Assembly: GCA_035764725.1 (NCBI GenBank)
Contig: DASTYT010000019.1
Span: forward strand, 1 to 64,000
Length of the DNA stretch: 64,000 bases
DNA from: Candidatus Methylomirabilota bacterium
Lineage (GTDB): Bacteria > Methylomirabilota > Methylomirabilia > Rokubacteriales > CSP1-6
Direction of reading: 5' to 3'
The notes below the pieces were generated by a model. The model made no database searches. It worked only from the letters and a program-made list of their open reading frames with translations, and was not told the origin of the DNA. Shown in pieces: positions 1 to 64,000 of this stretch (its first letter is position 1; each line of letters opens with the position of its first letter). The translations under genes were made by a program, and so were the position numbers.

Positions 1-883
1 CGAACATGCGACCGACATCCACGCTATCGTCACTCGAGCCGATCCGGACGTTCTTGAGGCGGAGGTATTGCCAATCGGCGTAGGCACTGAACTTATCGGA
101 TGGGCGCCAGCCGAGGCCCGCGCGAATGTTCAGCGAGCGCGTATTGTCCGTGAAATCGATGGTGCTGAGGCCCGGCCCAAATGGGGGCGGCGGAAGGTCC
201 AAGAAGCCGGTCGTCTCCCCACGGGCCCAGCCAAGCCCCGCGAACACCCCCAGGAGCCAGTGCCGATGCAACGCCACGAGCACACCGAGGTTGCCTTCAA
301 TGCCGAGGGACTCCGTGCTGGTATGGAGGGGAAAATCAGCGAAGAGGCTCGACATACTCACCCGCGACTCGCTGAGACGAACCGACCCCCCGACAGCGAT
401 CCACTGCTCGACGCGGTGGCTGTACGTCAAGCGCAGCTCGTTCGATCTCAGGGTGAAATGGTCATCCTGATGACCTTCGACGTCCTGTGAGTCGATACGC
501 GTGTAGGACGCGAGAAAGGTGCCGGCGGAAGGGAGTCGGTAGGTTGCACTCGCGGCACCGGCGGTGATCGAGCTACCGTTGTTGAACGCGACATAGGCCC
601 CGGTGAGGGTCCCGATGAACCGGAACTCGTTGGGGAACTCTCGCAGGAAATCGCCCGCCGCAGGATTCACCGACGACAGGTAGGGGTACGCGGTGGAGGC
701 TGACAACGCGATGACGTCCGTGAAGGTGGACGCGCGGTCCAGCGTCAAGCCTAGCCTCAGGCCGAAGGCCTCGTCGCTGAGGTCGCCGGCGGAGCAAGAT
801 TCAGCCGTCGCCAGCGCAACGAATGCCAAACTACCGAGCGCCAGCGCATAGCGTCCACGCCTGAAAGGCTTCCTCCACGCCAC
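1..883 (-). CDS. Outer-membrane beta-barrel protein, FadL/OMPP1-like (partial, C-terminus beyond window)
   Basis: An open frame of 294 codons runs off the left edge. The GTG start at 883 is preceded by GGGAG about six bases upstream, and an in-frame TAG two codons before it fixes the start. The first ~32 residues form a basic, hydrophobic secretion signal ending near a Cys/Ala stretch. The rest is alternating polar/aromatic beta-strand sequence. An 'SVNPAA' motif near residue 70 resembles the Asn-Pro-Ala motif of FadL/OMPP1-type hydrophobic-compound channels. It lies in the outer membrane by inference. It is divergent from the cyclase gene. The barrel call is good; the FadL assignment is tentative because the C-terminus is missing. 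Confidence 0.65.
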   Translation of the reverse strand, partial: MAWRKPFRRGRYALALGSLAFVALATAESCSAGDLSDEAFGLRLGLTLDRASTFTDVIALSASTAYPYLSSVNPAAGDFLREFPNEFRFIGTLTGAYVAFNNGSSITAGAASATYRLPSAGTFLASYTRIDSQDVEGHQDDHFTLRSNELRLTYSHRVEQWIAVGGSVRLSESRVSMSSLFADFPLHTSTESLGIEGNLGVLVALHRHWLLGVFAGLGWARGETTGFLDLPPPPFGPGLSTIDFTDNTRSLNIRAGLGWRPSDKFSAYADWQYLRLKNVRIGSSDDSVDVGRMF

Positions 884-930
884 TGGCTACTCCCGTGGTC
901 CGATAGGGAAGGGAACGAACGTTCTCGCGT

Positions 931-979
931 GGCGAGCGAATATGCCAGACGGAGTGATTGTAGTCAATCATCGCTCGCC
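931..979. repeat. Nested inverted repeat in divergent intergenic region
   Basis: A 9-base arm GGCGAGCGA (931-939) is perfectly complementary to TCGCTCGCC (971-979). Inside it, TGATTG (955-960) pairs with CAATCA (965-970) around a TAGT loop, and the inner and outer arms are contiguous on the 3' side. The fold is a 15-bp stem with one 15-base bulge (940-954). It lies between the outer-membrane barrel gene and the cyclase gene, about 95 bases upstream of the latter, so it could be a cruciform operator or a 5' leader structure. Function is unknown; the complementarity is directly visible. Confidence 0.7.
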
Positions 980-1074
980 TCCGGAGACCTCGACTTGGGG
1001 CCTCCGCCTTGACGCCGGGCGCCGGCGACCGCTAGTATTCTGAGTCAGCCGCCCGGCCCTGGCGGCGGTAGCTC

Positions 1075-4000
1075 ATGCGCTGCCCACGCTGCCAACAGGA
1101 AGCGCCCGCCGACGCGGATTTCTGCCCCCGGTGCGGGGCCCGGGTAGCCGCTTGCCCGGACTGCGGCACGCCCGCCGCTCCCAATGACGCCTTCTGCCGT
1201 CGCTGCGGCCGGGCGCTCGGCGCCATGGGGCCCCCGGCCCGCTTTGCTAACCCTCGGGGCTACACGCCGCGTCACCTGGCCGACAAGATTCTCACCTCGC
1301 GCAGCGCGCTCGAGGGTGAGCGCAAGACGGTGACCGTTCTCTTCTGCGACCTCGTGGATTCGACGGAGCTCTCCGCACGCATTGGCCCCGACGCGATGCA
1401 CCAACTGGTGGAACGCTTCTTCGAGCTCGTGCTCCGGGAAGTGCACCGTTACGAGGGCACCGTCAACCAGTTCCTCGGCGACGGCTTCATGGCCCTCTTC
1501 GGCGCTCCCATCGCTTACGAGGACCATGCCCGCCGCGGCGTGCTCGCCGCCCTCGGCATCCGCCATGCTCTCGCCGACCCCGCGGCGAATGCCGAGCGGT
1601 TCGGGGTGCGCGACCTGCCCATTCGCATTGGACTCAACACCGGCCTGGTGGTGGTGGCCTCCATCGGGGATAACCTACGGATGGACTACACGGCCGTGGG
1701 GGACACCACGAACCTGGCCGCACGCATGCAGCAGATCGCCGCGCCGGGAGAAATCCTCATGACGGAGTCCACACACCACCCGGTGGAGCGGCACGTGGCG
1801 TGCGATCACGTCGGCCCCCGGACGGTCAAGGGGCGCTCGCAGCCCGTTCGAGTTTACCGGGCGCTGCACGCGCGGACGTTTCCGGAAGGCCTTTCGCGGC
1901 GGCCAACCACTGCGCCGATGGTCGGTCGGGATCGCGAGCTCGGCTCACTGCTTCAGAAGCTGGACGCGCTGGACGCGGGGACGGGCGGCATCGTGGGGGT
2001 GCTGGGGGAGGCCGGTGTCGGCAAGTCACGGCTGGTGGCCGAGGCGCGCCGGCACGCGATGGAAGGACGAGCCCTGTGGCTGGAGGGACATTCGCTGTCC
2101 TTCACCCAGGGCATCAGCTACTGGCCGTTTCTCCAGGTGATCCGAGGCTGGCTTGGCGTCGGTGAGGACGCGGCGGAGGCCGACGTGTGGCGGAGGCTGA
2201 CCGAGGCGGTCGACGACCTGTTCGGCGCGGAACGCGATGACGTCCTGCCGTACCTTGCCACCTTGCTCGGCGTCCTCGTCCCAGAGACGGCGTCCGAGCG
2301 TGTGCGCTTTCTAGACGCCGAGGCGCTAGGCCGCCAGATCGTCTTGAGCGTGCATAGGCTCTTCGAGCGCCTGGCGAGCGAGCGACCACTGGTGCTCGTC
2401 CTGGATGATATTCAGTGGCTCGACGGCTCGTCGGCCGAGCTTCTCGAGCACCTGCTGCCCTTGACGGCCCAGGTGCCGTTGCTGGTCTGCTGGAAGGCAC
2501 GCGTCGATCCAGAAGGCCTCGCGGAGCGGCTGGCCGTGACGGCCCGTGGGCGGTTCGTCGGAGCCTACACCGAGATCCGCCTGACGTCTCTCGCGCCGCG
2601 CGACGCGCGGGAGCTGATCGCGCACCTGATGGGGCACGGCGAGCTCGCACCGCATCTGACCGACGACATACTCCGAAAGGCCGACGGCAACCCGTTCTTC
2701 GTGGAGGAAGTGATCCACGCGATGATCGACCTCGGGGCCCTGACGCGCGATGAGGCCCTCGGCGGCTGGCGCGCCACCGACCGTGCCGAGCCTATCAGCA
2801 TCCCCGACACCATCCAAGGGCTCGTCATGGCGAGAGTGGACCGTCTCGATGAGAGCGTAAAGCAGCTCCTGAAGACGGCCTCCGTGATCGGCCGCAGCTT
2901 CCTCTACCGTCTCGTGCAGGCCGTGGCGGAGGCACGTGACGCGGTGGACCGACATCTAAGGGAACTGGTGCGGGTGGAGCTGATCCGCGAGGCGGCGAGC
3001 TTGCCGGAGCTGACCTACATCTTCAAGCACGCACTCGTCCAGGAGGCCGCCTACGAGAGCATGCTTTTCGAGCAGCGCCGCCGTCTGCACGGGGCCGTGG
3101 CGGTCTGCGTCGAGCGGCTCTTCCCCGATCGGCTCGATGAATTTTCGGGCGTCCTCGCCTACCATTACACGCGCGCCGAGCAGTGGGAGAAGGCGCACGA
3201 GTTCCTGGTGCGCGCGGGGGACCAGGCGGCGGCAGTCGCCGCTGACGCCGAGGCGCTCGAGCACTACACCGGCGCGTTCCGTGCGTATGAGCGCCGCTTC
3301 GGAGATCGATGGGAGCCGCGCCAGCGGGCGGGCTTGGAGCGCAAGATTGGTCAGGCACTTTTCCGGCGCGGGGAGCACGCACGGGCCGCCGAGTACCTGG
3401 GATGGGCCCTCGTCAACCTCGGCGAACGCCCCCTCCCCGCGTCACCCCAGGCGGTCGGCTGGGCAATCACCCGGAGCGTCGCCACCCAGGTCCTGCACCG
3501 CTTGCTCCCAGAAGTGTGGTGGCGCGCTCCGGCCAGCACGGATGACTCGACAGCGCGTGAGTGCATCCGCATCTACGAGATGCTGGGCTGGATGGACTAC
3601 TTCCGTGCCGACAAGCGCGTGGCGCTCGATACGCTCCTCTTGCTGAACCTCGCCGAGCGGCATGGGCTGCCGCTCGACGCCGCCCTCGGTGCCGCCGGCA
3701 TCGGCATCATGTGCGACTTCGCCGGAGTGTCGCGCATCGGGGGCAACTACCACCGTCGAGCTCAACGGATCGCCGCACAGCACGGGCACCCGATCGCCGT
3801 GGCCTATGCCCACTTCGGCCGGGGCGTGCACGGCTGGGTCTCCGGACGCTGGGACGAGGGAATCCGCTACTACCGAGCCGCCGCCGAGATGTACCGGAGC
3901 GCCGGCGAACTCCGCGGCTGGGGGTTGGCGACCGTCTCGGCCGGCTGGCTCCTCTTCCTGCGCGGTGAACTCGAGGAGAGCCGCGAGCTCACGGAGCAGG

Positions 4001-4689
4001 TGATCCAGGTCGGTGAGGCGTCGGGCGATCGTCAGACCCTCGCTCTCGGGCTTGCGGATGGCGGCCTCCTGGCGCTCCATCATGACGCAAGCCCCGAGTC
4101 GGCCACGCCGCTGCTGGAGCGGGCGATCGAGCTCTTCGAAACGGTACCCGACCTTTCCTCGGTGACGTGGGCGCGCGCCGCGCTGGTCGAGTGTCTCCTG
4201 CACATGGGGGATCTCGATCGGGCCCTGCGGGTGGCCGAGGAGAACGCAACCGTGATCGCCAAGCACACGTTGAGCGGGCCCTATATCACGGTTCCACTGA
4301 ACAGCCTGGCCGCGGCGAGGCTGGCGGCCGTCGACCGCGACGGGAAGAGCGCGGGAGATGCGGTGCTCAAGGCCGCCCGGGCGGCATGTAGACAGGCCCT
4401 CGCAGAAGGAAGACGCTTTGCCGACGGGCTGCCCGGAGCGTGCCGGCACTGGGGAACCTACCACTGGTTACGGGGCCGGCCACAACGGGCGAGGCGATGG
4501 TGGCGACGAGCCCTGGACGCGGCTCACCGGCTGGGGGCGCGCTACGAGGTAGGCCTCATCCACCTGGAGCGGGGCCGCCGTACTGGTGCCTCGGAGGACG
4601 TCGAGCACGCCGAGCGTCTCTTCGCCGAGATCGGGGACCGCCTCGACCAGGCACGAGCCCGGGATGCGCTCGCGCGGCCGATCACGTGA
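1075..4689 (+). CDS. Zinc-ribbon / class III nucleotide cyclase / AAA ATPase / TPR regulator
   Basis: This 1204-residue protein starts with two tandem zinc ribbons in the first 48 residues (four CxxC pairs). A class III cyclase domain follows (about 80-255), with the metal Asp in 'FCDLVDS', the second acidic site in 'LGDGFMALFGAP', and the 'VGDTTNLAARM' helix carrying the transition-state Asn/Arg. Next is an AAA/STAND-type ATPase with Walker A 'GEAGVGKS' (about 311-318) and Walker B 'LVLVLDD' (about 440-446). From about residue 700 there are helical TPR-like repeats. Such proteins are thought to act as cytosolic signal integrators. Whether it makes cAMP is not proven by the sequence. It is convergent with the ABM gene 31 bases downstream. 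Confidence 0.93.
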   Translation: MRCPRCQQEAPADADFCPRCGARVAACPDCGTPAAPNDAFCRRCGRALGAMGPPARFANPRGYTPRHLADKILTSRSALEGERKTVTVLFCDLVDSTELSARIGPDAMHQLVERFFELVLREVHRYEGTVNQFLGDGFMALFGAPIAYEDHARRGVLAALGIRHALADPAANAERFGVRDLPIRIGLNTGLVVVASIGDNLRMDYTAVGDTTNLAARMQQIAAPGEILMTESTHHPVERHVACDHVGPRTVKGRSQPVRVYRALHARTFPEGLSRRPTTAPMVGRDRELGSLLQKLDALDAGTGGIVGVLGEAGVGKSRLVAEARRHAMEGRALWLEGHSLSFTQGISYWPFLQVIRGWLGVGEDAAEADVWRRLTEAVDDLFGAERDDVLPYLATLLGVLVPETASERVRFLDAEALGRQIVLSVHRLFERLASERPLVLVLDDIQWLDGSSAELLEHLLPLTAQVPLLVCWKARVDPEGLAERLAVTARGRFVGAYTEIRLTSLAPRDARELIAHLMGHGELAPHLTDDILRKADGNPFFVEEVIHAMIDLGALTRDEALGGWRATDRAEPISIPDTIQGLVMARVDRLDESVKQLLKTASVIGRSFLYRLVQAVAEARDAVDRHLRELVRVELIREAASLPELTYIFKHALVQEAAYESMLFEQRRRLHGAVAVCVERLFPDRLDEFSGVLAYHYTRAEQWEKAHEFLVRAGDQAAAVAADAEALEHYTGAFRAYERRFGDRWEPRQRAGLERKIGQALFRRGEHARAAEYLGWALVNLGERPLPASPQAVGWAITRSVATQVLHRLLPEVWWRAPASTDDSTARECIRIYEMLGWMDYFRADKRVALDTLLLLNLAERHGLPLDAALGAAGIGIMCDFAGVSRIGGNYHRRAQRIAAQHGHPIAVAYAHFGRGVHGWVSGRWDEGIRYYRAAAEMYRSAGELRGWGLATVSAGWLLFLRGELEESRELTEQVIQVGEASGDRQTLALGLADGGLLALHHDASPESATPLLERAIELFETVPDLSSVTWARAALVECLLHMGDLDRALRVAEENATVIAKHTLSGPYITVPLNSLAAARLAAVDRDGKSAGDAVLKAARAACRQALAEGRRFADGLPGACRHWGTYHWLRGRPQRARRWWRRALDAAHRLGARYEVGLIHLERGRRTGASEDVEHAERLFAEIGDRLDQARARDALARPIT

Positions 4690-4720
4690 GCTTGGCGCAG
4701 GAGTCTTGAGGCGGAAAGCT

Positions 4721-5005
4721 CTAAATCTCCGTGAGCCGCACCACGTCGGCGCGACCGTCCATGTACTCGCCCATCTTCCGGCCGAGCGCCTTGAAGTAGT
4801 CGGTGCCCCGGTGGGCCTCCACCGCCGCCTGGTCGGTGTAGCGCTCCATGAATACGTAGGTCCCCGCCGCCTCGTTCCGGTGCAGCGCGTAGAGCTTGCA
4901 GCCCGGCTCGTTCGCGTTGACCTTGGCCACCAGCTCCTTCGCCACCGCCTCGAACTCCTTCTCCATCCCGGCCTTCACCTTGATCGTCGCGACGACGCCG
5001 AGCAT
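4721..5005 (-). CDS. Antibiotic biosynthesis monooxygenase (ABM) domain protein
   Basis: A 94-residue single-domain protein with the dimeric alpha-beta-barrel pattern of the ABM/YgiN family: an N-terminal strand 'LGVVATIKVKAGMEKEFE', a central 'EPGCKLYALHRN', then 'YVFMERYTDQAAVEAH'. Members include small quinol or heme-degrading oxygenases, but many have no known substrate. The ATG at 5005 overlaps the stop of the PH-domain gene (TGATG), so the two are translationally coupled; a GTG one codon earlier is possible. It is the last gene of the operon beginning with the ABC ATPase at 10809. The family call is firm and the function unknown. Confidence 0.85.
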   Translation of the reverse strand: MLGVVATIKVKAGMEKEFEAVAKELVAKVNANEPGCKLYALHRNEAAGTYVFMERYTDQAAVEAHRGTDYFKALGRKMGEYMDGRADVVRLTEI

Positions 5006-5526
5006 CACGCTCTCCGTTCCGGGCCGCGCGCGGCCCCTGGGGTGCCGTCGGGGGCACCGTGGTCGATGGACGCCTGCTGGACGTGGTTCCTGAAGCCGAC
5101 CGGATCGCGCACGCGCCGAAACACCTCGTGCGTGCCGCCGGTGCCGATGACGGTGATGTCCCCGTAGTTGACGAGCCGCCCGGCCAGCCCCTGCTCCACG
5201 CCGATCGACTCCACCTTGGCGAGCAGCAGCTCAGTGGTGTAGCGGGCGACGAGCCCGACCTTGAAGATGACGCGGGTCGAGGTCACCGCGAACTCGCTCG
5301 TCATCAGCTCCACCCAGTGAATGAGCCCGAACCCGAGGCCCACGAGGACGATGGCGGGCCCGATCAGCCAGAGCCACCGCGGCTCCGGGACCGATCTGTA
5401 GAGGGCGATCCCCAGCGCCACTCCGAGGAGCACGAGAAGCGCCGGGCGGAGGAAGAGGATCCAGTGCAGCCGCGTCTTGTAGAGGACGCGCTCGCCCCGC
5501 AGGAGGTGGCGCTCGACGTAGCCCAT
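5005..5526 (-). CDS. Bacterial PH (YdbS-type) domain membrane protein
   Basis: 173 residues. The N-terminus 'ERHLLRGERVLYKTRLHW' is followed by two transmembrane helices (about 24-45 and 50-71) and then a YdbS/YdbT-like PH domain with 'SEFAVTSTRVIFKVGLVARYTTELLLAKVESIGVEQG' split by short turns. It ends in a 25-residue Pro/Gly/Arg-rich tail. These proteins sit in the inner membrane; their ligand is unknown. It starts 4 bases after the SDR stop and overlaps the ABM gene, so it belongs to the same transcription unit. Confidence 0.85.
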   Translation of the reverse strand: MGYVERHLLRGERVLYKTRLHWILFLRPALLVLLGVALGIALYRSVPEPRWLWLIGPAIVLVGLGFGLIHWVELMTSEFAVTSTRVIFKVGLVARYTTELLLAKVESIGVEQGLAGRLVNYGDITVIGTGGTHEVFRRVRDPVGFRNHVQQASIDHGAPDGTPGAARGPERRA

Positions 5527-5530
5527 CGGC

Positions 5531-6310
5531 TCAGAAGAGCACGTAGCCGCCGTCGATCACCAATGTGTCCCCGGTGTGATACGCGGACAGGTCGCTGGCA
5601 AGGTACACCGCGATGCCGCCGAAATCGTCGCCGACGCCCCACCGCCGCAAAGGCACCCGGGGCAGTACCTTCTGGGTGAAGGCCTCTCCGTGCAGCGCCT
5701 GCTCGGTCATCGGGGTGTCGATCCACCCCGGTACGATCGCGTTGACCCGGATCTTGTGGCGGGCCAGCTCGACGGCGAGCGCGCGCATCAGCGAGATCAC
5801 CGCGCCCTTGGTGGCCGCGTAGTGCTGGCTGCGCGGCGCCCCCATGATCGCGGAGAGGCTGGAAGTGACGGCGAGCGAGCCGCCCCCGCCCCGCTCGACC
5901 ATGTGCCGCGCCGCCGCCCGCAGGGTGAAGAACGCGCCGTCGAGGTTCACGCCCATGACCCGGCGCCACTCCGCGGTGGTCATGTTGGCGAAGCCGCCCC
6001 CGCCGCCGCCCCGCCCGCTCACCCCGGCGTTGACGAAGCACGCGTCGACACGGCCGAGCGCCTTCACCGTCTCCGCGAACGCCTCGTCCACGGCGGCCTC
6101 GTCCGCCACGTCGCAGCGGAGCGCGAGGGTCCGGCCACCGTGCTTGTCGAGGCGCGCCGTCGCCGCCGCGTTCTTTTCCTGGTTGGTGCCCCATACGCAC
6201 ACGCTCGCGCCCGCCTGGGCAAGAGCCTCGGCCATGCCGAGGCCGATGCCGCTGTTGCCGCCGGTGACGAGCGCCACCTTGCCGGTGAGATCGAAGCCGC
6301 GATGGCTCAT
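5531..6310 (-). CDS. SDR family oxidoreductase
   Basis: 259 residues of classical short-chain dehydrogenase. It has the NAD(P)-binding 'VTGGNSGIGLG' near residue 12, a Ser in 'VTSSLSA', the catalytic 'YAATK' and a C-terminal 'PGWIDTPM' loop. The start at 6310 is chosen because it gives the canonical SDR N-terminus and has AGGAGA five bases upstream; the frame stays open further upstream but there it only overlaps the lipocalin gene. It follows the lipocalin gene with a 17-base gap. The substrate cannot be read from the sequence. Confidence 0.92.
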   Translation of the reverse strand: MSHRGFDLTGKVALVTGGNSGIGLGMAEALAQAGASVCVWGTNQEKNAAATARLDKHGGRTLALRCDVADEAAVDEAFAETVKALGRVDACFVNAGVSGRGGGGGGFANMTTAEWRRVMGVNLDGAFFTLRAAARHMVERGGGGSLAVTSSLSAIMGAPRSQHYAATKGAVISLMRALAVELARHKIRVNAIVPGWIDTPMTEQALHGEAFTQKVLPRVPLRRWGVGDDFGGIAVYLASDLSAYHTGDTLVIDGGYVLF

Positions 6311-6327
6311 CGCTCTCCTTTCCATCA

Positions 6328-7569
6328 TCATCGCTTCGTCGCGGGCAGCCGGTCGTCGTAGCCGACCAGCTCGACATAGCCAGTGCCGAGCACAGTCCGT
6401 GTGCCCTCGAGCCCGTGCGCCTGCACCGCGCCCTCCCAGTATCGTGCCCCCACGTCCAGCTCCTGATCGGCGAGTCGCGGCTCGATCTCCAGCCTGAGCC
6501 CGCCGCGGAGATCGGTGAGTCGCCAGCCCGAAGGATAGCCGATCCCGGTGCGCTGGCTCCGCCACGTGCCGCGCGGCTCCACCCGCACATCGCCCGCGGC
6601 GAGCGGGCGCGTGCCCCCCCGGGCATCCACGAGCACGCCGGCGCTCCACGGGGCCGCGCGGCCGTCCTTTCGGCGGAGCTGATAGAACATGAGATCGCGC
6701 CCGTCGTCGAGGTTCAGGGCGAACCAGTCCCAGCCCGCGAGGTCGGAGCCGAGCGCGCTCGTGCTCCACTCGCGGTCCATCCACGCGAGGCCCTCGACGT
6801 CGAGGCGCTCGCCGCGCACCCGGAGGACGCCGCGGACGGGCATGCGGGTGAGCGAGTAGTAGTAGGACGCGTTGCCGGGCTCGGGGCCCTTGCGGGAGAG
6901 CCCCTGGTCACCCTGGAGCACCGGCGGCTTGGTGCTGTCGAGCGAGACCTCGAGGCTCACGTCCTCCTCGCCCGCGCGCAGGCGGATGGGCAGGGGCCCG
7001 GGCCCCTCCGCGCGCACCTCCCAGTCGCCCACCCAGACCCGGAGGGGCTCCGTGGTCGCGCCCGCGAGGTCCAGGGCGCCGCGGCTGGTGCGCGCCCACG
7101 CTCGGAAGCGCTCGCTGCGCGTGTCGGTGAGGGCGAAGTGCGCCATGTAGACCTGGTTGGTCGCCCACGCCGACTCGCGCGGCGGCGCCTTGGGCGCCAG
7201 CGCGGTGCGAAAGAACGTGAGCTGAAAGCCGAAATGCCGCCCCGACGCGGTGGCGAGGTTGCCCGTCCAGTACCACCACTCCGTGCGGAACTCGGGATGC
7301 GGCCCGTGGTCGTGCGGGAACACGAAGGCGCGCGGCTCCTCCGCGCGCGCGAAGCCCTCGGCGGGCGGCGCGGACAGCGCGGACGCGACGGACAGCCGCG
7401 CGCGCACCGGGCCCGCCGGATTCCACCGCGGCCCCTCCGTGACCATCAGCAGCGCGACCACGCCGATCACGAGGAAGAGGACCAGCACCGCGATGCGCGC
7501 GGCCGCCCAGCGCATCCATCTCGAGGCGGCCGGCGAGAACGCGTCACGCTCGTCGAATGGGTCACTCAT
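6328..7569 (-). CDS. AttH/CrtC-type lipocalin-like membrane-anchored protein
   Basis: 413 residues. A transmembrane segment at about 25-45 is followed by a periplasmic two-lobed lipocalin-like domain. Hallmarks are 'FPHDHGPHPEFRTEWWYWTGNL' around residues 88-110 and 'WMDREWSTSALGSDLAGWDW' in the middle. The fold is shared with carotenoid 1,2-hydratase CrtC and with AttH, which accompanies FtsX-type ABC transporters. The start overlaps the permease stop by 8 bases. It is likely the periplasmic partner of that transporter; hydratase activity is possible but not indicated by context. Confidence 0.85.
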   Translation of the reverse strand: MSDPFDERDAFSPAASRWMRWAAARIAVLVLFLVIGVVALLMVTEGPRWNPAGPVRARLSVASALSAPPAEGFARAEEPRAFVFPHDHGPHPEFRTEWWYWTGNLATASGRHFGFQLTFFRTALAPKAPPRESAWATNQVYMAHFALTDTRSERFRAWARTSRGALDLAGATTEPLRVWVGDWEVRAEGPGPLPIRLRAGEEDVSLEVSLDSTKPPVLQGDQGLSRKGPEPGNASYYYSLTRMPVRGVLRVRGERLDVEGLAWMDREWSTSALGSDLAGWDWFALNLDDGRDLMFYQLRRKDGRAAPWSAGVLVDARGGTRPLAAGDVRVEPRGTWRSQRTGIGYPSGWRLTDLRGGLRLEIEPRLADQELDVGARYWEGAVQAHGLEGTRTVLGTGYVELVGYDDRLPATKR

Positions 7570-10114
7570 CGTGCAGGGCCTCCGCGGGCGCCGCGCGCGC
7601 CATGCGGGCCGCCGGGTACGCGCCGGCGAGCGCCGCCGCCACCACCGCGAGGAGCAGGCCCTGGAGCAGGATGTCCGGGCGCACGTCGATGGGCATGGTC
7701 CACCCGAACGAGCGCCGGTTGATCACGAAGACGAGCACGCCGGCCAGCAGCACCCCCACCGGCATGGCGAGGAGCCCCGCGACCAGCCCGATGAGGCCGG
7801 TCTGCGCGGTGACGACGCCCCATACCTGGCCGGGGGTGAGGCCGAGCGCGCGCGCGAGCCCCATCTCGCGCACGCGCTCGAGCTCGAGGGCCATGAGCGC
7901 CGAGAGCACGCCCACGAATGCGACCAGCACGATCAAGAGGCGCAGGACCCGGGTGACCGCGAAGGTGCGGTCGAAGATCACCAGCGAGGCCTCGCGGAGC
8001 GCGCGGTTGGAGCGGATCAGCACCTCGGCGCCGGCGGGCCCCTCGGCGGCGCGTGCGCGCAGCGCCGCGATGAGCGTCGGGACATCCGTGCCGGGCGCGG
8101 CGTAGAGCGCCACCGACGACACCCCGCGGTCCGTCCAGTGGCGCTCGTAAGTGGCGCGGCTCATCATGACCACGCCGGCGCTCGACCCGTAGTCGTAGAA
8201 GATGCCGGCGATGCGGAACCGCTGCTCGCCGTGGTCGGTGCGCAGCCGCACCGCGTCCTCCACCCCCACGCGATGCCGGTAGGCGAATGGCTCCGACACG
8301 ATCACCCAGCCGCGCTCGAGGGCGGACCATACTGCCTCGGGCCGGCCTCGCTTGAAGGTGAAGCCGGGCGGCTGTCCCGCCGCCACCCCGATGGCGACGA
8401 CGTGCACCGGGCCGCGCGGGCTCGCCACCGTGACCCCCCGGGCGGTGCCGGCGGCGGCCACACCCGGCGTCGTCGCCAGGCGCTCGATCAGGGCGGGATC
8501 CAGCGTCGAGTCGGGCCGGCTGCCGATGAGGCTCGGCGGCGAGACGTAGACGTCGGCGCGCAGCGTTCCCTCGAGCCAGCGGACCACCGCCTCGCGGAAG
8601 CTCGCGATCATGATGCCGACGCCGACGGTGGCGGAGACCGCGATCATGAGGGCGGCGATCGCCACGCCGGTGCGCGACAGCGCGGCGGTGATCCCGCGCG
8701 CGGCCATGCGGCCGAGCAGCCCACCCGCGTGGGCGATCGGCACGTCGAGGGCCAGCAGGATCACCGTCACCGCCAGCGGCGTCACCAGCGCCGTCCCCAT
8801 GAGCAGGGCGAAGAGTCCCGCGAAGCCCCATATCGGCCCGCTCGGCACCAGCAGGAGGAGGAGGCCGAGCGCGCCGAGGGCTACGCCGCCCAGCGCGGCA
8901 CGCGGGGCGGCCCGGCGGCTCGCCGCCTCCAGCCGGGAGCGCAGCAGCGCCTCGCGCGGCCGGATCCCCGTGGCCTCGCGGGCGGGCGCGAGCGCGGCGA
9001 TCAGCGTGGTGCCGAGCCCGAGCGCCACGCCCTCCAGCAGCGCCACGGGCGTGAGATGCACGTCGCGAACGGACAGCGCGAAGTAGAGATCGTTGATGGT
9101 CCGGGTGACGAGATGGAGCAGGCCCTGGGCGAGGCCGAGCCCGAGGCCGATGCCGAGGAGCGTTCCCACCGCCCCGATCATGAGCGCTTCGAGGGCGACC
9201 AGGGCGAAGACCTCCTCGCGCGTCACGCCGAGCGCGCGCAAGGTGCCCAGCAGCGTCCGGCGCTGCACCACCGAGAAGGTCATCGTGTTGTAGATGAGGA
9301 ACATCCCAACCACGAGGGCGAGCAGGGAGAGGGCGCGGAGATTCAGGGTGAAGGCCGCCGTCATCGACGCGGTCGCCCCGGCCTGCGCACCCGCGGGGAC
9401 CAGCTCGACCCCCGGCGGCAGCGCCTTGCGAACGCGCTCGAGCAGCGCGCGATCGACGGGGCGGTAGCCGATCATGAGGTCGATACGCGACAGGCGGCCG
9501 CGGAGGCCCGCGACTTCCTGGGCGGTGGCGATGTCGGTGACGAGCACGCTCTCGAGCGCCTGCGTCGAGAGCGCATCGGCGGGCTCGAACGTGCCCACGA
9601 GGACGAGCGGGCGCCGCACACCCAGCACGCGCACGACCAGCGTGGCGCCGGGGGAAAGCCCCAGCTCTCGGGCGGCCGGGCCCGACATGAGCATGGCCCC
9701 GGGACGGGTCAGCAGCGCGGACACCGTACCGAGCGGATCGTCTCCCGCGAGATGCGGGCGGAAGGGCGTCTCCGCGAAGGGATCCACGCCCATCAGCTGC
9801 ATCACCCGTCCGGGATGGTCGGGGAGCGCCACGTCCGCCGCCACCACCGGCGCCGCGCGCGGCACGGCGAGGTCGAGGCGAATCGTGCGATAGATCTCCT
9901 CGGGCAGCCCGCCGGGCCCGCCCACGATCTGATGGGTCGCGCGCCCGGTCACCGCCTCGGTGGCCAGCTCGAACGCGCGCCGCGCGCTCTCGGTGGCAAG
10001 CCCGACGGCGAGCGCCACCGCGACGCCGAGCGCGATGCCGACCACGGACAGCCCGATCTGCCAGGGGTGGCGCACCAGGTGGCGCCGGCTCGCCCGCCAG
10101 AGCAGCGGGCTCAT
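7562..10114 (-). CDS. FtsX-family ABC transporter permease, two FtsX domains
   Basis: 850 residues. One transmembrane helix lies near residue 20, followed by a periplasmic MacB-PCD-like region. A first three-helix FtsX domain is at about 255-390, then two extra helices (about 420-490), a second periplasmic region, and a second FtsX block at about 730-845. It moves lipidic or peptide substrates to the envelope side in related systems (AttF/LolC-like). The ATG at 10114 overlaps the ATPase stop (ATGA), which decides the start. Together with the ATPase and lipocalin gene it makes an AttEFGH-like system. Confidence 0.9.
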   Translation of the reverse strand: MSPLLWRASRRHLVRHPWQIGLSVVGIALGVAVALAVGLATESARRAFELATEAVTGRATHQIVGGPGGLPEEIYRTIRLDLAVPRAAPVVAADVALPDHPGRVMQLMGVDPFAETPFRPHLAGDDPLGTVSALLTRPGAMLMSGPAARELGLSPGATLVVRVLGVRRPLVLVGTFEPADALSTQALESVLVTDIATAQEVAGLRGRLSRIDLMIGYRPVDRALLERVRKALPPGVELVPAGAQAGATASMTAAFTLNLRALSLLALVVGMFLIYNTMTFSVVQRRTLLGTLRALGVTREEVFALVALEALMIGAVGTLLGIGLGLGLAQGLLHLVTRTINDLYFALSVRDVHLTPVALLEGVALGLGTTLIAALAPAREATGIRPREALLRSRLEAASRRAAPRAALGGVALGALGLLLLLVPSGPIWGFAGLFALLMGTALVTPLAVTVILLALDVPIAHAGGLLGRMAARGITAALSRTGVAIAALMIAVSATVGVGIMIASFREAVVRWLEGTLRADVYVSPPSLIGSRPDSTLDPALIERLATTPGVAAAGTARGVTVASPRGPVHVVAIGVAAGQPPGFTFKRGRPEAVWSALERGWVIVSEPFAYRHRVGVEDAVRLRTDHGEQRFRIAGIFYDYGSSAGVVMMSRATYERHWTDRGVSSVALYAAPGTDVPTLIAALRARAAEGPAGAEVLIRSNRALREASLVIFDRTFAVTRVLRLLIVLVAFVGVLSALMALELERVREMGLARALGLTPGQVWGVVTAQTGLIGLVAGLLAMPVGVLLAGVLVFVINRRSFGWTMPIDVRPDILLQGLLLAVVAAALAGAYPAARMARAAPAEALHDE

Positions 10115-10809
10115 CGACCGATCCCCTCGCGCTGCTCCGCGAGCTGGCCGTGCTGGACGAGGAACACCCGGTCGGCGCTGCCCACGACCTCGGCGCTGTG
10201 GGTGGCCATGACCACGGTCTTCCCCAGCTCGCGCACGAGCTGATCGAGCAGCTCCACCACCACCTTGGCGGTCTCGGCGTCGAGATTGCCGGTGGGCTCG
10301 TCGGCGAGGACCAGCGCGGGGTCGTGCACGAGGGCGCGGGCGACCGCGACGCGCTGCTGCTCGCCGCCGGAGAGGCGGTCCGGATAGGCGCGCGCGCGGT
10401 CGGCGAGGCCCACGCGGTCCAGGAGCTCGGCGGCGCGGGCGCGTCCGCGCGCGTCGGCGCGGCCCAGGAGGTCCAGGGGCAGGAGGAGATTCTCCTCCAC
10501 GGTGAGGAGGGGGATGAGATTGAAGAACTGGAAGACGAAGCCGATGTGCTCGCGCCGGAACAGCGTGCGCGCCCGCTCGTCGAGCGTGGTGAGATCGGTG
10601 CCGTTGACGAGCACGCTGCCCGTGCTGGGCCGATCGATTCCGCTGATGAGGTTCAGCAGCGTGGACTTGCCCGACCCGCTGCGCCCCACGAACACCGCGA
10701 TCTCGCCGAGCCACAGCGTGGCGTTGACGTCGCGCAGCACCGTGCGCTCGCTGTCGCCTTCGCGGTAGTGCTTGGTGAGGCCGCGAAGCTCGACCGCGGG
10801 GAGGAGCAT
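10111..10809 (-). CDS. ABC transporter ATP-binding protein (LolD/MacB class)
   Basis: 232 residues. Walker A 'GRSGSGKST' is near residue 42, the Q-loop is in '[12 protein letters not shown]', the signature is '[15 protein letters not shown]', Walker B is '[12 protein letters not shown]', and the switch His is in 'MATHSAEVV'. All are characteristic of the LolD/FtsE/MacB class that pairs with FtsX permeases. I chose the ATG at 10809 because homologues start at this point; the frame stays open 33 codons further with no recognisable sequence. It is the first gene of a six-gene minus-strand operon ending at 4721. Confidence 0.92.
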
Positions 10810-10927
10810 GGGGCCGTCATTGTAGCAGCGTGGCGGGCCGCGCCGGAAGCTCGCACCTTTGGATCCTCGCCATGCGGTGGGGCCCGCGGCGAGCGAGGGG
10901 CCGCGCATCCCCTCGGATCTTAGGAGG

Positions 10928-11659
10928 TCAGGAGGCGGCGGAGATCATGCGAGCGCTCGGCGACACGACGACGCCGTCGCCGCGCGAGAGGGCGCCCGCC
11001 AGGATCTCGCCCAGCGCGCTCGTGTAGCGGGCCCGACGCGGCATGCCCTCGAGGAAGGCGCGCAGCGCGGTGGACCGCATCACGGGATGCCAAGGCCGGT
11101 CGAGGGTGACGCGGCAGGAGGGATGCGTGAGCACCACCGCGGTCTCCACCCAGCGCAGCAGCGAGCCGGCGAGCTCGGGATGGGCGCGCACGAGGAAGTT
11201 CTTCACCGACGCGGCGGCGTCGGACAGCTCCCGGGACAGGCCGACGCGCGGGAGGCCGTTGACGGTCCACCGGTCGCGCTCGACGCGGATCCGCCCCGAC
11301 CAGCGCCTCGCTGCGATCACCATCACGCCGCACGGCCCGATGAGGACGTGGTCCACCGGACCGCGGTGTCCGGGCACGGCGACGTCGTCCACGAGGAAGT
11401 ACTCGTCCGGCAGCCCACGGAGCTGGGCGGCCACGCCGGTCGCGCCGTCGCGCGCCGCGCGGACGCTGCGCAACCGGCCGAGCGCCGGCCCGGCCATCGT
11501 GCCGACGCCGAGCCCGGTCAGGAGCCCCACGTACGGATTCACGGCGAGCCCGGCGGCCACGCTAGCCAGCAGTCCGCCGGCCGCGAACCCCACTGCCTCG
11601 AGCCGCTGATGGCGCTGTCGCCGCGCCAGATGTACCCCGCTCGCCCGCTTGATGTGCAC
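10928..11659 (-). CDS. NERD-like (nuclease-related) domain membrane protein with degenerate active site
   Basis: 243 residues from a GTG at 11659, preceded by AGGAGG eight bases upstream. Two hydrophobic Ala/Gly-rich segments (about 20-55) come first. A region matching the NERD core follows: 'GATGVAAQLRGLPDEYFLVDDV', then 'VDHVLIGPCGVMVIAARRWSG'. NERD proteins normally have Glu/Asp-x-Lys where this one reads Ala-Ala-Arg, so nuclease chemistry is doubtful. The C-terminal ~90 residues are not recognised. It stands alone between the ATPase gene and a strong hairpin. Confidence 0.7.
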   Translation of the reverse strand: MHIKRASGVHLARRQRHQRLEAVGFAAGGLLASVAAGLAVNPYVGLLTGLGVGTMAGPALGRLRSVRAARDGATGVAAQLRGLPDEYFLVDDVAVPGHRGPVDHVLIGPCGVMVIAARRWSGRIRVERDRWTVNGLPRVGLSRELSDAAASVKNFLVRAHPELAGSLLRWVETAVVLTHPSCRVTLDRPWHPVMRSTALRAFLEGMPRRARYTSALGEILAGALSRGDGVVVSPSARMISAAS

Positions 11660-11830
11660 GCTACGTCCTCCTGCTTCGTCCCCTTCTGGATTGCACGGGC
11701 CGGGCCAGCAGGATGCGGAGGGCGCATTTGTTGCGGCGTCTCCCGATGTCGTTGTCGCGCAGGCAGTTAGCGGGCGGGGGGGCCCGGGAGCGCCTCGTGC
11801 CCCCCTTCGACGGGGGACCAATCCCGTCAG

Positions 11831-11858
11831 CGCGCCGTGCCGAAATTCGCACGGCGCG
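11831..11858 (-). terminator. 10-bp stem hairpin downstream of ridA (terminator-like)
   Basis: CGCGCCGTGC (11831-11840) and GCACGGCGCG (11849-11858) are perfectly complementary around an 8-base CGAAATTC loop. It starts 12 bases after the stop of the Rid gene at 11871. There is no clear T-tract, so it may be a transcript-stabilising or Rho-assisted end rather than a classical intrinsic terminator. Confidence 0.5.
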
Positions 11859-11870
11859 ATCAACACTTAC

Positions 11871-12260
11871 TCAAAGGTGGGCGATAGCCTCGATCTCGAC
11901 GAGCGCGCCGGCCGGGATCGCGGCCACCTGTACCGTCGAGCGGGCGGCCGGCGTGTTGCCCGCGTGCTTCTTGTACACCTCGTTCATCGCCGGGAAATCG
12001 GCAAGGTCCTTCAGGAACACCGTGGTCTTCACCAAGCGATCGAGCCCGCTGCCCGCCGCCTCGAGGATGGCGCGGAGATTCGCGAACACCTGCTCGGTCT
12101 GCTCCGCGATCCCCGGGCCCACGAGCTGGCTGGCGCCCGGCTTGAGCGGGATCTGCCCCGAGACGAACACGAGATCGCCCACGCGGATGGCTTGCGAGTA
12201 CGGCGCGCCCGCGAAGGGCGCAGGCGCGTGCTCGGTGCGGACGGTGGTCTTCGCAAGCAT
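11871..12260 (-). CDS. RidA family deaminase
   Basis: 129 residues, the usual RidA length. It has 'PYSQAIRVGDLVFVSGQIPL' near residue 20, the Arg of the substrate site in 'AARSTVQVAAIP', and the terminal 'VEIEAIAHL' with the conserved Glu. RidA proteins hydrolyse reactive 2-aminoacrylate and other enamine/imine intermediates in the cytosol. It starts two bases after the M20 amidohydrolase stop and is the last gene of a four-gene operon with a second, divergent Rid protein. Key residues are present, so it is probably catalytically competent. Confidence 0.92.
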   Translation of the reverse strand: MLAKTTVRTEHAPAPFAGAPYSQAIRVGDLVFVSGQIPLKPGASQLVGPGIAEQTEQVFANLRAILEAAGSGLDRLVKTTVFLKDLADFPAMNEVYKKHAGNTPAARSTVQVAAIPAGALVEIEAIAHL

Positions 12261-12262
12261 CG

Positions 12263-13459
12263 CTACGAGCCCATCGCCGCGCGCATGATCTCGAGCCCGG
12301 TGCGCAGTCCCACCGCGAGGCCGGCCTCGTTCATCTCGAACTCGGGCGCGTGGTGCGGGCGGGGCTTGCCGTGGGTGGGCGCGATGCCGACCCGGAAGTA
12401 GCATCCCGGGCGCTCCCGTAGGAAGAGGCTCATGTCGTCCGAGGCCATCACCCGCCCGCCCTCGACCACCGCGGCCTCGTCGACCGCGGCGGCGGCGCAG
12501 CGATGCACGAAGTCGGTCTCCTTCGCGTGATTCACCACGGCGGGGCACGAGCCCCCGTCCATGAGGAGCCGCGCCTCCGCGCGGAACGCCCGCGCCTGAT
12601 GGGTCACGAAGTCACCCAGGCGCTGGATCAGCATGTCGCGAATCGACTGCTCGAACGCCCGGATGGTGCCCTTCATCACCGCGCGGTCGGGGATGATGTT
12701 GCCCTTGGTACCGGAGACGATCTGGCCCACGGTGAGCACCGCGGTGTCCTGCGCCGGGACTTCGCGCGCGACCAGGCTCTGCATGCCGAGCAGGATGCTC
12801 GCGGCGGCGGTGATGGGATCCACGGAGAGGTGCGGCATCGCCCCGTGGCCGCCCGCCCCCTTCACCTCCACCGTGAAGGCGTCGGCGGAGGCCATGATGG
12901 GGCCGGGCCGCACCTGCACCACGCCCGCGGGCTGAAGCGTCGTGAGGTGGAGGCCGTAGACCTCGTCCACGCGCGGGTTCTCGAGCACGCCGGCCTGGAT
13001 CATCGGCCGCGCGCCGCCCAGCACCTCCTCCGCGGGCTGGAAAATGAACACCGCGGTGCCCGGCATCTCGCGGCGCCGCGCGGCGAGGATCTCCGCCATC
13101 GTGATGGCGATCGCGGTGTGGCCGTCGTGCCCGCACGCGTGCATGACACCCGGGGTGCCGGAGGCGAACGGCGCCTCCAGCAGCTCGGTGAGCGGCAGCG
13201 CGTCCGTGTCGGCACGCCACGCTACCGTGCGGCCGGGCGCGTCTCCGCGCAGCACGCCCACCACCCCGGTGCCGGCGATGCCGGTGCGCACCTCGAGCCC
13301 GGCGGCGTGCAGCCGCTCGGCGATGATGCCGGCGGTGCGCTGCTCCTGGAACGACAGCTCCGGGTGGCGGTGGAAATCCCGCCGCAGCGCGATCATGCCA
13401 TCTTCCTTCCGCCCCGCTTCCTCGGACCACGCGAGCCGTGTCGTCGTCATGCCGGCCAC
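12263..13459 (-). CDS. M20 family amidohydrolase (IAA-Leu/hippurate hydrolase-like)
   Basis: 398 residues with the M20D layout. Metal ligands are seen in 'ACGHDGHT', 'FQPAEEVLGGA', 'YGLHL' and the C-terminal 'HHAPEFEMNE'. The dimerisation domain lies at about 190-310. Such enzymes cleave N-acyl amino acids or other amides in the cytosol. A Met three codons in (13450) is an equally plausible start. It is 6 bases downstream of the MFS exporter gene and 2 bases upstream of ridA, which suggests release of an amine whose enamine by-products are cleared by Rid proteins. Confidence 0.92.
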   Translation of the reverse strand: MAGMTTTRLAWSEEAGRKEDGMIALRRDFHRHPELSFQEQRTAGIIAERLHAAGLEVRTGIAGTGVVGVLRGDAPGRTVAWRADTDALPLTELLEAPFASGTPGVMHACGHDGHTAIAITMAEILAARRREMPGTAVFIFQPAEEVLGGARPMIQAGVLENPRVDEVYGLHLTTLQPAGVVQVRPGPIMASADAFTVEVKGAGGHGAMPHLSVDPITAAASILLGMQSLVAREVPAQDTAVLTVGQIVSGTKGNIIPDRAVMKGTIRAFEQSIRDMLIQRLGDFVTHQARAFRAEARLLMDGGSCPAVVNHAKETDFVHRCAAAAVDEAAVVEGGRVMASDDMSLFLRERPGCYFRVGIAPTHGKPRPHHAPEFEMNEAGLAVGLRTGLEIMRAAMGS

Positions 13460-13465
13460 CGTACC

Positions 13466-14674
13466 TTACTCCGAATCGGAGCGCCACCAGACCGTGATGA
13501 CGGCCAGCCCCGCAAGCCCGCACATGCCCGCGGCGAGATAGGCGATCGACACGCCCCGGCGCTCGGAGATCCAGCCGACGAGGAAGGAGCCGATGGGGAA
13601 GGAGCCGCCGAAGATCAGCGTGTAGAGGCTCATGACCCGCCCGCGCAGCTTGTCGGGGGCGGCGAGCTGGAGCGCGGTGTTGCAGGAGGCCACCAGCATG
13701 ATGCTGGAGACGCCGATCACGAACAGCATGGGCATGGCGACGGCGAAGCGCGTCACCGTGCTCATGACGACCAAACCGCCGCAAGCGACGAAGCCGGAGG
13801 CGAGGACGGTGGGCAGTGCGAGCTGAGTCTGGCGGAGATTGCCGAGGGCGAGCGCGCCCGTGACCGCGCCCACGCCCACCGCCGCCATGAGGAAGCCGAA
13901 GCCGGCCGCGTCCACGTGGAGCACCGTGCGGGCGAGGAGGGGCACGTACACGGAGAAGTTGAACACGGTGATGCTGACCACGAAGAGGAGGAGCAGGAGC
14001 AGGCGGATGTAGCGGACCTCAAACGCATAGCGGAGGCCCTCGCCCACGTCGGCGAGCATGGTGGTGCCGTGCGTCTCCCGCGGCCGGCCCTCCGTGCGCA
14101 TGCGGATCAGCGCGGCGATCACCAGGGTGAACGACAGCGCGTTCAGCAGGAACGCGATGGAGACCCCGAAGCGCGCGATGAGGAGCCCCGCCGCCACCGG
14201 CCCGACGATGCGCGCGGTGTTGAAGGCGGCGGAGTTCAGCGCCACCGCGTTGACGATGTCGTCCTTGCTCACCAGCTCGGCCACGAAGGACTGCCGCGTG
14301 GGCATGTCCAGCGTGTTGACGCAGCCGAGGATGGTGGCGAGCACGCACACGTGCCAGTACTCCACGTGGCCGAAGCGCACGAGCAGGCCCAGGGTGAGCG
14401 CGAGCGAGGCGATGCCGATCTGGGTGGCGAGGAGCACGCGGCGCTTGGGTAGCCGGTCGGCGAGGGCGCCGGTGAACACGGAGAAGAGCAGCACCGGCGC
14501 AAACTGTAGCGTGCCGATCAGGCCGAGCTTGAGCGGCGAGCCGGTGAGCTGGAGGACCAGCCAGGCCTGTCCCACCGACTGCATCCACGAACCCACCTGC
14601 GAGACGACCTGGCCGATGTAGAAGCGCCGGTAGTCCGGGTGATTGAGGGCGCGGAGCCCCTGCGGGAATCGCAC
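13466..14674 (-). CDS. MFS transporter, EntS-like (MFS_3) family
   Basis: 402 residues with 10-12 hydrophobic helices. The N-terminus has 'RALNHPDYRRFYIGQVVSQVGSWMQ', typical of the enterobactin-exporter-like MFS_3 group. The loop 2-3 motif 'GALADRLPKRRVLL' is the MFS signature. It is likely an inner-membrane exporter. It sits between the divergent Rid gene (19-base gap) and the M20 gene (6-base gap), so its substrate is probably related to the amide handled by that operon. Confidence 0.9.
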   Translation of the reverse strand: MRFPQGLRALNHPDYRRFYIGQVVSQVGSWMQSVGQAWLVLQLTGSPLKLGLIGTLQFAPVLLFSVFTGALADRLPKRRVLLATQIGIASLALTLGLLVRFGHVEYWHVCVLATILGCVNTLDMPTRQSFVAELVSKDDIVNAVALNSAAFNTARIVGPVAAGLLIARFGVSIAFLLNALSFTLVIAALIRMRTEGRPRETHGTTMLADVGEGLRYAFEVRYIRLLLLLLFVVSITVFNFSVYVPLLARTVLHVDAAGFGFLMAAVGVGAVTGALALGNLRQTQLALPTVLASGFVACGGLVVMSTVTRFAVAMPMLFVIGVSSIMLVASCNTALQLAAPDKLRGRVMSLYTLIFGGSFPIGSFLVGWISERRGVSIAYLAAGMCGLAGLAVITVWWRSDSE

Positions 14675-14693
14675 TACGACGCGGCCCGCCCCG

Positions 14694-15071
14694 CTACGCG
14701 AGCGCGATGCACGCGAACGCGACTTTGGCGGTGGTGGGCACGCCGAAGCGCGCGGTGTGGCGGGCAGGAAGGCCGCGGGGAAAGTGCTTCACGTACTCCG
14801 CGTTGATCGCGTGGTAGTCGGCGGGATCGGTGATGAGCAGCGTCACCTGCACCACGCGCTCCAGCGAGGTGCCCGCCGCGCGCAGGATCGCCGAGACGTT
14901 CTCCAGCGCCCAGCGCGTCTCCTGCGCGGCGGTGCCCGCGCGCGGCGTGCCGCCGATGTCGTTGCCCGCCCCGGTGCCCGAGACGAAGACGAGGCCCGCC
15001 GCGCGCGTGGCGCGAGAAAAGGCGCCCGGCGCCGGTGCTTCGGGCGGATTGAAGAACTCGATCACGCTCAT
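14694..15071 (-). CDS. Rid family protein, non-canonical (lacks conserved Glu)
   Basis: 125 residues with the Rid fold: 'AAGLVFVSGTGAGNDIGG', then 'ETRWALENVSAILRAAGTSLERVVQVTLLITD'. The Arg of the active site is kept in 'PARHTARFGVPT', but the terminal 'VEIEAIA' of RidA is replaced by 'VAFACIALA', which removes the conserved Glu. It is therefore a Rid-superfamily member outside the archetypal deaminase group. It is the first gene of the operon with the MFS exporter, M20 amidohydrolase and RidA. Confidence 0.85.
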   Translation of the reverse strand: MSVIEFFNPPEAPAPGAFSRATRAAGLVFVSGTGAGNDIGGTPRAGTAAQETRWALENVSAILRAAGTSLERVVQVTLLITDPADYHAINAEYVKHFPRGLPARHTARFGVPTTAKVAFACIALA

Positions 15072-15148
15072 ACCGAATGACCCACGGGCGTCCTCCTTGA
15101 CGAACGGGCGGCGGTGACCGATGATGCTGGCTGCGTCCCAACCCTAAC

Positions 15149-15583
15149 ATGCCATCGACATCCGGAGACCTGCTCGCGAGCGTGCGCGAGCGCGCCCAGT
15201 CGAATCTCTTCTGGCGCACCCTCGGCGTCCAGGTCGAGGACGCGCGTGAGGGCTGGGTGCGGCTGCGCGTCCCCGCGCGCGACGAGCTCCGTAACGCCGC
15301 CGGCGCCCCCGTGCACGGGGGCGTGCTCTCCGCCCTCGTCGACATGGCGGTGGGCGGCGCGCTGTCCACGATGCACGCCGACGCGGCGGGCGGCGTGGGC
15401 CAGAGCACGCTCGACCTCAACGTGTCCTTCCTGTCCGCCGCGCGCGGCGACGTCGTCGCCGAGGGCCGCATCCTCCGCCGCGGGCGCAGCATCGCCTTCG
15501 GTGAGGCCGCCGTCACCGACGCCGCCGGGACCACCGTGGCGGTGGGCCGCGCGACGTACATGATCCTCGCCCCGAACCCGTAG
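15149..15583 (+). CDS. PaaI-type hotdog thioesterase
   Basis: 144 residues. The hotdog core contains 'NAAGAPVHGGVLSALVDMAVGGAL', where the conserved Asn, His-Gly-Gly and Asp of PaaI/YdiI acyl-CoA thioesterases are all present, followed by 'STLDLNVSFLSAARGDVVAEG'. It hydrolyses acyl- or aryl-CoA esters in the cytosol in this family. It is divergent from the Rid gene and 25 bases upstream of the dehydrogenase gene. Confidence 0.9.
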   Translation: MPSTSGDLLASVRERAQSNLFWRTLGVQVEDAREGWVRLRVPARDELRNAAGAPVHGGVLSALVDMAVGGALSTMHADAAGGVGQSTLDLNVSFLSAARGDVVAEGRILRRGRSIAFGEAAVTDAAGTTVAVGRATYMILAPNP

Positions 15584-15608
15584 GCTCGAATCCCGAAAGG
15601 AGCGCCCC

Positions 15609-16580
15609 GTGGCCACCAAGATCGTCTTCTCCCCGCCGATGCCGAAGGACATCATGGACGCGTGCCGCGCCATGGTCCCGCAAGGGTACGAGCTGGCCGT
15701 GGTGGATCGCGCGGTAGGCGGGGGGCTCGAGGCCCACAAGGACGCCGAGTACTTCATCGGATTCGCCCGCGGGGACATGGGGCCGGACTTCTACAAGACC
15801 TTGCCCAGGCTCAAGCTCATCCAGCTCATCAGCGCGGGCTACGACCGCCTCGACATCGCCGCCGCCAAGGCGGCGGGCGTCCCCGTCGCCAACAACGGCG
15901 GCGCCAACTCCACCGCGGTGGCCGAGCACACGTGGCTCCTCATCCTCGGCGTGCTCAAGCGCCTGGCCTGGCAGCACGCGAACGTGGTGGCGGGGAAGTG
16001 GCGCATCGGCGATCTCGCCGAGAACCGGCTCTACGAGGTGGAGGGAAAGACCCTCGGCATCGTGGGCCTCGGGACTATCGGGAAGAAGGTCGCGCGCCGA
16101 GCGCACGGCTTCGACATGCCGGTGATCTACTACGACGTGGTGCGTCTCACCGAGGACCAGGAGAACGCGCTCGGCGTGCGCTTCGTGCTCCTCGACGAGC
16201 TGCTGCGCGAGGCCGACGTGGTGAGCCTGCACGTGCCGCTGAACGCCGCCACGAAGAACCTCATGAGCACGCGCCAGTTCAACTTGATGAAGCCCTCCGC
16301 GGTGCTGATCAACACCTGCCGCGGGCCGGTGGTGGACGAGGCGGCGCTGAACCAGGCGCTGGTGAGCGGGCAGATCGCGGGCGCCGGTCTCGACGTGATG
16401 GTCGAGGAGCCGGGCAAGCCGGGCCATCCCCTCTACACCGCCCCCAACATCACGATCACCCCGCACATGGCGGGCCCGACGTGGGAGAACTGGCCGAAGG
16501 CCTTCCGCAACGCGTTCGACAACATTCAGCGTGTGGCCCGCGGGGACCGCGCGATGTGGATCATTCCCGAGCTGCGCTAG
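15609..16580 (+). CDS. D-2-hydroxyacid dehydrogenase, NAD-dependent
   Basis: 323 residues from a GTG with AAAGGAG nine bases upstream. The Rossmann loop is 'GIVGLGTIGKKVARRA' (about 150-165). The catalytic Arg is in 'NTCRGPVVDEAAL', the Glu in 'DVMVEEPG', and the His in 'TPHMAGPTWENW'. Family members interconvert 2-oxoacids and D-2-hydroxyacids. It lies between the thioesterase gene and an amidase gene 22 bases downstream, probably in one operon. The exact substrate is unknown. Confidence 0.92.
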   Translation: MATKIVFSPPMPKDIMDACRAMVPQGYELAVVDRAVGGGLEAHKDAEYFIGFARGDMGPDFYKTLPRLKLIQLISAGYDRLDIAAAKAAGVPVANNGGANSTAVAEHTWLLILGVLKRLAWQHANVVAGKWRIGDLAENRLYEVEGKTLGIVGLGTIGKKVARRAHGFDMPVIYYDVVRLTEDQENALGVRFVLLDELLREADVVSLHVPLNAATKNLMSTRQFNLMKPSAVLINTCRGPVVDEAALNQALVSGQIAGAGLDVMVEEPGKPGHPLYTAPNITITPHMAGPTWENWPKAFRNAFDNIQRVARGDRAMWIIPELR

Positions 16581-16602
16581 CCGGCCGGAGCTCCGGTACC
16601 AC

Positions 16603-18030
16603 GTGACGTTTCCCGAATACGAGCAGTACGACGCCCTCGGCCTCGCCGAGCTCGTGAAGTGGGGGAAGATCTCCCCGCCCGAGCTCCTCGAGGCGGCCAT
16701 CGAGCGCGTCGAGGCGCGCAATCCCACCGTCAACGCGGTGGTGATGAAGCTCTACGACTACGGACGCAAGGCCATCGCGGACGGGCTCCCCGACGGGCCC
16801 TTCCGCGGTGTGCCGTACTTGATGAAGGACCTCACGGCGTCGATCGCGGGCGTGCCGATGACGCGCGGGTCGAAGTTCTTCGCCGACACTCCCCCCGCCG
16901 CCGAGGACAGCGAGCACGTCAAGCGGCTCAAGCGCGCCGGCCTCGTGATCTTCGGTCGCACGAACACCTGCGAGCTCGGGCTCTCGCTCACGTGCGAGCC
17001 GGTGCTCCACGGCCCGACCAAGAATCCGTGGGATCCCACGCGCATCTCCGGGGGCAGCAGTGGGGGCGCCGCCGCCGCAGTGGGCGCGCGCATGCTGCCG
17101 ATCGCGCACGCCTCCGACGGCTTCGGCTCGATCCGCGCCCCCGCCGCCTGCTGCGGCCTCGTGGGCCTCAAGCCCACCCGGGCGCGGAACACCATGGCGC
17201 CGGGGCTCGGCGAAGGCCTGGGCGGCCTGTCCACGGAGCACGCGGTGACGCTCTCCGTGCGCGACTGCGCCGCGCTGCTCGACGCGACCGCCGGCGCCGG
17301 CGCGGGCGATCCCTACGTGGCGCCCGCCGCCAGCCGGCCGTTCCTCAGAGAAATCGGCGCCGACGCGGGCCGGCTGCGCATCGCCTTCACCACCCGGACG
17401 CCGAACGGCGCCGTGGTGGACCCCCAGAGCCTGCAAGCCCTCGCCGACACCGTGCGACTCTGCGCGGATCTCGGGCACACCGTCGAGGAGGCCAATCCCG
17501 AGATCGACGGTGCCGCCGTGGTGCCCACTTTCCTCACCCTCGCCGCCGCCAACACCGTGGTGAACCTCGCGAGCCATCCCAGCGGCCGGCCGCCGCGCGA
17601 AGGTGACGTCGAGAAGGTGACGGCGGGCACGGCCCGGCTCGGCGAGCGCCTGACGGGCGCCGACTACGTGAAGGCCACCCAGGTCGCCCACCGGCTCGGG
17701 CGCCAGATGGCGGCGTTCCACATGCGCTGGGACGTGCTCCTCACGCCGGGGCTCGCCACGCTGCCGCCCAAGCTCGGCTGGATCGACATGATGCTCGACG
17801 ACGTGCAGGAGTACTGGCGGCGCGTCTTCCACATGTCGCCGTTCACGGTGTGGTTCAACCTCAGCGGTCAGCCGGCCATGATGCTGCCCCTCCGCGTCAG
17901 CGCGGAGGGCTTGCCGCTCGCCACCCAGCTCGTGGGCCGCTACGGCGACGAGGCCACGCTGTTCCGCCTGGCCTCGCAGCTTGAAAAGGCCAGGCCCTGG
18001 TTCGATCGGGTGCCGGCCCTCGCGCGCTAG
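16603..18030 (+). CDS. Amidase signature family amidohydrolase
   Basis: 475 residues from the GTG at 16603, where homologous sequence ('EYEQYDALGLAELV') begins; the frame is open further upstream but overlaps the dehydrogenase gene. The Ser-cisSer-Lys triad is visible: Lys in 'PYLMKDLTA', the Gly/Ser-rich 'ISGGSSGGAAAAV', and the nucleophile-bearing 'ASDGFGSIRAPAACCGLVG'. It hydrolyses carboxamides, with the substrate not deducible. It is the last gene of the plus-strand operon and convergent with the FMN-reductase remnant 21 bases on. Confidence 0.92.
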   Translation: MTFPEYEQYDALGLAELVKWGKISPPELLEAAIERVEARNPTVNAVVMKLYDYGRKAIADGLPDGPFRGVPYLMKDLTASIAGVPMTRGSKFFADTPPAAEDSEHVKRLKRAGLVIFGRTNTCELGLSLTCEPVLHGPTKNPWDPTRISGGSSGGAAAAVGARMLPIAHASDGFGSIRAPAACCGLVGLKPTRARNTMAPGLGEGLGGLSTEHAVTLSVRDCAALLDATAGAGAGDPYVAPAASRPFLREIGADAGRLRIAFTTRTPNGAVVDPQSLQALADTVRLCADLGHTVEEANPEIDGAAVVPTFLTLAAANTVVNLASHPSGRPPREGDVEKVTAGTARLGERLTGADYVKATQVAHRLGRQMAAFHMRWDVLLTPGLATLPPKLGWIDMMLDDVQEYWRRVFHMSPFTVWFNLSGQPAMMLPLRVSAEGLPLATQLVGRYGDEATLFRLASQLEKARPWFDRVPALAR

Positions 18031-18051
18031 CCGGGCGCCGGCCGTCGGACG

Positions 18052-18623
18052 TTACTTCGGCTGCAGCCTCCACGTCCAAGCCGCCAGCGCTTCCAGCAGC
18101 TCGCGGATCCGCGTGCGCACTGTCTCGTCGGTGAGCCGGCCGCTCGCGTCGAACTTGGTCTGGGCGGCCGGCACGAACACCTCGGGCTTGTTCAGCGGGA
18201 GCATGTTGAGGAACACGCAGGTCTGACGCAGGTGATACTGCGCGCGCGCCGTGCCCAACGTGCCCGCCGAGGCGCCCATCATCGCCACCGGCTTGCCGTT
18301 GAACGGCTGCACCTGGCGGGCCGGCGACGGCCGCGAGCCCCAGTCGATCGCGTTCTTCAGCACGCCGGCCATGGAGTAGTTGTACTCGGGCAGGCAAAGA
18401 GGATCGCGTCGGCGGCCTCGATGCGCCGCTGGAAGTCCTGCACAGGCTCCGGCAGGCCCGCCGCCTCGAGGTCGCCACTGTAGAGCGGCAGCGCCGCGAT
18501 CTCGTACGCCTCCAGGCTCATGCCCTCGGGCAGCATCTCGGCGGCGGCTCGAAGCAGGCCGCGGTTGAAGGAGGCCTTGCGCAGGCTGCCGGCAATGCCG
18601 AGCACGCGAATCGGAGTGGTCAT
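18052..18623 (-). pseudogene. NADPH-dependent FMN reductase, single-base frameshift
   Basis: The N-terminal half from ATG 18623 (SD GGAGG) has the flavodoxin-like 'VLGIAGSLRKASFNRGLL' and runs to 'AADAILFACP'. It then goes out of frame at about 18386-18391. The next frame carries the expected continuation 'EYNYSMAGVLKNAIDWGSRP' and a complete C-terminus ending at 18052. One C missing from the CCCG run would restore the family sequence of about 190 residues. It is either a recent pseudogene or a sequencing error. The start overlaps the stop of the luciferase-like gene (ATGA), so reductase and flavin oxidoreductase were probably a pair. Confidence 0.88.
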
Positions 18624-19465
18624 GAGGCCTCCGGGCGGGTGGGAAGGAGCCGCCCCGCTGCGCGGATGCGGGCGAGGTCGTAGGGCGGCGACACGAGCAG
18701 GATCACGCGGGCGACGCCGAGGGCCTCGAGGCCGCGGCGCGGGCCCGAGTCAGCGCCGAGCCAGCCATCGGCCAGCCCGGCGAACACGGTGACGAGGAAG
18801 CGCGCGGGATCGCGCCCGGCCTTCGCGTGCGCCTCGCGCGCGACGCCGACGAGCTCGGCGAGCTGCGGGTGCCGCGCCGGCGTGTTGAAGCCGTCGGCCC
18901 AGCGGCCCGCGATCGCCGCCATGCGCGGGCCGAAGCCTCCGACCACGATGGGCGGGGCGGGATCTGATCGTAGAAAGCCGGTCGGCTGTTCGAGGCGATA
19001 GTGCGTGCCCGTGAAGTCGGACGCGTCGCCCGCCCAGAGCCGCCGCAGCACCTGGCATGCCTCGGCGACACGCGCCGCCCGCACCGCGTCGCGCTCCACC
19101 GGCATGCCGATGCCCTCCTGCTCCCGCACGTAGGGCGTGGCGCGGCTGCCTCCGGCGCCGAGCCCGAGCAGCAGGCGGCCCCCGGAGACTTGCTGAAGCG
19201 TGGCCGCCATGTTCGCGAGCAGCCCCGGCTGGCGCATGCCGACGTTCAGCACGAGCGGGCCCAGCATGATTCGCCGGGTGGCCTCAGCGAGCGCGGCGAG
19301 AGTGGTCCACACTTCCGGCACCGAGGACGCGGCGCCCCCGTCCGGATCGCGGAGATGGTCCCAGGTCCAGAGCCCGTCGAAGCCCGCCTCCTCCGCGGCC
19401 ACCGCGGCCGCCCGCATCTCGGTGTAGCGGGCGCCCATAGGGACGAGGAGGAGATCGGTCTTCAT
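18620..19465 (-). CDS. Luciferase-like (LLM class) flavin/F420 oxidoreductase
   Basis: 281 residues, TIM-barrel LLM family. The N-terminus has 'AAEEAGFDGLWTWDHLRDPDG', then 'LGPLVLNVGMRQPGLLANMAATLQQVSGGRLLLGLGAGG' split over two strands, and 'PPIVVGGFGPRMAAIAGRWADGFN' binding the cofactor phosphate side. Either FMN or F420 could be used. It ends in a 4-base overlap with the FMN reductase gene and begins 17 bases after the porin stop. A monooxygenase/reductase pair is the simplest reading. Confidence 0.9.
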   Translation of the reverse strand: MKTDLLLVPMGARYTEMRAAAVAAEEAGFDGLWTWDHLRDPDGGAASSVPEVWTTLAALAEATRRIMLGPLVLNVGMRQPGLLANMAATLQQVSGGRLLLGLGAGGSRATPYVREQEGIGMPVERDAVRAARVAEACQVLRRLWAGDASDFTGTHYRLEQPTGFLRSDPAPPIVVGGFGPRMAAIAGRWADGFNTPARHPQLAELVGVAREAHAKAGRDPARFLVTVFAGLADGWLGADSGPRRGLEALGVARVILLVSPPYDLARIRAAGRLLPTRPEAS

Positions 19466-19482
19466 GTCGGGGTCTCGCAATC

Positions 19483-20733
19483 CTAGAAGAACGTGTAGGA
19501 GGCGCTCAGCGAGATCGTGTCCATCGAGTGCGACGTCGGCACGAGCGTGCGCGTCTTGTCGTAGCGCTCGCGGAACGCGCGCTCGTTCGCCTGGTCGTGT
19601 CGATACTCGAGCCGGCTCACGAGGCCCCGCCAGATCTTGTACTGGAACGTGAGCGTGGTCGACCAGAGGGAGAGTCCCTTGCCGAATCCCGTGCGCGCCC
19701 CGTCGGCATCCTTGAAGTATTCCTGGCGCAGCGCGGTGCGGAAGCGGCTCGTCCAGTCGTAGGCCGCCCAGAGCCCCCAGCCCCACCACGAGGCGTCGGC
19801 ATCCTGGCGCGTGTCCAGCGCGACCAGCGAGGCCTCGCGATCCTCCTTGCCGCCGGTGATCTCGCCGGCGAGCGTCAGCTTGTCGATCCCCGTGTAGACC
19901 CCGACGAGATCGAGCACCCAGCGGGTGTGGGTGTGGTTGTCGTTCTGCTCGGGCCCCACGATGGTGCCGATCGTCAGCGTGAGGTCCTTGCGCGGGGCGA
20001 GCTGAAAGCCGCCCCCGAACGACGGCCGGTCATTGTTGTCGACGGTCGTGTCCGAGCCGGTGCTCACGCCGGCCTGGACGGTGAGCCAGTCCGTGAAGGC
20101 GTAGGTGGCGACGACGCCGGTCTGGGTGAACGGGCCCGCGAGGTTGAAGAGATAGCCCCGCGAGAAATTGAGGTTGCTGGGCGACTCGATGACCTCGTAG
20201 CCGAGGAGGCTCACCCACTTCCCGGCCTTGAGGATGAGGCCGGTCCCCAGGGGAATCCGGACCGAGAGGTACGCCTCCTGGAGATCGAAGTGCGACGTGT
20301 TCCGGAATGGAAACTGATCGTCCTCGTCGCGGAATATCCCGAGCGAGTGGTTCTTCTGCGAATCCTGCCCCACCGTGAGCACGAGGCCGAACCCGAACGG
20401 GTACCGCTCGGACGGGTCCTTCTTCACGGAGAACTCGGCGATGTTGAAGGTGAAGCCCTCGACGTCGTCGTACACGCGGAACTCGTTCACCCCGCCCCGG
20501 CTGGCCCCGCCGAGATTCCACGTGTAGCTCATCTCGAGATAGGCGAAGAGACGGACCTCGTCGCGGAAGCTGGGCGTCTTCTCCTCGGGCGCCGGCGGTG
20601 TGGCGGGCGCGGCGTCGGGCGCGGCCGCGGGCTCGGCCGGCGGAGCGGGGACCGTCGTCTGCGCGCGCGCCGCAAGGGGCGCGGCGGCGAGCACCAGGGC
20701 CAGGAGCGCGAGGAGCAGGTCGGCGCGTGTCAT
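19483..20733 (-). CDS. Outer-membrane porin, beta-barrel porin-2 (BBP2) type
   Basis: 416 residues. A signal peptide (about 1-24, cleavage after 'AARA') and a Pro/Ala-rich linker precede the barrel, which includes 'SYTWNLGG' and the family hallmark 'DDVEGFTFNIAEFSVKKDPSE' region. Repeated amphipathic strands end in a terminal Phe, the usual signal for Bam-dependent insertion. It probably forms a passive channel. It is divergent from the DUF6152 gene and upstream of the luciferase-like gene. Confidence 0.87.
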   Translation of the reverse strand: MTRADLLLALLALVLAAAPLAARAQTTVPAPPAEPAAAPDAAPATPPAPEEKTPSFRDEVRLFAYLEMSYTWNLGGASRGGVNEFRVYDDVEGFTFNIAEFSVKKDPSERYPFGFGLVLTVGQDSQKNHSLGIFRDEDDQFPFRNTSHFDLQEAYLSVRIPLGTGLILKAGKWVSLLGYEVIESPSNLNFSRGYLFNLAGPFTQTGVVATYAFTDWLTVQAGVSTGSDTTVDNNDRPSFGGGFQLAPRKDLTLTIGTIVGPEQNDNHTHTRWVLDLVGVYTGIDKLTLAGEITGGKEDREASLVALDTRQDADASWWGWGLWAAYDWTSRFRTALRQEYFKDADGARTGFGKGLSLWSTTLTFQYKIWRGLVSRLEYRHDQANERAFRERYDKTRTLVPTSHSMDTISLSASYTFF

Positions 20734-20815
20734 CGACGGCTCTCGCGATCATATCCGGGCGGGCCGATCGCCCCGCTGCCAATTTCATGGGAGAATCTCC
20801 CGCGAGGACCCGACG

Positions 20816-21187
20816 ATGACATCGCGCACCGTGACCGCTCCCTTCGCGCTCGTGCTTGCCATCGCCGTCACGCTCGTCGCCGCCCCGCACGCGAGCGCCC
20901 ATCACGGCTGGAGCGGCTACGATTCCGGCACCACGCTGAACCTCACCGGCACCATCAAGGAAGCCGGGTACGAGCACCCGCACGGCTATGTGCAGCTCCA
21001 GGTCCCCGGCAAGACCTGGCGGGTCGTGCTCGCCCCACCCTCCCGGATGGAGAACCGCGGTTTGCCGCGCACCGCCCTCAGCCCCGGCAAGACGGTGACG
21101 GTCGTCGGCTATCCGAACCGCACCGACCCCGAGGAGATGCGCGCGGAGCGGATCACCGTCGACGGCAAGACCACCGAGCTGCGTTGA
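20816..21187 (+). CDS. DUF6152 family secreted protein
   Basis: 123 residues. A signal peptide ends at 'ASAHHGWSGYD', the invariant His-His start of the mature DUF6152 proteins, followed by 'LTGTIKEAGYEHPHGYVQLQV' and an OB-like 'GKTVTVVGYP'. It is periplasmic or surface exposed, with unknown function. The ATG at 20816 is preceded by GAGG. The stop overlaps the TTG start of the DUF6644 gene by four bases (TTGA); these two families are commonly found side by side, which supports both calls. Confidence 0.85.
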   Translation: MTSRTVTAPFALVLAIAVTLVAAPHASAHHGWSGYDSGTTLNLTGTIKEAGYEHPHGYVQLQVPGKTWRVVLAPPSRMENRGLPRTALSPGKTVTVVGYPNRTDPEEMRAERITVDGKTTELR

Positions 21188-21681
21188 TCCACGATCCGCG
21201 GGCGGCGGCCTGGCTGGTCTGGCTCGAATCCAGCCCCGTCGCGGTGGCGATGCGGCAGTGGCTCTGGCTCTACCCCGCGGTGGAAGTCCTCCACATCGCG
21301 GGCATCGCTGCGCTGGTCGGGGGCGCCGTGATGTTCGACCTTCGCCTCCTCGGCGTCTCCCGCGGCTTGCCCGTGGCCGCGCTCGCTGCGCACCTCCTGC
21401 CCTGGGCCCGCGTCGGGCTCGGCATGGTGGCCCTCTCGGGGGCGCTCATGTTCACCGCCCACGCGACGGAGTGGGCGCAGAATCCGGCGTTCCGAGTCAA
21501 GCTGCTCCTGATCGCCGCCGCCGGCGCGAACGCGTGGGCCTTCCACCGCTGGCCCTTCCGCGCCGTGGCGCGCTGGGACCGCGATCTGCCCGCCCCCGCC
21601 CCTGCCCGCGTCGCCGCGCTCCTCTCGATGATCCTCTGGCTGTCCGTCATCGCCTGCGGACGGCTGCTCGCCTACCTCTGA
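21184..21681 (+). CDS. DUF6644-type membrane protein
   Basis: 165 residues with four or five transmembrane helices. Hallmarks are 'YPAVEVLHIAGIAALVGGAVMFDLRLLG' with the membrane-embedded His, 'WARVGLGMVALSGALMFTAHA', and 'NPAFRVKLLLIAAAGANAWAFH'. The His pattern resembles small heme-b or quinone-linked membrane proteins, but this is inference. The start is taken as TTG 21184, overlapping the DUF6152 stop; there is no ATG/GTG before the first helix. Confidence 0.78.
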   Translation: MIHDPRAAAWLVWLESSPVAVAMRQWLWLYPAVEVLHIAGIAALVGGAVMFDLRLLGVSRGLPVAALAAHLLPWARVGLGMVALSGALMFTAHATEWAQNPAFRVKLLLIAAAGANAWAFHRWPFRAVARWDRDLPAPAPARVAALLSMILWLSVIACGRLLAYL

Positions 21682-22544
21682 CCTGGTTCGCGCTCGCCCT
21701 CGGCGCCGCGCTGCTGCAGGCGGGCCAGATCACCTTCGTCAAGGGCAAGGCGCCGCACATTCCCCCGCTGATCCTCGTGGTCTGGACGCAGGGAGTCGGC
21801 CTCGTGCTCTGGACCACGGGTATCTACCTCACGGGCGGCCGCTTGCAGATCCCGCTGCACATGTGGGGCTGGATCGGGCTCGCGACCGGCTGCGCGGGCG
21901 GGTACTCCCTTCTCCTCACCCGCGCGAGCGCGCGCGGCGACATCTCGATCGTGGGCCCGGTGCTGGCGCTTGCGCCGGTCTTCTCGGTCCTTCCCGACTG
22001 GTGGCTCACCGGCACCCTGCCCCACGGCGTCGGCTGGATCGGCGTGGGGCTGGCGGTGCTCGGCACGGCGGGGCTCAGCGCAACGTCCGGCCATAGGCTC
22101 GATCTCTCGGGCCTCTTCGCGCGTGCCGACGCGCTCGACGCGCTGGGCGCCGCGTTCTTCCTGGGCATCCTCGCCGCCATCGACCGGCACAATGTGCTCG
22201 CGATGCACGTGCCGTCCTATCTGGTGGGTGCCTATCTCGCGCTCGCGGTGCCGCTGCTCGTCCTGGCCCTGCTCCGTCGCCCTCGCGCGCTCGCCGCTTC
22301 CGCCCGCCCCGACCAGCTGCTCCGGGTGCTGATCCACGCGCTCCTCGTGCTCTCGGGTACGGGCTGTCAGGTCTTCGCGCTCGGACTGGCGCCCGCCGCC
22401 TACGTTGCGTCGATCCGCCGCACCTCCGCGGTGTTCAGCGTGCTGATGGGCAGCGCGCTGTTCCGCGAGCAGGGCCTGGCCGGCCGGCTCACCGCCGCCA
22501 TCCTGACCGTGCTGGGCGCGGTGTGCCTGGTGCTGGGGCGCTAG
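21678..22544 (+). CDS. EamA/DMT superfamily transporter
   Basis: 288 residues with ten hydrophobic segments in two five-helix halves, and the C-terminal 'RRTSAVFSVLMGSALFREQGLAGRL' motif of the EamA family. The reading frame has no ATG/GTG/TTG before the first helix; the best start is CTG at 21678, which overlaps the DUF6644 stop (CTGA) like the preceding gene pair. If so this is a rare CTG initiation depending on coupling. It is an inner-membrane exporter or importer of small metabolites, substrate unknown. Confidence 0.8.
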   Translation: MTWFALALGAALLQAGQITFVKGKAPHIPPLILVVWTQGVGLVLWTTGIYLTGGRLQIPLHMWGWIGLATGCAGGYSLLLTRASARGDISIVGPVLALAPVFSVLPDWWLTGTLPHGVGWIGVGLAVLGTAGLSATSGHRLDLSGLFARADALDALGAAFFLGILAAIDRHNVLAMHVPSYLVGAYLALAVPLLVLALLRRPRALAASARPDQLLRVLIHALLVLSGTGCQVFALGLAPAAYVASIRRTSAVFSVLMGSALFREQGLAGRLTAAILTVLGAVCLVLGR

Positions 22545-22647
22545 CGAGCCCGCTCCGCGCGGTGACAGTTGCGCACGGTGAGCGCTTCGCAGTAGGCTTC
22601 CCGCGCCGCATGGCCATCGGACTCACCACACCGAAGGAGGCTTCCCC

Positions 22648-23544
22648 ATGAAATTCGGCGCGGTCCTTCCCATCTGGCGGCTCACCACGGCGGACGCGGA
22701 GCGGCTCACCCTCGAGGCGGAGGAGCTCGGCTGGGACGGCATCTTCGTCCCCGATCACATCCTCGCCAAGCCGGCCACCACCCAGCACTACGGCCCCTCG
22801 TGGCCCGATCCCTTCTCGCTGCTGTCTTTCCTCGCCGGCCGAACCACGCGCATCCACGTGGGAGCCAGCGTCATCGTGCTCCCGTATCGCAACCCGCTCG
22901 TCGCCGCCAAGGCCGCGGCCACCGTGGATCAGGTCTCGCGCGGCCGCTTCATCTTCGGCATCGGCGTGGGCTGGGACGAGGCGGAGTTCAAGGACCTCAA
23001 CCTCCCCTTCAAGGAGCGCGGCGCCCAGACCGACGAGTACTTGAAGATCATCAAGGCGGCGTGGGCCGCGGACGTTCCGCAGTTCGCGGGCCGCTACTTC
23101 ACGTTCAGCGGGGCCACGTTCGCGCCGCGCCCCGCGCAGAAGCCTCATCCGCCCATCTGGGCGGGCGGCGCGCCGGGCGCGCTCTCCGCGCCGGCGATGC
23201 GGCGGGCCGCCGAGCAATGCGACGGCTGGCATCCCCTGGGGCTTTCCTGGGCGGACCTCGAGAAGGGCATCGCCACGGTGAAGGAGCTGGCCAAGCGCGC
23301 GGGGCGGCCCGACGGCGCGGTGCGCTTCGCGCCGCGCAACATGTTGGGGCTCGGGGCCAAGGACGGCAGCGCGGACCGCGTCCCGTACGCCGGCGCGCCC
23401 GATCAGGTGGCGGGCGACGTGAAGCGCGCGGCGCGGCTCGGCTGCGAGTGGGTCACCTTCGACATGCCGCCCGCCGCGGATGTGGCGGGGATGATGGCGG
23501 TGCTGGAGCGCTTCGCCCGGGAGGTCAAGCCGACGGTCGGCTAA
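22648..23544 (+). CDS. LLM class F420-dependent oxidoreductase-like protein
   Basis: 298 residues starting 'MKFGAVLPIW', with GAAGGAGG ahead of the ATG. The TIM-barrel motifs 'EELGWDGIFVPDHIL', 'TTRIHVGASVIVLPYRNPLVAAKAAATVDQVS' (in two strands) and 'FIFGIGVGWDEAEF' match the TIGR03619-like group. The cofactor could be F420 or FMN. It is preceded by a 100-base gap with no visible feature and followed 4 bases later by the DUF4239 gene. Confidence 0.9.
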   Translation: MKFGAVLPIWRLTTADAERLTLEAEELGWDGIFVPDHILAKPATTQHYGPSWPDPFSLLSFLAGRTTRIHVGASVIVLPYRNPLVAAKAAATVDQVSRGRFIFGIGVGWDEAEFKDLNLPFKERGAQTDEYLKIIKAAWAADVPQFAGRYFTFSGATFAPRPAQKPHPPIWAGGAPGALSAPAMRRAAEQCDGWHPLGLSWADLEKGIATVKELAKRAGRPDGAVRFAPRNMLGLGAKDGSADRVPYAGAPDQVAGDVKRAARLGCEWVTFDMPPAADVAGMMAVLERFAREVKPTVG

Positions 23545-23548
23545 GCGC

Positions 23549-24322
23549 ATGAACCCTACCCACATCGGCATCGGACTGGGGATCGTCCTGTTCATCGGGA
23601 TGGTCGTCATGATCGAGGCCGGACGTCTCTTCGGCCGACGGACGAAGAGCGACGACGCATCTCAGACCGGACGTACCGCCATCGGGGGCGCGGTCTACGG
23701 CCTCCTCGCGCTCCTCATCGCCTTCACGTTCTCAGGGGCGGCGACACGCTTCGACTCGCGCCGGTATCTCATCGTGGACGAGGCGAACGCAATCGGGACC
23801 GCGTACCTGCGACTCGATCTCCTGCCCGCGGCGGTCCAGCCTTCGCTCCGCGACCTGTTTCGCCGCTACACCGACTCGCGAATCGCGACGTACCGGAAGG
23901 TTCCGGACATGGCCGCGATCCAAACGGAGCTCGACCGCGGGATCGCCATCCAAGGCGAGATCTGGCGGCAGGGGGTCGCGGGATGTCAGCGGCCGGAGAA
24001 CCCGCCCGCCACGTGCAACCTTCTGATCCCTGCGCTCAACTCGATGTTCGATCTCAACACCACCCGCACCATGGCCAACAAGATCCACCCGCCCGCCATC
24101 GTCTTCGTCATGCTGCTGGCGCTCGCACTGATCACGGCGCTCCTGACCGGCTTCGACCTCTCGCGCGCCGAGAAGCGGGACTGGGTGCACGTGATCGGGT
24201 TCTCGATCATCCTGTCCGTCACCGTCTACGTGATCATGGACATCGAGTACCCGCGGCTGGGCTTCTTCCGGATCGATGCCATCGACGAGGTGATGCTGCA
24301 GCTGCGCGCCAGCATGAAGTAG
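23549..24322 (+). CDS. DUF4239 (bestrophin-like) membrane protein
   Basis: 257 residues with four transmembrane helices: about 7-27, 48-68, 190-210 and 215-235. The segment 'AFTFSGAATRFDSRRYLIVDEANAIGTAYLRLDLLP' around residues 60-95 is the DUF4239 signature. The central loop contains two Cys (in 'GCQRPENPPATCN') that may form a disulfide. It may be a channel-like protein; function is not established. It follows the LLM gene by 4 bases. Confidence 0.82.
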   Translation: MNPTHIGIGLGIVLFIGMVVMIEAGRLFGRRTKSDDASQTGRTAIGGAVYGLLALLIAFTFSGAATRFDSRRYLIVDEANAIGTAYLRLDLLPAAVQPSLRDLFRRYTDSRIATYRKVPDMAAIQTELDRGIAIQGEIWRQGVAGCQRPENPPATCNLLIPALNSMFDLNTTRTMANKIHPPAIVFVMLLALALITALLTGFDLSRAEKRDWVHVIGFSIILSVTVYVIMDIEYPRLGFFRIDAIDEVMLQLRASMK

Positions 24323-24352
24323 GGGGGCTGACGACCGAGGGTCGAGAGCGGG

Positions 24353-25156
24353 CTAGCGGGTGATCCAGGCCGCGATCTTCGCGATCACGTCCCCCTCGAT
24401 CCCGTTGTACCCGTGGTGCGCGAAGGCTTCGCACGGGTCGCCGCGCGTGGCGCCGCCCTCGAACACCATGACCTCCTTGCGGGGCGCCCCGGTCAGCTTC
24501 TCCGTGAGGAGCGGGAGGTCCGTGTAGCGGCAGTGCTCGCAGCCGTCGTGCTTGTGATGCACGACGAGGACGGGGACCTTGATGAACTGGAGCGGCATCC
24601 CCGGCACCGCGCGGCTTCCGCGCCGCTCGGTGAGGATGGTCGAGGTCAGCACGACCCCGTCGGGGCCGCCGGCATCGCGCGGCAGCTCGGTGGCGAGAAA
24701 GGCGGCGGACTGGGTGCCGCGGCTCGTGCCCATGAGCCATACCGGACTGGCCGCGTGCTGGCGCAGCGCCGCGATCACCGCCTTGACGTCGGCGGCATGC
24801 TCGCGCGTTTGCCGGAAACCGTTCAGGAACGGCTCGCCCTGGCGGTCGGAGGGGGCGTCCAGCGTCGCGACGTTCACGCCCTGCGCGGCGAGCATCTGCC
24901 GCGTCCGCACGAGGAAATTGCCGGCGCCCCAGCCGATCTTGCCGTCCGGGGTGAGGCGCAGCCCCCCGTGACCGCCCGCGAACAGGATCACGGTGGCCTT
25001 GGCGTCGGGGGTCGCGATGAAGAGCAGCCGCTCGCTCACGCCCGGCCGCGTGGGCACGTCGATCACGCGCTCGGGCTCCGCCCAGGCGGGCGGGCAAGAA
25101 ACCGCGTGGACCAAGGCGAGCAGCAGCACCGCGCCGAGGCGGGCGGCGACGCTCAC
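24353..25156 (-). CDS. Secreted alpha/beta hydrolase
   Basis: 267 residues from a GTG at 25156 that overlaps the PhyH stop (GTGA). A signal peptide (about 1-27, ending 'PPAWA') precedes an alpha/beta-hydrolase domain. It has an oxyanion-loop 'LFAGGHGGLRL', the nucleophile elbow 'LMGTSRGTQS', an acidic 'HHKHDGCEHC' and a late 'HHGYNGIEGD'. It is probably a periplasmic esterase or lipase-like enzyme. The two Cys in the 'DGCEHC' motif could be disulfide bonded. Confidence 0.82.
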   Translation of the reverse strand: MSVAARLGAVLLLALVHAVSCPPAWAEPERVIDVPTRPGVSERLLFIATPDAKATVILFAGGHGGLRLTPDGKIGWGAGNFLVRTRQMLAAQGVNVATLDAPSDRQGEPFLNGFRQTREHAADVKAVIAALRQHAASPVWLMGTSRGTQSAAFLATELPRDAGGPDGVVLTSTILTERRGSRAVPGMPLQFIKVPVLVVHHKHDGCEHCRYTDLPLLTEKLTGAPRKEVMVFEGGATRGDPCEAFAHHGYNGIEGDVIAKIAAWITR

Positions 25157-26040
25157 GTGCGGGACGGCGCCTCCGCCTCCGGAGTGAACGAGAAGAAGCG
25201 GCGCGCCGCGGTCTGATTCTCGTAGATCGAGCCCTGGTTGAGGGCGGGCGGCAGCGGCATCCGCACCGGCACCGGCGTGACGCGCGGCTCGAGGGTGGAG
25301 GCGCCCGCCACCAGGCGCGCATCGAACTCCGCGAGGTCCTTCACGCCCATGAGGGGCCACGCGTCCGCAGCGGCGTACTCGTAGAGGAGCAGCGCGCGGG
25401 GGAGCTTCGACACGTTCTGCGCGGAGCCGTGGAGGAGCCGCACGTGGTGGAAGGACATCGAGCCCGCGCGGCCGCTGAGCGGCACTGCCTTGGCGATCTC
25501 GTCCTTGACCGCCACCGGGTCCACCGCGCCGCAGAAGTAGCCGTCGGCGTGGTGGTCGAAGATGGGCCCGCGGTGGCTGCCCGGGACCACCATGAGCGGC
25601 CCGTTGTCGCTGGTGGCGTCGTTCAGCATCACGCCCACCGCGAGCACGTCGTCGTTGGTGTGCGGGTAGAACGCCCAGTCCTGGTGCCACTCCACCGGCG
25701 AGCCGTATCCCGGCGCCTTGAGGTTGAGCTTCGAGCCGTGCAGCCGGACGTCGGGTCCCAGCAAGGCCTGGAGGATCGACACGAGCGTGGGGTCACGGTA
25801 CAGGCGCTTGAAGCCGTCGAAGAACTTGTGCGGCGTCTTCACCCTGCGCACGCGGGGCGCGTCGGGACGGTGGCCCGGCTCGAGATCGTAGACATCGGTG
25901 TGGGCAGTCACCTCGCGCGCGCCCTCGAGGATGGCATCGAGCTCGCGGCGCAGCGTGTCCACCGTGGCGACGTCGAGCACGCCCGGGACCACGAGATAGC
26001 CGTGTTCGCGATAATGGGCGACGTCCTTGGCGCTGATCAT
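25153..26040 (-). CDS. Phytanoyl-CoA dioxygenase (PhyH) family protein
   Basis: 295 residues. The Fe(II)/2-oxoglutarate facial triad is visible: His and Asp in 'EWHQDWAFYPHTND' and a distal His in 'FHHVRLLHGSAQN'. The N-terminal 'YREHGYLVVPGVLD' is typical of PhyH. It hydroxylates a small molecule in the cytosol using 2-oxoglutarate and O2. It is divergent from the ABC importer gene at 26117 and co-transcribed with the secreted hydrolase. Confidence 0.92.
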   Translation of the reverse strand: MISAKDVAHYREHGYLVVPGVLDVATVDTLRRELDAILEGAREVTAHTDVYDLEPGHRPDAPRVRRVKTPHKFFDGFKRLYRDPTLVSILQALLGPDVRLHGSKLNLKAPGYGSPVEWHQDWAFYPHTNDDVLAVGVMLNDATSDNGPLMVVPGSHRGPIFDHHADGYFCGAVDPVAVKDEIAKAVPLSGRAGSMSFHHVRLLHGSAQNVSKLPRALLLYEYAAADAWPLMGVKDLAEFDARLVAGASTLEPRVTPVPVRMPLPPALNQGSIYENQTAARRFFSFTPEAEAPSRT

Positions 26041-26116
26041 GTGTCTACGGTATCATGGCGCCCGTTTAGAGCGCATCTCGACACCTCACGATCATCGGAG
26101 ATCAGGAGACCTAGCC

Positions 26117-27469
26117 ATGTCACAGCGCCGCATCAGCCGTCGCGCCGTCCTCGCGGGCGCCCTCGGCGCCACCGCCGCCCTCTCGCTGCCCCGGATCGGC
26201 TTCCCCGCCGTGAAGAAGGGCACCGCCCTGCGCATGTGGATCCTCAAGACGTACGTGGAGCCCACCAACAAGGCCATCGAGGCGAGCGCCCATCGCTGGG
26301 CGCAGAAGCACGGGGCAAGCGTCACCGTGGAGTACTTCACGTTCGAGGACATGCAGACCAAGTACGTGGCGGCGATCGAGAGCAACAGCACGCCGGACGT
26401 CGGCCAGCTCGAGACCGGCGCCCCCGCGCGCTTCGCCGGCATGGGCCAGCTGCTCGATCTCACCTCGTTCTCGAAGTCGATCGAGGGCCAGGTGGGCAAG
26501 GCGCCCGCGAACATCGCGCCCGTCACCCTGATCGACGGCAAGGTGTACTCGGTGCCGTGGTACGTCATGGGCGCGTTCTGGTACGTGTGGCGCGACGTCT
26601 TCGAGAAGGCCAAGGTCAAGTTGCCGAACACGTTCGCGGAGGCCAAGGAAGCCGCGCAGGCGCTCACCCGGCCCAAGGACAACTTCTACGGGATGGGGCA
26701 GAGCTGGAACCGCACCGCCGACGGCTACGGCGTGATGCAGAGCCTGATGTACTCCTACGGCGTGGGCTGGGCGGACAAAAGCGGCAAGTACAAGTCCATC
26801 AAGACACCGCAGATGCAGACGGTCATGAAGTGGGCCACCGACATCTACACGAATCAGCTTCAGCCCGCCGACACCCTGACCTGGACGGGGTCTGGTAGCA
26901 ACGAGAACTTCATCGCGAAGAACATCGCGCAGACCTCGAACGGGCCCAGCATCACCTTCGCCATGGAGAACGCGGTGGCCAAGGCCACCGACGCCAAGGA
27001 CAAGAAGATGAAGGAGGAGGCGCTGGCCAACCACGTGGCGCTGCCCCATCTCGCCGGCCCGGACGGGCGCCGCATGCAGGCCATCGCGATGTCCATGGGG
27101 GTGTTCAAGGGCAGCAAGGATCCCGAGGCGGCCATGAGCCTCATCGCCCATCTCGTCTCGCCCGAGGAGACAGTGCTGGTGATGAAGGACTCCTACGGCC
27201 AGTTCGCGCCGGTGCTGGAGAAGGCCAAGGCCGCCTCCAAGGACTACTTCAACAAGAACGAGAACTACCGGACGTTCGGCCGCGCGGCGGAGTGGTTCGC
27301 GCCCACCGGCTGGCCCGGCCCCGTCACCGCGGCGGCGGCGGAGGTGCAGGCGTCCAACGTCCTCACCGACGCGCCCGCCAAGGTCATCGTCGACAAGTGG
27401 TCGGTGGACCAGGCCATCGAGTGGGAAGACAAGAAGATCAAGGAACTCTACGACACGCTGAAGGGGTGA
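26117..27469 (+). CDS. Extracellular solute-binding protein, family 1 (sugar-type ABC)
   Basis: 450 residues. The N-terminus has two adjacent twin-arginine pairs ('RRISRRAVLAGALG') and looks Tat-dependent, with cleavage near residue 31. A MalE-like fold follows, with 'LIDGKVYSVPWYVMGAFWYVWRDVFEKA' and 'NGPSITFAMENAVAKA' regions. AGGAGA lies nine bases before the ATG. It captures an oligosaccharide, sugar alcohol or glycerol-phosphate-like ligand in the periplasm. It overlaps the first permease gene by four bases. Confidence 0.92.
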   Translation: MSQRRISRRAVLAGALGATAALSLPRIGFPAVKKGTALRMWILKTYVEPTNKAIEASAHRWAQKHGASVTVEYFTFEDMQTKYVAAIESNSTPDVGQLETGAPARFAGMGQLLDLTSFSKSIEGQVGKAPANIAPVTLIDGKVYSVPWYVMGAFWYVWRDVFEKAKVKLPNTFAEAKEAAQALTRPKDNFYGMGQSWNRTADGYGVMQSLMYSYGVGWADKSGKYKSIKTPQMQTVMKWATDIYTNQLQPADTLTWTGSGSNENFIAKNIAQTSNGPSITFAMENAVAKATDAKDKKMKEEALANHVALPHLAGPDGRRMQAIAMSMGVFKGSKDPEAAMSLIAHLVSPEETVLVMKDSYGQFAPVLEKAKAASKDYFNKNENYRTFGRAAEWFAPTGWPGPVTAAAAEVQASNVLTDAPAKVIVDKWSVDQAIEWEDKKIKELYDTLKG

Positions 27470-28371
27470 GCTCGCGCTCGCGTCGCTGGATCGGGGCGCG
27501 GGGCCGGGAAACCGGCACCGCGCTCCTTTTTCTCCTCCCGCTCTTCGTCCTGGTAGTCGGGCTCATCATCTACCCCTTCTATCGGGCAATCTGGCTGTCG
27601 CTCACCGACAAGCTGGTCGGCTATCCCGAGCGCTTCGTGGGACTCCGCAACTACATCTACCTGGCGCAGGACGACGCCTTCCAGCAGGTCATCTGGAACA
27701 GCCTGGTCTTCACAATGGTCTCGGTGGCGCTCAAGGTCGTCACCGGACTGGGCATGGCGCTGGTCCTCAACAACGTGATCCGCGGCCGCAACTTCCTCCG
27801 CGGGCTCTTCCTCCTGCCCTGGATCACCTCCACCGTCATCATCGCGCTCACGTGGCGCTGGATGTTCGACGCCTTCCCGGGACGCGGCTTCCTCAACAGC
27901 TTCCTGCTCGACGTGGGGCTCCTGTCCCAGCCCATCGCCTTCATGGCCACGCCGGCGGGCGCAATGGCCGCGGTGATCATCGCCAACTGGTGGCGCGCCT
28001 TCCCGTTCTTCGGCGTGTCCTTCCTCGCGGGGATGGTGAGCATCCCCCGCGAGCTCTACGAGGCGGCGTCGGTGGACGGGGCAGGCTCCGGGCGGCGCTT
28101 CTGGCACATCACGCTGCCCGGGCTCAAGCACGTGATCATCGTCACCACGCTGCTCTCGTTCATCCTCACCATCAACGACTTCAACATCATCTACGTGATG
28201 ACCCGGGGCGGGCCCGGTACCGCCACCCAGGTGTTCGCCACCTACTCGTACCAGGTGGCGTTCAACCAGCTCCGCTGGGGCCGCGGCGTGACCATCTCGA
28301 TCTTCGTGGTGCCAATCCTCGTGGTCGGGATCATCCTGATCAGCCGCTATCTCTTGCGGGACCGGAGGTGA
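27466..28371 (+). CDS. Carbohydrate ABC transporter permease (MalF/UgpA type)
   Basis: 301 residues from a GTG overlapping the binding-protein stop (GTGA). Six transmembrane helices are seen, the first near residue 22. The EAA loop reads 'ELYEAASVDGAGSGRRFWHITLPGL', which contacts the ATPase. It is the inner-membrane partner of the permease gene 7 bases downstream. Confidence 0.93.
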   Translation: MSSRSRRWIGARGRETGTALLFLLPLFVLVVGLIIYPFYRAIWLSLTDKLVGYPERFVGLRNYIYLAQDDAFQQVIWNSLVFTMVSVALKVVTGLGMALVLNNVIRGRNFLRGLFLLPWITSTVIIALTWRWMFDAFPGRGFLNSFLLDVGLLSQPIAFMATPAGAMAAVIIANWWRAFPFFGVSFLAGMVSIPRELYEAASVDGAGSGRRFWHITLPGLKHVIIVTTLLSFILTINDFNIIYVMTRGGPGTATQVFATYSYQVAFNQLRWGRGVTISIFVVPILVVGIILISRYLLRDRR

Positions 28372-28378
28372 GGCGGCC

Positions 28379-29194
28379 ATGACGCGCGCCATGACCTGGA
28401 TCGGCCTGGTGTTCTTCCTGCTAGTGATCCTCGTGCCGTTCTGGTGGATCGCCAGCATGTCGTTCAAGACCTACGAGCAGATCCAGTTCGCGGTGAGCAT
28501 CTACGTCCCAAACCCCTTCACGTGGGAGAACTACACCGGGCTCTGGACGGAGACGCGCTTCCCTCTATGGCTCCGCAACAGCCTGGTGACAGCGCTCGTG
28601 GTCACGCTGATCACCAGCGTGGTGGCGAGCCTCGCGGGCTACGCGGTGGCGCGTCTCCGCTTCCCCGGCCGCGAAGCGGTGGCGAGCCTGATCCTCATCG
28701 TCTATCTGATCCCGCCCGCGCTGCTCTTCATCCCGCTCTACCGCGTGCTCACCGAGCTCGGCGCCACCAATCGCCTCGCCGCGCTCTTCCTCTCCTACCC
28801 GACGTTCACCGTACCGTTCTGCACCTGGCTCCTCATCGGCTTCTTCAAGGCGCTGCCCGAGGAGCTGGAGGAGGCGGCGCTCATCGATGGGGCGGGGCGG
28901 ATCACCGCCTTCGTCCGCGTGCTGCTGCCGCTCGCCGCGCCCGGCCTCGTTGCCTCGGCCATCTTCGCCTTCACCCTGTCGTGGAACGAGTTCCTCTACG
29001 CCCTGGTGTTCATCACGGACGAGACGCGGATCACGGTGCCGGTGGGGCTCAACCTCCTCATCTACGGCGACGTATTTCACTGGGGCCAGCTCATGGCGGC
29101 CTCGGTCATCACGACCATCCCGGTGGTCGCGCTCTACGTCTTCATCCACCGCTGGATGGCGGAGGGGCTGGTCGCAGGCTCGGTCAAAGGATAA
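28379..29194 (+). CDS. Carbohydrate ABC transporter permease (MalG/UgpE type)
   Basis: 271 residues, six helices. The EAA loop is 'ELEEAALIDGAGRITAFVRVLLP' and a 'SWNEFLYALVFI' follows, as in MalG/UgpE. Neither side of the importer has an ATP-binding gene: a PhyH gene lies upstream and a lipoprotein gene downstream. A shared MsmK/UgpC-type ATPase elsewhere in the genome is therefore expected. Confidence 0.93.
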   Translation: MTRAMTWIGLVFFLLVILVPFWWIASMSFKTYEQIQFAVSIYVPNPFTWENYTGLWTETRFPLWLRNSLVTALVVTLITSVVASLAGYAVARLRFPGREAVASLILIVYLIPPALLFIPLYRVLTELGATNRLAALFLSYPTFTVPFCTWLLIGFFKALPEELEEAALIDGAGRITAFVRVLLPLAAPGLVASAIFAFTLSWNEFLYALVFITDETRITVPVGLNLLIYGDVFHWGQLMAASVITTIPVVALYVFIHRWMAEGLVAGSVKG

Positions 29195-29340
29195 CCGGGT
29201 GGCGAGAAGGGGTCAGCCGCGAGGCGCCGCCCGAGAGCCGTGCGCGAGGGGTATGCCGCATACGTCGAGCGGCTGGCCGAGGGCGGCAACGAAGCGGATG
29301 GCCCCTTATCGGCGCCCGGGGGTTGGCGTATCATCGGCGC

Positions 29341-29613
29341 ATGACCCCGCACGCGCTTGCCGGCCTCGTCATCGGCCTCGTGCTGCTCGCCCTCGCGGGC
29401 TGCGGGCCGTCCAGCAAGGAAGACCTCCTCACCAAGGCGCGCGGCATCACCACCCGCGCCGAGCTGGAAAAGGCTCTCGGCAAGCCGTCGGATATCAGCA
29501 AGCTCGGCCCCCTCGAGAAGTGGACGTACAAGGCCTCCAACGGCGAAGTGGTGTACGTGATCGTGGGCGACGCGGTCACGCTCGAAGCCGCCGGCGAAAC
29601 GCCGAAGAAGTAG
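29341..29613 (+). CDS. Small lipoprotein
   Basis: 90 residues. A short signal sequence ends in the lipobox 'LALAGC' (Cys at about 21). The mature part, 'RGITTRAELEKALGKPSDISKLGPLEKWTYKASNGEVVY', resembles the small SmpA/BamE-like fold in which a helical start is followed by strands, but I cannot assign it. It is 14 bases upstream of the epoxide hydrolase gene. The 147 bases before it hold no gene I can support. Confidence 0.75.
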   Translation: MTPHALAGLVIGLVLLALAGCGPSSKEDLLTKARGITTRAELEKALGKPSDISKLGPLEKWTYKASNGEVVYVIVGDAVTLEAAGETPKK

Positions 29614-29627
29614 GAGGAGACGACCCC

Positions 29628-30512
29628 ATGCCCACGCATCACTACGCGGACGTCAATGGCCAGCGCCTGCACTACGCCTCCGAGGGCAAGGGCCCGCTCA
29701 TGATGTTCGTCCACGGCTTCCCCGAGTTCTGGTACGCCTGGCAGGGCCAGCTCACCGAGTTCGGGCGTGACCACCACGCGGTGGCGCCGGACATGCGCGG
29801 CTACAACCTCTCGTCCAAGCCGAAGGACGTGAAGGACTACGCGGTGCCCCTGCTCGTGGAGGATCTCGCCGCCCTCGCCGATCACCTGGGCGCGCGCAAG
29901 TTCACGCTGGTCGCCCACGACTGGGGCGGAGCCGTCGCCTGGGCCTTTTCGCTCATGAAGCCCGAGCGGCTCGAGCGCCTCGTCATCGTGAACGCGCCGC
30001 ACCCGGCCGTCTTCCAGCGTCTGCTCGCGGAGAATCCGCACCAGCAGAAGGCGAGCCAGTACATGCTCATGTTCCGGAGCCCGGAAGCGGAAGCGACGCT
30101 CAGCCACGACAACTTCGCCCTGCTGAGGCAGATGGTGCTGGGCGAAGGCCAGCCGTCGGGCTGGGCCACGCCCGCGGACAGCAAGGCCTATCTGGAGGCG
30201 TGGGGTCAGCCCGGCGCGCTCACCGGCGGCCTCAACTTCTACCGCGCGGCGCGCGTGGGCCCGCCCGCGCCGGGCGAGGCGCCGCGCGGCATCTCGCCGG
30301 ACCTCTCGGCCATGACCGTGAAGGTACCCACGCTGGTGATCTGGGGCGAGAAGGACCGGGCCCTCCTCACCGCCAACCTGGACGGCCTCGAGAAGTTCGT
30401 GCCCGACCTCACCGTGCGCCGCATCCCGGACGGCACGCACTGGGTCGCCCACGAGAAGCCCGCGGAGGTGAACGGCTACATCCGCGACTTCCTCAAGGCG
30501 CGCCCGGCCTGA
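29628..30512 (+). CDS. Alpha/beta hydrolase, epoxide hydrolase-like
   Basis: 294 residues, SD AGGAGG-like (GGAGGAGA) before the ATG. Oxyanion 'VHGFPEFWYAW', 'APDMRGYNLSSKP', nucleophile Asp98 in 'VAHDWGGAVAW', and His271 in 'DGTHWV' match bacterial epoxide hydrolases; fluoroacetate dehalogenases share this scaffold. An Asp nucleophile excludes ordinary esterase chemistry. It is followed 13 bases later by a haloalkane dehalogenase, so the two may act in sequence or on related substrates. Confidence 0.88.
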   Translation: MPTHHYADVNGQRLHYASEGKGPLMMFVHGFPEFWYAWQGQLTEFGRDHHAVAPDMRGYNLSSKPKDVKDYAVPLLVEDLAALADHLGARKFTLVAHDWGGAVAWAFSLMKPERLERLVIVNAPHPAVFQRLLAENPHQQKASQYMLMFRSPEAEATLSHDNFALLRQMVLGEGQPSGWATPADSKAYLEAWGQPGALTGGLNFYRAARVGPPAPGEAPRGISPDLSAMTVKVPTLVIWGEKDRALLTANLDGLEKFVPDLTVRRIPDGTHWVAHEKPAEVNGYIRDFLKARPA

Positions 30513-30525
30513 TCGCGTCGCGGAG

Positions 30526-31410
30526 ATGAGCGAGCCGATCAGCGCTGCCGACCCGCATCCGCGGCGCCGCGCGCGTGTCCTGGACACCGAGTTGTCCTAC
30601 GTGGACTTGGGACAGGGCAAGCCGGTGGTGTTCCTCCACGGCAATCCGACCTCGTCCTATCTCTGGCGCAATATCATCCCGCACGTGGCCGACCGCCACC
30701 GGTGCCTGGCTCCCGATCTCGTGGGCATGGGCGAGTCCGGCAAGGCGCCCGGTGGCTCCTACCGCTTCGCCGACCATCAGCGCTATCTCGACGCCTGGTT
30801 CGAGGGGCTCGGCCTCACGCAGGGCATCACGCTCGTCGTCCACGACTGGGGCTCGGCGCTGGGCTTTCACTGGGCACGGCGGCATCCCGAGCGCGTCCGC
30901 GGGCTCGTCTACATGGAGGCGATCGTGCGCCCGCTGACATGGGCCGAGTGGCCCGAGGTCGCGCGCAAGGTCTTCCAGGCCATGCGCTCCCCCGCAGGCG
31001 ACGAGATGGTGCTGGAGAAGAACGTCTTCGTGGAGCGCATCCTCCCCTTGAGCGTGCTGCGCGGCCTCACCGACGCGGAGATGGCTGTCTACCGGAAGCC
31101 GTATCTCGAGTCCGGCGAGTCGCGGCGGCCCACCCTCACCTGGCCGCGCCAGATTCCCATCGACGGGGAGCCGGCCGACGTGGTCGCCATCGTGGAGGAG
31201 TACGGGCGCTGGCTCGCCAAGAGCCCGCTGCCCAAGCTCTTCGTGAACGCCGATCCCGGCACCATCCTCACCGGCCCCCAGCGCGAGTTCTGCCGCACCT
31301 GGCCGCATCAGGACGAGATCACGGTGCGCGGCAGCCACTTCATCCAGGAAGATTCGCCGCACGAGATCGGCCGGGCCATCGCCGGCTTCCTCTCCCGCAT
31401 CCCTTCGTGA
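30526..31410 (+). CDS. dhaA: Haloalkane dehalogenase (HLD-II, DhaA/LinB-like)
   Basis: 294 residues, equal to DhaA in length and layout. 'HGNPTSSYLWRNIIPHV' carries the halide-binding Asn. The nucleophile is Asp107 followed by the halide-binding Trp in 'VHDWGSALGFHWA', the acid Glu is in 'YMEAIVRP', and the base is His271 in 'GSHFIQED'. All five functional positions are present, so hydrolytic dehalogenation of haloalkanes is likely, releasing an alcohol and halide in the cytosol. The stop overlaps the start of the CaiB gene (GTGA). Confidence 0.9.
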   Translation: MSEPISAADPHPRRRARVLDTELSYVDLGQGKPVVFLHGNPTSSYLWRNIIPHVADRHRCLAPDLVGMGESGKAPGGSYRFADHQRYLDAWFEGLGLTQGITLVVHDWGSALGFHWARRHPERVRGLVYMEAIVRPLTWAEWPEVARKVFQAMRSPAGDEMVLEKNVFVERILPLSVLRGLTDAEMAVYRKPYLESGESRRPTLTWPRQIPIDGEPADVVAIVEEYGRWLAKSPLPKLFVNADPGTILTGPQREFCRTWPHQDEITVRGSHFIQEDSPHEIGRAIAGFLSRIPS

Positions 31411-33884
31411 CCGCGACGCCCGGCGCGCTCGCTCCGTACCGCGTCCTCGATCTGGTGGGCCCGCTGGGCGCGCTCGCGGGCAAGATGCTCGCCGACCTGG
31501 GCGCCGACGTCGTGCGCGTGGAGCCGCCCGAGGGCAGCGCGCTGCGGCGGCTCCCGCCCTTCGCCGATGGGGTGACCCCGCCGGAGGCGAGCCTGGCCTG
31601 GTGGGCCTATGCCGGCGGCACCCGCAGCGTGGCGCTCGACCTGGAGTCGCCGGACGGCCGCGCGCGCTTCCTCGACCTCGTGCGCGCGGCCGACTTCCTC
31701 TTCGAGGCGCTGCCGCCGGGCACGCTGGACCGCTGGGGCCTCGGCTGGCCCGCGCTCCATCGCGAGAACCGGCGCCTCATCCTGACCTCCATCTCTCCTT
31801 TCGGGCAGTCGGGCCCCCACCGCGACTGGCGCGGGCCGGAGCTGATCGTGCAGGCCATGGGCGGCATGCTCTATCCCGTCGGTGATCCCGACCGGCCACC
31901 GGTGCGGGTGGGTGGCGCCCAAGCCGCATGTCAGGCCGCGGGGCAGGCGGTGCTCGGAGCCCTCGTCGCCCACTTCGAGCGCGAGCAGACCGGCGAAGGC
32001 CGCTGGGTGGACGCCTCGGCGCAGCACGCGGTGGTGAATACGCTCCTGAGCGCGACCGCGTTGCCGGCATTGCACGGCTTCACGCCGAACCGCGAGGGCT
32101 CTGCGGTGCGTACCTCGGGCTTCCGGCGGCGCATCCTCTTCCGCGCCAGGGACGGCTTCGTGGCCCTCACCGTGGGCGGCGGCGTGCTGTCGGGCGCCAT
32201 GATGACGGCGCTGGTGAAGTGGATGGCCGAGGAGGGCGCGGCCCCGGACTTCATGCGCGAGCGTGACTGGGTGAAGTGGGACAACGCGTATCTCCACGCC
32301 GCGGGGGCGCGCGGCCAGGAGGACCTCGATCGCGTCGCCGACGTGGTGGCCGCATTCACTGCCACGCGCACCAAGGCCCAGCTCTACGAGGCGGCGCTAC
32401 AACGCGGGCTGCTCATCGCGCCGGTGGCCGACATGGCGGATCTCGCCGAGGACCGCCAGCTCGCCGCGCGCGGCTTCTTCGTGCCGGTGGCCGAGCCCCG
32501 CCTGCGCCGTACGGTGCCCGTGCCGGCCGCGTGGGCCAAGCTCTCCCTCACGCCGCTGCGCCCGCCCGCGCCCGCGCCGCGCCTCGGCGAGGACACCGTC
32601 GCGGTGCTCCGCGACTGGGCGGCGCCCCGCGCCGACGGGGAGCCGGCCCCGGAGACGATGCGCGCGGTGCACGGGCGCCGGGCGTTCGAGGGCCTGCGCG
32701 TGGTGGATTTCGCCTGGGTGGCCACGGGCCCGCTTACCGGGCGGCTCCTCGCCGACCACGGCGCCGACGTGATCCGCCTCGAGTCGGCCCGGCGCCTGGA
32801 CCCCGGGCGCACGCTCACGCCGTGGGCCGAGGGCAAGGCCGGGCCCAATCGCAGCCAGGGCTTCGCCAACTACAACGCCGGCAAGCGCTCGATGGCGCTG
32901 GATCTCGCCAAGCCGGAAGCGCGCGACCTGGCGCGCCGACTGATCGCCACCGCCGACGTGGTGGTGGAGTCGTTCAGCGCGGGCACCACCGCCCGCTGGG
33001 GCCTGGACTGGACCACGCTCAGCGGCGACCACCCGCGTCTCATCTATCTCTCCTCGTGCCAGCAAGGGCAGACGGGGCCCCACGCGCACTATCGCGGCTA
33101 CGGCTCGCTCGCCGCCGCGCTCGCCGGCTTCTACTCGGTGACGGGCTGGCCCGACCGCGAGCCCGCCATGATCTACGGGGCCTACACCGACTTCGTGGCG
33201 CATCACTTCGCCTCCACCGCCGTCCTCGCCGCCCTGGATCATCGCCGGCGCACCGGGCTCGGTCAGCACATCGACCTCTCGCAGCTGGAGTCGAGCCTGC
33301 ACTTCCTGGCGCCCGAGATCCTGGAGTACACGGTGAACGGGCGCGTGCCGCGCTCGGGCGGCAACGCGGATGCGGTGATGGCGCCGCACGGGATCTATCC
33401 CTGCCGGTCAACGGACGGTGAGCGGTGGTGCGCGATCGTCTGCGAGGACGACGCGCAGTGGCACGCGTTGGTCGAGGCGATGGGCAAGCCCGAATGGGCG
33501 CTCGATCCGCGCTGGCGCACCGCCGCCGGGCGCAAGACGCACGAGGCCGCGCTGGATGCGCGCCTCGCCGAGTGGACGTCGACCGAGTCCCCCGGCGCGC
33601 TGGCCGAGCGGCTCCAGGCCGCGGGCGTGCCGGCGGGCGTCGCGCAATCTTGCGCCGATCTTCACCAGGATCCGGGGCTCACGGCGCGGCGGGCCTTCGC
33701 CTGGGTCGAGCATCCCGAGATGGGCCGCACGCCCTACGAGACTTGGGCCTTCCGCATGGGCGAGGACGCGGCGCCGCGCCGGGCGCCGCTGCTGGGCGAG
33801 CACACGCGAGAGATCCTGACCCAGGTGCTGGGGCTCTCGCCGGACGAGATCGCGCGGCTGGTCGCCGCGGACGTCTTCGTCTGA
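31407..33884 (+). CDS. Tandem class III CoA-transferase (two CaiB/BaiF domains fused)
   Basis: 825 residues, about twice the family's usual ~400. Domain 1 (about 1-400) has 'GALAGKMLADLGADVVRVEPP', 'ISPFGQSGPHRDWRGPELIVQAMGG' (split by a turn) and 'GEGRWVDAS'. Domain 2 (about 410-825) repeats the order: 'GPLTGRLLADHGADVIRLE', 'NYNAGKRSMALDL', 'GQHIDLS'. The position of the covalent Asp of formyl-CoA transferase appears as His in domain 1 and Glu in domain 2, judged by eye. It should move CoA between acyl groups, with one half perhaps structural. It starts inside the dehalogenase stop. Confidence 0.9.
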   Translation: MTATPGALAPYRVLDLVGPLGALAGKMLADLGADVVRVEPPEGSALRRLPPFADGVTPPEASLAWWAYAGGTRSVALDLESPDGRARFLDLVRAADFLFEALPPGTLDRWGLGWPALHRENRRLILTSISPFGQSGPHRDWRGPELIVQAMGGMLYPVGDPDRPPVRVGGAQAACQAAGQAVLGALVAHFEREQTGEGRWVDASAQHAVVNTLLSATALPALHGFTPNREGSAVRTSGFRRRILFRARDGFVALTVGGGVLSGAMMTALVKWMAEEGAAPDFMRERDWVKWDNAYLHAAGARGQEDLDRVADVVAAFTATRTKAQLYEAALQRGLLIAPVADMADLAEDRQLAARGFFVPVAEPRLRRTVPVPAAWAKLSLTPLRPPAPAPRLGEDTVAVLRDWAAPRADGEPAPETMRAVHGRRAFEGLRVVDFAWVATGPLTGRLLADHGADVIRLESARRLDPGRTLTPWAEGKAGPNRSQGFANYNAGKRSMALDLAKPEARDLARRLIATADVVVESFSAGTTARWGLDWTTLSGDHPRLIYLSSCQQGQTGPHAHYRGYGSLAAALAGFYSVTGWPDREPAMIYGAYTDFVAHHFASTAVLAALDHRRRTGLGQHIDLSQLESSLHFLAPEILEYTVNGRVPRSGGNADAVMAPHGIYPCRSTDGERWCAIVCEDDAQWHALVEAMGKPEWALDPRWRTAAGRKTHEAALDARLAEWTSTESPGALAERLQAAGVPAGVAQSCADLHQDPGLTARRAFAWVEHPEMGRTPYETWAFRMGEDAAPRRAPLLGEHTREILTQVLGLSPDEIARLVAADVFV

Positions 33885-33912
33885 CGCGCCCGCCGAGCGT
33901 CGCCCTCGATCC

Positions 33913-35085
33913 ATGAGCCTGCCGCCGCCTCGCGACCCCGTCTCCGCCGTCACCCATCCCGATCCCTACCCGTACTACGCGGAGCTGGTCGCCGCGCGCC
34001 CCTTCTACAAGGACGAGCTCCAGGGCTACTGGGTGGCATCGAGCGCGGAGGCGGTCACCGCGGCGCTCATGAGCGATCGCCTCCGCGTGCGGCCGCCTGC
34101 GGAGCCCGTGCCCCCGGCGCTGCGGGGCTCCCCGGCGGGCGAGATCTTCCGACAGTTGATCCGGATGACCGACGGTGGGAGTCACGAGGCCGCGAAGTAC
34201 GCGGTGGCGGCCACGCTGCAATCGCTCGATGCCGAGCGCATCGCGGACGAGAGCGCGCGCTGGGCGCGCCCGCTCGCGGGCGACGGCGTCGATCCCGCCG
34301 CGCTCACGTCGTTCGTCTTCGCGCTGCCCGTCTACGTGGTCGCGAGCCTGCTCGGCATGCCGCCCGCGTTCCTGCGCCAGACCTCCCAGTGGATGCAGCA
34401 TTTCGTGCGCTGCCTCGCGCCCGGCAGCACGCTCGCCCAGATCGAGCGCGGCAAGGACGCGGCGGGGCGCCTCCTCGACCTGGGGCAGATGACGTTGACC
34501 GACGGCCCGGCCGAGGGTCTCCTGCCCGTGCTCGCGCGCCAGGCGCGGCGGGCCGGGATCGAGAGCACCGACACGGTGGTCGCCAACGGGATCGGCTTCA
34601 TGTCGCAGGCCTACGAGGCAACGGCCGGTCTCATCGGCAACATGCTGCTCGCGCTCGCGCGCGCGCCCGGCCTGCGCGCGGCCGTGGACGAGGAGCCCGC
34701 GCTCCTACCCGCGGTGGCGCGCGAGGTGCTGCGTCATGACCCCTCGGTGCAGAACACGCGGCGCTGGGTGGGCGCGGCCGGGCGCGTGAACGGTCAGGAC
34801 ATGGTGGAGGGCGAGATCGTGCTCGTGCTGCTGGCCGCGGCGAATCGCGATCCCGCCGCCAATCCACGCCCGGACGTCTTCGACGCGCGCCGCGCCGACC
34901 GGCGGCTCTTCACCTTCGGCGTGGGCGCGCATGCCTGCCCGGGCGAGATGCTGGCGGTTGGCATCGCCGCGGCCGGCGTGAGCGCGCTCCTGGATGCCGG
35001 TCTCGACCCCACCATCCTGCCCGCGCGGCGCACGTATCGGCCGTCGGTCAACACGCGCATCCCCCTGTTCGATATGCTAGATTGA
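33913..35085 (+). CDS. Cytochrome P450 with atypical I-helix
   Basis: 390 residues, soluble bacterial type. The heme loop is 'FTFGVGAHACPGEM' (Cys about 342) and the ExxR motif is in 'REVLRHDP'. In the I-helix the usual Ala/Gly-Gly-x-Asp/Glu-Thr reads 'QAYEAT', so the acid is kept but the oxygen-activating Thr position is Ala. Such changes occur in enzymes using substrate-assisted or peroxide chemistry. No ferredoxin or reductase gene is adjacent. It follows the double CaiB gene in the same orientation. Confidence 0.92.
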   Translation: MSLPPPRDPVSAVTHPDPYPYYAELVAARPFYKDELQGYWVASSAEAVTAALMSDRLRVRPPAEPVPPALRGSPAGEIFRQLIRMTDGGSHEAAKYAVAATLQSLDAERIADESARWARPLAGDGVDPAALTSFVFALPVYVVASLLGMPPAFLRQTSQWMQHFVRCLAPGSTLAQIERGKDAAGRLLDLGQMTLTDGPAEGLLPVLARQARRAGIESTDTVVANGIGFMSQAYEATAGLIGNMLLALARAPGLRAAVDEEPALLPAVAREVLRHDPSVQNTRRWVGAAGRVNGQDMVEGEIVLVLLAAANRDPAANPRPDVFDARRADRRLFTFGVGAHACPGEMLAVGIAAAGVSALLDAGLDPTILPARRTYRPSVNTRIPLFDMLD

Positions 35086-35095
35086 GGGCAATCCC

Positions 35096-36508
35096 ATGAA
35101 CGGCATCGTCGCCTACGGCTCGTACCTTCCCTATTTCCGTCTCGATCGGAAGTCCATCGGCGACGCCCTCGCCAGCGGCGGGGGCAAGGGCACGAGGACG
35201 GTGGCCTCCTATGACGAGGACACGACGTCGATGGGCGTGGAGGCGGCCCGGGCCGCGCTCCGCGGCGCCCCGGGCGCGGCGCCGGGCGCGATCTACTTCG
35301 CCACCGCCGATCCCGCGTACCTCGACAAGACCAACGCGACCGCGATCCACGCCGCGCTCTCGCTCGACGACTCGGCGATGGCCTTCGACATGCTGGGGTC
35401 GATCCGATCGGGCGCGGGCGTGCTGCGCGCGGCCATCGACGCGGGCCGTCCGACGCTGGCGGTGATCGCCGACATCCGCACCGGGCTGCCGGGCGGCGGC
35501 GACGAGCGCGAGGGCGGCGACGCCGCGGTGGCCTTCCTGCTGGCCGCGGGTGACGCGCAGGCGCCCGTGCTCGCCGAGCACGTGGCCTCGGCCTCGGCGA
35601 GCGCCGAGTTCCTCGAGCGCTGGCGCATTCCCGGCGATGCCGCTTCCCGGCAATGGGAGGAGCGCTTCGGCGAGCACGCGTACGTGCCGCTGGCGGACGC
35701 CGCGATCACGAGTGCGCTCAAACAAGCCGGCCTCAACGCCGGCGACCTCGCCGCGCTGATCGTGGCCGGCCCGCACGGGCGCGCCAACAAGCGCGCGCAG
35801 GCCGCGGTGGGCGCCAAGCCCGAGGCCATCGCCGACGATCTGACCGGCACGGTGGGCAACACCGGCACCGCGCACGCGGGCCTCCTGCTCGCCGACGCGC
35901 TGGACCGCGCGAAGGCCGGCGACTTGATCGCGGTGGTCTCGCTGGCCGACGGCTGCGACGTGACGATCTGGCGCGCGACGGCGGCGCTCGCCGCCCATCG
36001 CCAGAAGGTGCCGGTGGCCAAGCAGGCGGCGGCCGGCGGCAAGGTCTCGTACGCGACGTTCCTCACCTGGCGCGGCTTCCTCAAGCGCGAGCCGCCGCGC
36101 CGGCCCGATCCCCAGGCGCCCGCGGCGCCGCCCGCCTTCCGCGCCGAGGCGTGGAAGTTCGGCTTCACGGGCAGCCGCTGCCAGGCCTGCGGCACTCGCG
36201 CGCTCCCGCCCGCGCGCGTCTGCATGAAGTGCCACGCGGTGGACAAGATGACGCCCGAGCGCATGGCGGATGTGCCCGCGACCATCGCGACCTACACGGT
36301 GGATCGCCTCGCCTACTCGCTGTCGCCGCCGGTGGTGGTCGGCGTGCTCGACTTCGAGGGCGGTGGCCGCTTCACCTGCGAACTGACCGACGTGGATCCC
36401 AAGGCCGTGAAGATCGGTGACCGCGTGGAGCTGACGTTCCGGCGGCCCATGACCGCCCACGGCGTGCACAACTACTTCTGGAAAGCCCGCCCGATCCAGG
36501 GCGACTGA
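35096..36508 (+). CDS. HMG-CoA synthase/thiolase-like protein fused to zinc-ribbon OB-fold (DUF35)
   Basis: 470 residues. Residues 1-340 resemble the thiolase/HMG-CoA-synthase fold ('GSYLPYFRLDRKSIG', 'DDSAMAFDMLGSIRSGAGVLRAAID', 'VGNTGTAHAGLLLADALD' in parts). At the usual nucleophile position I read Ile-Arg-Ser rather than Cys. Residues ~355-470 form a DUF35 unit with ribbon 'CQACGTRALPPARVCMKC' and an OB fold. DUF35 proteins organise and substrate-channel thiolases, so this is probably the partner of the thiolase encoded 21 bases downstream. Confidence 0.88.
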   Translation: MNGIVAYGSYLPYFRLDRKSIGDALASGGGKGTRTVASYDEDTTSMGVEAARAALRGAPGAAPGAIYFATADPAYLDKTNATAIHAALSLDDSAMAFDMLGSIRSGAGVLRAAIDAGRPTLAVIADIRTGLPGGGDEREGGDAAVAFLLAAGDAQAPVLAEHVASASASAEFLERWRIPGDAASRQWEERFGEHAYVPLADAAITSALKQAGLNAGDLAALIVAGPHGRANKRAQAAVGAKPEAIADDLTGTVGNTGTAHAGLLLADALDRAKAGDLIAVVSLADGCDVTIWRATAALAAHRQKVPVAKQAAAGGKVSYATFLTWRGFLKREPPRRPDPQAPAAPPAFRAEAWKFGFTGSRCQACGTRALPPARVCMKCHAVDKMTPERMADVPATIATYTVDRLAYSLSPPVVVGVLDFEGGGRFTCELTDVDPKAVKIGDRVELTFRRPMTAHGVHNYFWKARPIQGD

Positions 36509-36529
36509 GACCCCAAGGAGGCCAACACC

Positions 36530-37726
36530 ATGGCGAGCAACGGCATTCGCGACCGGGTAGCGATCGTCGGCATGGGCTGCACGTCCTTCGGCGAGCGCTG
36601 GGACAAGAGCGTGAGCGATCTGCTCGTGGAGTCGTCCCAGGCCGCGCTCAACTCCGCCAACGTGCCCATCGACATGGTGGACGCCTTCTGGCTCGGCACG
36701 CTCTTCTCGGGGCAGAGCGGGCTCACGCTCTCACGGCCGCTCAAGCTCAACTACAAGCCGGTGAGCCGGCTTGAGAACTACTGCGCCACCGGCTCGGAGG
36801 CCTTTCGCAATGCCTGCTACGCCGTCGCCTGCGGCGCCTACGACGTCGCGATGGCCATCGGCGTGGAGAAGCTGAAGGACTCCGGCATCTCCGGCTTGCC
36901 CAGCATCGGCGCCCCCGAGGACGGCACGCGCGCCGGCCTCACCGCGCCCGCCACCTTCAGCCTGCTCGCGCCGGCCTACTGCAAGAAGTTCGGTGTGGAC
37001 GAGGCCGCGTTCAAGGAGGCGATGACCCGCATCGCCTGGAAGAACCACAAGAACGGCGCGCTGAACCCGCGGGCGCAGTTCCGCAAGGAGGTGGCCAAGG
37101 ACGTGATCGCGTGCTCGCCCCAGGTGGCGGGCGCGCTCGGCATCTTCGACTGCTCGGGCGTGTCCGACGGCTCCGCCGCCGCGGTGATCGTCCGCGCCGA
37201 GGACGCCTACAAGTACACGGACAAGCCGCTGTTCGTGAAGGCGCTCTCGTTCATCGCGGGCCCGGCCACCGGCCCCATCGATCCCGACTACGACTACACC
37301 ACCTTCCCCGAGGTGGTCGCCTCCGCCTCCGACGCCTACGCGCAGGCCGGCGTGAAGGATCCGCGCGCCGAGCTGGCCATGGCGGAAGTGCACGACTGCT
37401 TCACGCCCACCGAGCTCGTGCTCATGGAAGATCTCGGCTTCGCCCAGCGCGGCACCGGCTGGAAGGAAGTGCTCAATGGGACGTTCGACCTCGAGGGCGA
37501 GCTGGCGGTGAATCCGGACGGCGGGCTCAAGTCCTTCGGCCACCCCATCGGCGCCTCGGGCCTCCGCATGCTGTTCGAGGCGTGGCTGCAGCTCCGGGGC
37601 GAGGCGGGCCAGCGGCAGATCGCCAGCGTCGCCCGCGGCCGGAAGCTCGCGCTCACGCACAATCTCGGCGGCGCGCCCGGCGAGTGCGTGTCGTTCGTGT
37701 CGGTCGTCGGCTCCGAGCGGAGCTAG
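36530..37726 (+). CDS. Thiolase / acetyl-CoA acetyltransferase, SCP-x type
   Basis: 398 residues, CAAGGAGG ahead of the ATG. The nucleophile is Cys85 in 'ENYCATGSEAF'. 'VHDCFTPTEL' and 'SFGHPIGASGLRM' carry the active-site His residues, and the C-terminal 'HNLGGAPGECVSFVSV' carries the second Cys. SCP-x-like thiolases cleave branched or side-chain beta-ketoacyl-CoA. Placement next to the OB-fold protein, MaoC, SDR and CaiB suggests breakdown of a branched or cyclic acyl-CoA. Confidence 0.93.
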   Translation: MASNGIRDRVAIVGMGCTSFGERWDKSVSDLLVESSQAALNSANVPIDMVDAFWLGTLFSGQSGLTLSRPLKLNYKPVSRLENYCATGSEAFRNACYAVACGAYDVAMAIGVEKLKDSGISGLPSIGAPEDGTRAGLTAPATFSLLAPAYCKKFGVDEAAFKEAMTRIAWKNHKNGALNPRAQFRKEVAKDVIACSPQVAGALGIFDCSGVSDGSAAAVIVRAEDAYKYTDKPLFVKALSFIAGPATGPIDPDYDYTTFPEVVASASDAYAQAGVKDPRAELAMAEVHDCFTPTELVLMEDLGFAQRGTGWKEVLNGTFDLEGELAVNPDGGLKSFGHPIGASGLRMLFEAWLQLRGEAGQRQIASVARGRKLALTHNLGGAPGECVSFVSVVGSERS

Positions 37727-37730
37727 CGCC

Positions 37731-38642
37731 GTGGAGGCGGCCGGCGATGCCTTCGTCCACCCCGAGTACCTGGTGACGACGGAGTGGCTGGCCGCCCACC
37801 TCGACGACCGGAACCTCCGCGTCTACGACTGCACCACGTATCTCAAGCCCGACCCGGTCACCACGTTCCGGGCGGAGAGCGGGCGCCCGAAGTGGGCCGA
37901 GGGGCATATCCCCGGCTCGGACTACCTCGATCTCCAGGGCGAGCTGTCCGACCTCTCCAGCAAGCTCCGCTTCACCATGCCTTCAGCCGATCAGTTCGCC
38001 GCCGCCATGTCACGCCACGGCCTCGGCGAGGGTACCCGCGCCGTGCTCTACAGCGCGGGCAACATCATGTGGGCCACGCGCATCTGGTGGATGCTCCGTG
38101 CGTTTGGCTTCGATGGGGCCGCCGTGCTGGACGGCGGCTGGGAGAAGTGGGCGGCGGAGGCGCGGCCCGTCTCGACGGAGCCCGCCACCTATCCGCCCGC
38201 GCGCTTCGTGGCCCGGCCCCGGCCGGAGCTGATCGCCACGCGCGAGGAAGTGCGCGCCAAGATCGCGGACCAGGGCGTCTGCACCATCAACGCGCTCTCG
38301 GCGGAGCAGCACACCGGCGAAGGCGGCATCAGCTACGGCCGCGCCGGCCGCATCAAGGGCAGCGTGAACGTGGCCTTCGCGCGGCTTCAGTCCGGCAAGC
38401 CCAGCACCTTCCGCCCGCCCGCGGAGCTGCGTGAGCTGTTCGCCGAGGTGGGGGCAAACCCCAACAAGAAGATCATCACGTACTGTGGCGGTGGCATCGC
38501 CGCTACCACCGACGCCTTCGTGATGACGATGCTGGGCTACCCGCGGGTGGCGGTGTACGACGGCTCGCTGGGCGAGTGGACGGCGGACCCCGCTATGCCG
38601 ATGGAGACCGGGCGCGAGGGCACGCGGATCGCGGGAGGCTAG
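37731..38642 (+). CDS. Sulfurtransferase (tandem rhodanese, thiosulfate/mercaptopyruvate type)
   Basis: 303 residues from a GTG, 4 bases after the thiolase stop. The two rhodanese domains are an inactive N-terminal half ('LVTTEWLAAHLDDRNLRVYD', 'EGHIPGSDYLDL') and an active C-terminal half with persulfide Cys in 'ITYCGGGIAAT'. It transfers sulfane sulfur to thiols or cyanide. A sulfurtransferase is an unusual member of an acyl-CoA block and might serve thiol detoxification or be only co-transcribed. Confidence 0.9.
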   Translation: MEAAGDAFVHPEYLVTTEWLAAHLDDRNLRVYDCTTYLKPDPVTTFRAESGRPKWAEGHIPGSDYLDLQGELSDLSSKLRFTMPSADQFAAAMSRHGLGEGTRAVLYSAGNIMWATRIWWMLRAFGFDGAAVLDGGWEKWAAEARPVSTEPATYPPARFVARPRPELIATREEVRAKIADQGVCTINALSAEQHTGEGGISYGRAGRIKGSVNVAFARLQSGKPSTFRPPAELRELFAEVGANPNKKIITYCGGGIAATTDAFVMTMLGYPRVAVYDGSLGEWTADPAMPMETGREGTRIAGG

Positions 38643-38645
38643 GCC

Positions 38646-39416
38646 ATGCGCCTCAAGGGCAAGACCGCACTCATCACCGCCGCCGCCTCGGGCATCGGGC
38701 GCGCGGCCGCCGTGCTCTTTGCGCGCGAAGGCGCGGCGGTGGCCGTCGCCGACATCGACAAGGGGCGCATCGGCGACACCGTCAACGAGATCGTCAAGGC
38801 GGGCGGCCGCGCCCACGGGATCCCCTGCGACCTCACGCGGGAGGATGACAGCAAGAGGGTCGTCCGCGAGGCGGTGGCCGCCTTCGGCGGACTCGACATC
38901 CTCTGGAACAACGTGGGCCATCCCGGCCCGGGGCGCGTCGAGGGCGTGGACCTTGACGACGTCGACCTCGCGCTCTCGCTCAACTTGCGGACTGTCCTCA
39001 TCACGACCGCGGAGGCGATCCCCGCCCTGCGGCAGCGCGGGGGCGGGAGCATTCTCTTCACCAGCTCCATCGCGGGCATCTACGGCTCGCCCTTCAGCCC
39101 GGTATACTCGGCGGCGAAGTTCGGCGTGACCGGGCTCACCAAGTCGCTGTCGATCCGGCTCGCGCCCGACGGGATCCGGGTCAACTGCGTCTGCCCGGCG
39201 CCGATCGACACGCCCATGCTCGACATCTTCATGGGCCGGCCCGACGTGGAGTCGAACAAGGCCGAGAACCTCGCCCGCATGAAGCAGGTAATCCCCCTCG
39301 GGCGCGTGGGCACGCCGATGGAGGTCGCCCAGGCCGGCCTCTTCCTGGCCTCCGACGACGCGAGTTACATCACCGGCGTCGCGCTCCCCGTGGACGGCGG
39401 CTACACCGCGCGCTAG
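38646..39416 (+). CDS. SDR family oxidoreductase
   Basis: 256 residues. The cofactor loop is 'ITAAASGIG' (first Gly replaced by Ala), then 'NNVGHPG', Ser in 'FTSSIAG', catalytic 'YSAAK', and a C-terminal 'ITGVALPVDGGY'. It probably acts as a 3-hydroxyacyl-CoA or alcohol dehydrogenase in the block, between the sulfurtransferase (3-base gap) and MaoC (11-base gap). Confidence 0.92.
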   Translation: MRLKGKTALITAAASGIGRAAAVLFAREGAAVAVADIDKGRIGDTVNEIVKAGGRAHGIPCDLTREDDSKRVVREAVAAFGGLDILWNNVGHPGPGRVEGVDLDDVDLALSLNLRTVLITTAEAIPALRQRGGGSILFTSSIAGIYGSPFSPVYSAAKFGVTGLTKSLSIRLAPDGIRVNCVCPAPIDTPMLDIFMGRPDVESNKAENLARMKQVIPLGRVGTPMEVAQAGLFLASDDASYITGVALPVDGGYTAR

Positions 39417-39427
39417 CCGCCGCTTCC

Positions 39428-39922
39428 GTGGCCGCCGACCCGTCCGCCTTCGATCCCGCCGCGCATCGCTTCGGCGAGCCGCGCTACTTCGAGGACATGA
39501 AGGTCGGCGAGCAGTTCTACCTCCCCTCGCGCACCCTCACCGACGCCAACTTCGCCGCCTTCCAGGCGGTGTCCGGCGACAATCACCCGATCCACTACGA
39601 CATCGAGTACTGCCGCCGCCAGGGCCATCCGGGACTCCTCGCCCATGGCTTCCAGGTGCTGGCCCAGACGGCGGCGGGCGCGGGCATCTTCCCGCACGTG
39701 ATCGGCGAGTCCCTCGTCGGCTTCATCGAGCAGTCTTCGCGCTTCCTCAAGCCCGTCTACTCCGGCGACACTGTCTACCCGATGCTCACGATCACCGCCC
39801 TCACCCCCGGCCGCACCACCGGCGTCATCACCGTGCGCTCGACCCTGCACAATCAGCACCGCGAGCTCTGCCTCGAGGGAGAGCAGAAGTACCTCGTGCG
39901 CCGGCGCCGGCCGGCGGCCTGA
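39428..39922 (+). CDS. MaoC-like hydratase
   Basis: 164 residues from a GTG. The (R)-hydratase motif 'SGDNHPIHYD' has Asp and His five residues apart, and 'GHPGLLAHGFQVLAQTAAGAG' follows as in MaoC/PhaJ hot-dog hydratases. It hydrates 2-enoyl-CoA. Its place between an SDR and a nitroreductase fits a beta-oxidation-like sequence with the thiolase upstream. Confidence 0.9.
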   Translation: MAADPSAFDPAAHRFGEPRYFEDMKVGEQFYLPSRTLTDANFAAFQAVSGDNHPIHYDIEYCRRQGHPGLLAHGFQVLAQTAAGAGIFPHVIGESLVGFIEQSSRFLKPVYSGDTVYPMLTITALTPGRTTGVITVRSTLHNQHRELCLEGEQKYLVRRRRPAA

Positions 39923-39941
39923 CCCGAGGACCCAAGCGGCC

Positions 39942-40436
39942 ATGGACGCCTACCGCGCCGTTGTGGACAAGCGCGACCAGCGCTTCTTTCTCCTCCGCCC
40001 CATCCCCGAAGAAGCGCTGCGCCGCGTCCTCCAGGCCGCGCGCATGACCGGCAGCAGCAAGAACAGCGAGCCCAACCGCCTGGTCGTCGTGCGCGAGCGC
40101 GCCGGCCTCGAGGCCCTCGCCGCGCTGAGCCCCTACGCCAAGTTCATCGGGCGCTCCGCGGCCACCATCGTCATCGCGCAGACGGAGGAGCATCAGTTCG
40201 ACGCCGGGCGCTGCGCGCAGAACATGATGGTGGCGGCATGGGCGGAGGGCATCGGCTCGTGCCCCGCCCAACTGCCCGAGGCCGCGGTGGCGCGCCTCCT
40301 CCGCACTCCGCCTGGCGTGGTGATCAATAGGGTCATTGCCTTCGGCTACGTGGACCCGGCGCGCGCGGCCGCGCCGCCGTCGGTCGCGCGCCGCCGCAAG
40401 CCCCTCACCGAGCTGGTGCACTGGGAGACCTGGTGA
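39942..40436 (+). CDS. Nitroreductase-fold flavoprotein
   Basis: 164 residues. 'ARMTGSSKNSEPNRLVVV' and 'CAQNMMVAAWAEGIGSCPAQLPEAAVARLL' match the nitroreductase family, in which FMN is bound by Arg/Ser near the N-terminus and Gly-Ile-Gly in the middle. The N-terminal 'YRAVVDKRDQRFFLLRPIPEEALRRVL' is the canonical dimer helix region. It reduces nitro, quinone or enone groups. The stop overlaps the next gene's ATG (TGATG). Confidence 0.87.
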   Translation: MDAYRAVVDKRDQRFFLLRPIPEEALRRVLQAARMTGSSKNSEPNRLVVVRERAGLEALAALSPYAKFIGRSAATIVIAQTEEHQFDAGRCAQNMMVAAWAEGIGSCPAQLPEAAVARLLRTPPGVVINRVIAFGYVDPARAAAPPSVARRRKPLTELVHWETW

Positions 40437-41281
40437 TGCCGACCGCAAAGCTGGGCGACGTCGAGCTCTACTACGAGGAGACGGGCACCGGCACCCCGCT
40501 CGTGTGGAGCCACGAGTTCGGAGGCGACCACCGCTCGTGGGAGCCGCAGGTGCGCTACTTCTCCCGGCGGCACCGTGTCATCACCTACAACCATCGTGGG
40601 TATCCGCCCTCCACCGTACCCAGGGGCGCCGCGTCCTATTCGCAGGATCTGCTCGTGGGCGATCTCCACCGCCTGCTCACGCACCTGGGCGGGGCGCCCG
40701 TGCACCTCGGCGGCTGCTCCATGGGCGCCAACGTGGCGCGCGACTACGCGCTCGCGCACCCGGAGATGCTGCGGAGCCTCATCATGGTGGGGGCCGGGGC
40801 GGGCTCGGTCAACCGCGAGCAGTTCCTGAAGGGTCAGGCGGAGACGGCGGCGGGGCTCGAGCGCGAGGGTCAGGCGCATCGGGTCCGTGGCTTCGAGACC
40901 CTCGCCACGCGCGCCAGCTTCAAGGCCAAGGACCCGCGCGGCTTCGCCGAGTTCGCGCGCCAGGCCTCCGAGCACGACGCGCAGGCCTGCGCGCACCTGG
41001 CCCGCGAGGTCATGTCCAAGCGCAAGACGGTAGGCGAGCTGGAGGCCCCGTTGCGTGCGCTCCGCGTGCCCACCTTCATCATGGTGGGCGACCAGGACGC
41101 GCCCTGCGTGGAGCCCTCGCTGATGATGCGGGCGTTGATCCCGCACGCGGGGCTCGTGGTGTTCCCCGCGTGCGGGCACACGCCGAACATCGAGGAGCCC
41201 GGCCTCTTCAACATCCACGTGGCCGAGTTCCTCGCGGCGGTCGAGGGCGGCCGCTGGGCCGGCTGGCGCCGAGCTAGCTAG
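40436..41281 (+). CDS. Alpha/beta hydrolase (Ser nucleophile)
   Basis: 281 residues. 'LVWSHEFGGDHRSWEPQVRYFSRRH' is the oxyanion region, the elbow is 'LGGCSMGANVARDYA' with Ser as nucleophile, Asp is in 'MVGDQDAPC' and the final His in 'CGHTPNIEEP'. This is the 3-oxoadipate enol-lactonase/homoserine-acetyltransferase-like branch, different from the two Asp-nucleophile hydrolases upstream. It is the last gene of the catabolic block; a GTG one codon earlier is possible. Confidence 0.87.
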   Translation: MPTAKLGDVELYYEETGTGTPLVWSHEFGGDHRSWEPQVRYFSRRHRVITYNHRGYPPSTVPRGAASYSQDLLVGDLHRLLTHLGGAPVHLGGCSMGANVARDYALAHPEMLRSLIMVGAGAGSVNREQFLKGQAETAAGLEREGQAHRVRGFETLATRASFKAKDPRGFAEFARQASEHDAQACAHLAREVMSKRKTVGELEAPLRALRVPTFIMVGDQDAPCVEPSLMMRALIPHAGLVVFPACGHTPNIEEPGLFNIHVAEFLAAVEGGRWAGWRRAS

Positions 41282-41611
41282 TGCGTCGCGGAGGATGCAC
41301 CTGGAATGAGATAAACAGTTACCGGACGCGCCACTATGCGGACTTACGGCGGCGCCATCGTTACGGAGGACGCCATGGCACTCCCAAATATGACTCTGAA
41401 CCCGCACTGGGACCGGCACCCCCCAAGGCCCGTAGCCCTCAAAAGACGCCGGGCCCAGCATATGCCCGCAACCCAACACCACCTCCTTGAAGCACCGCCC
41501 CTAGGGGCAAGTCGCCCCCCAGGGCTCATTCCAAGCCCGCTGCGACAAGCGTGATCTGCGTGGCGGGCAAAATTGCACTCGTGCGAGGCCCGTCCGCAGC
41601 GGCGGCGCTCT
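41282..41611. other. Non-coding stretch, no gene recognised
   Basis: About 330 bases after the last gene of the catabolic block. Codon-like structure is lost on both strands and the open frames here have no recognisable protein sequence. A perfect 12-base palindrome GCCCCTAGGGGC lies at 41497-41508. The stretch is best read as decayed DNA continuous with the glycoside hydrolase remnant that follows. Confidence 0.6.
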
Positions 41612-41945
41612 GGAGCCCGGGGCAGGTCAGGAGCGCGCGGCACCCCGAGGTCCGCTCGAAGACTTAGGGCAGGACGAGCACTGCCAATGTCACAGCGCAC
41701 CCCGTCGCACTGTCCGGCGATCTTCACGAGCTCGCCGATCATCACTTCCTGCGTGGCCGGGGTGCCGTAGTCGAGCTGGAGCGTGTTGGGCCAGCCCGGA
41801 AAATACGCGTCGCGGCGGCCGTGAGCGAAAGTCCGGTCGCCCATCGCCCCCCTCACCCGGGTGAAGTCGTGCCTGGTTCCTTCTCGGCGGCAACACCGTT
41901 CACGCGGGTGAGCAGTGAAGCCTTCTCGACCCAGACGTAGGCCTT
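41612..41945 (-). pseudogene. Decayed GH13 glycoside hydrolase fragment
   Basis: Reading the minus strand from 41945 gives 'KAYVWVEKASLL', then after a frame change 'FAHGRRDAYFPGWPNTLQLDY' followed by 'MIGELVKIAGQCDGVRCD'. After another frame change and a TAA it reads 'VLVLP-stop-VFERTSGCRALL'. All pieces match, in order, residues about 160-240 of the intact GH13 protein encoded at 50756-52234 (for example its 'FSGWPDTLQLDY' and 'QCDGVRCD'). At least two frameshifts and one stop codon interrupt it, and both ends are missing. It is a relic of a second paralogue, not a recent copy, because many residues differ. Confidence 0.88.
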
Positions 41946-42004
41946 AGGTCCTATTTCTCCGCGTTGCGCGCCCGGCATAGCGTCCTCGCAAGGAGGAAAC
42001 GACT

Positions 42005-42400
42005 ATGCGCAATCTCTCGACGGGAATGCTATTGACTGTATTGGCTCTAACCATGGGGGCATGCGCGTCGGGCACGGCGAGCACAGCGCCGCCGAGCGCA
42101 GCGCCCGCCAGCAATGTCACGGGCCGCTGGGCGGGTAGCTGGGTCTTCGAGCCCGCGACTGCCGGGAACGGGGAGATCGTCCTGAACATGACACAGGACG
42201 GCAGCCAGGTGAAGGGGACCGTGGAGACGGTGTCCGGGCCTCACCGCGGGCGGGCGGGGTTCTTCAATGCCACCATGTCCGGCAACAACCTCACGATCAC
42301 GGGACCGGACGCCACCGGCACATTGAAGGTGGAGGGGAATCAGATGACCGGCACGCTCAACGGCGTCCTGCCGGCCCGGGTCACGCTCCGCAAGCAGTAG
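42005..42400 (+). CDS. Small secreted lipoprotein, beta-rich
   Basis: 131 residues, AAGGAGG ahead of the ATG. The lipobox 'TMGAC' (Cys about 20) is followed by a Ser/Thr/Ala/Pro linker and an about 85-residue beta-rich domain ('GRWAGSWVFEPATAGNGEIVLNM', 'GSQVKGTVETVSGP', 'NNLTITGPDATGTLKVEGN'), a pattern of short hairpins seen in lipoprotein domains of unknown function. It is isolated, with decayed DNA upstream. Confidence 0.8.
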   Translation: MRNLSTGMLLTVLALTMGACASGTASTAPPSAAPASNVTGRWAGSWVFEPATAGNGEIVLNMTQDGSQVKGTVETVSGPHRGRAGFFNATMSGNNLTITGPDATGTLKVEGNQMTGTLNGVLPARVTLRKQ

Positions 42401-42415
42401 CCGTTACTATACGCG

Positions 42416-42435
42416 GGCCGGCCCCTAGCCCGGCC
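42416..42435 (+). terminator. GC hairpin after the lipoprotein gene
   Basis: GGCCGG (42416-42421) pairs with CCGGCC (42430-42435) around an 8-base loop, 16 bases after the stop at 42400. It lies between this gene and the convergent CMD gene, so it could end transcription from either side. There is no T-tract. Confidence 0.35.
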
Positions 42436-42497
42436 GGCGCGCGACCACCCTCTTCGCGAAGCCGGGTCATGAGTGAGTGAGAAACTCCAAGTCCGCG

Positions 42498-43019
42498 TCA
42501 GGCCACCGGCGTCGAAAAGCCCTGCGGCTCCAGGCGGTAGGCCTTCGCGAACTTGCTGGCGAAGACCTGATAGCCGATCACGAAGGTCAGCTCGAGCCGC
42601 TCCGCCTTCGTGAAGTGCTCGGCGAGGCGCGCCTCGCCGGCGTCGGTGACCGCGCGATCGTCGCGCACGACCTCCTCCGCGAAGGCCAGCGCCGCGCGCT
42701 CACGCGCGCTGAACCAGGGGCTCGTCGCGTACTCCCCGAGCGCATCCAGCTTGGCCTCGGGGATCCCCGCCTTCACGCCCACGGCGTGGCGGATGTCCAT
42801 TCAGTAGGGCACGCCGTAGACGGTGGCCACGTGGAGCTGGAGCAGCGCGCGGAGCTCGCGGTCCAGCGTGCCGCCGTACTCGATGGCGGTCCAGAGCCCG
42901 CCGAGGCCGAGCATCATCGCGGGCCGCTCGGCCATCAGCTTCTGGGGAGTGGGGACCTGGCCGAACAGACGCCGGCCCACCCGGTAGCTCGCCCGAACGA
43001 GAACGCCGTCGGTCTTCAT
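42498..43019 (-). CDS. Carboxymuconolactone decarboxylase/AhpD-like protein with in-frame TGA (candidate selenoprotein)
   Basis: From ATG 43019 (GGAGGG six bases upstream) the frame is 173 codons if the TGA at 42803-42801 is read through as residue 73. Before it is 'LHVATVYGVPY' and after it, in the same frame and with no other defect, 'MDIRHAVGVKAGIPEAKL' and 'SARERAALAFAEEVVRD', the standard CMD continuation. In relatives this spot reads Cys-Pro-Tyr/Phe-Cys; here the first Cys is Val and the second is TGA. Ending at the TGA would leave half a domain. A Sec residue in the peroxidatic motif would suit an alkylhydroperoxidase. A nonsense mutation (TGC to TGA) is the alternative. It follows the LivK-like gene by 57 bases. 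Confidence 0.72.
42768..42791 (-). promoter_or_regulatory. Candidate bacterial SECIS hairpin after CMD TGA
   Basis: On the minus strand, nine bases after the TGA, CGCC-ACGC (42791-42784) pairs with GCGT (42778-42775) and GGCG (42771-42768). The loop is CGTGG (42783-42779) and there is a GAA bulge on the 3' side. There are 17 bases between the TGA and the loop, and G is within the first two loop bases, as expected for bacterial SECIS elements. GC-rich coding DNA folds easily, so this is suggestive only. Confidence 0.45.
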
Positions 43020-43076
43020 GAGGGAGCCCTCCTTACCGGCAGTATGGAACGGCGGAGGGCCCCCTGCCACTCCTTG

Positions 43077-44267
43077 CTACTTGCCGCTGGGCGGGTCGAT
43101 CCCGAGGCGCTTGATCAGCTTGTTCTCGCCCCACTTGGCCGGGTCGTCCGAGCCGACTTGCAGCACGAAGTAGCTCGCCTTCTTCCGATCGCCCTTGCCG
43201 TCGAGCTCGATGTGGCCGGTGATGCCGTCGAGCTTCACCGTGCGTACGGCCGCGGAGACCGCCTCGCGCGTAGGCGCCTTACCGCCCGCCGCCTTGGCTG
43301 CGCTCTCGATGGCCTTGAGCGCCACCACCGTCGCGTCATAGCTCTCCGCCGCGTAGGGCTCGGGGGCCTTGCCGAACTTGGCTTTGTAGTCCTTCACGAA
43401 GTCCTTGCCGCGCGGATAGAGGCTGGCCGGCGCGGAGGCCGACGTGTAGTACATGCCGACCACGGCCTTGCCGCCGATCTTGGCGGTATCGGAGGAGTCC
43501 ATGCCGTCCGGCCCCATGAACGTGGCCTTGATGCCCTTCTCCGCCGCCTGCTTGAAGAGCGGCGCGCCCTGATCGTAGATGCCGCCGAAGTAGAGCATGT
43601 CGGGCCGGCGCGCCTTGACGCCGGTGAGGATCGGGTCGAAGTTCGACTTCTCCTCGGTGCCCTCGAACCCCACCACCTCGATGCCGAGCTTCTTGGCGTG
43701 GTCGCGGAAGAACTCCGCCACCGCCTGCCCGTAGGTGGTCTTGTCGTGGATGATGAACACCGACTTCACCTTGAGACTCTTGGCATGTTCCGCGCCCACC
43801 ACGCCCTGCACGTCGTCGCGGCCGCACACCCGGCTCACCGTGGGATAGTTCCGCTCGGTGATGATGGGATTGGTGTTGGCGGGCGAGACCATGGCGAGCT
43901 TGGCGTCACGGTAGATCTCGGACGACGGGATCGCCACGCCGGAGTTGAGGTGGCCGATCACCGCGAGGATCTCGGGATCGGTGACGAGGTTCTTCGAGTT
44001 GGCCACACCCACATCGGGCTTGGCCTGGTCGTCGAAGGGTACCAGGGCAACCTTGAAGCCCATCCCTTCGAGGGCCTTGGACTGCTGCTCGATGGCGAGC
44101 TGAGTGCCCAGCTTGATGCCCTCGCCCAGCGATGACTGACCGCCGGACAGCGGGCTCTGGCTGGCGATCTTGATCGTGCCCTTGCCCTGGGCGGCCACGG
44201 GACCGGCGGCCAGCGCGAGGACCAGGAGCGGCAGCGCTCCGAGGAGCATGCGGCGGAGTTTAGGCAT
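43077..44267 (-). CDS. Branched-chain amino-acid-type ABC substrate-binding protein (LivK-like)
   Basis: 396 residues. A signal peptide ends 'AAGPVAAQG', then 'TIKIASQSPLSGGQSSLGEGIKLGTQLAIEQ' (in two parts) and 'PFDDQAKPDVGVANSKNLV' as in type I periplasmic binding proteins of the Leu/Ile/Val family. AAGGAGA is seven bases before the ATG, which sets the start at 44267. No LivHMGF permease or ATPase gene is in the neighbourhood, so it is an orphan binding protein. It is transcribed with the CMD gene and divergent from the CGNR gene. Confidence 0.92.
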   Translation of the reverse strand: MPKLRRMLLGALPLLVLALAAGPVAAQGKGTIKIASQSPLSGGQSSLGEGIKLGTQLAIEQQSKALEGMGFKVALVPFDDQAKPDVGVANSKNLVTDPEILAVIGHLNSGVAIPSSEIYRDAKLAMVSPANTNPIITERNYPTVSRVCGRDDVQGVVGAEHAKSLKVKSVFIIHDKTTYGQAVAEFFRDHAKKLGIEVVGFEGTEEKSNFDPILTGVKARRPDMLYFGGIYDQGAPLFKQAAEKGIKATFMGPDGMDSSDTAKIGGKAVVGMYYTSASAPASLYPRGKDFVKDYKAKFGKAPEPYAAESYDATVVALKAIESAAKAAGGKAPTREAVSAAVRTVKLDGITGHIELDGKGDRKKASYFVLQVGSDDPAKWGENKLIKRLGIDPPSGK

Positions 44268-44366
44268 GCGGCGTCTCCTTTTGATGTTTTCTCTGACACT
44301 ACCAAAACGGCTTTTAATGGTTAGCGGCCCAAGGATGCCCCGCTCGTGGTAAGTAGTCAAGCGCCC

Positions 44367-45002
44367 ATGCCAGCCAGGACGGCGGCCGCCGACCCCGTGG
44401 TCTTCCACTTCGCCAGCGGCTGCCTCTGCCTCGATTTCGCCAACACGAAGAGCTGGCGGCCGAGCGCGGCGCCCCACGAGCGCCTGCACCACTTCGACGA
44501 CCTGATCCGCTGGGGGGAAAAGGCTCACCTCGTCGGCCCCGCCCAGGCCGCCCGCCTCCGGGCCAGCGGGCGCCGGGGCGGCGCGGGGGCCGCCCTGCTC
44601 CGCGAGGCCCGGAGCCTCCGCGAGACCCTCTACCGCACGTTCTCGGCGGTGGCGGACGGCGCCCATGCCGACGGCGCCGACGCGGCCCGCCTCTATGCGG
44701 GCTGCGCCGGCCTCCTGCGGGGGACCCGGGTGCGGGCGCGCGGAGGCGCCCTGACCGCCGATGTGCCAGCCGCACGGCGGCCCTCGGCGAGCGTCGAGCG
44801 ACTGATGTTCTGGCCGGTGATCTGGTCGGCGATGCGGCTCTTCGCCGCACCCGAGCTGGCCCACGTGCGGAAGTGCGCCGCGCCCGACTGCGGCTGGCTC
44901 TTCGTCGACGCCACCCGGAACCGCAGCCGCCGCTGGTGCGCGATGCAGGTGTGCGGCAATCGTGACAAGGTCCGGCGCTACCGCCGCCGGACGGGACGCT
45001 GA
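44367..45002 (+). CDS. CGNR zinc-finger / ABATE-domain protein
   Basis: 211 residues. The N-terminal ABATE-like domain has 'FHFASGCLCLDFANTK', and the C-terminal CGNR zinc finger is 'KCAAPDCGWLFVDATRNRSRRWC' then 'CGNRDKVRRYRRR'. Such proteins are thought to be DNA- or RNA-binding stress-related regulators. A GTG at 44346 in frame is an alternative start. It lies 15 bases upstream of the DUF411 gene, so the two are probably co-transcribed. Confidence 0.88.
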   Translation: MPARTAAADPVVFHFASGCLCLDFANTKSWRPSAAPHERLHHFDDLIRWGEKAHLVGPAQAARLRASGRRGGAGAALLREARSLRETLYRTFSAVADGAHADGADAARLYAGCAGLLRGTRVRARGGALTADVPAARRPSASVERLMFWPVIWSAMRLFAAPELAHVRKCAAPDCGWLFVDATRNRSRRWCAMQVCGNRDKVRRYRRRTGR

Positions 45003-45017
45003 TCAAGGGAGACCGGC

Positions 45018-45473
45018 ATGACATCACGACGCAAGCTCCTCCTCGGCCTGCTCTTCGCCGGCGCCGCCCTCGCGGGCGCCCCAGCGCGCGCCGCCGCCAA
45101 GACGACGATCACCGTCCATCGCTCGCCCACCTGAGGCTGCTGCACCGCGTGGGTGGTCCACCTGCGCGAGCACGGCTTTGCGGTGACCGAGCGGCCCGAG
45201 GACGACCTCGCCCCGGTGAAGCGCCGTCTCGGGGTGCCGACGGCGCTCGAGTCCTGTCACACCGCGCTCGTCGAGGGCTACGTGATCGAGGGCCACGTGG
45301 CCGCCGACCTGATCGACCGCCTCCTGCGCGAGCGGCCGAAGATCGCCGGCCTCGCCGTGCCCGGCATGCCGGTGGGCTCGCCCGGCATGGAAACGCCCGG
45401 CGTCAAACCCGAGCGGTATCAGGTCTTCGCGTTCGACCGCGGGGGACGCACGACCGTCTTCGCCACGCGCTGA
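45018..45473 (+). CDS. DUF411 (CopG-like) exported protein with in-frame TGA (candidate selenoprotein)
   Basis: From ATG 45018 (GGGAGA upstream) the frame has 151 codons if TGA at 45132-45134 encodes residue 39. A leader 'TSRRKLLLGLLFAGAALAG' with a twin-arginine precedes 'TITVHRSPT', TGA, 'GCCTAWVVHLREHGF'. DUF411 proteins have Ser-Pro-Thr-Cys-Gly-Cys-Cys here, so the TGA replaces the first Cys of the CxCC copper-binding motif. The rest is complete: 'LESCHTALVEGYVIEGHV', 'GLAVPGMPVGSPGM'. Without readthrough only a 38-residue leader would be made. CopG-type members act in periplasmic copper handling. It ends 45 bases from the convergent cydB stop. Confidence 0.78.
45146..45166 (+). promoter_or_regulatory. 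Candidate bacterial SECIS hairpin after DUF411 TGA
   Basis: CGC-GTGG (45146-45152) pairs with CCAC (45158-45161) and GCG (45164-45166), with a CT bulge on the 3' side. The loop is GTGGT (45153-45157). There are 18 bases between the TGA and the loop, and the loop begins with G. The geometry nearly equals that after the CMD TGA. Folding is by eye and not energetically tested. Confidence 0.45.
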
Positions 45474-45518
45474 GGCGTGAGCGAGGGGCGGCCGCGCTCG
45501 GGCCGCCGGTCCGGCTGC

Positions 45519-46565
45519 CTAGTACCCTTCGCCCTCCGCGGCGGCAACCGCCTTGCCGCGATGCAGCCAGATCACGACACCCAGATAGATCAACGCGAGC
45601 GGCGCTCCGACGAGGAACCAGCGCAGCGCGATCCTGAGCCCCGCCTCGTCGCCGCCGCCCGTGTAGGCGGTGAGGGACAGCGCGTCGCCTCCGGTCGCGC
45701 GCAGCATCACCGGGAAGTACGAGGCGGCGCTGGCCCCGATGATGCCGAGCAGGAACGCGCACGAGCCGAGGAAGGCTCCGAAGTCGCCGCCCCGCGCGAG
45801 GCGGACGAAGACGGCCACGATGCCGGCAATCGCGAAGAGCGCGGCGGCGATGGCGAGCCAGCGGCGGCCCATGCCCGGAAACAGCGAGGAATTCACCACG
45901 TGACTCGCCGCGGTCACCACGGGCCAGAGCACCGCCACCGCGATCCAGAGTCGCCGCGCCGCCCGGCGGCTGCGGTCGTGCACCGGCCCGTCGGTCTTCC
46001 AGGCGAGGAACGTCGCGCCATGGGCCCCGAGGGCCAGCAGAGCGAACACCCCGGTCAGGACCGTGTACCAGTCGAGGATCCCCACGGGGTCGCGCGCGCT
46101 CCAGTCGGTGAAGAGCGGCAGCGCGAACCACCCGTCGCGATCCAGGGAGACACCGCGCATGAGATTGCCGAACGCGGCGCCGAAGAACACCGCGAGCAGG
46201 GTGCTGGCCGCCGCGAAGACGAAGTCCCAGGCGGCGCGCCACAGGGGCTCGACCACGTGACTCCGGAATTCGATGGCGATGCCGCGCCCGAGCAGGCACC
46301 AGAGCAGGAGGAAGATCGCGAAGTAGAAGCCCGAGATGCCGGAGGCGAGCACCCGTGGGAACGCCACGAACAGCGCGCCGCCCGCCGCGAGCAGCCACAC
46401 CTCATTGCCGTCCCAGTACGGGCCGATGGCCGCCAGCACTTGACGCCGCTCGGGGTCGCTCCGCGCCACGAAGGGCGAGACGATGCCCGCCCCCAGGTCG
46501 AAGCCGTCGAGCGCCACGTAGATCGCAAACATCAGCGCAGCGATGACGTACCAGGTCTCAAGCAT
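45519..46565 (-). CDS. cydB: Cytochrome bd ubiquinol oxidase subunit II
   Basis: 348 residues with eight or nine helices. It starts 'MLETWYVIAALMFAIYVALDGFDLGAGIV', a near-invariant CydB N-terminus (shown across the first helix), and has 'YWDGNEVWLLAAGGALF'. It supports quinone-site and heme b595/d assembly with CydA in the inner membrane. The ATG at 46565 overlaps the cydA stop by 8 bases, which rules out the upstream Met of the same frame. It is convergent with the DUF411 gene. Confidence 0.94.
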   Translation of the reverse strand: MLETWYVIAALMFAIYVALDGFDLGAGIVSPFVARSDPERRQVLAAIGPYWDGNEVWLLAAGGALFVAFPRVLASGISGFYFAIFLLLWCLLGRGIAIEFRSHVVEPLWRAAWDFVFAAASTLLAVFFGAAFGNLMRGVSLDRDGWFALPLFTDWSARDPVGILDWYTVLTGVFALLALGAHGATFLAWKTDGPVHDRSRRAARRLWIAVAVLWPVVTAASHVVNSSLFPGMGRRWLAIAAALFAIAGIVAVFVRLARGGDFGAFLGSCAFLLGIIGASAASYFPVMLRATGGDALSLTAYTGGGDEAGLRIALRWFLVGAPLALIYLGVVIWLHRGKAVAAAEGEGY

Positions 46566-47916
46566 GCACGGGCTCCACGTGGCCGCGCCCGGCCGGTGAC
46601 AGCGGCGCCGGGCCATGGGCGATCTCGCGCCCGATCAGGAACAGGAACAGGATGCCGAGGGCGAGATAGAGGCCGCAGAAGCCGATCAGGGTGAAGAGCA
46701 CGGTCCCCGCATGGACGGTGGGGCTCGCGCCCTGCGCGGTGCGGAAGACGCCGAAGATGAGCCAGGGCTGACGGCCGAGCTCGGCGGTCATCCACCCGAC
46801 GGTGTTGGCGATGTAGGGGAGCGGGAAGGCGAGCATGAGGATCCACAGCATGGGGCGGCTCCGCTCGAGGCGCCCCGCCCACCAGAGCAGGACGGCGACG
46901 AAGGCGATCGCGGTGAGAATGGTGCCCAGGCCCGCCATGATGTGGAACGAGTAGTAGAGCAGCTCGATGTTGTCGGGCCAGTCGTCACGCGGGAAGGCGT
47001 CCAGGCCCTGGACCGGGGCCTGGAAGGTGCCGAAGGCGAGGAACGAGAGCACCCAGGGAATCACGACGGGATTGTCCAGCCGGCGCGCGGACACGTTCGG
47101 CTGGCCGATGACGTTGAGCCCCGCGTGCGCGCCACTCTCGAAACGCCCCTCCATGGCGGCGAGCGCCACTGGCTGATGGCGCGCCACCAGCTTGGCCTGC
47201 CGGTCGCCGGTCACCGTCACGAGCACGCTGGCCACGAGCGCGGCCGTCACGCCGAGGCGAAGGAAGAGACCGGCGGTGGGCAGATGGCGTCGGGTCAGCG
47301 TGTAGTAGGCGCCGACGGCGGCCATCACGAACGCGCCGGTCACGACGGCGGCGACCATGTTGTGGGCGTACTGCACGATCGCCCACGGGCTCAGCACGAA
47401 CGCCCAGAAGTCCACGAGGCGCAGCGTCCCGTCGGCGGCCACCGCGTGGCCCACCGGGTACTGCATGAAGGCATTGGTCGCGATGATGAAGTAGCCCGAG
47501 AGCCAGCTCCCGAGAAAGAGCGCGACCGCGGCGAGGAAGTGGCCGATCTTCGAGAGCCGCCGCTCGCCCCAGACCAGGAGGAAGAGGAAGCTCGACTCGA
47601 GAAAGAACGCGAAGAGCCCCTCCATCGCTAGAGTCTGGCCGATCACGCTGCCCGCGTGGCGGCTGAACTTCGCCCAGTTCGTGCCGAACTGGAACTCCAT
47701 GGGGATGCCGGTGACGACGCCGACCGCGAAGTTGATCCCGAAGATGCGGATCCAGAAGCGCGCCGCGTCGTTCCAGCGCTCGCCGCCTTGGCGGAGGCCC
47801 AGCGCCTTCATGATCACGATGAGAAGGGCCAGCCCCATGGTGAGCTGCGGGAAGAGATAGTGGTAGACGATGGTGAACGCGAACTGCAGGCGATGAAAGA
47901 CGAGCGCGTCATCCAT
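46558..47916 (-). CDS. cydA: Cytochrome bd ubiquinol oxidase subunit I, short Q-loop (CIO-like)
   Basis: 452 residues, shorter than the 522 of E. coli CydA. His19 is in 'VYHYLFP', Glu in 'AMEGLFAFFLESSF', His in 'VQYAHNMVA' and the heme b558 Met in 'YSFHIMAGLG'. The quinol loop is short and has 'AAMEGRFESG', as in cyanide-insensitive oxidases. It oxidises quinol and reduces O2 without copper. GGGAGG lies upstream of the ATG at 47916. It is divergent from the GH63-like gene. Confidence 0.94.
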   Translation of the reverse strand: MDDALVFHRLQFAFTIVYHYLFPQLTMGLALLIVIMKALGLRQGGERWNDAARFWIRIFGINFAVGVVTGIPMEFQFGTNWAKFSRHAGSVIGQTLAMEGLFAFFLESSFLFLLVWGERRLSKIGHFLAAVALFLGSWLSGYFIIATNAFMQYPVGHAVAADGTLRLVDFWAFVLSPWAIVQYAHNMVAAVVTGAFVMAAVGAYYTLTRRHLPTAGLFLRLGVTAALVASVLVTVTGDRQAKLVARHQPVALAAMEGRFESGAHAGLNVIGQPNVSARRLDNPVVIPWVLSFLAFGTFQAPVQGLDAFPRDDWPDNIELLYYSFHIMAGLGTILTAIAFVAVLLWWAGRLERSRPMLWILMLAFPLPYIANTVGWMTAELGRQPWLIFGVFRTAQGASPTVHAGTVLFTLIGFCGLYLALGILFLFLIGREIAHGPAPLSPAGRGHVEPVHA

Positions 47917-48027
47917 CCCGTCACCCTCCCCCGGGGGGATCGTATCAGACCTTGGTCCACTCCCCTCGACATGCCAGGTGGCAGGTAATAGCATCGGGAT
48001 ACCCAACCTCTCGACGCGAGGTGAGCC

Positions 48028-50754
48028 ATGACCGCTGAGCTGGATCGCTTGGAGCAAGCCCGAACCCGAAACGTGCCGTGGCGCAAGTGGGGGCCGTATC
48101 TCTCCGAGCGGCAGTGGGGCACGGTGCGCGAGGACTACAGCGACTCCGGAGACGCGTGGAACTACTTCAGCCACGACCAGGCGCGGTCGCGCGCGTATCG
48201 GTGGGGCGAGGACGGCCTCGCCGGCATCTCCGACGATCAGCAGACCCTGTGCTTCGCCCTGGCCCTCTGGAACGGCAGGGACCCGATCCTCAAGGAGCGG
48301 CTGTTCGGGCTGACCAACAGCGAGGGGAATCACGGCGAGGACGTCAAGGAGTACTACTTCTACCTTGACTCCACCCCGACCCACTCGTACATGAAGTATC
48401 TCTACAAGTACCCGCAGGCCGCGTATCCCTACTCGGATCTCGTCGAGACGAACCGGACACGCGGCCGGCTCGCCATGGAGTACGAGCTGCTCGACACCGG
48501 CGTGTTCAATCAGGACCGGTACTTCGACATCTTCGTCGAGTACGCCAAGGCCTCGCCCGACGACATCCTCGTCCAGATCACCGTGGAAAACCGCGGGCCG
48601 GAGGCGGCGGCGCTGCACGTCCTGCCGACGCTGTGGTTCCGCAACACATGGTCCTGGGGCCGAGACGCGACACGGCCCCTGCTCCGGCAGGACGCCCCTG
48701 GGGCGATCGGCGCCACCCACGCCACCCTCGGCGCTCGGCGCCTCTCCTGCGACGGCGCGCCGCCGCTGCTCTTCACCGAAAACGAGACGAACACGGAGCG
48801 GCTCTTCAACGCGCCCAACCGCACGCCGTTCGTCAAGGACGGCATCGACACCTGCATCGTTCACGGCCGGCTGGAGGCGGTGAATCCCCAGCAGGAGGGC
48901 ACCAAAGCGGCCGCCCACTACCAGATCACGGTGGGGGGCGGACAGTCGCGGACACTGCGTCTTCGCCTGCACGATGCCTCCGTGGCTACTCCCTTCGCGG
49001 ACTTCGATGCCGTGATGCGCGCGCGCCGCGAGGAGGCGGACGCCTTCTACGCCACCGTCATCCCGAAGACGCTGGATGCCGACGCCGCCAACGTGATGCG
49101 TCAGGCCCTGGCCGGCATGCTCTGGTCGAAGCAGTTCTACTACTACGACGTCGACCGCTGGCTCGAGGAGCGCGGGGCCGACCCCTTCAAGCCACACCGG
49201 CGTGCCGCCCCACGAAACGAGCACTGGCATCACGTGTACAACGCCGACATCATCTCGATGCCGGACAAGTGGGAATACCCCTGGTATGCGGCGTGGGACC
49301 TGGCCTTCCACGTGCTCGCCCTCACCTTGGTGGACGAGGACTTCGGCAAGCATCAGCTCGACCTGATGCTGCAGGAGCCCTACCTCCATCCCAGCGGGCA
49401 GATCCCTGCCTACGAGTGGAACTTCGGCGATGTCAACCCTCCCGTGCATGCCTGGTCCACCATCTTCACGTACACCCTCGAGCGCGTGCGGCGTGGCCAG
49501 GGGGATCTCGAGTGGCTCGAGCGCGCCTTCCAAAAGCTGGCGCTGAACTTCACCTGGTGGGTGAATCGCAAGGACCGCGCCGGCAACAATGCCTTCGAGG
49601 GCGGGTTCCTGGGCCTGGACAATATTGGGGTATTCGACCGCAGCGCGCCGCTCCCCACCGGAGGCTATCTCGAGCAGGCCGACGGCACCGCGTGGATGGC
49701 GCTCTTCTGCCAGAACATGGTCGAGATCGCGGCCGAGCTGACGATGCACCGGCCCGTCTATGCGGACATGGCCCTCAAGTTCGTCGAGCATTTCCTCTGG
49801 ATCGGGGTCGCCCTGATGCGCGCCGGCGAAGGGGTGGGGATGTGGGACGAGGAGGACGGGTTCTTCTACGACGTGCTCCGGCTGCCCGACGGCCGGGCCG
49901 AGCGGCTGAAAGTGCGCTCCATGGTGGGGCTGCTCCCCATGTGCGCCGTCACCGTCTTCGACGGGCGGGTGCTTGAGCAATTTCCGGAGATGCGCGAGCG
50001 CCTCGGCCGATTCCTCGAAGGGCGCCAGGAGCTACGGGGCTTCATCCACGATCCGGTCAAGCTCGGACACAAGGGCCGGCGGCTCGCCGCGGTGCTGAAC
50101 GAGGCCCGCCTCCGCCGGATTCTGGCCACGATGCTCGACGAGAAGGAGTTCTTGAGCCCCTACGGCATCCGGGCGGTGTCCCGGCACCACCAGGACCACC
50201 CGTACGTCTTCCACGTGAGCGGCCAGGAGTACCGCGTGTCGTATCTGCCCGCGGAGTCCGACAGCGGCATGTTCGGCGGCAACTCCAACTGGCGTGGGCC
50301 CATCTGGATGCCCGTGAACGCGCTGATCATCCGGGCCCTGCTCCAGTACTACATGTACTACGGCGACGAGTTCACCATCGAGTGCCCCACCGGCAGCGGC
50401 CGGCGAATGACGCTCTATCAGGTCGCCGAGGAGATCGCGCGCCGGCTCAGCAGCATCTTCCTGCGGGACAAGGACGGGCGGCGACCGGTGTACGGAGGTG
50501 CGAAGAAGTTCCAGGAGGACCCCCACTGGCGGGACTATCTGCAGTTCTACGAGTACTTCCACGGGGACAACGGGGCCGGCCTGGGCGCGAGCCACCAGAC
50601 CGGCTGGACCGGCGTCGTCGCGAGAGGCATGCATCTCTTCGCCACGAGCTCGGCCGAAGAATTCCTCGAGTTCGGCAAGGCCGCGGGGGCCATGGAGCTG
50701 GATCCGCTGAAGGCTGCCGCCCTCGCCGAAGCGGCGCGCAACCGAGGACGCTGA
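48028..50754 (+). CDS. GH63-like glucosidase (MGH1-like domain)
   Basis: 908 residues without a signal peptide. The N-terminal '[23 protein letters not shown]' and '[29 protein letters not shown]' are characteristic of bacterial GH63-like glucosidases. A C-terminal (alpha/alpha)6 barrel carries '[13 protein letters not shown]', with acidic Asp as candidate acid, and '[17 protein letters not shown]'. GAGGTGAG precedes the ATG. It probably acts on mannosylglycerate, glucosylglycerate or other small alpha-glucosides in the cytosol. It is followed one base later by the GH13 gene. Confidence 0.88.
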
Positions 50755-50755
50755 C

Positions 50756-52234
50756 GTGGGCGAGCCGCTCTACCCTTCGCTCTATCAGGTCAACACGCGC
50801 GTCTGGCTCACCGAGCGGGCGCGCGTGCTGGGGCGTGCGGCCACGCTCGACGACATCCCGGACGCCGAGCTGGACCGCGTGGCTGCGATGGGATTCGACT
50901 GGGTGTGGCTGCTCAGCGTGTGGCAAACGGGAGAGGCGGGCCGCCGAATCTCGCGCGCCAATCCCGAGTGGCGCCGGGAGTTCGAGGAGACGCTCCCCGA
51001 TCTTCGGGAGGAGGACATCGGGGGGTCGGGATTTGCGATCACGGGCTACACGGTGGCCGCGGCGCTGGGGGGCGACGCGGCGCTGGCGCGGGTACGCAAG
51101 CGCCTGCGCGAGCGAGGCCTCCGGCTGATGCTCGACTTCGTCCCCAATCACACGGGTCTCGACCACCCCTGGGTGGACGACCACCCCGAATACTACGTGC
51201 CCGGCTCCGAGACCGAACGCGCGCGGGCGCCGCAGAACTATGTCTGGGTCAAGGGAAAGTACGGCGAGCGCGTGCTGGCCCACGGCCGCGATCCGTATTT
51301 TTCCGGGTGGCCGGACACGTTACAGCTTGACTACAGCAGTCCCGCTACCCAGGCGGCGATGGCCGGCGAGCTGTCGAGGATCTGCCAGCAGTGCGACGGC
51401 GTGCGCTGCGACATGGCCATGCTCGTCCTGCCCGACGTCTTCGAGCGGACCTGGGGCCGTCGGGCGCTGTCCTTCTGGCCCGAGGTGACGAGGCGGGTGC
51501 GCGACCGGGCGCCCGGCTTCCGCTTCATGGCCGAGGTCTACTGGGACCTCGAGTGGACGATGCTCCAGCAGGGCTTCGACTACGCCTACGACAAGCGGCT
51601 CTACGACCGCCTCCGCGAGGGCCACGCGCGCCCCGTGCGCGAGCATCTCCATGCCGGGCTCGACTACCAGGCGAAGCTGGCTCGCTTCCTGGAGAATCAC
51701 GACGAGCCCCGCGCCGCCGCGACGTTCCCGCCCGCGATGCACGAGGCCGCCGCCGTCGTCACGTTCCTGTCCCCGGGGCTGCGGTTCCTCCATCAGGGGC
51801 AGATCGAGGGCCGGGCGAAGCGGATCTCCCCGCACCTGGTTCGGGGCCCGCGCGAGCTCCTGGACGACGCCCGGCAGAAATTCTACCTGCGGCTGCTGAC
51901 GGTGCTCGCACAGCCTACCGTGCGTGACGGCGAGTGGCGCCTGCTCGAATGCGCACCGGCATGGGACGGAAACTGGACCTGGGACGGCTTCATCGTCTGG
52001 TCCTGGGAGGGGCCGGGCGGCCAGCGGCGCCTCGTCGCCGTCAACTACTCGGGCAATCAGGCCCAGTGCTATGTCCTCCTGCCGTACCCAGACCTGGCCG
52101 GCCGCTCCGTCCGGCTCCAGGATCTGCTGAGCGCTGCCCGCTACGATCGCGATGGGCACGAGCTCGCCTCACGCGGTCTCTATCTCGACCTGCCCGCCTG
52201 GGGCTATCACGCCTTCGAGGTCACGTCACGATGA
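50756..52234 (+). CDS. GH13 alpha-amylase family enzyme
   Basis: 492 residues from GTG 50756. The four GH13 regions are present: I 'LDFVPNHTG', II 'GVRCDMAM' (nucleophile Asp219), III 'FMAEVYWD' (acid Glu260), IV 'LENHDEPR' (Asp316). A C-terminal beta domain ends 'LPAWGYHAFEV'. No signal peptide is seen. It is likely a cytosolic glucosyl transferase or hydrolase acting with the GH63-like enzyme. A decayed relative lies at 41612-41945. Its stop overlaps the next gene (ATGA). Confidence 0.93.
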   Translation: MGEPLYPSLYQVNTRVWLTERARVLGRAATLDDIPDAELDRVAAMGFDWVWLLSVWQTGEAGRRISRANPEWRREFEETLPDLREEDIGGSGFAITGYTVAAALGGDAALARVRKRLRERGLRLMLDFVPNHTGLDHPWVDDHPEYYVPGSETERARAPQNYVWVKGKYGERVLAHGRDPYFSGWPDTLQLDYSSPATQAAMAGELSRICQQCDGVRCDMAMLVLPDVFERTWGRRALSFWPEVTRRVRDRAPGFRFMAEVYWDLEWTMLQQGFDYAYDKRLYDRLREGHARPVREHLHAGLDYQAKLARFLENHDEPRAAATFPPAMHEAAAVVTFLSPGLRFLHQGQIEGRAKRISPHLVRGPRELLDDARQKFYLRLLTVLAQPTVRDGEWRLLECAPAWDGNWTWDGFIVWSWEGPGGQRRLVAVNYSGNQAQCYVLLPYPDLAGRSVRLQDLLSAARYDRDGHELASRGLYLDLPAWGYHAFEVTSR

Positions 52235-53427
52235 CGACCGCGGATGCCTCGGCCCGCCCGGACCCCTACGACTTCTCCGTGGTCCTGGGCGGGCCGCTCT
52301 ATCAGCTCGTCCGCCGGGCGCACCTTTCCGGCGACGCGCTCGAGTTGGTCCGCCGCCGCATCATCGTCACCGCGATGCTCGTGTGGCTCCCGCCGTTCGT
52401 CCTGGCGGCGCTGGCCGGGCGCGCGTGGGGTAGCGCGGTCCGCGTGCCGTTCCTCATGGACGTCGAGGTCCACACGCGACTGCTGCTCGCCCTGCCCCTC
52501 CTCATCGTCGCCGAGCTCGTGGTGCATCAGCGCATGCGCCCGCTGGTTTGGCAATTCCTCGAGCGCGACCTGATCGCCGCCGAATCCCGGGCGAAGTTCG
52601 ACGCCGCGGTCGCCTCCGCCCTGCGCATCCGGAACTCCGTGCTGACGGAGCTGGTGCTCATCGCGTTCATCTATGTCGGCGTCGTCTTCCTCTGGCCTCA
52701 CTACGGCATCCTTCACTCGGCGACCTGGTATTCGCTCCCGACCGACGGCGGTTACCGCCTCACTCCGGCCGGGTGGTGGCTCGCGTACGTGAGCATCCCT
52801 GTGTTCCAGTTCATGCTGCTCCGCTGGTATTTCCGGATCTTCATCTGGATCCGCTTTCTCGGGCAGGTTGCGCGGTGCCGGCTGCGGCTCGTGCCCACGC
52901 ACCCCGACCGCTCGGGCGGCCTGGGCTTCTTGGCCAACACGGCCGTCGCCTTCGCCCCGCTCCTCGCCGCTCACGGGGCGCTGCTCGCCGGCTTCATCGC
53001 CAACCGCATCTTCTTCCAGGGCGCGACATTGCCCGACTTCAAGCTCGAGCTGGTGGCGGTCGTCGGCTTTCTCCTCCTCATCGTGGTGGGGCCCCTTCTC
53101 CTCTTCACGCCCCAGCTGGCGACGGCCCGGCGTATCGGCCTGCGCGAGTACGGCACGCTGGCCCGGCGCTACGTGCAGGAGTTCGACGACAAGTGGCTCC
53201 GTGGGCGGGCGCCGGCGGGCGAGCCCCTGATCGGCAGCGCGGACATCCAGTCCCTGGCGGATCTCGCCAATAGCTTCGAGGTCGTGCGCGGCATGAGCCC
53301 GGTGCCGTTCACCAGGAACACGGTGGTCCAGCTCGCGGTGATTACCCTCCTTCCCGTGGCCCCGCTGCTCCTCACGATGATCTCGCTGGAGGAGCTGCTC
53401 GGGCGTCTGCTGCAAGTGGTCCTCTAG
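52231..53427 (+). CDS. Polytopic membrane protein of unknown function
   Basis: 398 residues. After a 40-residue cytosolic start, about six transmembrane helices are spaced through the chain (near 47-67, 85-103, 140-160, 180-205, 240-262, 270-290). An acidic/charged region then follows ('ARRYVQEFDDKWLRG', 'ADIQSLADLANSFEVVRGM'), with a last hydrophobic pair near 355-395. The start overlaps the GH13 stop by 4 bases, so it belongs with the glycoside hydrolases. I do not recognise the family. Confidence 0.82.
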   Translation: MTTADASARPDPYDFSVVLGGPLYQLVRRAHLSGDALELVRRRIIVTAMLVWLPPFVLAALAGRAWGSAVRVPFLMDVEVHTRLLLALPLLIVAELVVHQRMRPLVWQFLERDLIAAESRAKFDAAVASALRIRNSVLTELVLIAFIYVGVVFLWPHYGILHSATWYSLPTDGGYRLTPAGWWLAYVSIPVFQFMLLRWYFRIFIWIRFLGQVARCRLRLVPTHPDRSGGLGFLANTAVAFAPLLAAHGALLAGFIANRIFFQGATLPDFKLELVAVVGFLLLIVVGPLLLFTPQLATARRIGLREYGTLARRYVQEFDDKWLRGRAPAGEPLIGSADIQSLADLANSFEVVRGMSPVPFTRNTVVQLAVITLLPVAPLLLTMISLEELLGRLLQVVL

Positions 53428-53660
53428 CCCGGCCGAACGACGCGACCGCGGCGCGCGCCGCCGCCCGGGAATCCTCCGTGGGACCTTTGTCCTATAGCGG
53501 CACCCGAGGGCCGCGACTACGATTCGTCAGTCGCGAGGGCGGGATCGGGACTCGGGCGCCCCACTAGGGCTGTCGCGCCTCGACACGCTGGAACGAAAAG
53601 TCCGAAGGATCAATGATTTGGCGCTGGCATGGTTCATGAGTGAAGCCCGGGAGGCCAAAA

Positions 53661-54998
53661 TTGAGACAACGAGCCGTCTTGACGTTCGGACTCTCGTTCC
53701 TCGTCACCACCACCGTCTGGTCTTCCGCGTGCGCCGAGGATGCGCCGCCGCCCCCTCTGTTCCCTCCGGACGAACCTCCGATCGAACGGCTCTTCGATCC
53801 GCTGCAGAAGAAGCTCCAGGCAAGCCCGCTCCCCACGTTCCTGAAAGACAGCGACCTCAAGGTGCATTTCCGCACCTACTACTTCAACCGCAACAAGACC
53901 GACGACTCGAAGAACGAGGCGCTCGCGACCGGAGGCTGGATCTCGTTTCAGTCGGGCTGGCTGGCCGACACCTTCGCGATGGGAGCCACCCTTTACGGCT
54001 CGGCCAAGCTCTACGGGCCGGAGGATCGGGACGGCACGCTTCTGCTCAAGCCGAGCCAGGAGAGCTACTACGTGCCCGGCGAGGCCTGGGGCGCGCTGAA
54101 ATACCAGGACTACGTGATCCTCAAGGGCTATCGCCAGCAGGTGGACCAGGGCTATATCAATCCCGCGGACAACCGCATGACGCCCAACACCTTCCAGGGC
54201 GTCACGGTGGGCGGCAAGGTCGGCTGGGTCCAGTACCTCGGCGGCTATCTCTTCAAGATCAAGCCGAGGAACGCGGATGAATTCATTAGCATGTCCGAGC
54301 AGGCCGGCGCGAGGGACAGCGACGAAGGGGTCGCGTTCGGAGGCGTGCGCCTTACCCCCCTGCCGGGGCTCCGCTTCGACCTCCACAACGACTACGGCGT
54401 CAACACGTTCAACACCATCTACACGGAGGCGGTCTACGAGATCCCGCTCGACGCCATGAAGGTTCGGCTCGGGGCGCAGTTCACCGACCAGCGGGCCGTC
54501 GGCGACGCCCTGCTCGCGCCCACGACCGACGGTCGCCACTGGAGCACGCAGCACGGCGGCGGGCGTGCACAGTTCATCATCGGCGACCTTACCCTGACCG
54601 GGGCGTTCTCCTTCACGGCCAAGGGCAACAACATCCAGACCCCCTGGGGCTCCTTCCCGGGCTATCTCTCGATGATCGATCAGGACTTCAACCGGGCTGG
54701 CGAGAAGGCGTTCCTCATCGGCGCCGCCTACGACTTCTCGAACATCATCACCAAGGGCTTGAGCGCGAACATGAACCTCGTCTGGGGTAAGGACGCCATC
54801 AATCCCACCACGGGGAGAGACGCCCCGGATCAGGGCGAGTATGACCTCACCGTGGACTATCGCCCGCCCTTCAAGTGGCCGGCGTTTCTCCAGGGCGTGT
54901 GGTTCCGGGCGCGCGGAGCGATCAACACGCAGCAAGACGCGAGGGCGACGGGCTATCAGTTCCGACTGATCATCAACTGGGAGCGAGATCTGATCTGA
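53661..54998 (+). CDS. OprD-like outer-membrane porin
   Basis: 445 residues from a TTG at 53661 that has a perfect GGGAGG six bases upstream and leaves a clean signal peptide ('RQRAVLTFGLSFLVTT' to 'SACA'). An in-frame GTG at 53640 lacks such a site. The mature barrel starts 'LKVHFRTYYFNR', like OprD, and has alternating strands to 'YQFRLIINWERDLI'. OprD-type porins admit basic amino acids and small acids. It lies immediately upstream of an amino-acid decarboxylase operon, which makes an amino-acid channel likely. Confidence 0.83.
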   Translation: MRQRAVLTFGLSFLVTTTVWSSACAEDAPPPPLFPPDEPPIERLFDPLQKKLQASPLPTFLKDSDLKVHFRTYYFNRNKTDDSKNEALATGGWISFQSGWLADTFAMGATLYGSAKLYGPEDRDGTLLLKPSQESYYVPGEAWGALKYQDYVILKGYRQQVDQGYINPADNRMTPNTFQGVTVGGKVGWVQYLGGYLFKIKPRNADEFISMSEQAGARDSDEGVAFGGVRLTPLPGLRFDLHNDYGVNTFNTIYTEAVYEIPLDAMKVRLGAQFTDQRAVGDALLAPTTDGRHWSTQHGGGRAQFIIGDLTLTGAFSFTAKGNNIQTPWGSFPGYLSMIDQDFNRAGEKAFLIGAAYDFSNIITKGLSANMNLVWGKDAINPTTGRDAPDQGEYDLTVDYRPPFKWPAFLQGVWFRARGAINTQQDARATGYQFRLIINWERDLI

Positions 54999-55031
54999 AT
55001 CACCCGCGTATCGGGTGTGGAGGGCAGTGGC

Positions 55032-57806
55032 ATGGCCAAGACGGAGACTGAAGGCAAGGTTCAGGACTTCCAGGAGTTCTTCTCCGCGGCGGAAGCACGG
55101 CTCGACCGTTGGCGCGAGCTGAGCGCGGTCGGGCGCGCGTGGGAGGCGTCGGTCTCGCGCGGTCAGCCCGCCGACTCCGCGCACGGTGATGCCTCGCGCG
55201 TGCTCGCCGAACTCTCCGCGCTCGAGGACTACTGGGCGTATCCGGGCCCGCGCCTCATGGCGACGATGGCGGAAGCGCTCAAAGAGCGGAACGCCGCGGT
55301 GTTCGCCCGGCTGGCGGGCAAGATCTCGACCGCCCTCGTCACCGGCACCTACCGCCACGACACCAAGGCCTGGGATCCACTGGAGGAGGCCGACGCGCGG
55401 GTCGCCGACGTGCTGCCGCCCGATACCCAGCCCGGCGAGACGCACAAGCCCTACTTCGAGGTCCTGATCGTCACTCCGAATGATCCCAGCCGCTGGGAGC
55501 GCTCGCGCGCCGATCTGCGCCGGCTGCGGCGGCCCGAGGACTCCTTCGTCTACGAGGTGGTCCAGGTGGGCAGCTTCGAGGACGCCGCTATCGGCGCGAT
55601 CTTCAACACCAACGTGCAGGCCGTCGTGATCTTCGACGGCTTCCAGTTCGCCTCCCGCCACGACATGCCGGCCATGCGAGACTTCCTCACCCGCAACCTC
55701 CGCGTCGATCCCTCGAGCATCGAGCCCGGCGCCCTCGCGACCGCCCTCGCCCAGCGGATCAAGGGCTACCGCCCCGAGCTGGACATCTACCTCCTCACCG
55801 ACCGGGCCGTCGAGCATCTCGCGGGCAGCCCGGAGGTCGCGCCCATCCGGCGCATGTTCCACCAGGTCGAAGAGCTGATGGAGATCCATCTCTCCATCCT
55901 CGATGGGGTCAGCGACCGCTACGAGACGCCGTACTTCTCGAACCTGAAGAAATACGCCCAGCGGCCCATCGGAACGTTCCACGCCCTGCCCATCGCGCGC
56001 GGGAAGTCCGTGTTCCGCTCGAACTGGATCCGCGACATGGGCCAGTTCTACGGGACGAATCTGTTCCTGGCCGAATCCTCCGCGACCACCGGCGGCCTCG
56101 ACAGCCTGCTCGAACCCACCGGCAACATCAAGAAGGCGCAGGATCTCGCGGCGCGGGCCTTCGGGGCCAAGCGGGCCTATCTCGCGACCAACGGCACGTC
56201 GACCTCAAACAAGATCGTGGTCCAGGCCGTCTGCCGACCCGGTGACATCGTCATCGTCGACCGCAATTGCCACAAATCGCACCACTACGGCTTCGTGCTC
56301 GCGGGCGCCCAGCCGTACTACGTGGAGGCCTATCCACTCACCCAGTACTCGATGTACGGCGCGGTGCCGCTCAAGACCATCAAGGCCGCCCTTCTCGCCT
56401 GCAAGGCCGAGGGCACGCTCTCGCGGGTCCGGGCAGTGGATCTCACCAACTGCACGTTCGACGGCCACATGTACAACCCCGTGCGCGTGATGGAGGAGTG
56501 CCTTGCCATCAAGCCGGATCTCGTCTTCCTCTGGGACGAGGCCTGGTTCGGCTTCGCGCGCTTCAACCCGCTTCACCGCCGGCGCACCGCCATGGGCGCC
56601 GCGGCCATTCTCACCGCGCGGTACCGCGATCCCGCCTACCGCGAGCGCTACAAGGCGTTCGCCGCGAAGCATGGCAAGCTCGATCCCAACGATCGGTCGC
56701 TGCTCGACACGCACCTGCTCCCCGATCCGGACAAGGTGCGCATTCGCGTCTACCAGACGAACTCCACCCACAAGTCGATGTCGGCGCTCCGGCAGGGCTC
56801 GATGATCCTGGTGTGGGACGAGGACTTCCACCACGTGGAGGGTCCGTTCCAGGAGGCGTTCCTCACGCACACCTCCACCTCGCCGAACCTCCAGATCATC
56901 GCCTCCCTCGACGTGGCGCGGCGCCAGATGGAGCTGGAAGGGTACGAGCTCACCATGAAGATGACCGAGCTCGCCCTGCGTCTCCGCCGGGAGATCAACA
57001 CGCATCCCCTCATCTCGAAGTACTTCCACGTGGCGACGCCGGAGGAGATGGTGCCGGCGGAGTTCCGCGCGTCCGGCATCCGGGACTACGGCCCGCCCAC
57101 TTCCTCCTGGCGGCAGGCCATAGAGGCCTGGGACGGCGATGAGTTCGCCCTGGACCCCACGCGCCTCACGATCATCTGCGGCTCGGGCGGCTTCGACGGG
57201 ACCCAGTTCAAGGGGCTGCTCGCCGAGCGGTTCGACATCCAGATCAACAAGACCTCGCGCAACAGCATCCTGGTCCAGACCAACATCAACAATACCCGGA
57301 GCGACGCCGCCCTCATCATCAAGGTGCTGGCAGATCTCTCGCGCGAGATTGAGCAGCGCCTCGCCCAGGGCGGCCCGCCGGAGCAGGCCGCCTTCGCGGC
57401 CCGCGTGAAGTCGCTCATGACCGACGTGCCTGACCTGCCGAACTTCAGCCGCTTCCAGGACACCTTCCGCGACAACCCCAAGGGGGCGAGCAACGAGGGC
57501 CACGTGCGCCCCGCGTTCTTCATGGCCTACGACGAGGCCAACTGCGAGTTCGTGAAGCTCGCCAGCCCGGACATCGACAAGCGGCTGAAGAGCGGGCCCG
57601 AGATGGTGTCCGCGAACTTCGTGATTCCCTACCCGCCGGGCTTCCCCATCATGGTGCCCGGCCAGGTGATCACCGAGGAAACCATCACGTTCATGCGCAA
57701 GCTCGACGTAAAGGAGATCCACGGGTACAACGCCTCGCAGGGTCTCAAGCTCCTCAAGCCGGACGCCCTCGCCGCGCGCAAGAAGAACGGAGGCAACCAT
57801 GCTTGA
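55032..57806 (+). CDS. Large Orn/Lys/Arg decarboxylase-family PLP enzyme
   Basis: 924 residues, about 200 longer than the usual 710-760. An unrecognised ~130-residue N-terminus comes first, then a response-regulator-like wing ('[18 protein letters not shown]' and '[13 protein letters not shown]', about 145-210). The fold-type I PLP domain is at about 310-650, with '[21 protein letters not shown]', '[10 protein letters not shown]' and the Schiff-base Lys581 in '[14 protein letters not shown]', followed by the C-terminal domain. GGAGGG precedes the ATG. It overlaps aspT by 8 bases. The substrate (Arg, Lys, Orn or Asp) cannot be decided. Confidence 0.9.
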
Positions 57807-59493
57807 GTGGCTCGCCGCGACATTCCGTCAGTATCCGGAGATCGCGATCTTCCTCGCCCTCGGCCTCGGGTACTACTTCGGCAAGTTCACGTTCAAAGGC
57901 ATCGGGCTCGGCTCGGTGACCGCCACCCTGCTCGCCGGCGTGATCATCGGCCAGCTCGGGATCACCATCAACCAGCCTCTCAAGGCCTTCGCGTTCCTCA
58001 TGTTCCTGTTCGCGGTGGGCTACGGCGTGGGGCCGCAGTTCGTGCGCGGCGTCGCCAAGGACGGGCTGCCGCAGGCGTTCTTCTCCGTGGTCCAGTGCCT
58101 CTTCAGTCTCCTCGTTCCCGTGGCGATCGCCAAGATGGCGGGCTATGACCTCGGTTACGCGGCGGGGCTCTACTCCGGATCGCAGACGATCTCGGCGGCC
58201 ATGGGGCTGTCGACCGATGCTATCAATCGGCTCGGCCTGCCCCCCGAGCAGGCCAAGGCGCTGCTCGACTCGATGCCCATCGCCTACGCCGTGACCTACA
58301 TGTTCGGGACGGTGGGCTCGGCGATCGTGATCGCCCTCGTCTGCCCGGCGCTCGTTCGCATGGATCTCGTCGCGGCGTGCAAGGAGTACGAGAAGATGCA
58401 GGGCGGCACCGCCGCCATGGGCGGCGCTGGCTCGGCATGGCACAAGTGGGAGCTGCGCGCCTTCCGGGTTCGGCCGGGCGGGAAGGCGGTCGGACTCAGG
58501 GCGGTCGAGGCGGAGGCGATGGTCCCGGACGCCCGGGTCTTCGTCGAGCGCATCCGCCGGGCGAACGGCACCATCGAGGACGCCGCGGCCGACACGGTGA
58601 TCCGCGAGGGCGACATCGTGGCGATCGCCGGCGCCCGCGAGGTGCTCGTGAAGGTGATCGGGGAGGCCGCGCAGGAAGTCGACGACCCCGAGCTGCTCAA
58701 CGTGCCCGTGGAGGGCGTTGACGTCTACGTGACCAGCAAGGAGGTCGACGGCAAGAGCCTCGCCGAGCTGGCCAAGCTTCCCATGGCGCGCAGCGTGTTC
58801 CTCCAGAGGATCGCGCGGGGCGCCGTCGCAACCTCGATCCCGATCCTGCCCAACACCAAGATCAATCGCGGCGACATCCTCACCCTCGTCGGCCGCACTC
58901 AGGACACTGCGGCCGCGGCCAAGGTCCTGGGCGTGCCCGATCGCCCCTCCGACGTGGCCGACGTCGCGTTCATCGGCGCCGCCATCACTGTCGGCGCGCT
59001 GATCGGCGCGCTGGTCCTGAAGGTCGCGGGGGTACCGCTGACGCTGTCCACCGCGGGCGGCGCGCTCATCGCGGGGCTCGTGTTCGGCTGGCTCCGCTCG
59101 ACCCGGCCGTTCTTCGGGCGGATTCCGTCATCCACGGTCTGGTTCATGAACTCCGTCGGCCTCAACATCTTCATCGCCATCGTCGGTATCTCGGCCGGCC
59201 CCGGCTTCGTCAACGGCCTCAAGACCCAGGGCATCGGCCTGTTCCTCTGGGGAGCGGTGGCGACCACCGTGCCGCTGATCCTCGGGCTCTTCATCGGCAA
59301 GTACATCTTCCGGTTCCACGACGCGATCCTGCTGGGGATCCTCTCCGGCGCGCGGACGACGACGGCGTCCCTGGGCCTGGTTTGCGACCGGGCCCAGAGC
59401 CAGATCCCCGCGCTCGGCTACACCGTGACCTATGCCGTCGGCAACACGCTCCTCACGATCTGGGGCATGGTGCTGATCATCCTCTTATCGTGA
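57799..59493 (+). CDS. aspT: Aspartate:alanine antiporter, AspT/AAEx family
   Basis: 564 residues. It has two five- or six-helix membrane halves joined by a cytosolic region (about 205-380) with two TrkA-C (RCK_C) domains, the diagnostic AspT/AAEx layout. It has '[15 protein letters not shown]', '[23 protein letters not shown]' and, in the second half, '[19 protein letters not shown]'. AspT exchanges aspartate for alanine electrogenically; with AspD decarboxylation this builds proton motive force. It sits 8 bases inside the decarboxylase and 25 bases ahead of aspD. Its exact exchange pair could differ. Confidence 0.9.
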
Positions 59494-59518
59494 CATCGAA
59501 GGCCGCTAGGAGACAGCC

Positions 59519-61129
59519 ATGAGCATCGACCTCACCCAGTTCGACAAGATGGGCCCGTTCGAGATCAAGGACGAGCTCATCAAGCTCGCCAAGAAGACGT
59601 CGAAGACCACGCAGTCGGCGTTCCTCAACGCCGGCCGCGGCAACCCGAACTGGATCGCGACCGAGCCGCGGGAGGGCTTCTTCCTCCTCGGTCAGTTCGC
59701 CCTCACCGAGAGCCGGCGCGTGATGGAACATCCCGCCGGCATCGCCGGCATGCCGGCCGCCAAGGGCATCGCCGGGCGCATGGAGGGGTGGCTCGCCAAG
59801 CATGCCGACGCCCCCGGCGCCGCCTTCCTCGGCAAGATGGTGGCGTTCGCGGTCAAAACGTTCAAGTTCGAGGCGGACGCCTTCGTCCACGAGCTCGTGG
59901 ATTCCATCATCGGCGACAACTACCCCGTGCCCGACCGCATGCTCGTCCACAACGAGCGCATCGTGCACGAGTACCTCATGTGGGCGATGTGCGGGAATCC
60001 GCGGCCCGCCGGCAAGTTCGACCTCTACGCGGTCGAGGGCGGCACCGCGGCGATGTGCTATCTCTTCAAGTCGCTCAAGGCCAATCGCCTCCTCATGCCA
60101 GGCGACACCATCGCGCTGGGCACGCCCATCTTCACGCCGTACATCGAGATGACCCACCTCGAGGACTACGGGCTCAAGGTGGTCAACGTCGCGTCGCCGC
60201 AGGAGAACCGCTTCCAGCCGACCGACGCCGAGCTCAAGAAGCTCGAGGATCCGCACGTCAAGGCCTTCTTCCTCGTCAACCCCGGCAATCCCACCGGGGT
60301 GGCGCTCAGCAAGGAGTCGATCGGCAAGATCGCGAAACTCGTCAAGACGAAGCGCCCCGACCTCATGCTCCTGACCGATGACGTCTACGGGACCTTTGTC
60401 CCGGGCTTCCGCTCGCTCCTCGGCGAGCTGCCGCACAACACGCTGGGCGTCTACTCCTACTCGAAGTACTTCGGCTGCACGGGCTGGCGGCTGGGCGTCA
60501 TCGCGCTCCACGAGGACAACATCTACGACAAGATGATCGCCAAGCACACCGGCGAGACCCTGAAGGCACTCGACAAGCGCTACGGCGCGCTCACCCTCGA
60601 GCCGCGGAAGATCAAGTTCATCGACCGCATCGTCGCGGATAGCCGTGACGTCGCCCTCAACCACACCGCCGGGCTCTCGCTGCCCCAGCAAGTGATGATG
60701 ACCATGTTCTCCCTGGCCGAGCTGATGGATGTGGAGAAGCGCTATCAGAAGGCCTGCATGGAGATCGTGCACCGGCGGTTCCAGGCCATCCTCGAGGGGC
60801 TGGGCCTCCAGGCCAGCCCGGGCGACCTCTACGACGCGTACTACGGGCTGATCGACTTCGAGTTTTTCGCGCGGAAGAACCTCGGTGAGGACGCGGTGGC
60901 GTGGATGAAGAAGAATGTTCATCCCCTCGACCTGGCCTTCCGCCTCGCCGAGACCCAGGGCATCGTGCTCCTGAACGGCGGCGGCTTCGAGGCGCCGGAT
61001 TGGTCGCTGCGCGTCTCCCTGGCCAACCTCGGCGACGACGTGTACGACGACATCGGCCGCGGCGTGCGGGCCATCGCGCGCGGCTATCGGGACGCCTTCG
61101 AAGCCTCGAAGCGCGCCCCGAAGAAATAG
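59519..61129 (+). CDS. aspD: Bifunctional aspartate aminotransferase / L-aspartate beta-decarboxylase
   Basis: 536 residues, matching AspD/AsdA (~530). The N-terminus has 'FLNAGRGNPNW', the middle 'FFLVNPGNPTGVAL', the PLP Lys316 in 'YSYSKYFGCTGWRLGVI', and the C-terminal 'WSLRVSLANLGDD' carries the carboxylate-binding Arg. It converts aspartate to alanine and CO2, consuming a cytosolic proton. The position just after aspT is the known pairing. A GGAG ribosome site lies at 59508-59511. Confidence 0.93.
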   Translation: MSIDLTQFDKMGPFEIKDELIKLAKKTSKTTQSAFLNAGRGNPNWIATEPREGFFLLGQFALTESRRVMEHPAGIAGMPAAKGIAGRMEGWLAKHADAPGAAFLGKMVAFAVKTFKFEADAFVHELVDSIIGDNYPVPDRMLVHNERIVHEYLMWAMCGNPRPAGKFDLYAVEGGTAAMCYLFKSLKANRLLMPGDTIALGTPIFTPYIEMTHLEDYGLKVVNVASPQENRFQPTDAELKKLEDPHVKAFFLVNPGNPTGVALSKESIGKIAKLVKTKRPDLMLLTDDVYGTFVPGFRSLLGELPHNTLGVYSYSKYFGCTGWRLGVIALHEDNIYDKMIAKHTGETLKALDKRYGALTLEPRKIKFIDRIVADSRDVALNHTAGLSLPQQVMMTMFSLAELMDVEKRYQKACMEIVHRRFQAILEGLGLQASPGDLYDAYYGLIDFEFFARKNLGEDAVAWMKKNVHPLDLAFRLAETQGIVLLNGGGFEAPDWSLRVSLANLGDDVYDDIGRGVRAIARGYRDAFEASKRAPKK

Positions 61130-61134
61130 GGCCA

Positions 61135-62043
61135 ATGGCCAAAGGGGAGCGGAAGCAGCGGATCAAGACCGCGCGCAAGCTCGCCAAGCCCTTCCGGGTG
61201 ACCGACGACAACTTCCGCCTCAAGGACTACGACCCCGGCGAGACCCTCGGCTTCTCGTCGGAGGACAAGCCGAAGGCGAAGGAGGCGCTGGCCCTCGGGG
61301 TGGAGCTGCTCGCCGAGCTCCAGGACATGCTCTACGCCCAGGACCGCTACGCCCTGCTTCTCATCTTCCAGGCCATGGACGCGGCGGGCAAGGATGGCGC
61401 GATCAAGCACGTGATGTCCGGCGTCAACCCCCAGGGCTGCCAGGTCTACTCGTTCAAGGCGCCCTCGTCCGAGGACCTCGACCACGATTTCCTCTGGCGC
61501 TGCATGCGCTGCCTGCCCGAGCGTGGCCGCATCGGCATCTTCAACCGGAGCTACTACGAGGAGACGCTGGTCGTCCGCGTGCACAAGGAGCTGCTGGACA
61601 AGCAGCACCTGCCGCCCGCGCTGGTCACCAAGGACATCTGGGACGAGCGCTTCAAGGACATCCGCGCCTTCGAGCGCTACTTGACTCGCAACGGGGTGAT
61701 CGTCCGAAAGTTCTTCCTCAACGTCTCCAAGAAGGAGCAGCGCAAGCGCTTCCTCAGCCGAATCGAGGAGCCCGAAAAGAACTGGAAATTCTCCGCGAGC
61801 GACATCGAGGAGCGCGGGCACTGGGACGACTACATGGAGGCCTACGACGACATGATCCGCAACACGGCGACCAAGCGCGCGCCGTGGTACGTCGTCCCTG
61901 CGGACAACAAGTGGTTCACCCGGGTCGTGGTGGCGGCGGCCGTGATCGAGGCGCTGGAGTCGCTCGACCTCGCGTACCCCAAGGTGAGCGACGCCAAACT
62001 CAAGAGTCTGGCCGCGGCCAAGCGGAGCCTCCTCGGCGAGTGA
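61135..62043 (+). CDS. ppk2: Polyphosphate:nucleotide phosphotransferase, PPK2 family
   Basis: 302 residues, single domain. Walker A is 'QAMDAAGKDGAIKHVMSG' near residue 80, 'SSEDLDHDFLWRCMRCLPERG' and 'FNRSYYEETLVVRVH' (Walker B, lid contact) follow, and the lid helix has 'EPEKNWKFSASDIEER'. This is the TIGR03709-like group, which phosphorylates NMP or NDP from polyphosphate. The ATG at 61135 follows aspD by 5 bases, so PPK2 is in the aspartate operon and could recharge nucleotides when respiration is low. Confidence 0.92.
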   Translation: MAKGERKQRIKTARKLAKPFRVTDDNFRLKDYDPGETLGFSSEDKPKAKEALALGVELLAELQDMLYAQDRYALLLIFQAMDAAGKDGAIKHVMSGVNPQGCQVYSFKAPSSEDLDHDFLWRCMRCLPERGRIGIFNRSYYEETLVVRVHKELLDKQHLPPALVTKDIWDERFKDIRAFERYLTRNGVIVRKFFLNVSKKEQRKRFLSRIEEPEKNWKFSASDIEERGHWDDYMEAYDDMIRNTATKRAPWYVVPADNKWFTRVVVAAAVIEALESLDLAYPKVSDAKLKSLAAAKRSLLGE

Positions 62044-62060
62044 GGATGGGAGCTCGGCGG

Positions 62061-63713
62061 TCAGCGCTTCGCGCGAAAGGCGTCCGCGGCCGCGTCGAGG
62101 GAGGGGAACACGGCGTCGGCGCCGATGCGCTCGAGCACTCCCGCCCGATCCAGCATCTCGCGGACCCCGCGGCGCGCGTTGGCGAGGCCAAGCCGGATAC
62201 CCCGGGCCGCCAGCTCGCCGGCGAGGGCCTCCAGCGTGTCCGCGCCGGTGAGATCGACAAGATTGATGGGGCCGCCGTCGAGGACGATCCATCGAGCGTC
62301 GCGATTCGTCTCGGCGAGCTCGATCATCCGCTTCTTGACGTAGCCTGCGTTGAAGAACAGGATCGCGGAGCTGACGCGGTAGACCACGAGGCCGGGCTCG
62401 ACGTGAGCCTCCGGATAGTCTGCGATGTCGTGCCACCCCCCCATGCCCGGCACGCGCCCCAGCACCGCGTCGCGCGGACGCGACGCGCGCTTGACGAGGA
62501 GCAGGAGAGCACAGGCCACCGCGATCAGCACCCCGTCGAGCACGTCCAGCCAGATGACGCCAAACATCGTGAGCACGGCCAAGGCACCCTCGGATCGCCG
62601 TACCCGCCAGATGCGGACGACTTCCGCGCCATCGAAGAGGCCGAGCGCCGCCACGAACAGCACCGCGGCGAGGGCGGCGAGCGGCAGGTAGCGGAGCGGC
62701 TCGGTCAGGAAGAAGAGCACGGCGGCCATGGTGGCGGCCGCGACCAGTCCGACCATCTGCGACTTGCCGCCCATGGCGTCGTTCACCGCGGTGCGCGAGC
62801 CGGCCGCGCTCACCGCAAAGCCCTGCGACACGCCGGCGGCGATCTGGCAGGCGCCGAGCGCGATGAGCTCCTGGTCGGGGTCGAGGTCGTAGCGATGGCG
62901 CGCGGCGAAGCTCCGCGCCGTCACCATCGCGCTGCTGAAGCTCATCAGCGCAACCCCCGCCGCGCTCGCGAGCAGGGTCGGCAGGAGCTCAAGGTCGAAG
63001 CGCGGCCAGCGCAGGTGGGGCAGGCCCGCCGGGAGCGCGCCGACCACCGCAACCCCCCGACGCTCGAGGTCCAGAGCGTAGACGAGAACGATCGCCGCGA
63101 CGACGGCGAGCAGTGGGGCGGGCAGGCGCGGCGACAGACGTCGGCTCACGAGGAGCACGGCGAGCGTCGCCGCGCCCACGCCGAGCGTGGGCCAGTGCGT
63201 CTCGGGCAGCTTCTGGACGAGCTCGATCAGGCGGGGCACCACTCCGTGCGCCTTCATGGAGAAGCCGAACACCTTCCCGATCTGGCCGAGGAAGATGGTG
63301 ATCGCGACCCCATTGAGAAAGCCGACCAGGATCGGCTTGGCAAGGAAGTCCGCGACGAAGCCCAGGCGGAGCAGTCCGGCGCCGATGCAGATCGCCCCGG
63401 TGAGCACGGCCAGGGTCACCGAGAGCGCCACCAGGATCTCGCGGTCGCCGTCTGCCAGCGGCAGCACCGCGGCCCCGACCACCGCGCAGGTGGCGGCGTC
63501 GGGATTCATGATGAGCTGGCGGGAGGTCCCGAACAACGCATAGGCCAGCAGAGGCAGGATGGCCGAGTAGAGACCCACCACCGGCTCGAACCCGATGAGC
63601 TGCGCGTAGGCGATCGCGGTGGGGATGGCGACCGCCGCGACCGAGAGGCCCGCCACCACGTCGAGGAGGAGCCACTCGCGCCGATACCGGAGGAGCTGCC
63701 GGAGCCCGGGCAT
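62061..63713 (-). CDS. SulP family anion transporter with STAS domain
   Basis: About 550 residues. Helix 1 begins 'LLLDVVAGLSVAAVAIPTAIAYAQLIGF' (in two pieces), then 'TSRQLIMNPDAATCAVVG', 'AISA..'-type helices and 'QGFAVSAAGSRTAVNDAMGGKSQMVG' as in bacterial SulP. A C-terminal STAS domain is at about 440-545 ('WIVLDGGPINLVDLTGADTLEAL'). It moves sulfate, bicarbonate or dicarboxylate. The start is ambiguous: ATG 63713, or GTG 63725 or 63749. It is convergent with PPK2, 17 bases apart. Confidence 0.9.
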   Translation of the reverse strand: MPGLRQLLRYRREWLLLDVVAGLSVAAVAIPTAIAYAQLIGFEPVVGLYSAILPLLAYALFGTSRQLIMNPDAATCAVVGAAVLPLADGDREILVALSVTLAVLTGAICIGAGLLRLGFVADFLAKPILVGFLNGVAITIFLGQIGKVFGFSMKAHGVVPRLIELVQKLPETHWPTLGVGAATLAVLLVSRRLSPRLPAPLLAVVAAIVLVYALDLERRGVAVVGALPAGLPHLRWPRFDLELLPTLLASAAGVALMSFSSAMVTARSFAARHRYDLDPDQELIALGACQIAAGVSQGFAVSAAGSRTAVNDAMGGKSQMVGLVAAATMAAVLFFLTEPLRYLPLAALAAVLFVAALGLFDGAEVVRIWRVRRSEGALAVLTMFGVIWLDVLDGVLIAVACALLLLVKRASRPRDAVLGRVPGMGGWHDIADYPEAHVEPGLVVYRVSSAILFFNAGYVKKRMIELAETNRDARWIVLDGGPINLVDLTGADTLEALAGELAARGIRLGLANARRGVREMLDRAGVLERIGADAVFPSLDAAADAFRAKR

Positions 63714-63844
63714 GAACCGGCTCACGCGTCCAGCCTGGACCCTGGTCACCCCCTTGGGAAGTACGACCAAGGTCCAATCGGTGGCGCGATTCGGCGGTAT
63801 GATCGGCCGATGTCGCTCGACGCCGGCCAATCGGGGGCGCCCGC

Positions 63845-64000
63845 GTGCGCACGATAGAGTTCGATCTCATCTCGACCCTCCTCGTGTCGCTCGTGGTGCT
63901 GTTCATCGGTCGCTTCCTCGTGTCCCGGGTGGCCGTGCTCGCGCGGCTGAACATCCCGGCGCCCGTCGTCGGCGGCGGCCTGATGGCGCTGCTCCTGGCC
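63845..64000 (+). CDS. gltS: Sodium/glutamate symporter GltS-like (partial, C-terminus beyond window)
   Basis: 52 codons from GTG 63845 to the window end. 'FDLISTLLVSLVVLFIGRFLV' forms the first helix and 'LARLNIPAPVVGGGLMALLLA' the beginning of the second. The Asn-Ile-Pro-x-Pro-Val-x-Gly-Gly motif is the GltS hallmark. It would take up glutamate with sodium. Its position beside the aspartate/alanine operon fits amino-acid-linked energetics. It is divergent from SulP. The assignment rests on a short stretch. Confidence 0.78.
   Translation, partial: MRTIEFDLISTLLVSLVVLFIGRFLVSRVAVLARLNIPAPVVGGGLMALLLA

What the first reader, a model, noticed from the sequence alone, without database searches (positions are those of the whole stretch)
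45018..45473. DUF411/CopG-like protein appears to carry selenocysteine in its copper-binding CxCC motif
Seen: the frame is intact from ATG 45018 to 45473 except for one TGA at residue 39, in the context Ser-Pro-Thr-TGA-Gly-Cys-Cys. Known: DUF411 proteins have Cys-Gly-Cys-Cys here, and CopG-type members bind copper through this cluster. Inference: a selenolate would replace a thiolate in a copper (or other soft-metal) site. That is a chemistry I do not know to have been described for this family. Every other family motif is present, so decay is less likely.
Basis: partly seen in the sequence, partly recalled or inferred. Interest (0 to 1): 0.93.

Follow-up and report, generated by a model that had tools for sequence, protein, structure and literature searches.

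The report
Selenocysteine form of copper protein CopG
A small, likely exported bacterial protein of the copper-binding DUF411/CopG family is predicted to carry selenium (as selenocysteine, written by a TGA stop codon) in place of the first sulphur of its copper-binding Cys-x-Cys-Cys motif, and the same TGA sits at the same place in 35 genes from four phyla, which would make this an undescribed selenoprotein family that likely joins selenium to copper handling.

The parts
45018..45473 (+). DUF411/CopG-family gene, 151 codons before the stop, TGA at codon 39 predicted to be selenocysteine
45018..45098 (+). N-terminal hydrophobic leader (codons 1-27), likely export signal with twin Arg
   Evidence: read from the translation; signal inferred, no predictor was run; low-confidence part of the model
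45132..45134 (+). in-frame TGA, codon 39, predicted Sec; aligned to the first Cys of CxCC in Cys relatives
45138..45143 (+). codons for Cys41 and Cys42, the remaining two Cys of the CxCC motif (with Sec39 a UxxC spacing 39-42)
   Evidence: invariant; kept
45146..45168 (+). predicted SECIS-type hairpin: 10-bp stem 45146-45155 / 45159-45168, 3-nt apical loop GUC at 45156-45158; full predicted fold 45133-45179
   Evidence: -27.5 kcal/mol, z -3.4, 0 of 200 shuffles as stable
45255..45260 (+). Cys80-His81, conserved family residues
45366..45389 (+). Met117-x6-Met124, the methionine pair of the CopG copper site
   Evidence: role from passages of PMC7558416 and PMC8456105
44346..45002 (+). neighbouring gene, same strand: ABATE / CGNR zinc-finger putative regulator; not seen beside the relatives whose neighbours were looked at
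45519..46616 (-). neighbouring convergent gene: cytochrome bd oxidase subunit II; not seen beside the relatives whose neighbours were looked at

Best explanation
The gene at 45018-45473 encodes a CopG/DUF411-family protein whose codon 39 is TGA, predicted to be decoded as selenocysteine by the SelA-SelB-SelD-tRNA(Sec) system encoded in the same genome with a likely SECIS hairpin just downstream, so that a selenolate would stand where CopG has the first thiolate of its copper-binding CxCC motif. Shown here: the TGA, its conservation in 35 genes of four phyla, Cys at the same place in other relatives, the Sec genes in the host, the biased hairpin, the CopG fold of the model. Inferred: Sec insertion itself; export to the periplasm; that the U-x-C-C plus Met-x6-Met site holds copper as in CopG; that selenium makes the site a faster or more oxidation-resistant Cu(I)/Cu(II) and thiol redox centre, as first residue of a thioredoxin-type UxxC pair. 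My odds: Sec insertion 0.95, selenium in the metal/redox site 0.85, copper redox or detoxification as the job 0.5.
Against: No Se, protein, mRNA or metal data. Two of 11 phylum TGA genomes have no tRNA-Sec hit (G058, 78% complete, also without selA; G089, which has selA). The Vicinamibacterales genome G098, the only one of 16 Acidobacteriota TGA genomes tested, has no tRNA-Sec over cut-off and only a partial selA match of 126 bits. tRNA-Sec is also common in Cys-form genomes (25 of the 32 tested), so that association does not discriminate. The Chloroflexi gene L068 has no good hairpin; L107 scores z +1.19 and L068 -0.09 against recoding (L107 has a bulged hairpin). Covariation in the stem is not significant. 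The 6-bp core does not mark Acidobacteriota TGA genes (1 of 13 against 2 of 19), and the loop-residue shift is weak there. On the wider stretch, chosen after seeing the Acidobacteriota folds, Cys genes of the first set also deviate slightly (z -0.16, p 0.05). A metagenomic homologue, P0002, has Gly at the site, and a Methylomirabilota MAG protein, P0046, has Cys. Copper genes are not conserved neighbours. In R. capsulatus the Cys and Met motifs of the homologue CutG were dispensable for CutO activity (PMC8456105, passages).
Confidence: 0.8

Rival explanations
1. Sec is present but the protein is a plain thiol/selenol oxidoreductase or a scavenger of another soft metal (for example mercury), not a copper protein: Sec39 would be the attacking residue of a thioredoxin-type UxxC pair.
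Confidence: 0.3
2. TGA is read through, but by another tRNA or as another residue (for example Cys), so that there is no selenium.
For: Not excluded by sequence alone; tRNA genes elsewhere in the genome were not all examined.
Against: tRNA-Sec with TCA anticodon plus selA, selB and selD; a bSECIS-type hairpin after the TGA; TGA is an ordinary stop elsewhere, as at 45471-45473 and at the end of the upstream gene.
Confidence: 0.04
3. The stop is real: a pseudogene, a sequencing error, or a gene whose product is only the 106-residue protein starting at GTG 45153.
For: Gene callers report this short form: 28 of the 120 homologues listed are 105-106 aa long, and all 28 begin 7 to 9 codons after the site (sequences; their upstream DNA was not seen).
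Against: Where stops occur they are TGA only, at one codon, in 35 genes of four phyla; first strand and PT-x-GCC are conserved upstream of the internal start, with pN/pS 0.53 and 0.29; the short form would lack the whole CxCC motif.
Confidence: 0.01

Closest known systems
CopG of Pseudomonas aeruginosa (PDB 6WIS, 6WJE) and CutG of Rhodobacter capsulatus
   Same: Same family; 48-50% identity and 1.4-1.5 A rmsd between model and CopG structure; CxCC plus Met-x6-Met site with the same spacing as CutG C40-x-C42-C43 and M120-x6-M127 (passages of PMC8456105).
   Different: First Cys of CxCC is TGA, predicted Sec; no multicopper oxidase, CopA or Cus gene seen directly beside the gene here or beside the relatives looked at.
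UxxC-type thioredoxin-fold selenoproteins (Trx, Grx, DsbA-like and others, Table 1 of PMC13188914)
   Same: Thioredoxin-like fold with predicted Sec at the N-terminal position of a motif with UxxC spacing; bSECIS-type hairpin after the TGA.
   Different: Different family; U-x-C-C motif and a methionine pair that in CopG binds copper; DUF411/CopG is not in that table.
Copper-related selenoproteins already predicted: CopZ-family (2Fe-2S) proteins (GxUC, CU) and SO_0444 Cu/Zn efflux transporter (UxC)
   Same: Predicted selenium in a copper-linked protein (Table 1).
   Different: Other families by name and domain id; not CopG/DUF411. Not compared here.

Membership tests
DUF411/CopG family (Pfam PF04214) | Match to the curated profile | tested here: met
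   91.2 bits, cut-off 27
DUF411/CopG family (Pfam PF04214) | CopG fold | tested here: met
CopG-type copper protein | Second and third Cys of CxCC and Met-x6-Met | tested here: met
   35 of 35 TGA genes
CopG-type copper protein | Cys at the first position of CxCC | tested here: not met
   TGA in its place; so it is filed as a Sec variant of the DUF411 family, and 'CopG-type copper protein' is held only as 'works like'
CopG-type copper protein | Binds a tetranuclear copper cluster | not testable with these tools
   needs protein
Selenoprotein | In-frame TGA aligned with Cys of homologues | tested here: met
Selenoprotein | Sec machinery in the genome (selA, selB, selD, tRNA-Sec) | tested here: met
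Selenoprotein | SECIS-type hairpin (loop 3-9 nt, G in the first two loop positions, 16-37 nt from TGA) | tested here: met
   this gene; family; not in L068
Selenoprotein | Selenium incorporated at the TGA | not testable with these tools
   needs 75Se labelling or mass spectrometry

The most novel reading that the evidence does not exclude
A naturally coded mixed selenolate-thiolate copper cluster: CopG proteins of Methylomirabilota, Acidobacteriota, Gemmatimonadota and Chloroflexi build the multinuclear copper site with Sec as one bridging ligand, and the site has switched between Cys and Sec several times in evolution.
Probability: 0.5. Interest if true: 0.88.

Novelty: new variant of a known kind. 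Interest (0 to 1): 0.75.

Why it matters
It would add a family to the list of prokaryotic selenoproteins and put selenium into a copper site whose Cys version has a crystal structure, so that Sec and Cys versions of one cluster can be compared directly. The repeated Cys/Sec exchange among relatives makes the question 'why Sec?' testable in one small protein. It also suggests that current annotation cuts such genes to about 106 residues and loses their active site.

Tried and rejected
Decay, error and a short product from the internal GTG: rejected (see rivals). A different genetic code: rejected, TGA ends this gene and the one upstream. Covariation of the stem: tried on 20 sequences, not significant (36 to 326 of 500 shuffles reach the observed values); I rest on the contrast with Cys genes and recoding instead. 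A test of the link between TGA form and tRNA-Sec in Gemmatimonadota: 7 of 7 against 25 of 32 (I gave it 39 of the 315 genomes with a match, the TGA ones and the best-scoring Cys ones), not discriminating. Operon context: an all-against-all comparison of ORFs around 20 of the 35 TGA genes found groups shared by three or more loci only within one genus (L166, L168, L169), plus an enoyl-CoA-hydratase-like group (4 loci) and a short-chain-dehydrogenase-like group (3 loci, the window among them; both names are my reading of the sequences, no Pfam run). Pfam on 30 picked neighbours matched no copper-named family, one MerB, one YHS. The first hairpin scan needed 4 unbroken pairs and so missed L107, whose bulged hairpin has a GG-starting loop. 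Three Acidobacteriota TGA genes (L207, L210, L214) escaped the motif pattern and are not in the hairpin tests; they were read.

Paper searches: DUF411 with selenoprotein, 0 papers; selenocysteine with Rokubacteria, 2; DUF411 alone, 42 papers, 20 listed and 22 not seen; CopG with tetranuclear copper cluster, 11; novel selenoprotein and copper terms, 1; Methylomirabilota with selenoprotein, 2; selenoprotein with CopG and copper, 2; selenocysteine with copper ligand, 2; selenoprotein with Acidobacteri and Gemmatimonad, 4; selenocysteine with CopG and thioredoxin, 4. By title and start of abstract, none of the listed papers describes a selenocysteine DUF411/CopG. Papers seen: PMC13188914 (abstract, section 5, section 7 parts 1-2 of 3, references part 2 of 3, passages), PMC7558416 and PMC8456105 (passages), PMC12013277 (one passage and term counts). 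Not held and so not seen: the CopG structure paper (10.1074/jbc.RA120.013907) and Haft and Tolstoy 2025 (10.1128/msystems.01417-24). Reference 66 of the review (a Methylomirabilota MAG with 63 predicted selenoproteins) was not looked up; it could contain this family.

Full report

Host. The genome (100% complete, 3.13% contamination) has tRNA-Sec at C99:52282-52375 (69.1 bits, anticodon TCA), selA at C99:53834 (572 bits) and selB at C99:55254 (367 bits) in a row, and selD on C7 (272 bits).

Phylum. Of 96 genomes, 11 have a relative; each has one TGA, at the same codon. L029 was dropped as spurious. PF04214 over the same genomes finds the same 11 and one weak match under the cut-off. tRNA-Sec is found in 80 of 96 genomes and in 9 of these 11; of the two misses, G089 has selA and G058 (78% complete) does not. 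A Cys form is nevertheless recorded under the name of a Methylomirabilota bacterium (P0046), so the phylum is not purely Sec.

Other phyla. 73 of the 80 loci code Cys and 7 have TGA; 4 of the 7 are phylum genomes already counted, the others are Gemmatimonadetes L061, Chloroflexi L068 and Vicinamibacterales L107. Surveys: Gemmatimonadota, 315 of 395 genomes with a match, 150 matches listed (more not listed), 7 with one TGA; Acidobacteriota, 42 of 396 genomes at E 1e-20 or better, 43 matches listed, 16 with one TGA. Each TGA was checked at the aligned codon. One, L214, reads U-P-C-C instead of U-G-C-C. Distinct TGA genes in hand: 11 + 7 + 1 + 16 = 35. None of the listed matches has TAA or TAG except the dropped L029. 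An off-frame pattern hit in L088 (TCG) was dropped. By pattern, x-x-Cys-Cys and Met-x6-Met are present in 35 of 35 TGA and 112 of 112 Cys genes; seven further Cys loci were not in that script, and some Cys rows are the same gene fetched twice.

Exchange. On a tree of 113 proteins (20 TGA; the 15 other Acidobacteriota TGA genes not included) the Sec/Cys label needs 9 changes, 5 of them forced by well-supported branches. G096 has both a TGA form and an open-frame paralogue. Few columns are available and the bootstrap had not settled, so single forks are weak.

Selection. Codons before the TGA (-10..-1), after it up to +6, and from +7 to +35 have pairwise pN/pS of 0.53, 0.29 and 0.67 over 32 TGA genes, so the stretch around the TGA behaves as coding. 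Among the 120 listed metagenomic and other homologues, 28 are 105-106 aa products that begin 7 to 9 codons after the site; these are likely TGA genes cut by gene callers, though their upstream DNA was not seen.

SECIS. The bSECIS model of PMC13188914, section 5, is met in 18 of 20 TGA genes and 53 of 93 Cys genes. The window gene folds to -27.5 kcal/mol over 49 nt, z -3.4: a 10-bp stem and loop GUC, 21 nt after the TGA. A 6-bp core is complete in 18 of 20 TGA against 13 of 93 Cys genes; within Gemmatimonadota 7 of 7 against 5 of 41. Against synonymous recodings the hairpin of TGA genes is more stable (mean z -1.78; 11 of 20 alone under p 0.05; L107 +1.19, L068 -0.09), that of Cys genes is not (-0.00). 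A wider stretch, chosen after seeing the Acidobacteriota folds, gives -1.06 (20 TGA) and -0.16 (93 Cys, p 0.05), and in Acidobacteriota -1.56 (13 TGA, one shared with the first set) and 0.10 (19 Cys). Acidobacteriota hairpins mostly use another register: the 6-bp core is complete in 1 of 13 TGA and 2 of 19 Cys genes. At codon +8, under the apical loop, TGA genes of the first set have Gly or Val in 17 of 20, Cys genes Glu or Asp in 63 of 93, which suggests that the hairpin has shaped the protein; in Acidobacteriota this shift is weak. The stem does not covary significantly, and L068 has no good hairpin.

Mechanism. In CopG, CxCC and two methionines bind a four-copper cluster on a thioredoxin-like domain; copper oxidation, copper transfer and anaerobic copper resistance have been proposed (PMC7558416, passages), and CopG is called a Cu-thiol oxidoreductase in PMC8456105 (passages). 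With this site intact except for Sec39, the simplest reading is the same site with one selenolate. Sec39 is also the first member of a UxxC pair (39-42). Lower pKa, faster exchange and easier recovery from over-oxidation are general advantages of Sec (general knowledge). Export is inferred from the leader. None of this was measured. Neighbours give little help: CGNR regulator and cydB here, a YHS protein beside L044's gene, a MerB-like gene with its own TGA in L170, encapsulin genes near L164's gene.

Novelty. DUF411, PF04214 and CopG are not in the table of 119 prokaryotic selenoprotein families of May 2026 (PMC13188914); NCBIfam release 20 gave no match over a cut-off; ten paper searches found no description (listed under Tried and rejected). 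Two relevant papers could not be read and one was not looked up. I rate it a new variant of a known kind.

Noticed in passing
L170:7510-8233 (G073 C13), minus strand: A MerB-like (alkylmercury lyase) gene lies directly upstream of the TGA-form DUF411 gene and has its own in-frame TGA at residue 181; read through, it matches Pfam MerB over its full length (1-126 of 126, 101 bits) instead of 1-71. Likely a second selenoprotein (a MerB-like selenoprotein, SaoL, is in the review's table).
   Followed up: partly
P0002 (metagenome protein, 78% identical): Gly (GGCC) instead of Sec or Cys at the site; loss of the Sec, or an error.
   Followed up: no
28 of 120 listed homologues (sequences): Public protein sets hold 105-106 aa versions that begin 7 to 9 codons after the site; the Sec form is likely commoner in metagenomes than annotation shows.
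   Followed up: partly
G096: C59:41860-42282 and C65:36260-36673: One Gemmatimonadota genome has both a TGA-form and an open-frame DUF411 gene.
   Followed up: no
L214 (G858), codon aligned to Sec39: Variant motif Pro-Gly-U-Pro-Cys-Cys in place of Pro-Thr-U-Gly-Cys-Cys.
   Followed up: no
L044:1283-1939: A YHS-domain protein (with a weak cyclase-like N-terminal match) is directly upstream of the TGA-form gene.
   Followed up: partly
L164:8480-9696: Encapsulated-ferritin-like and encapsulin genes near the TGA-form gene in G070.
   Followed up: no
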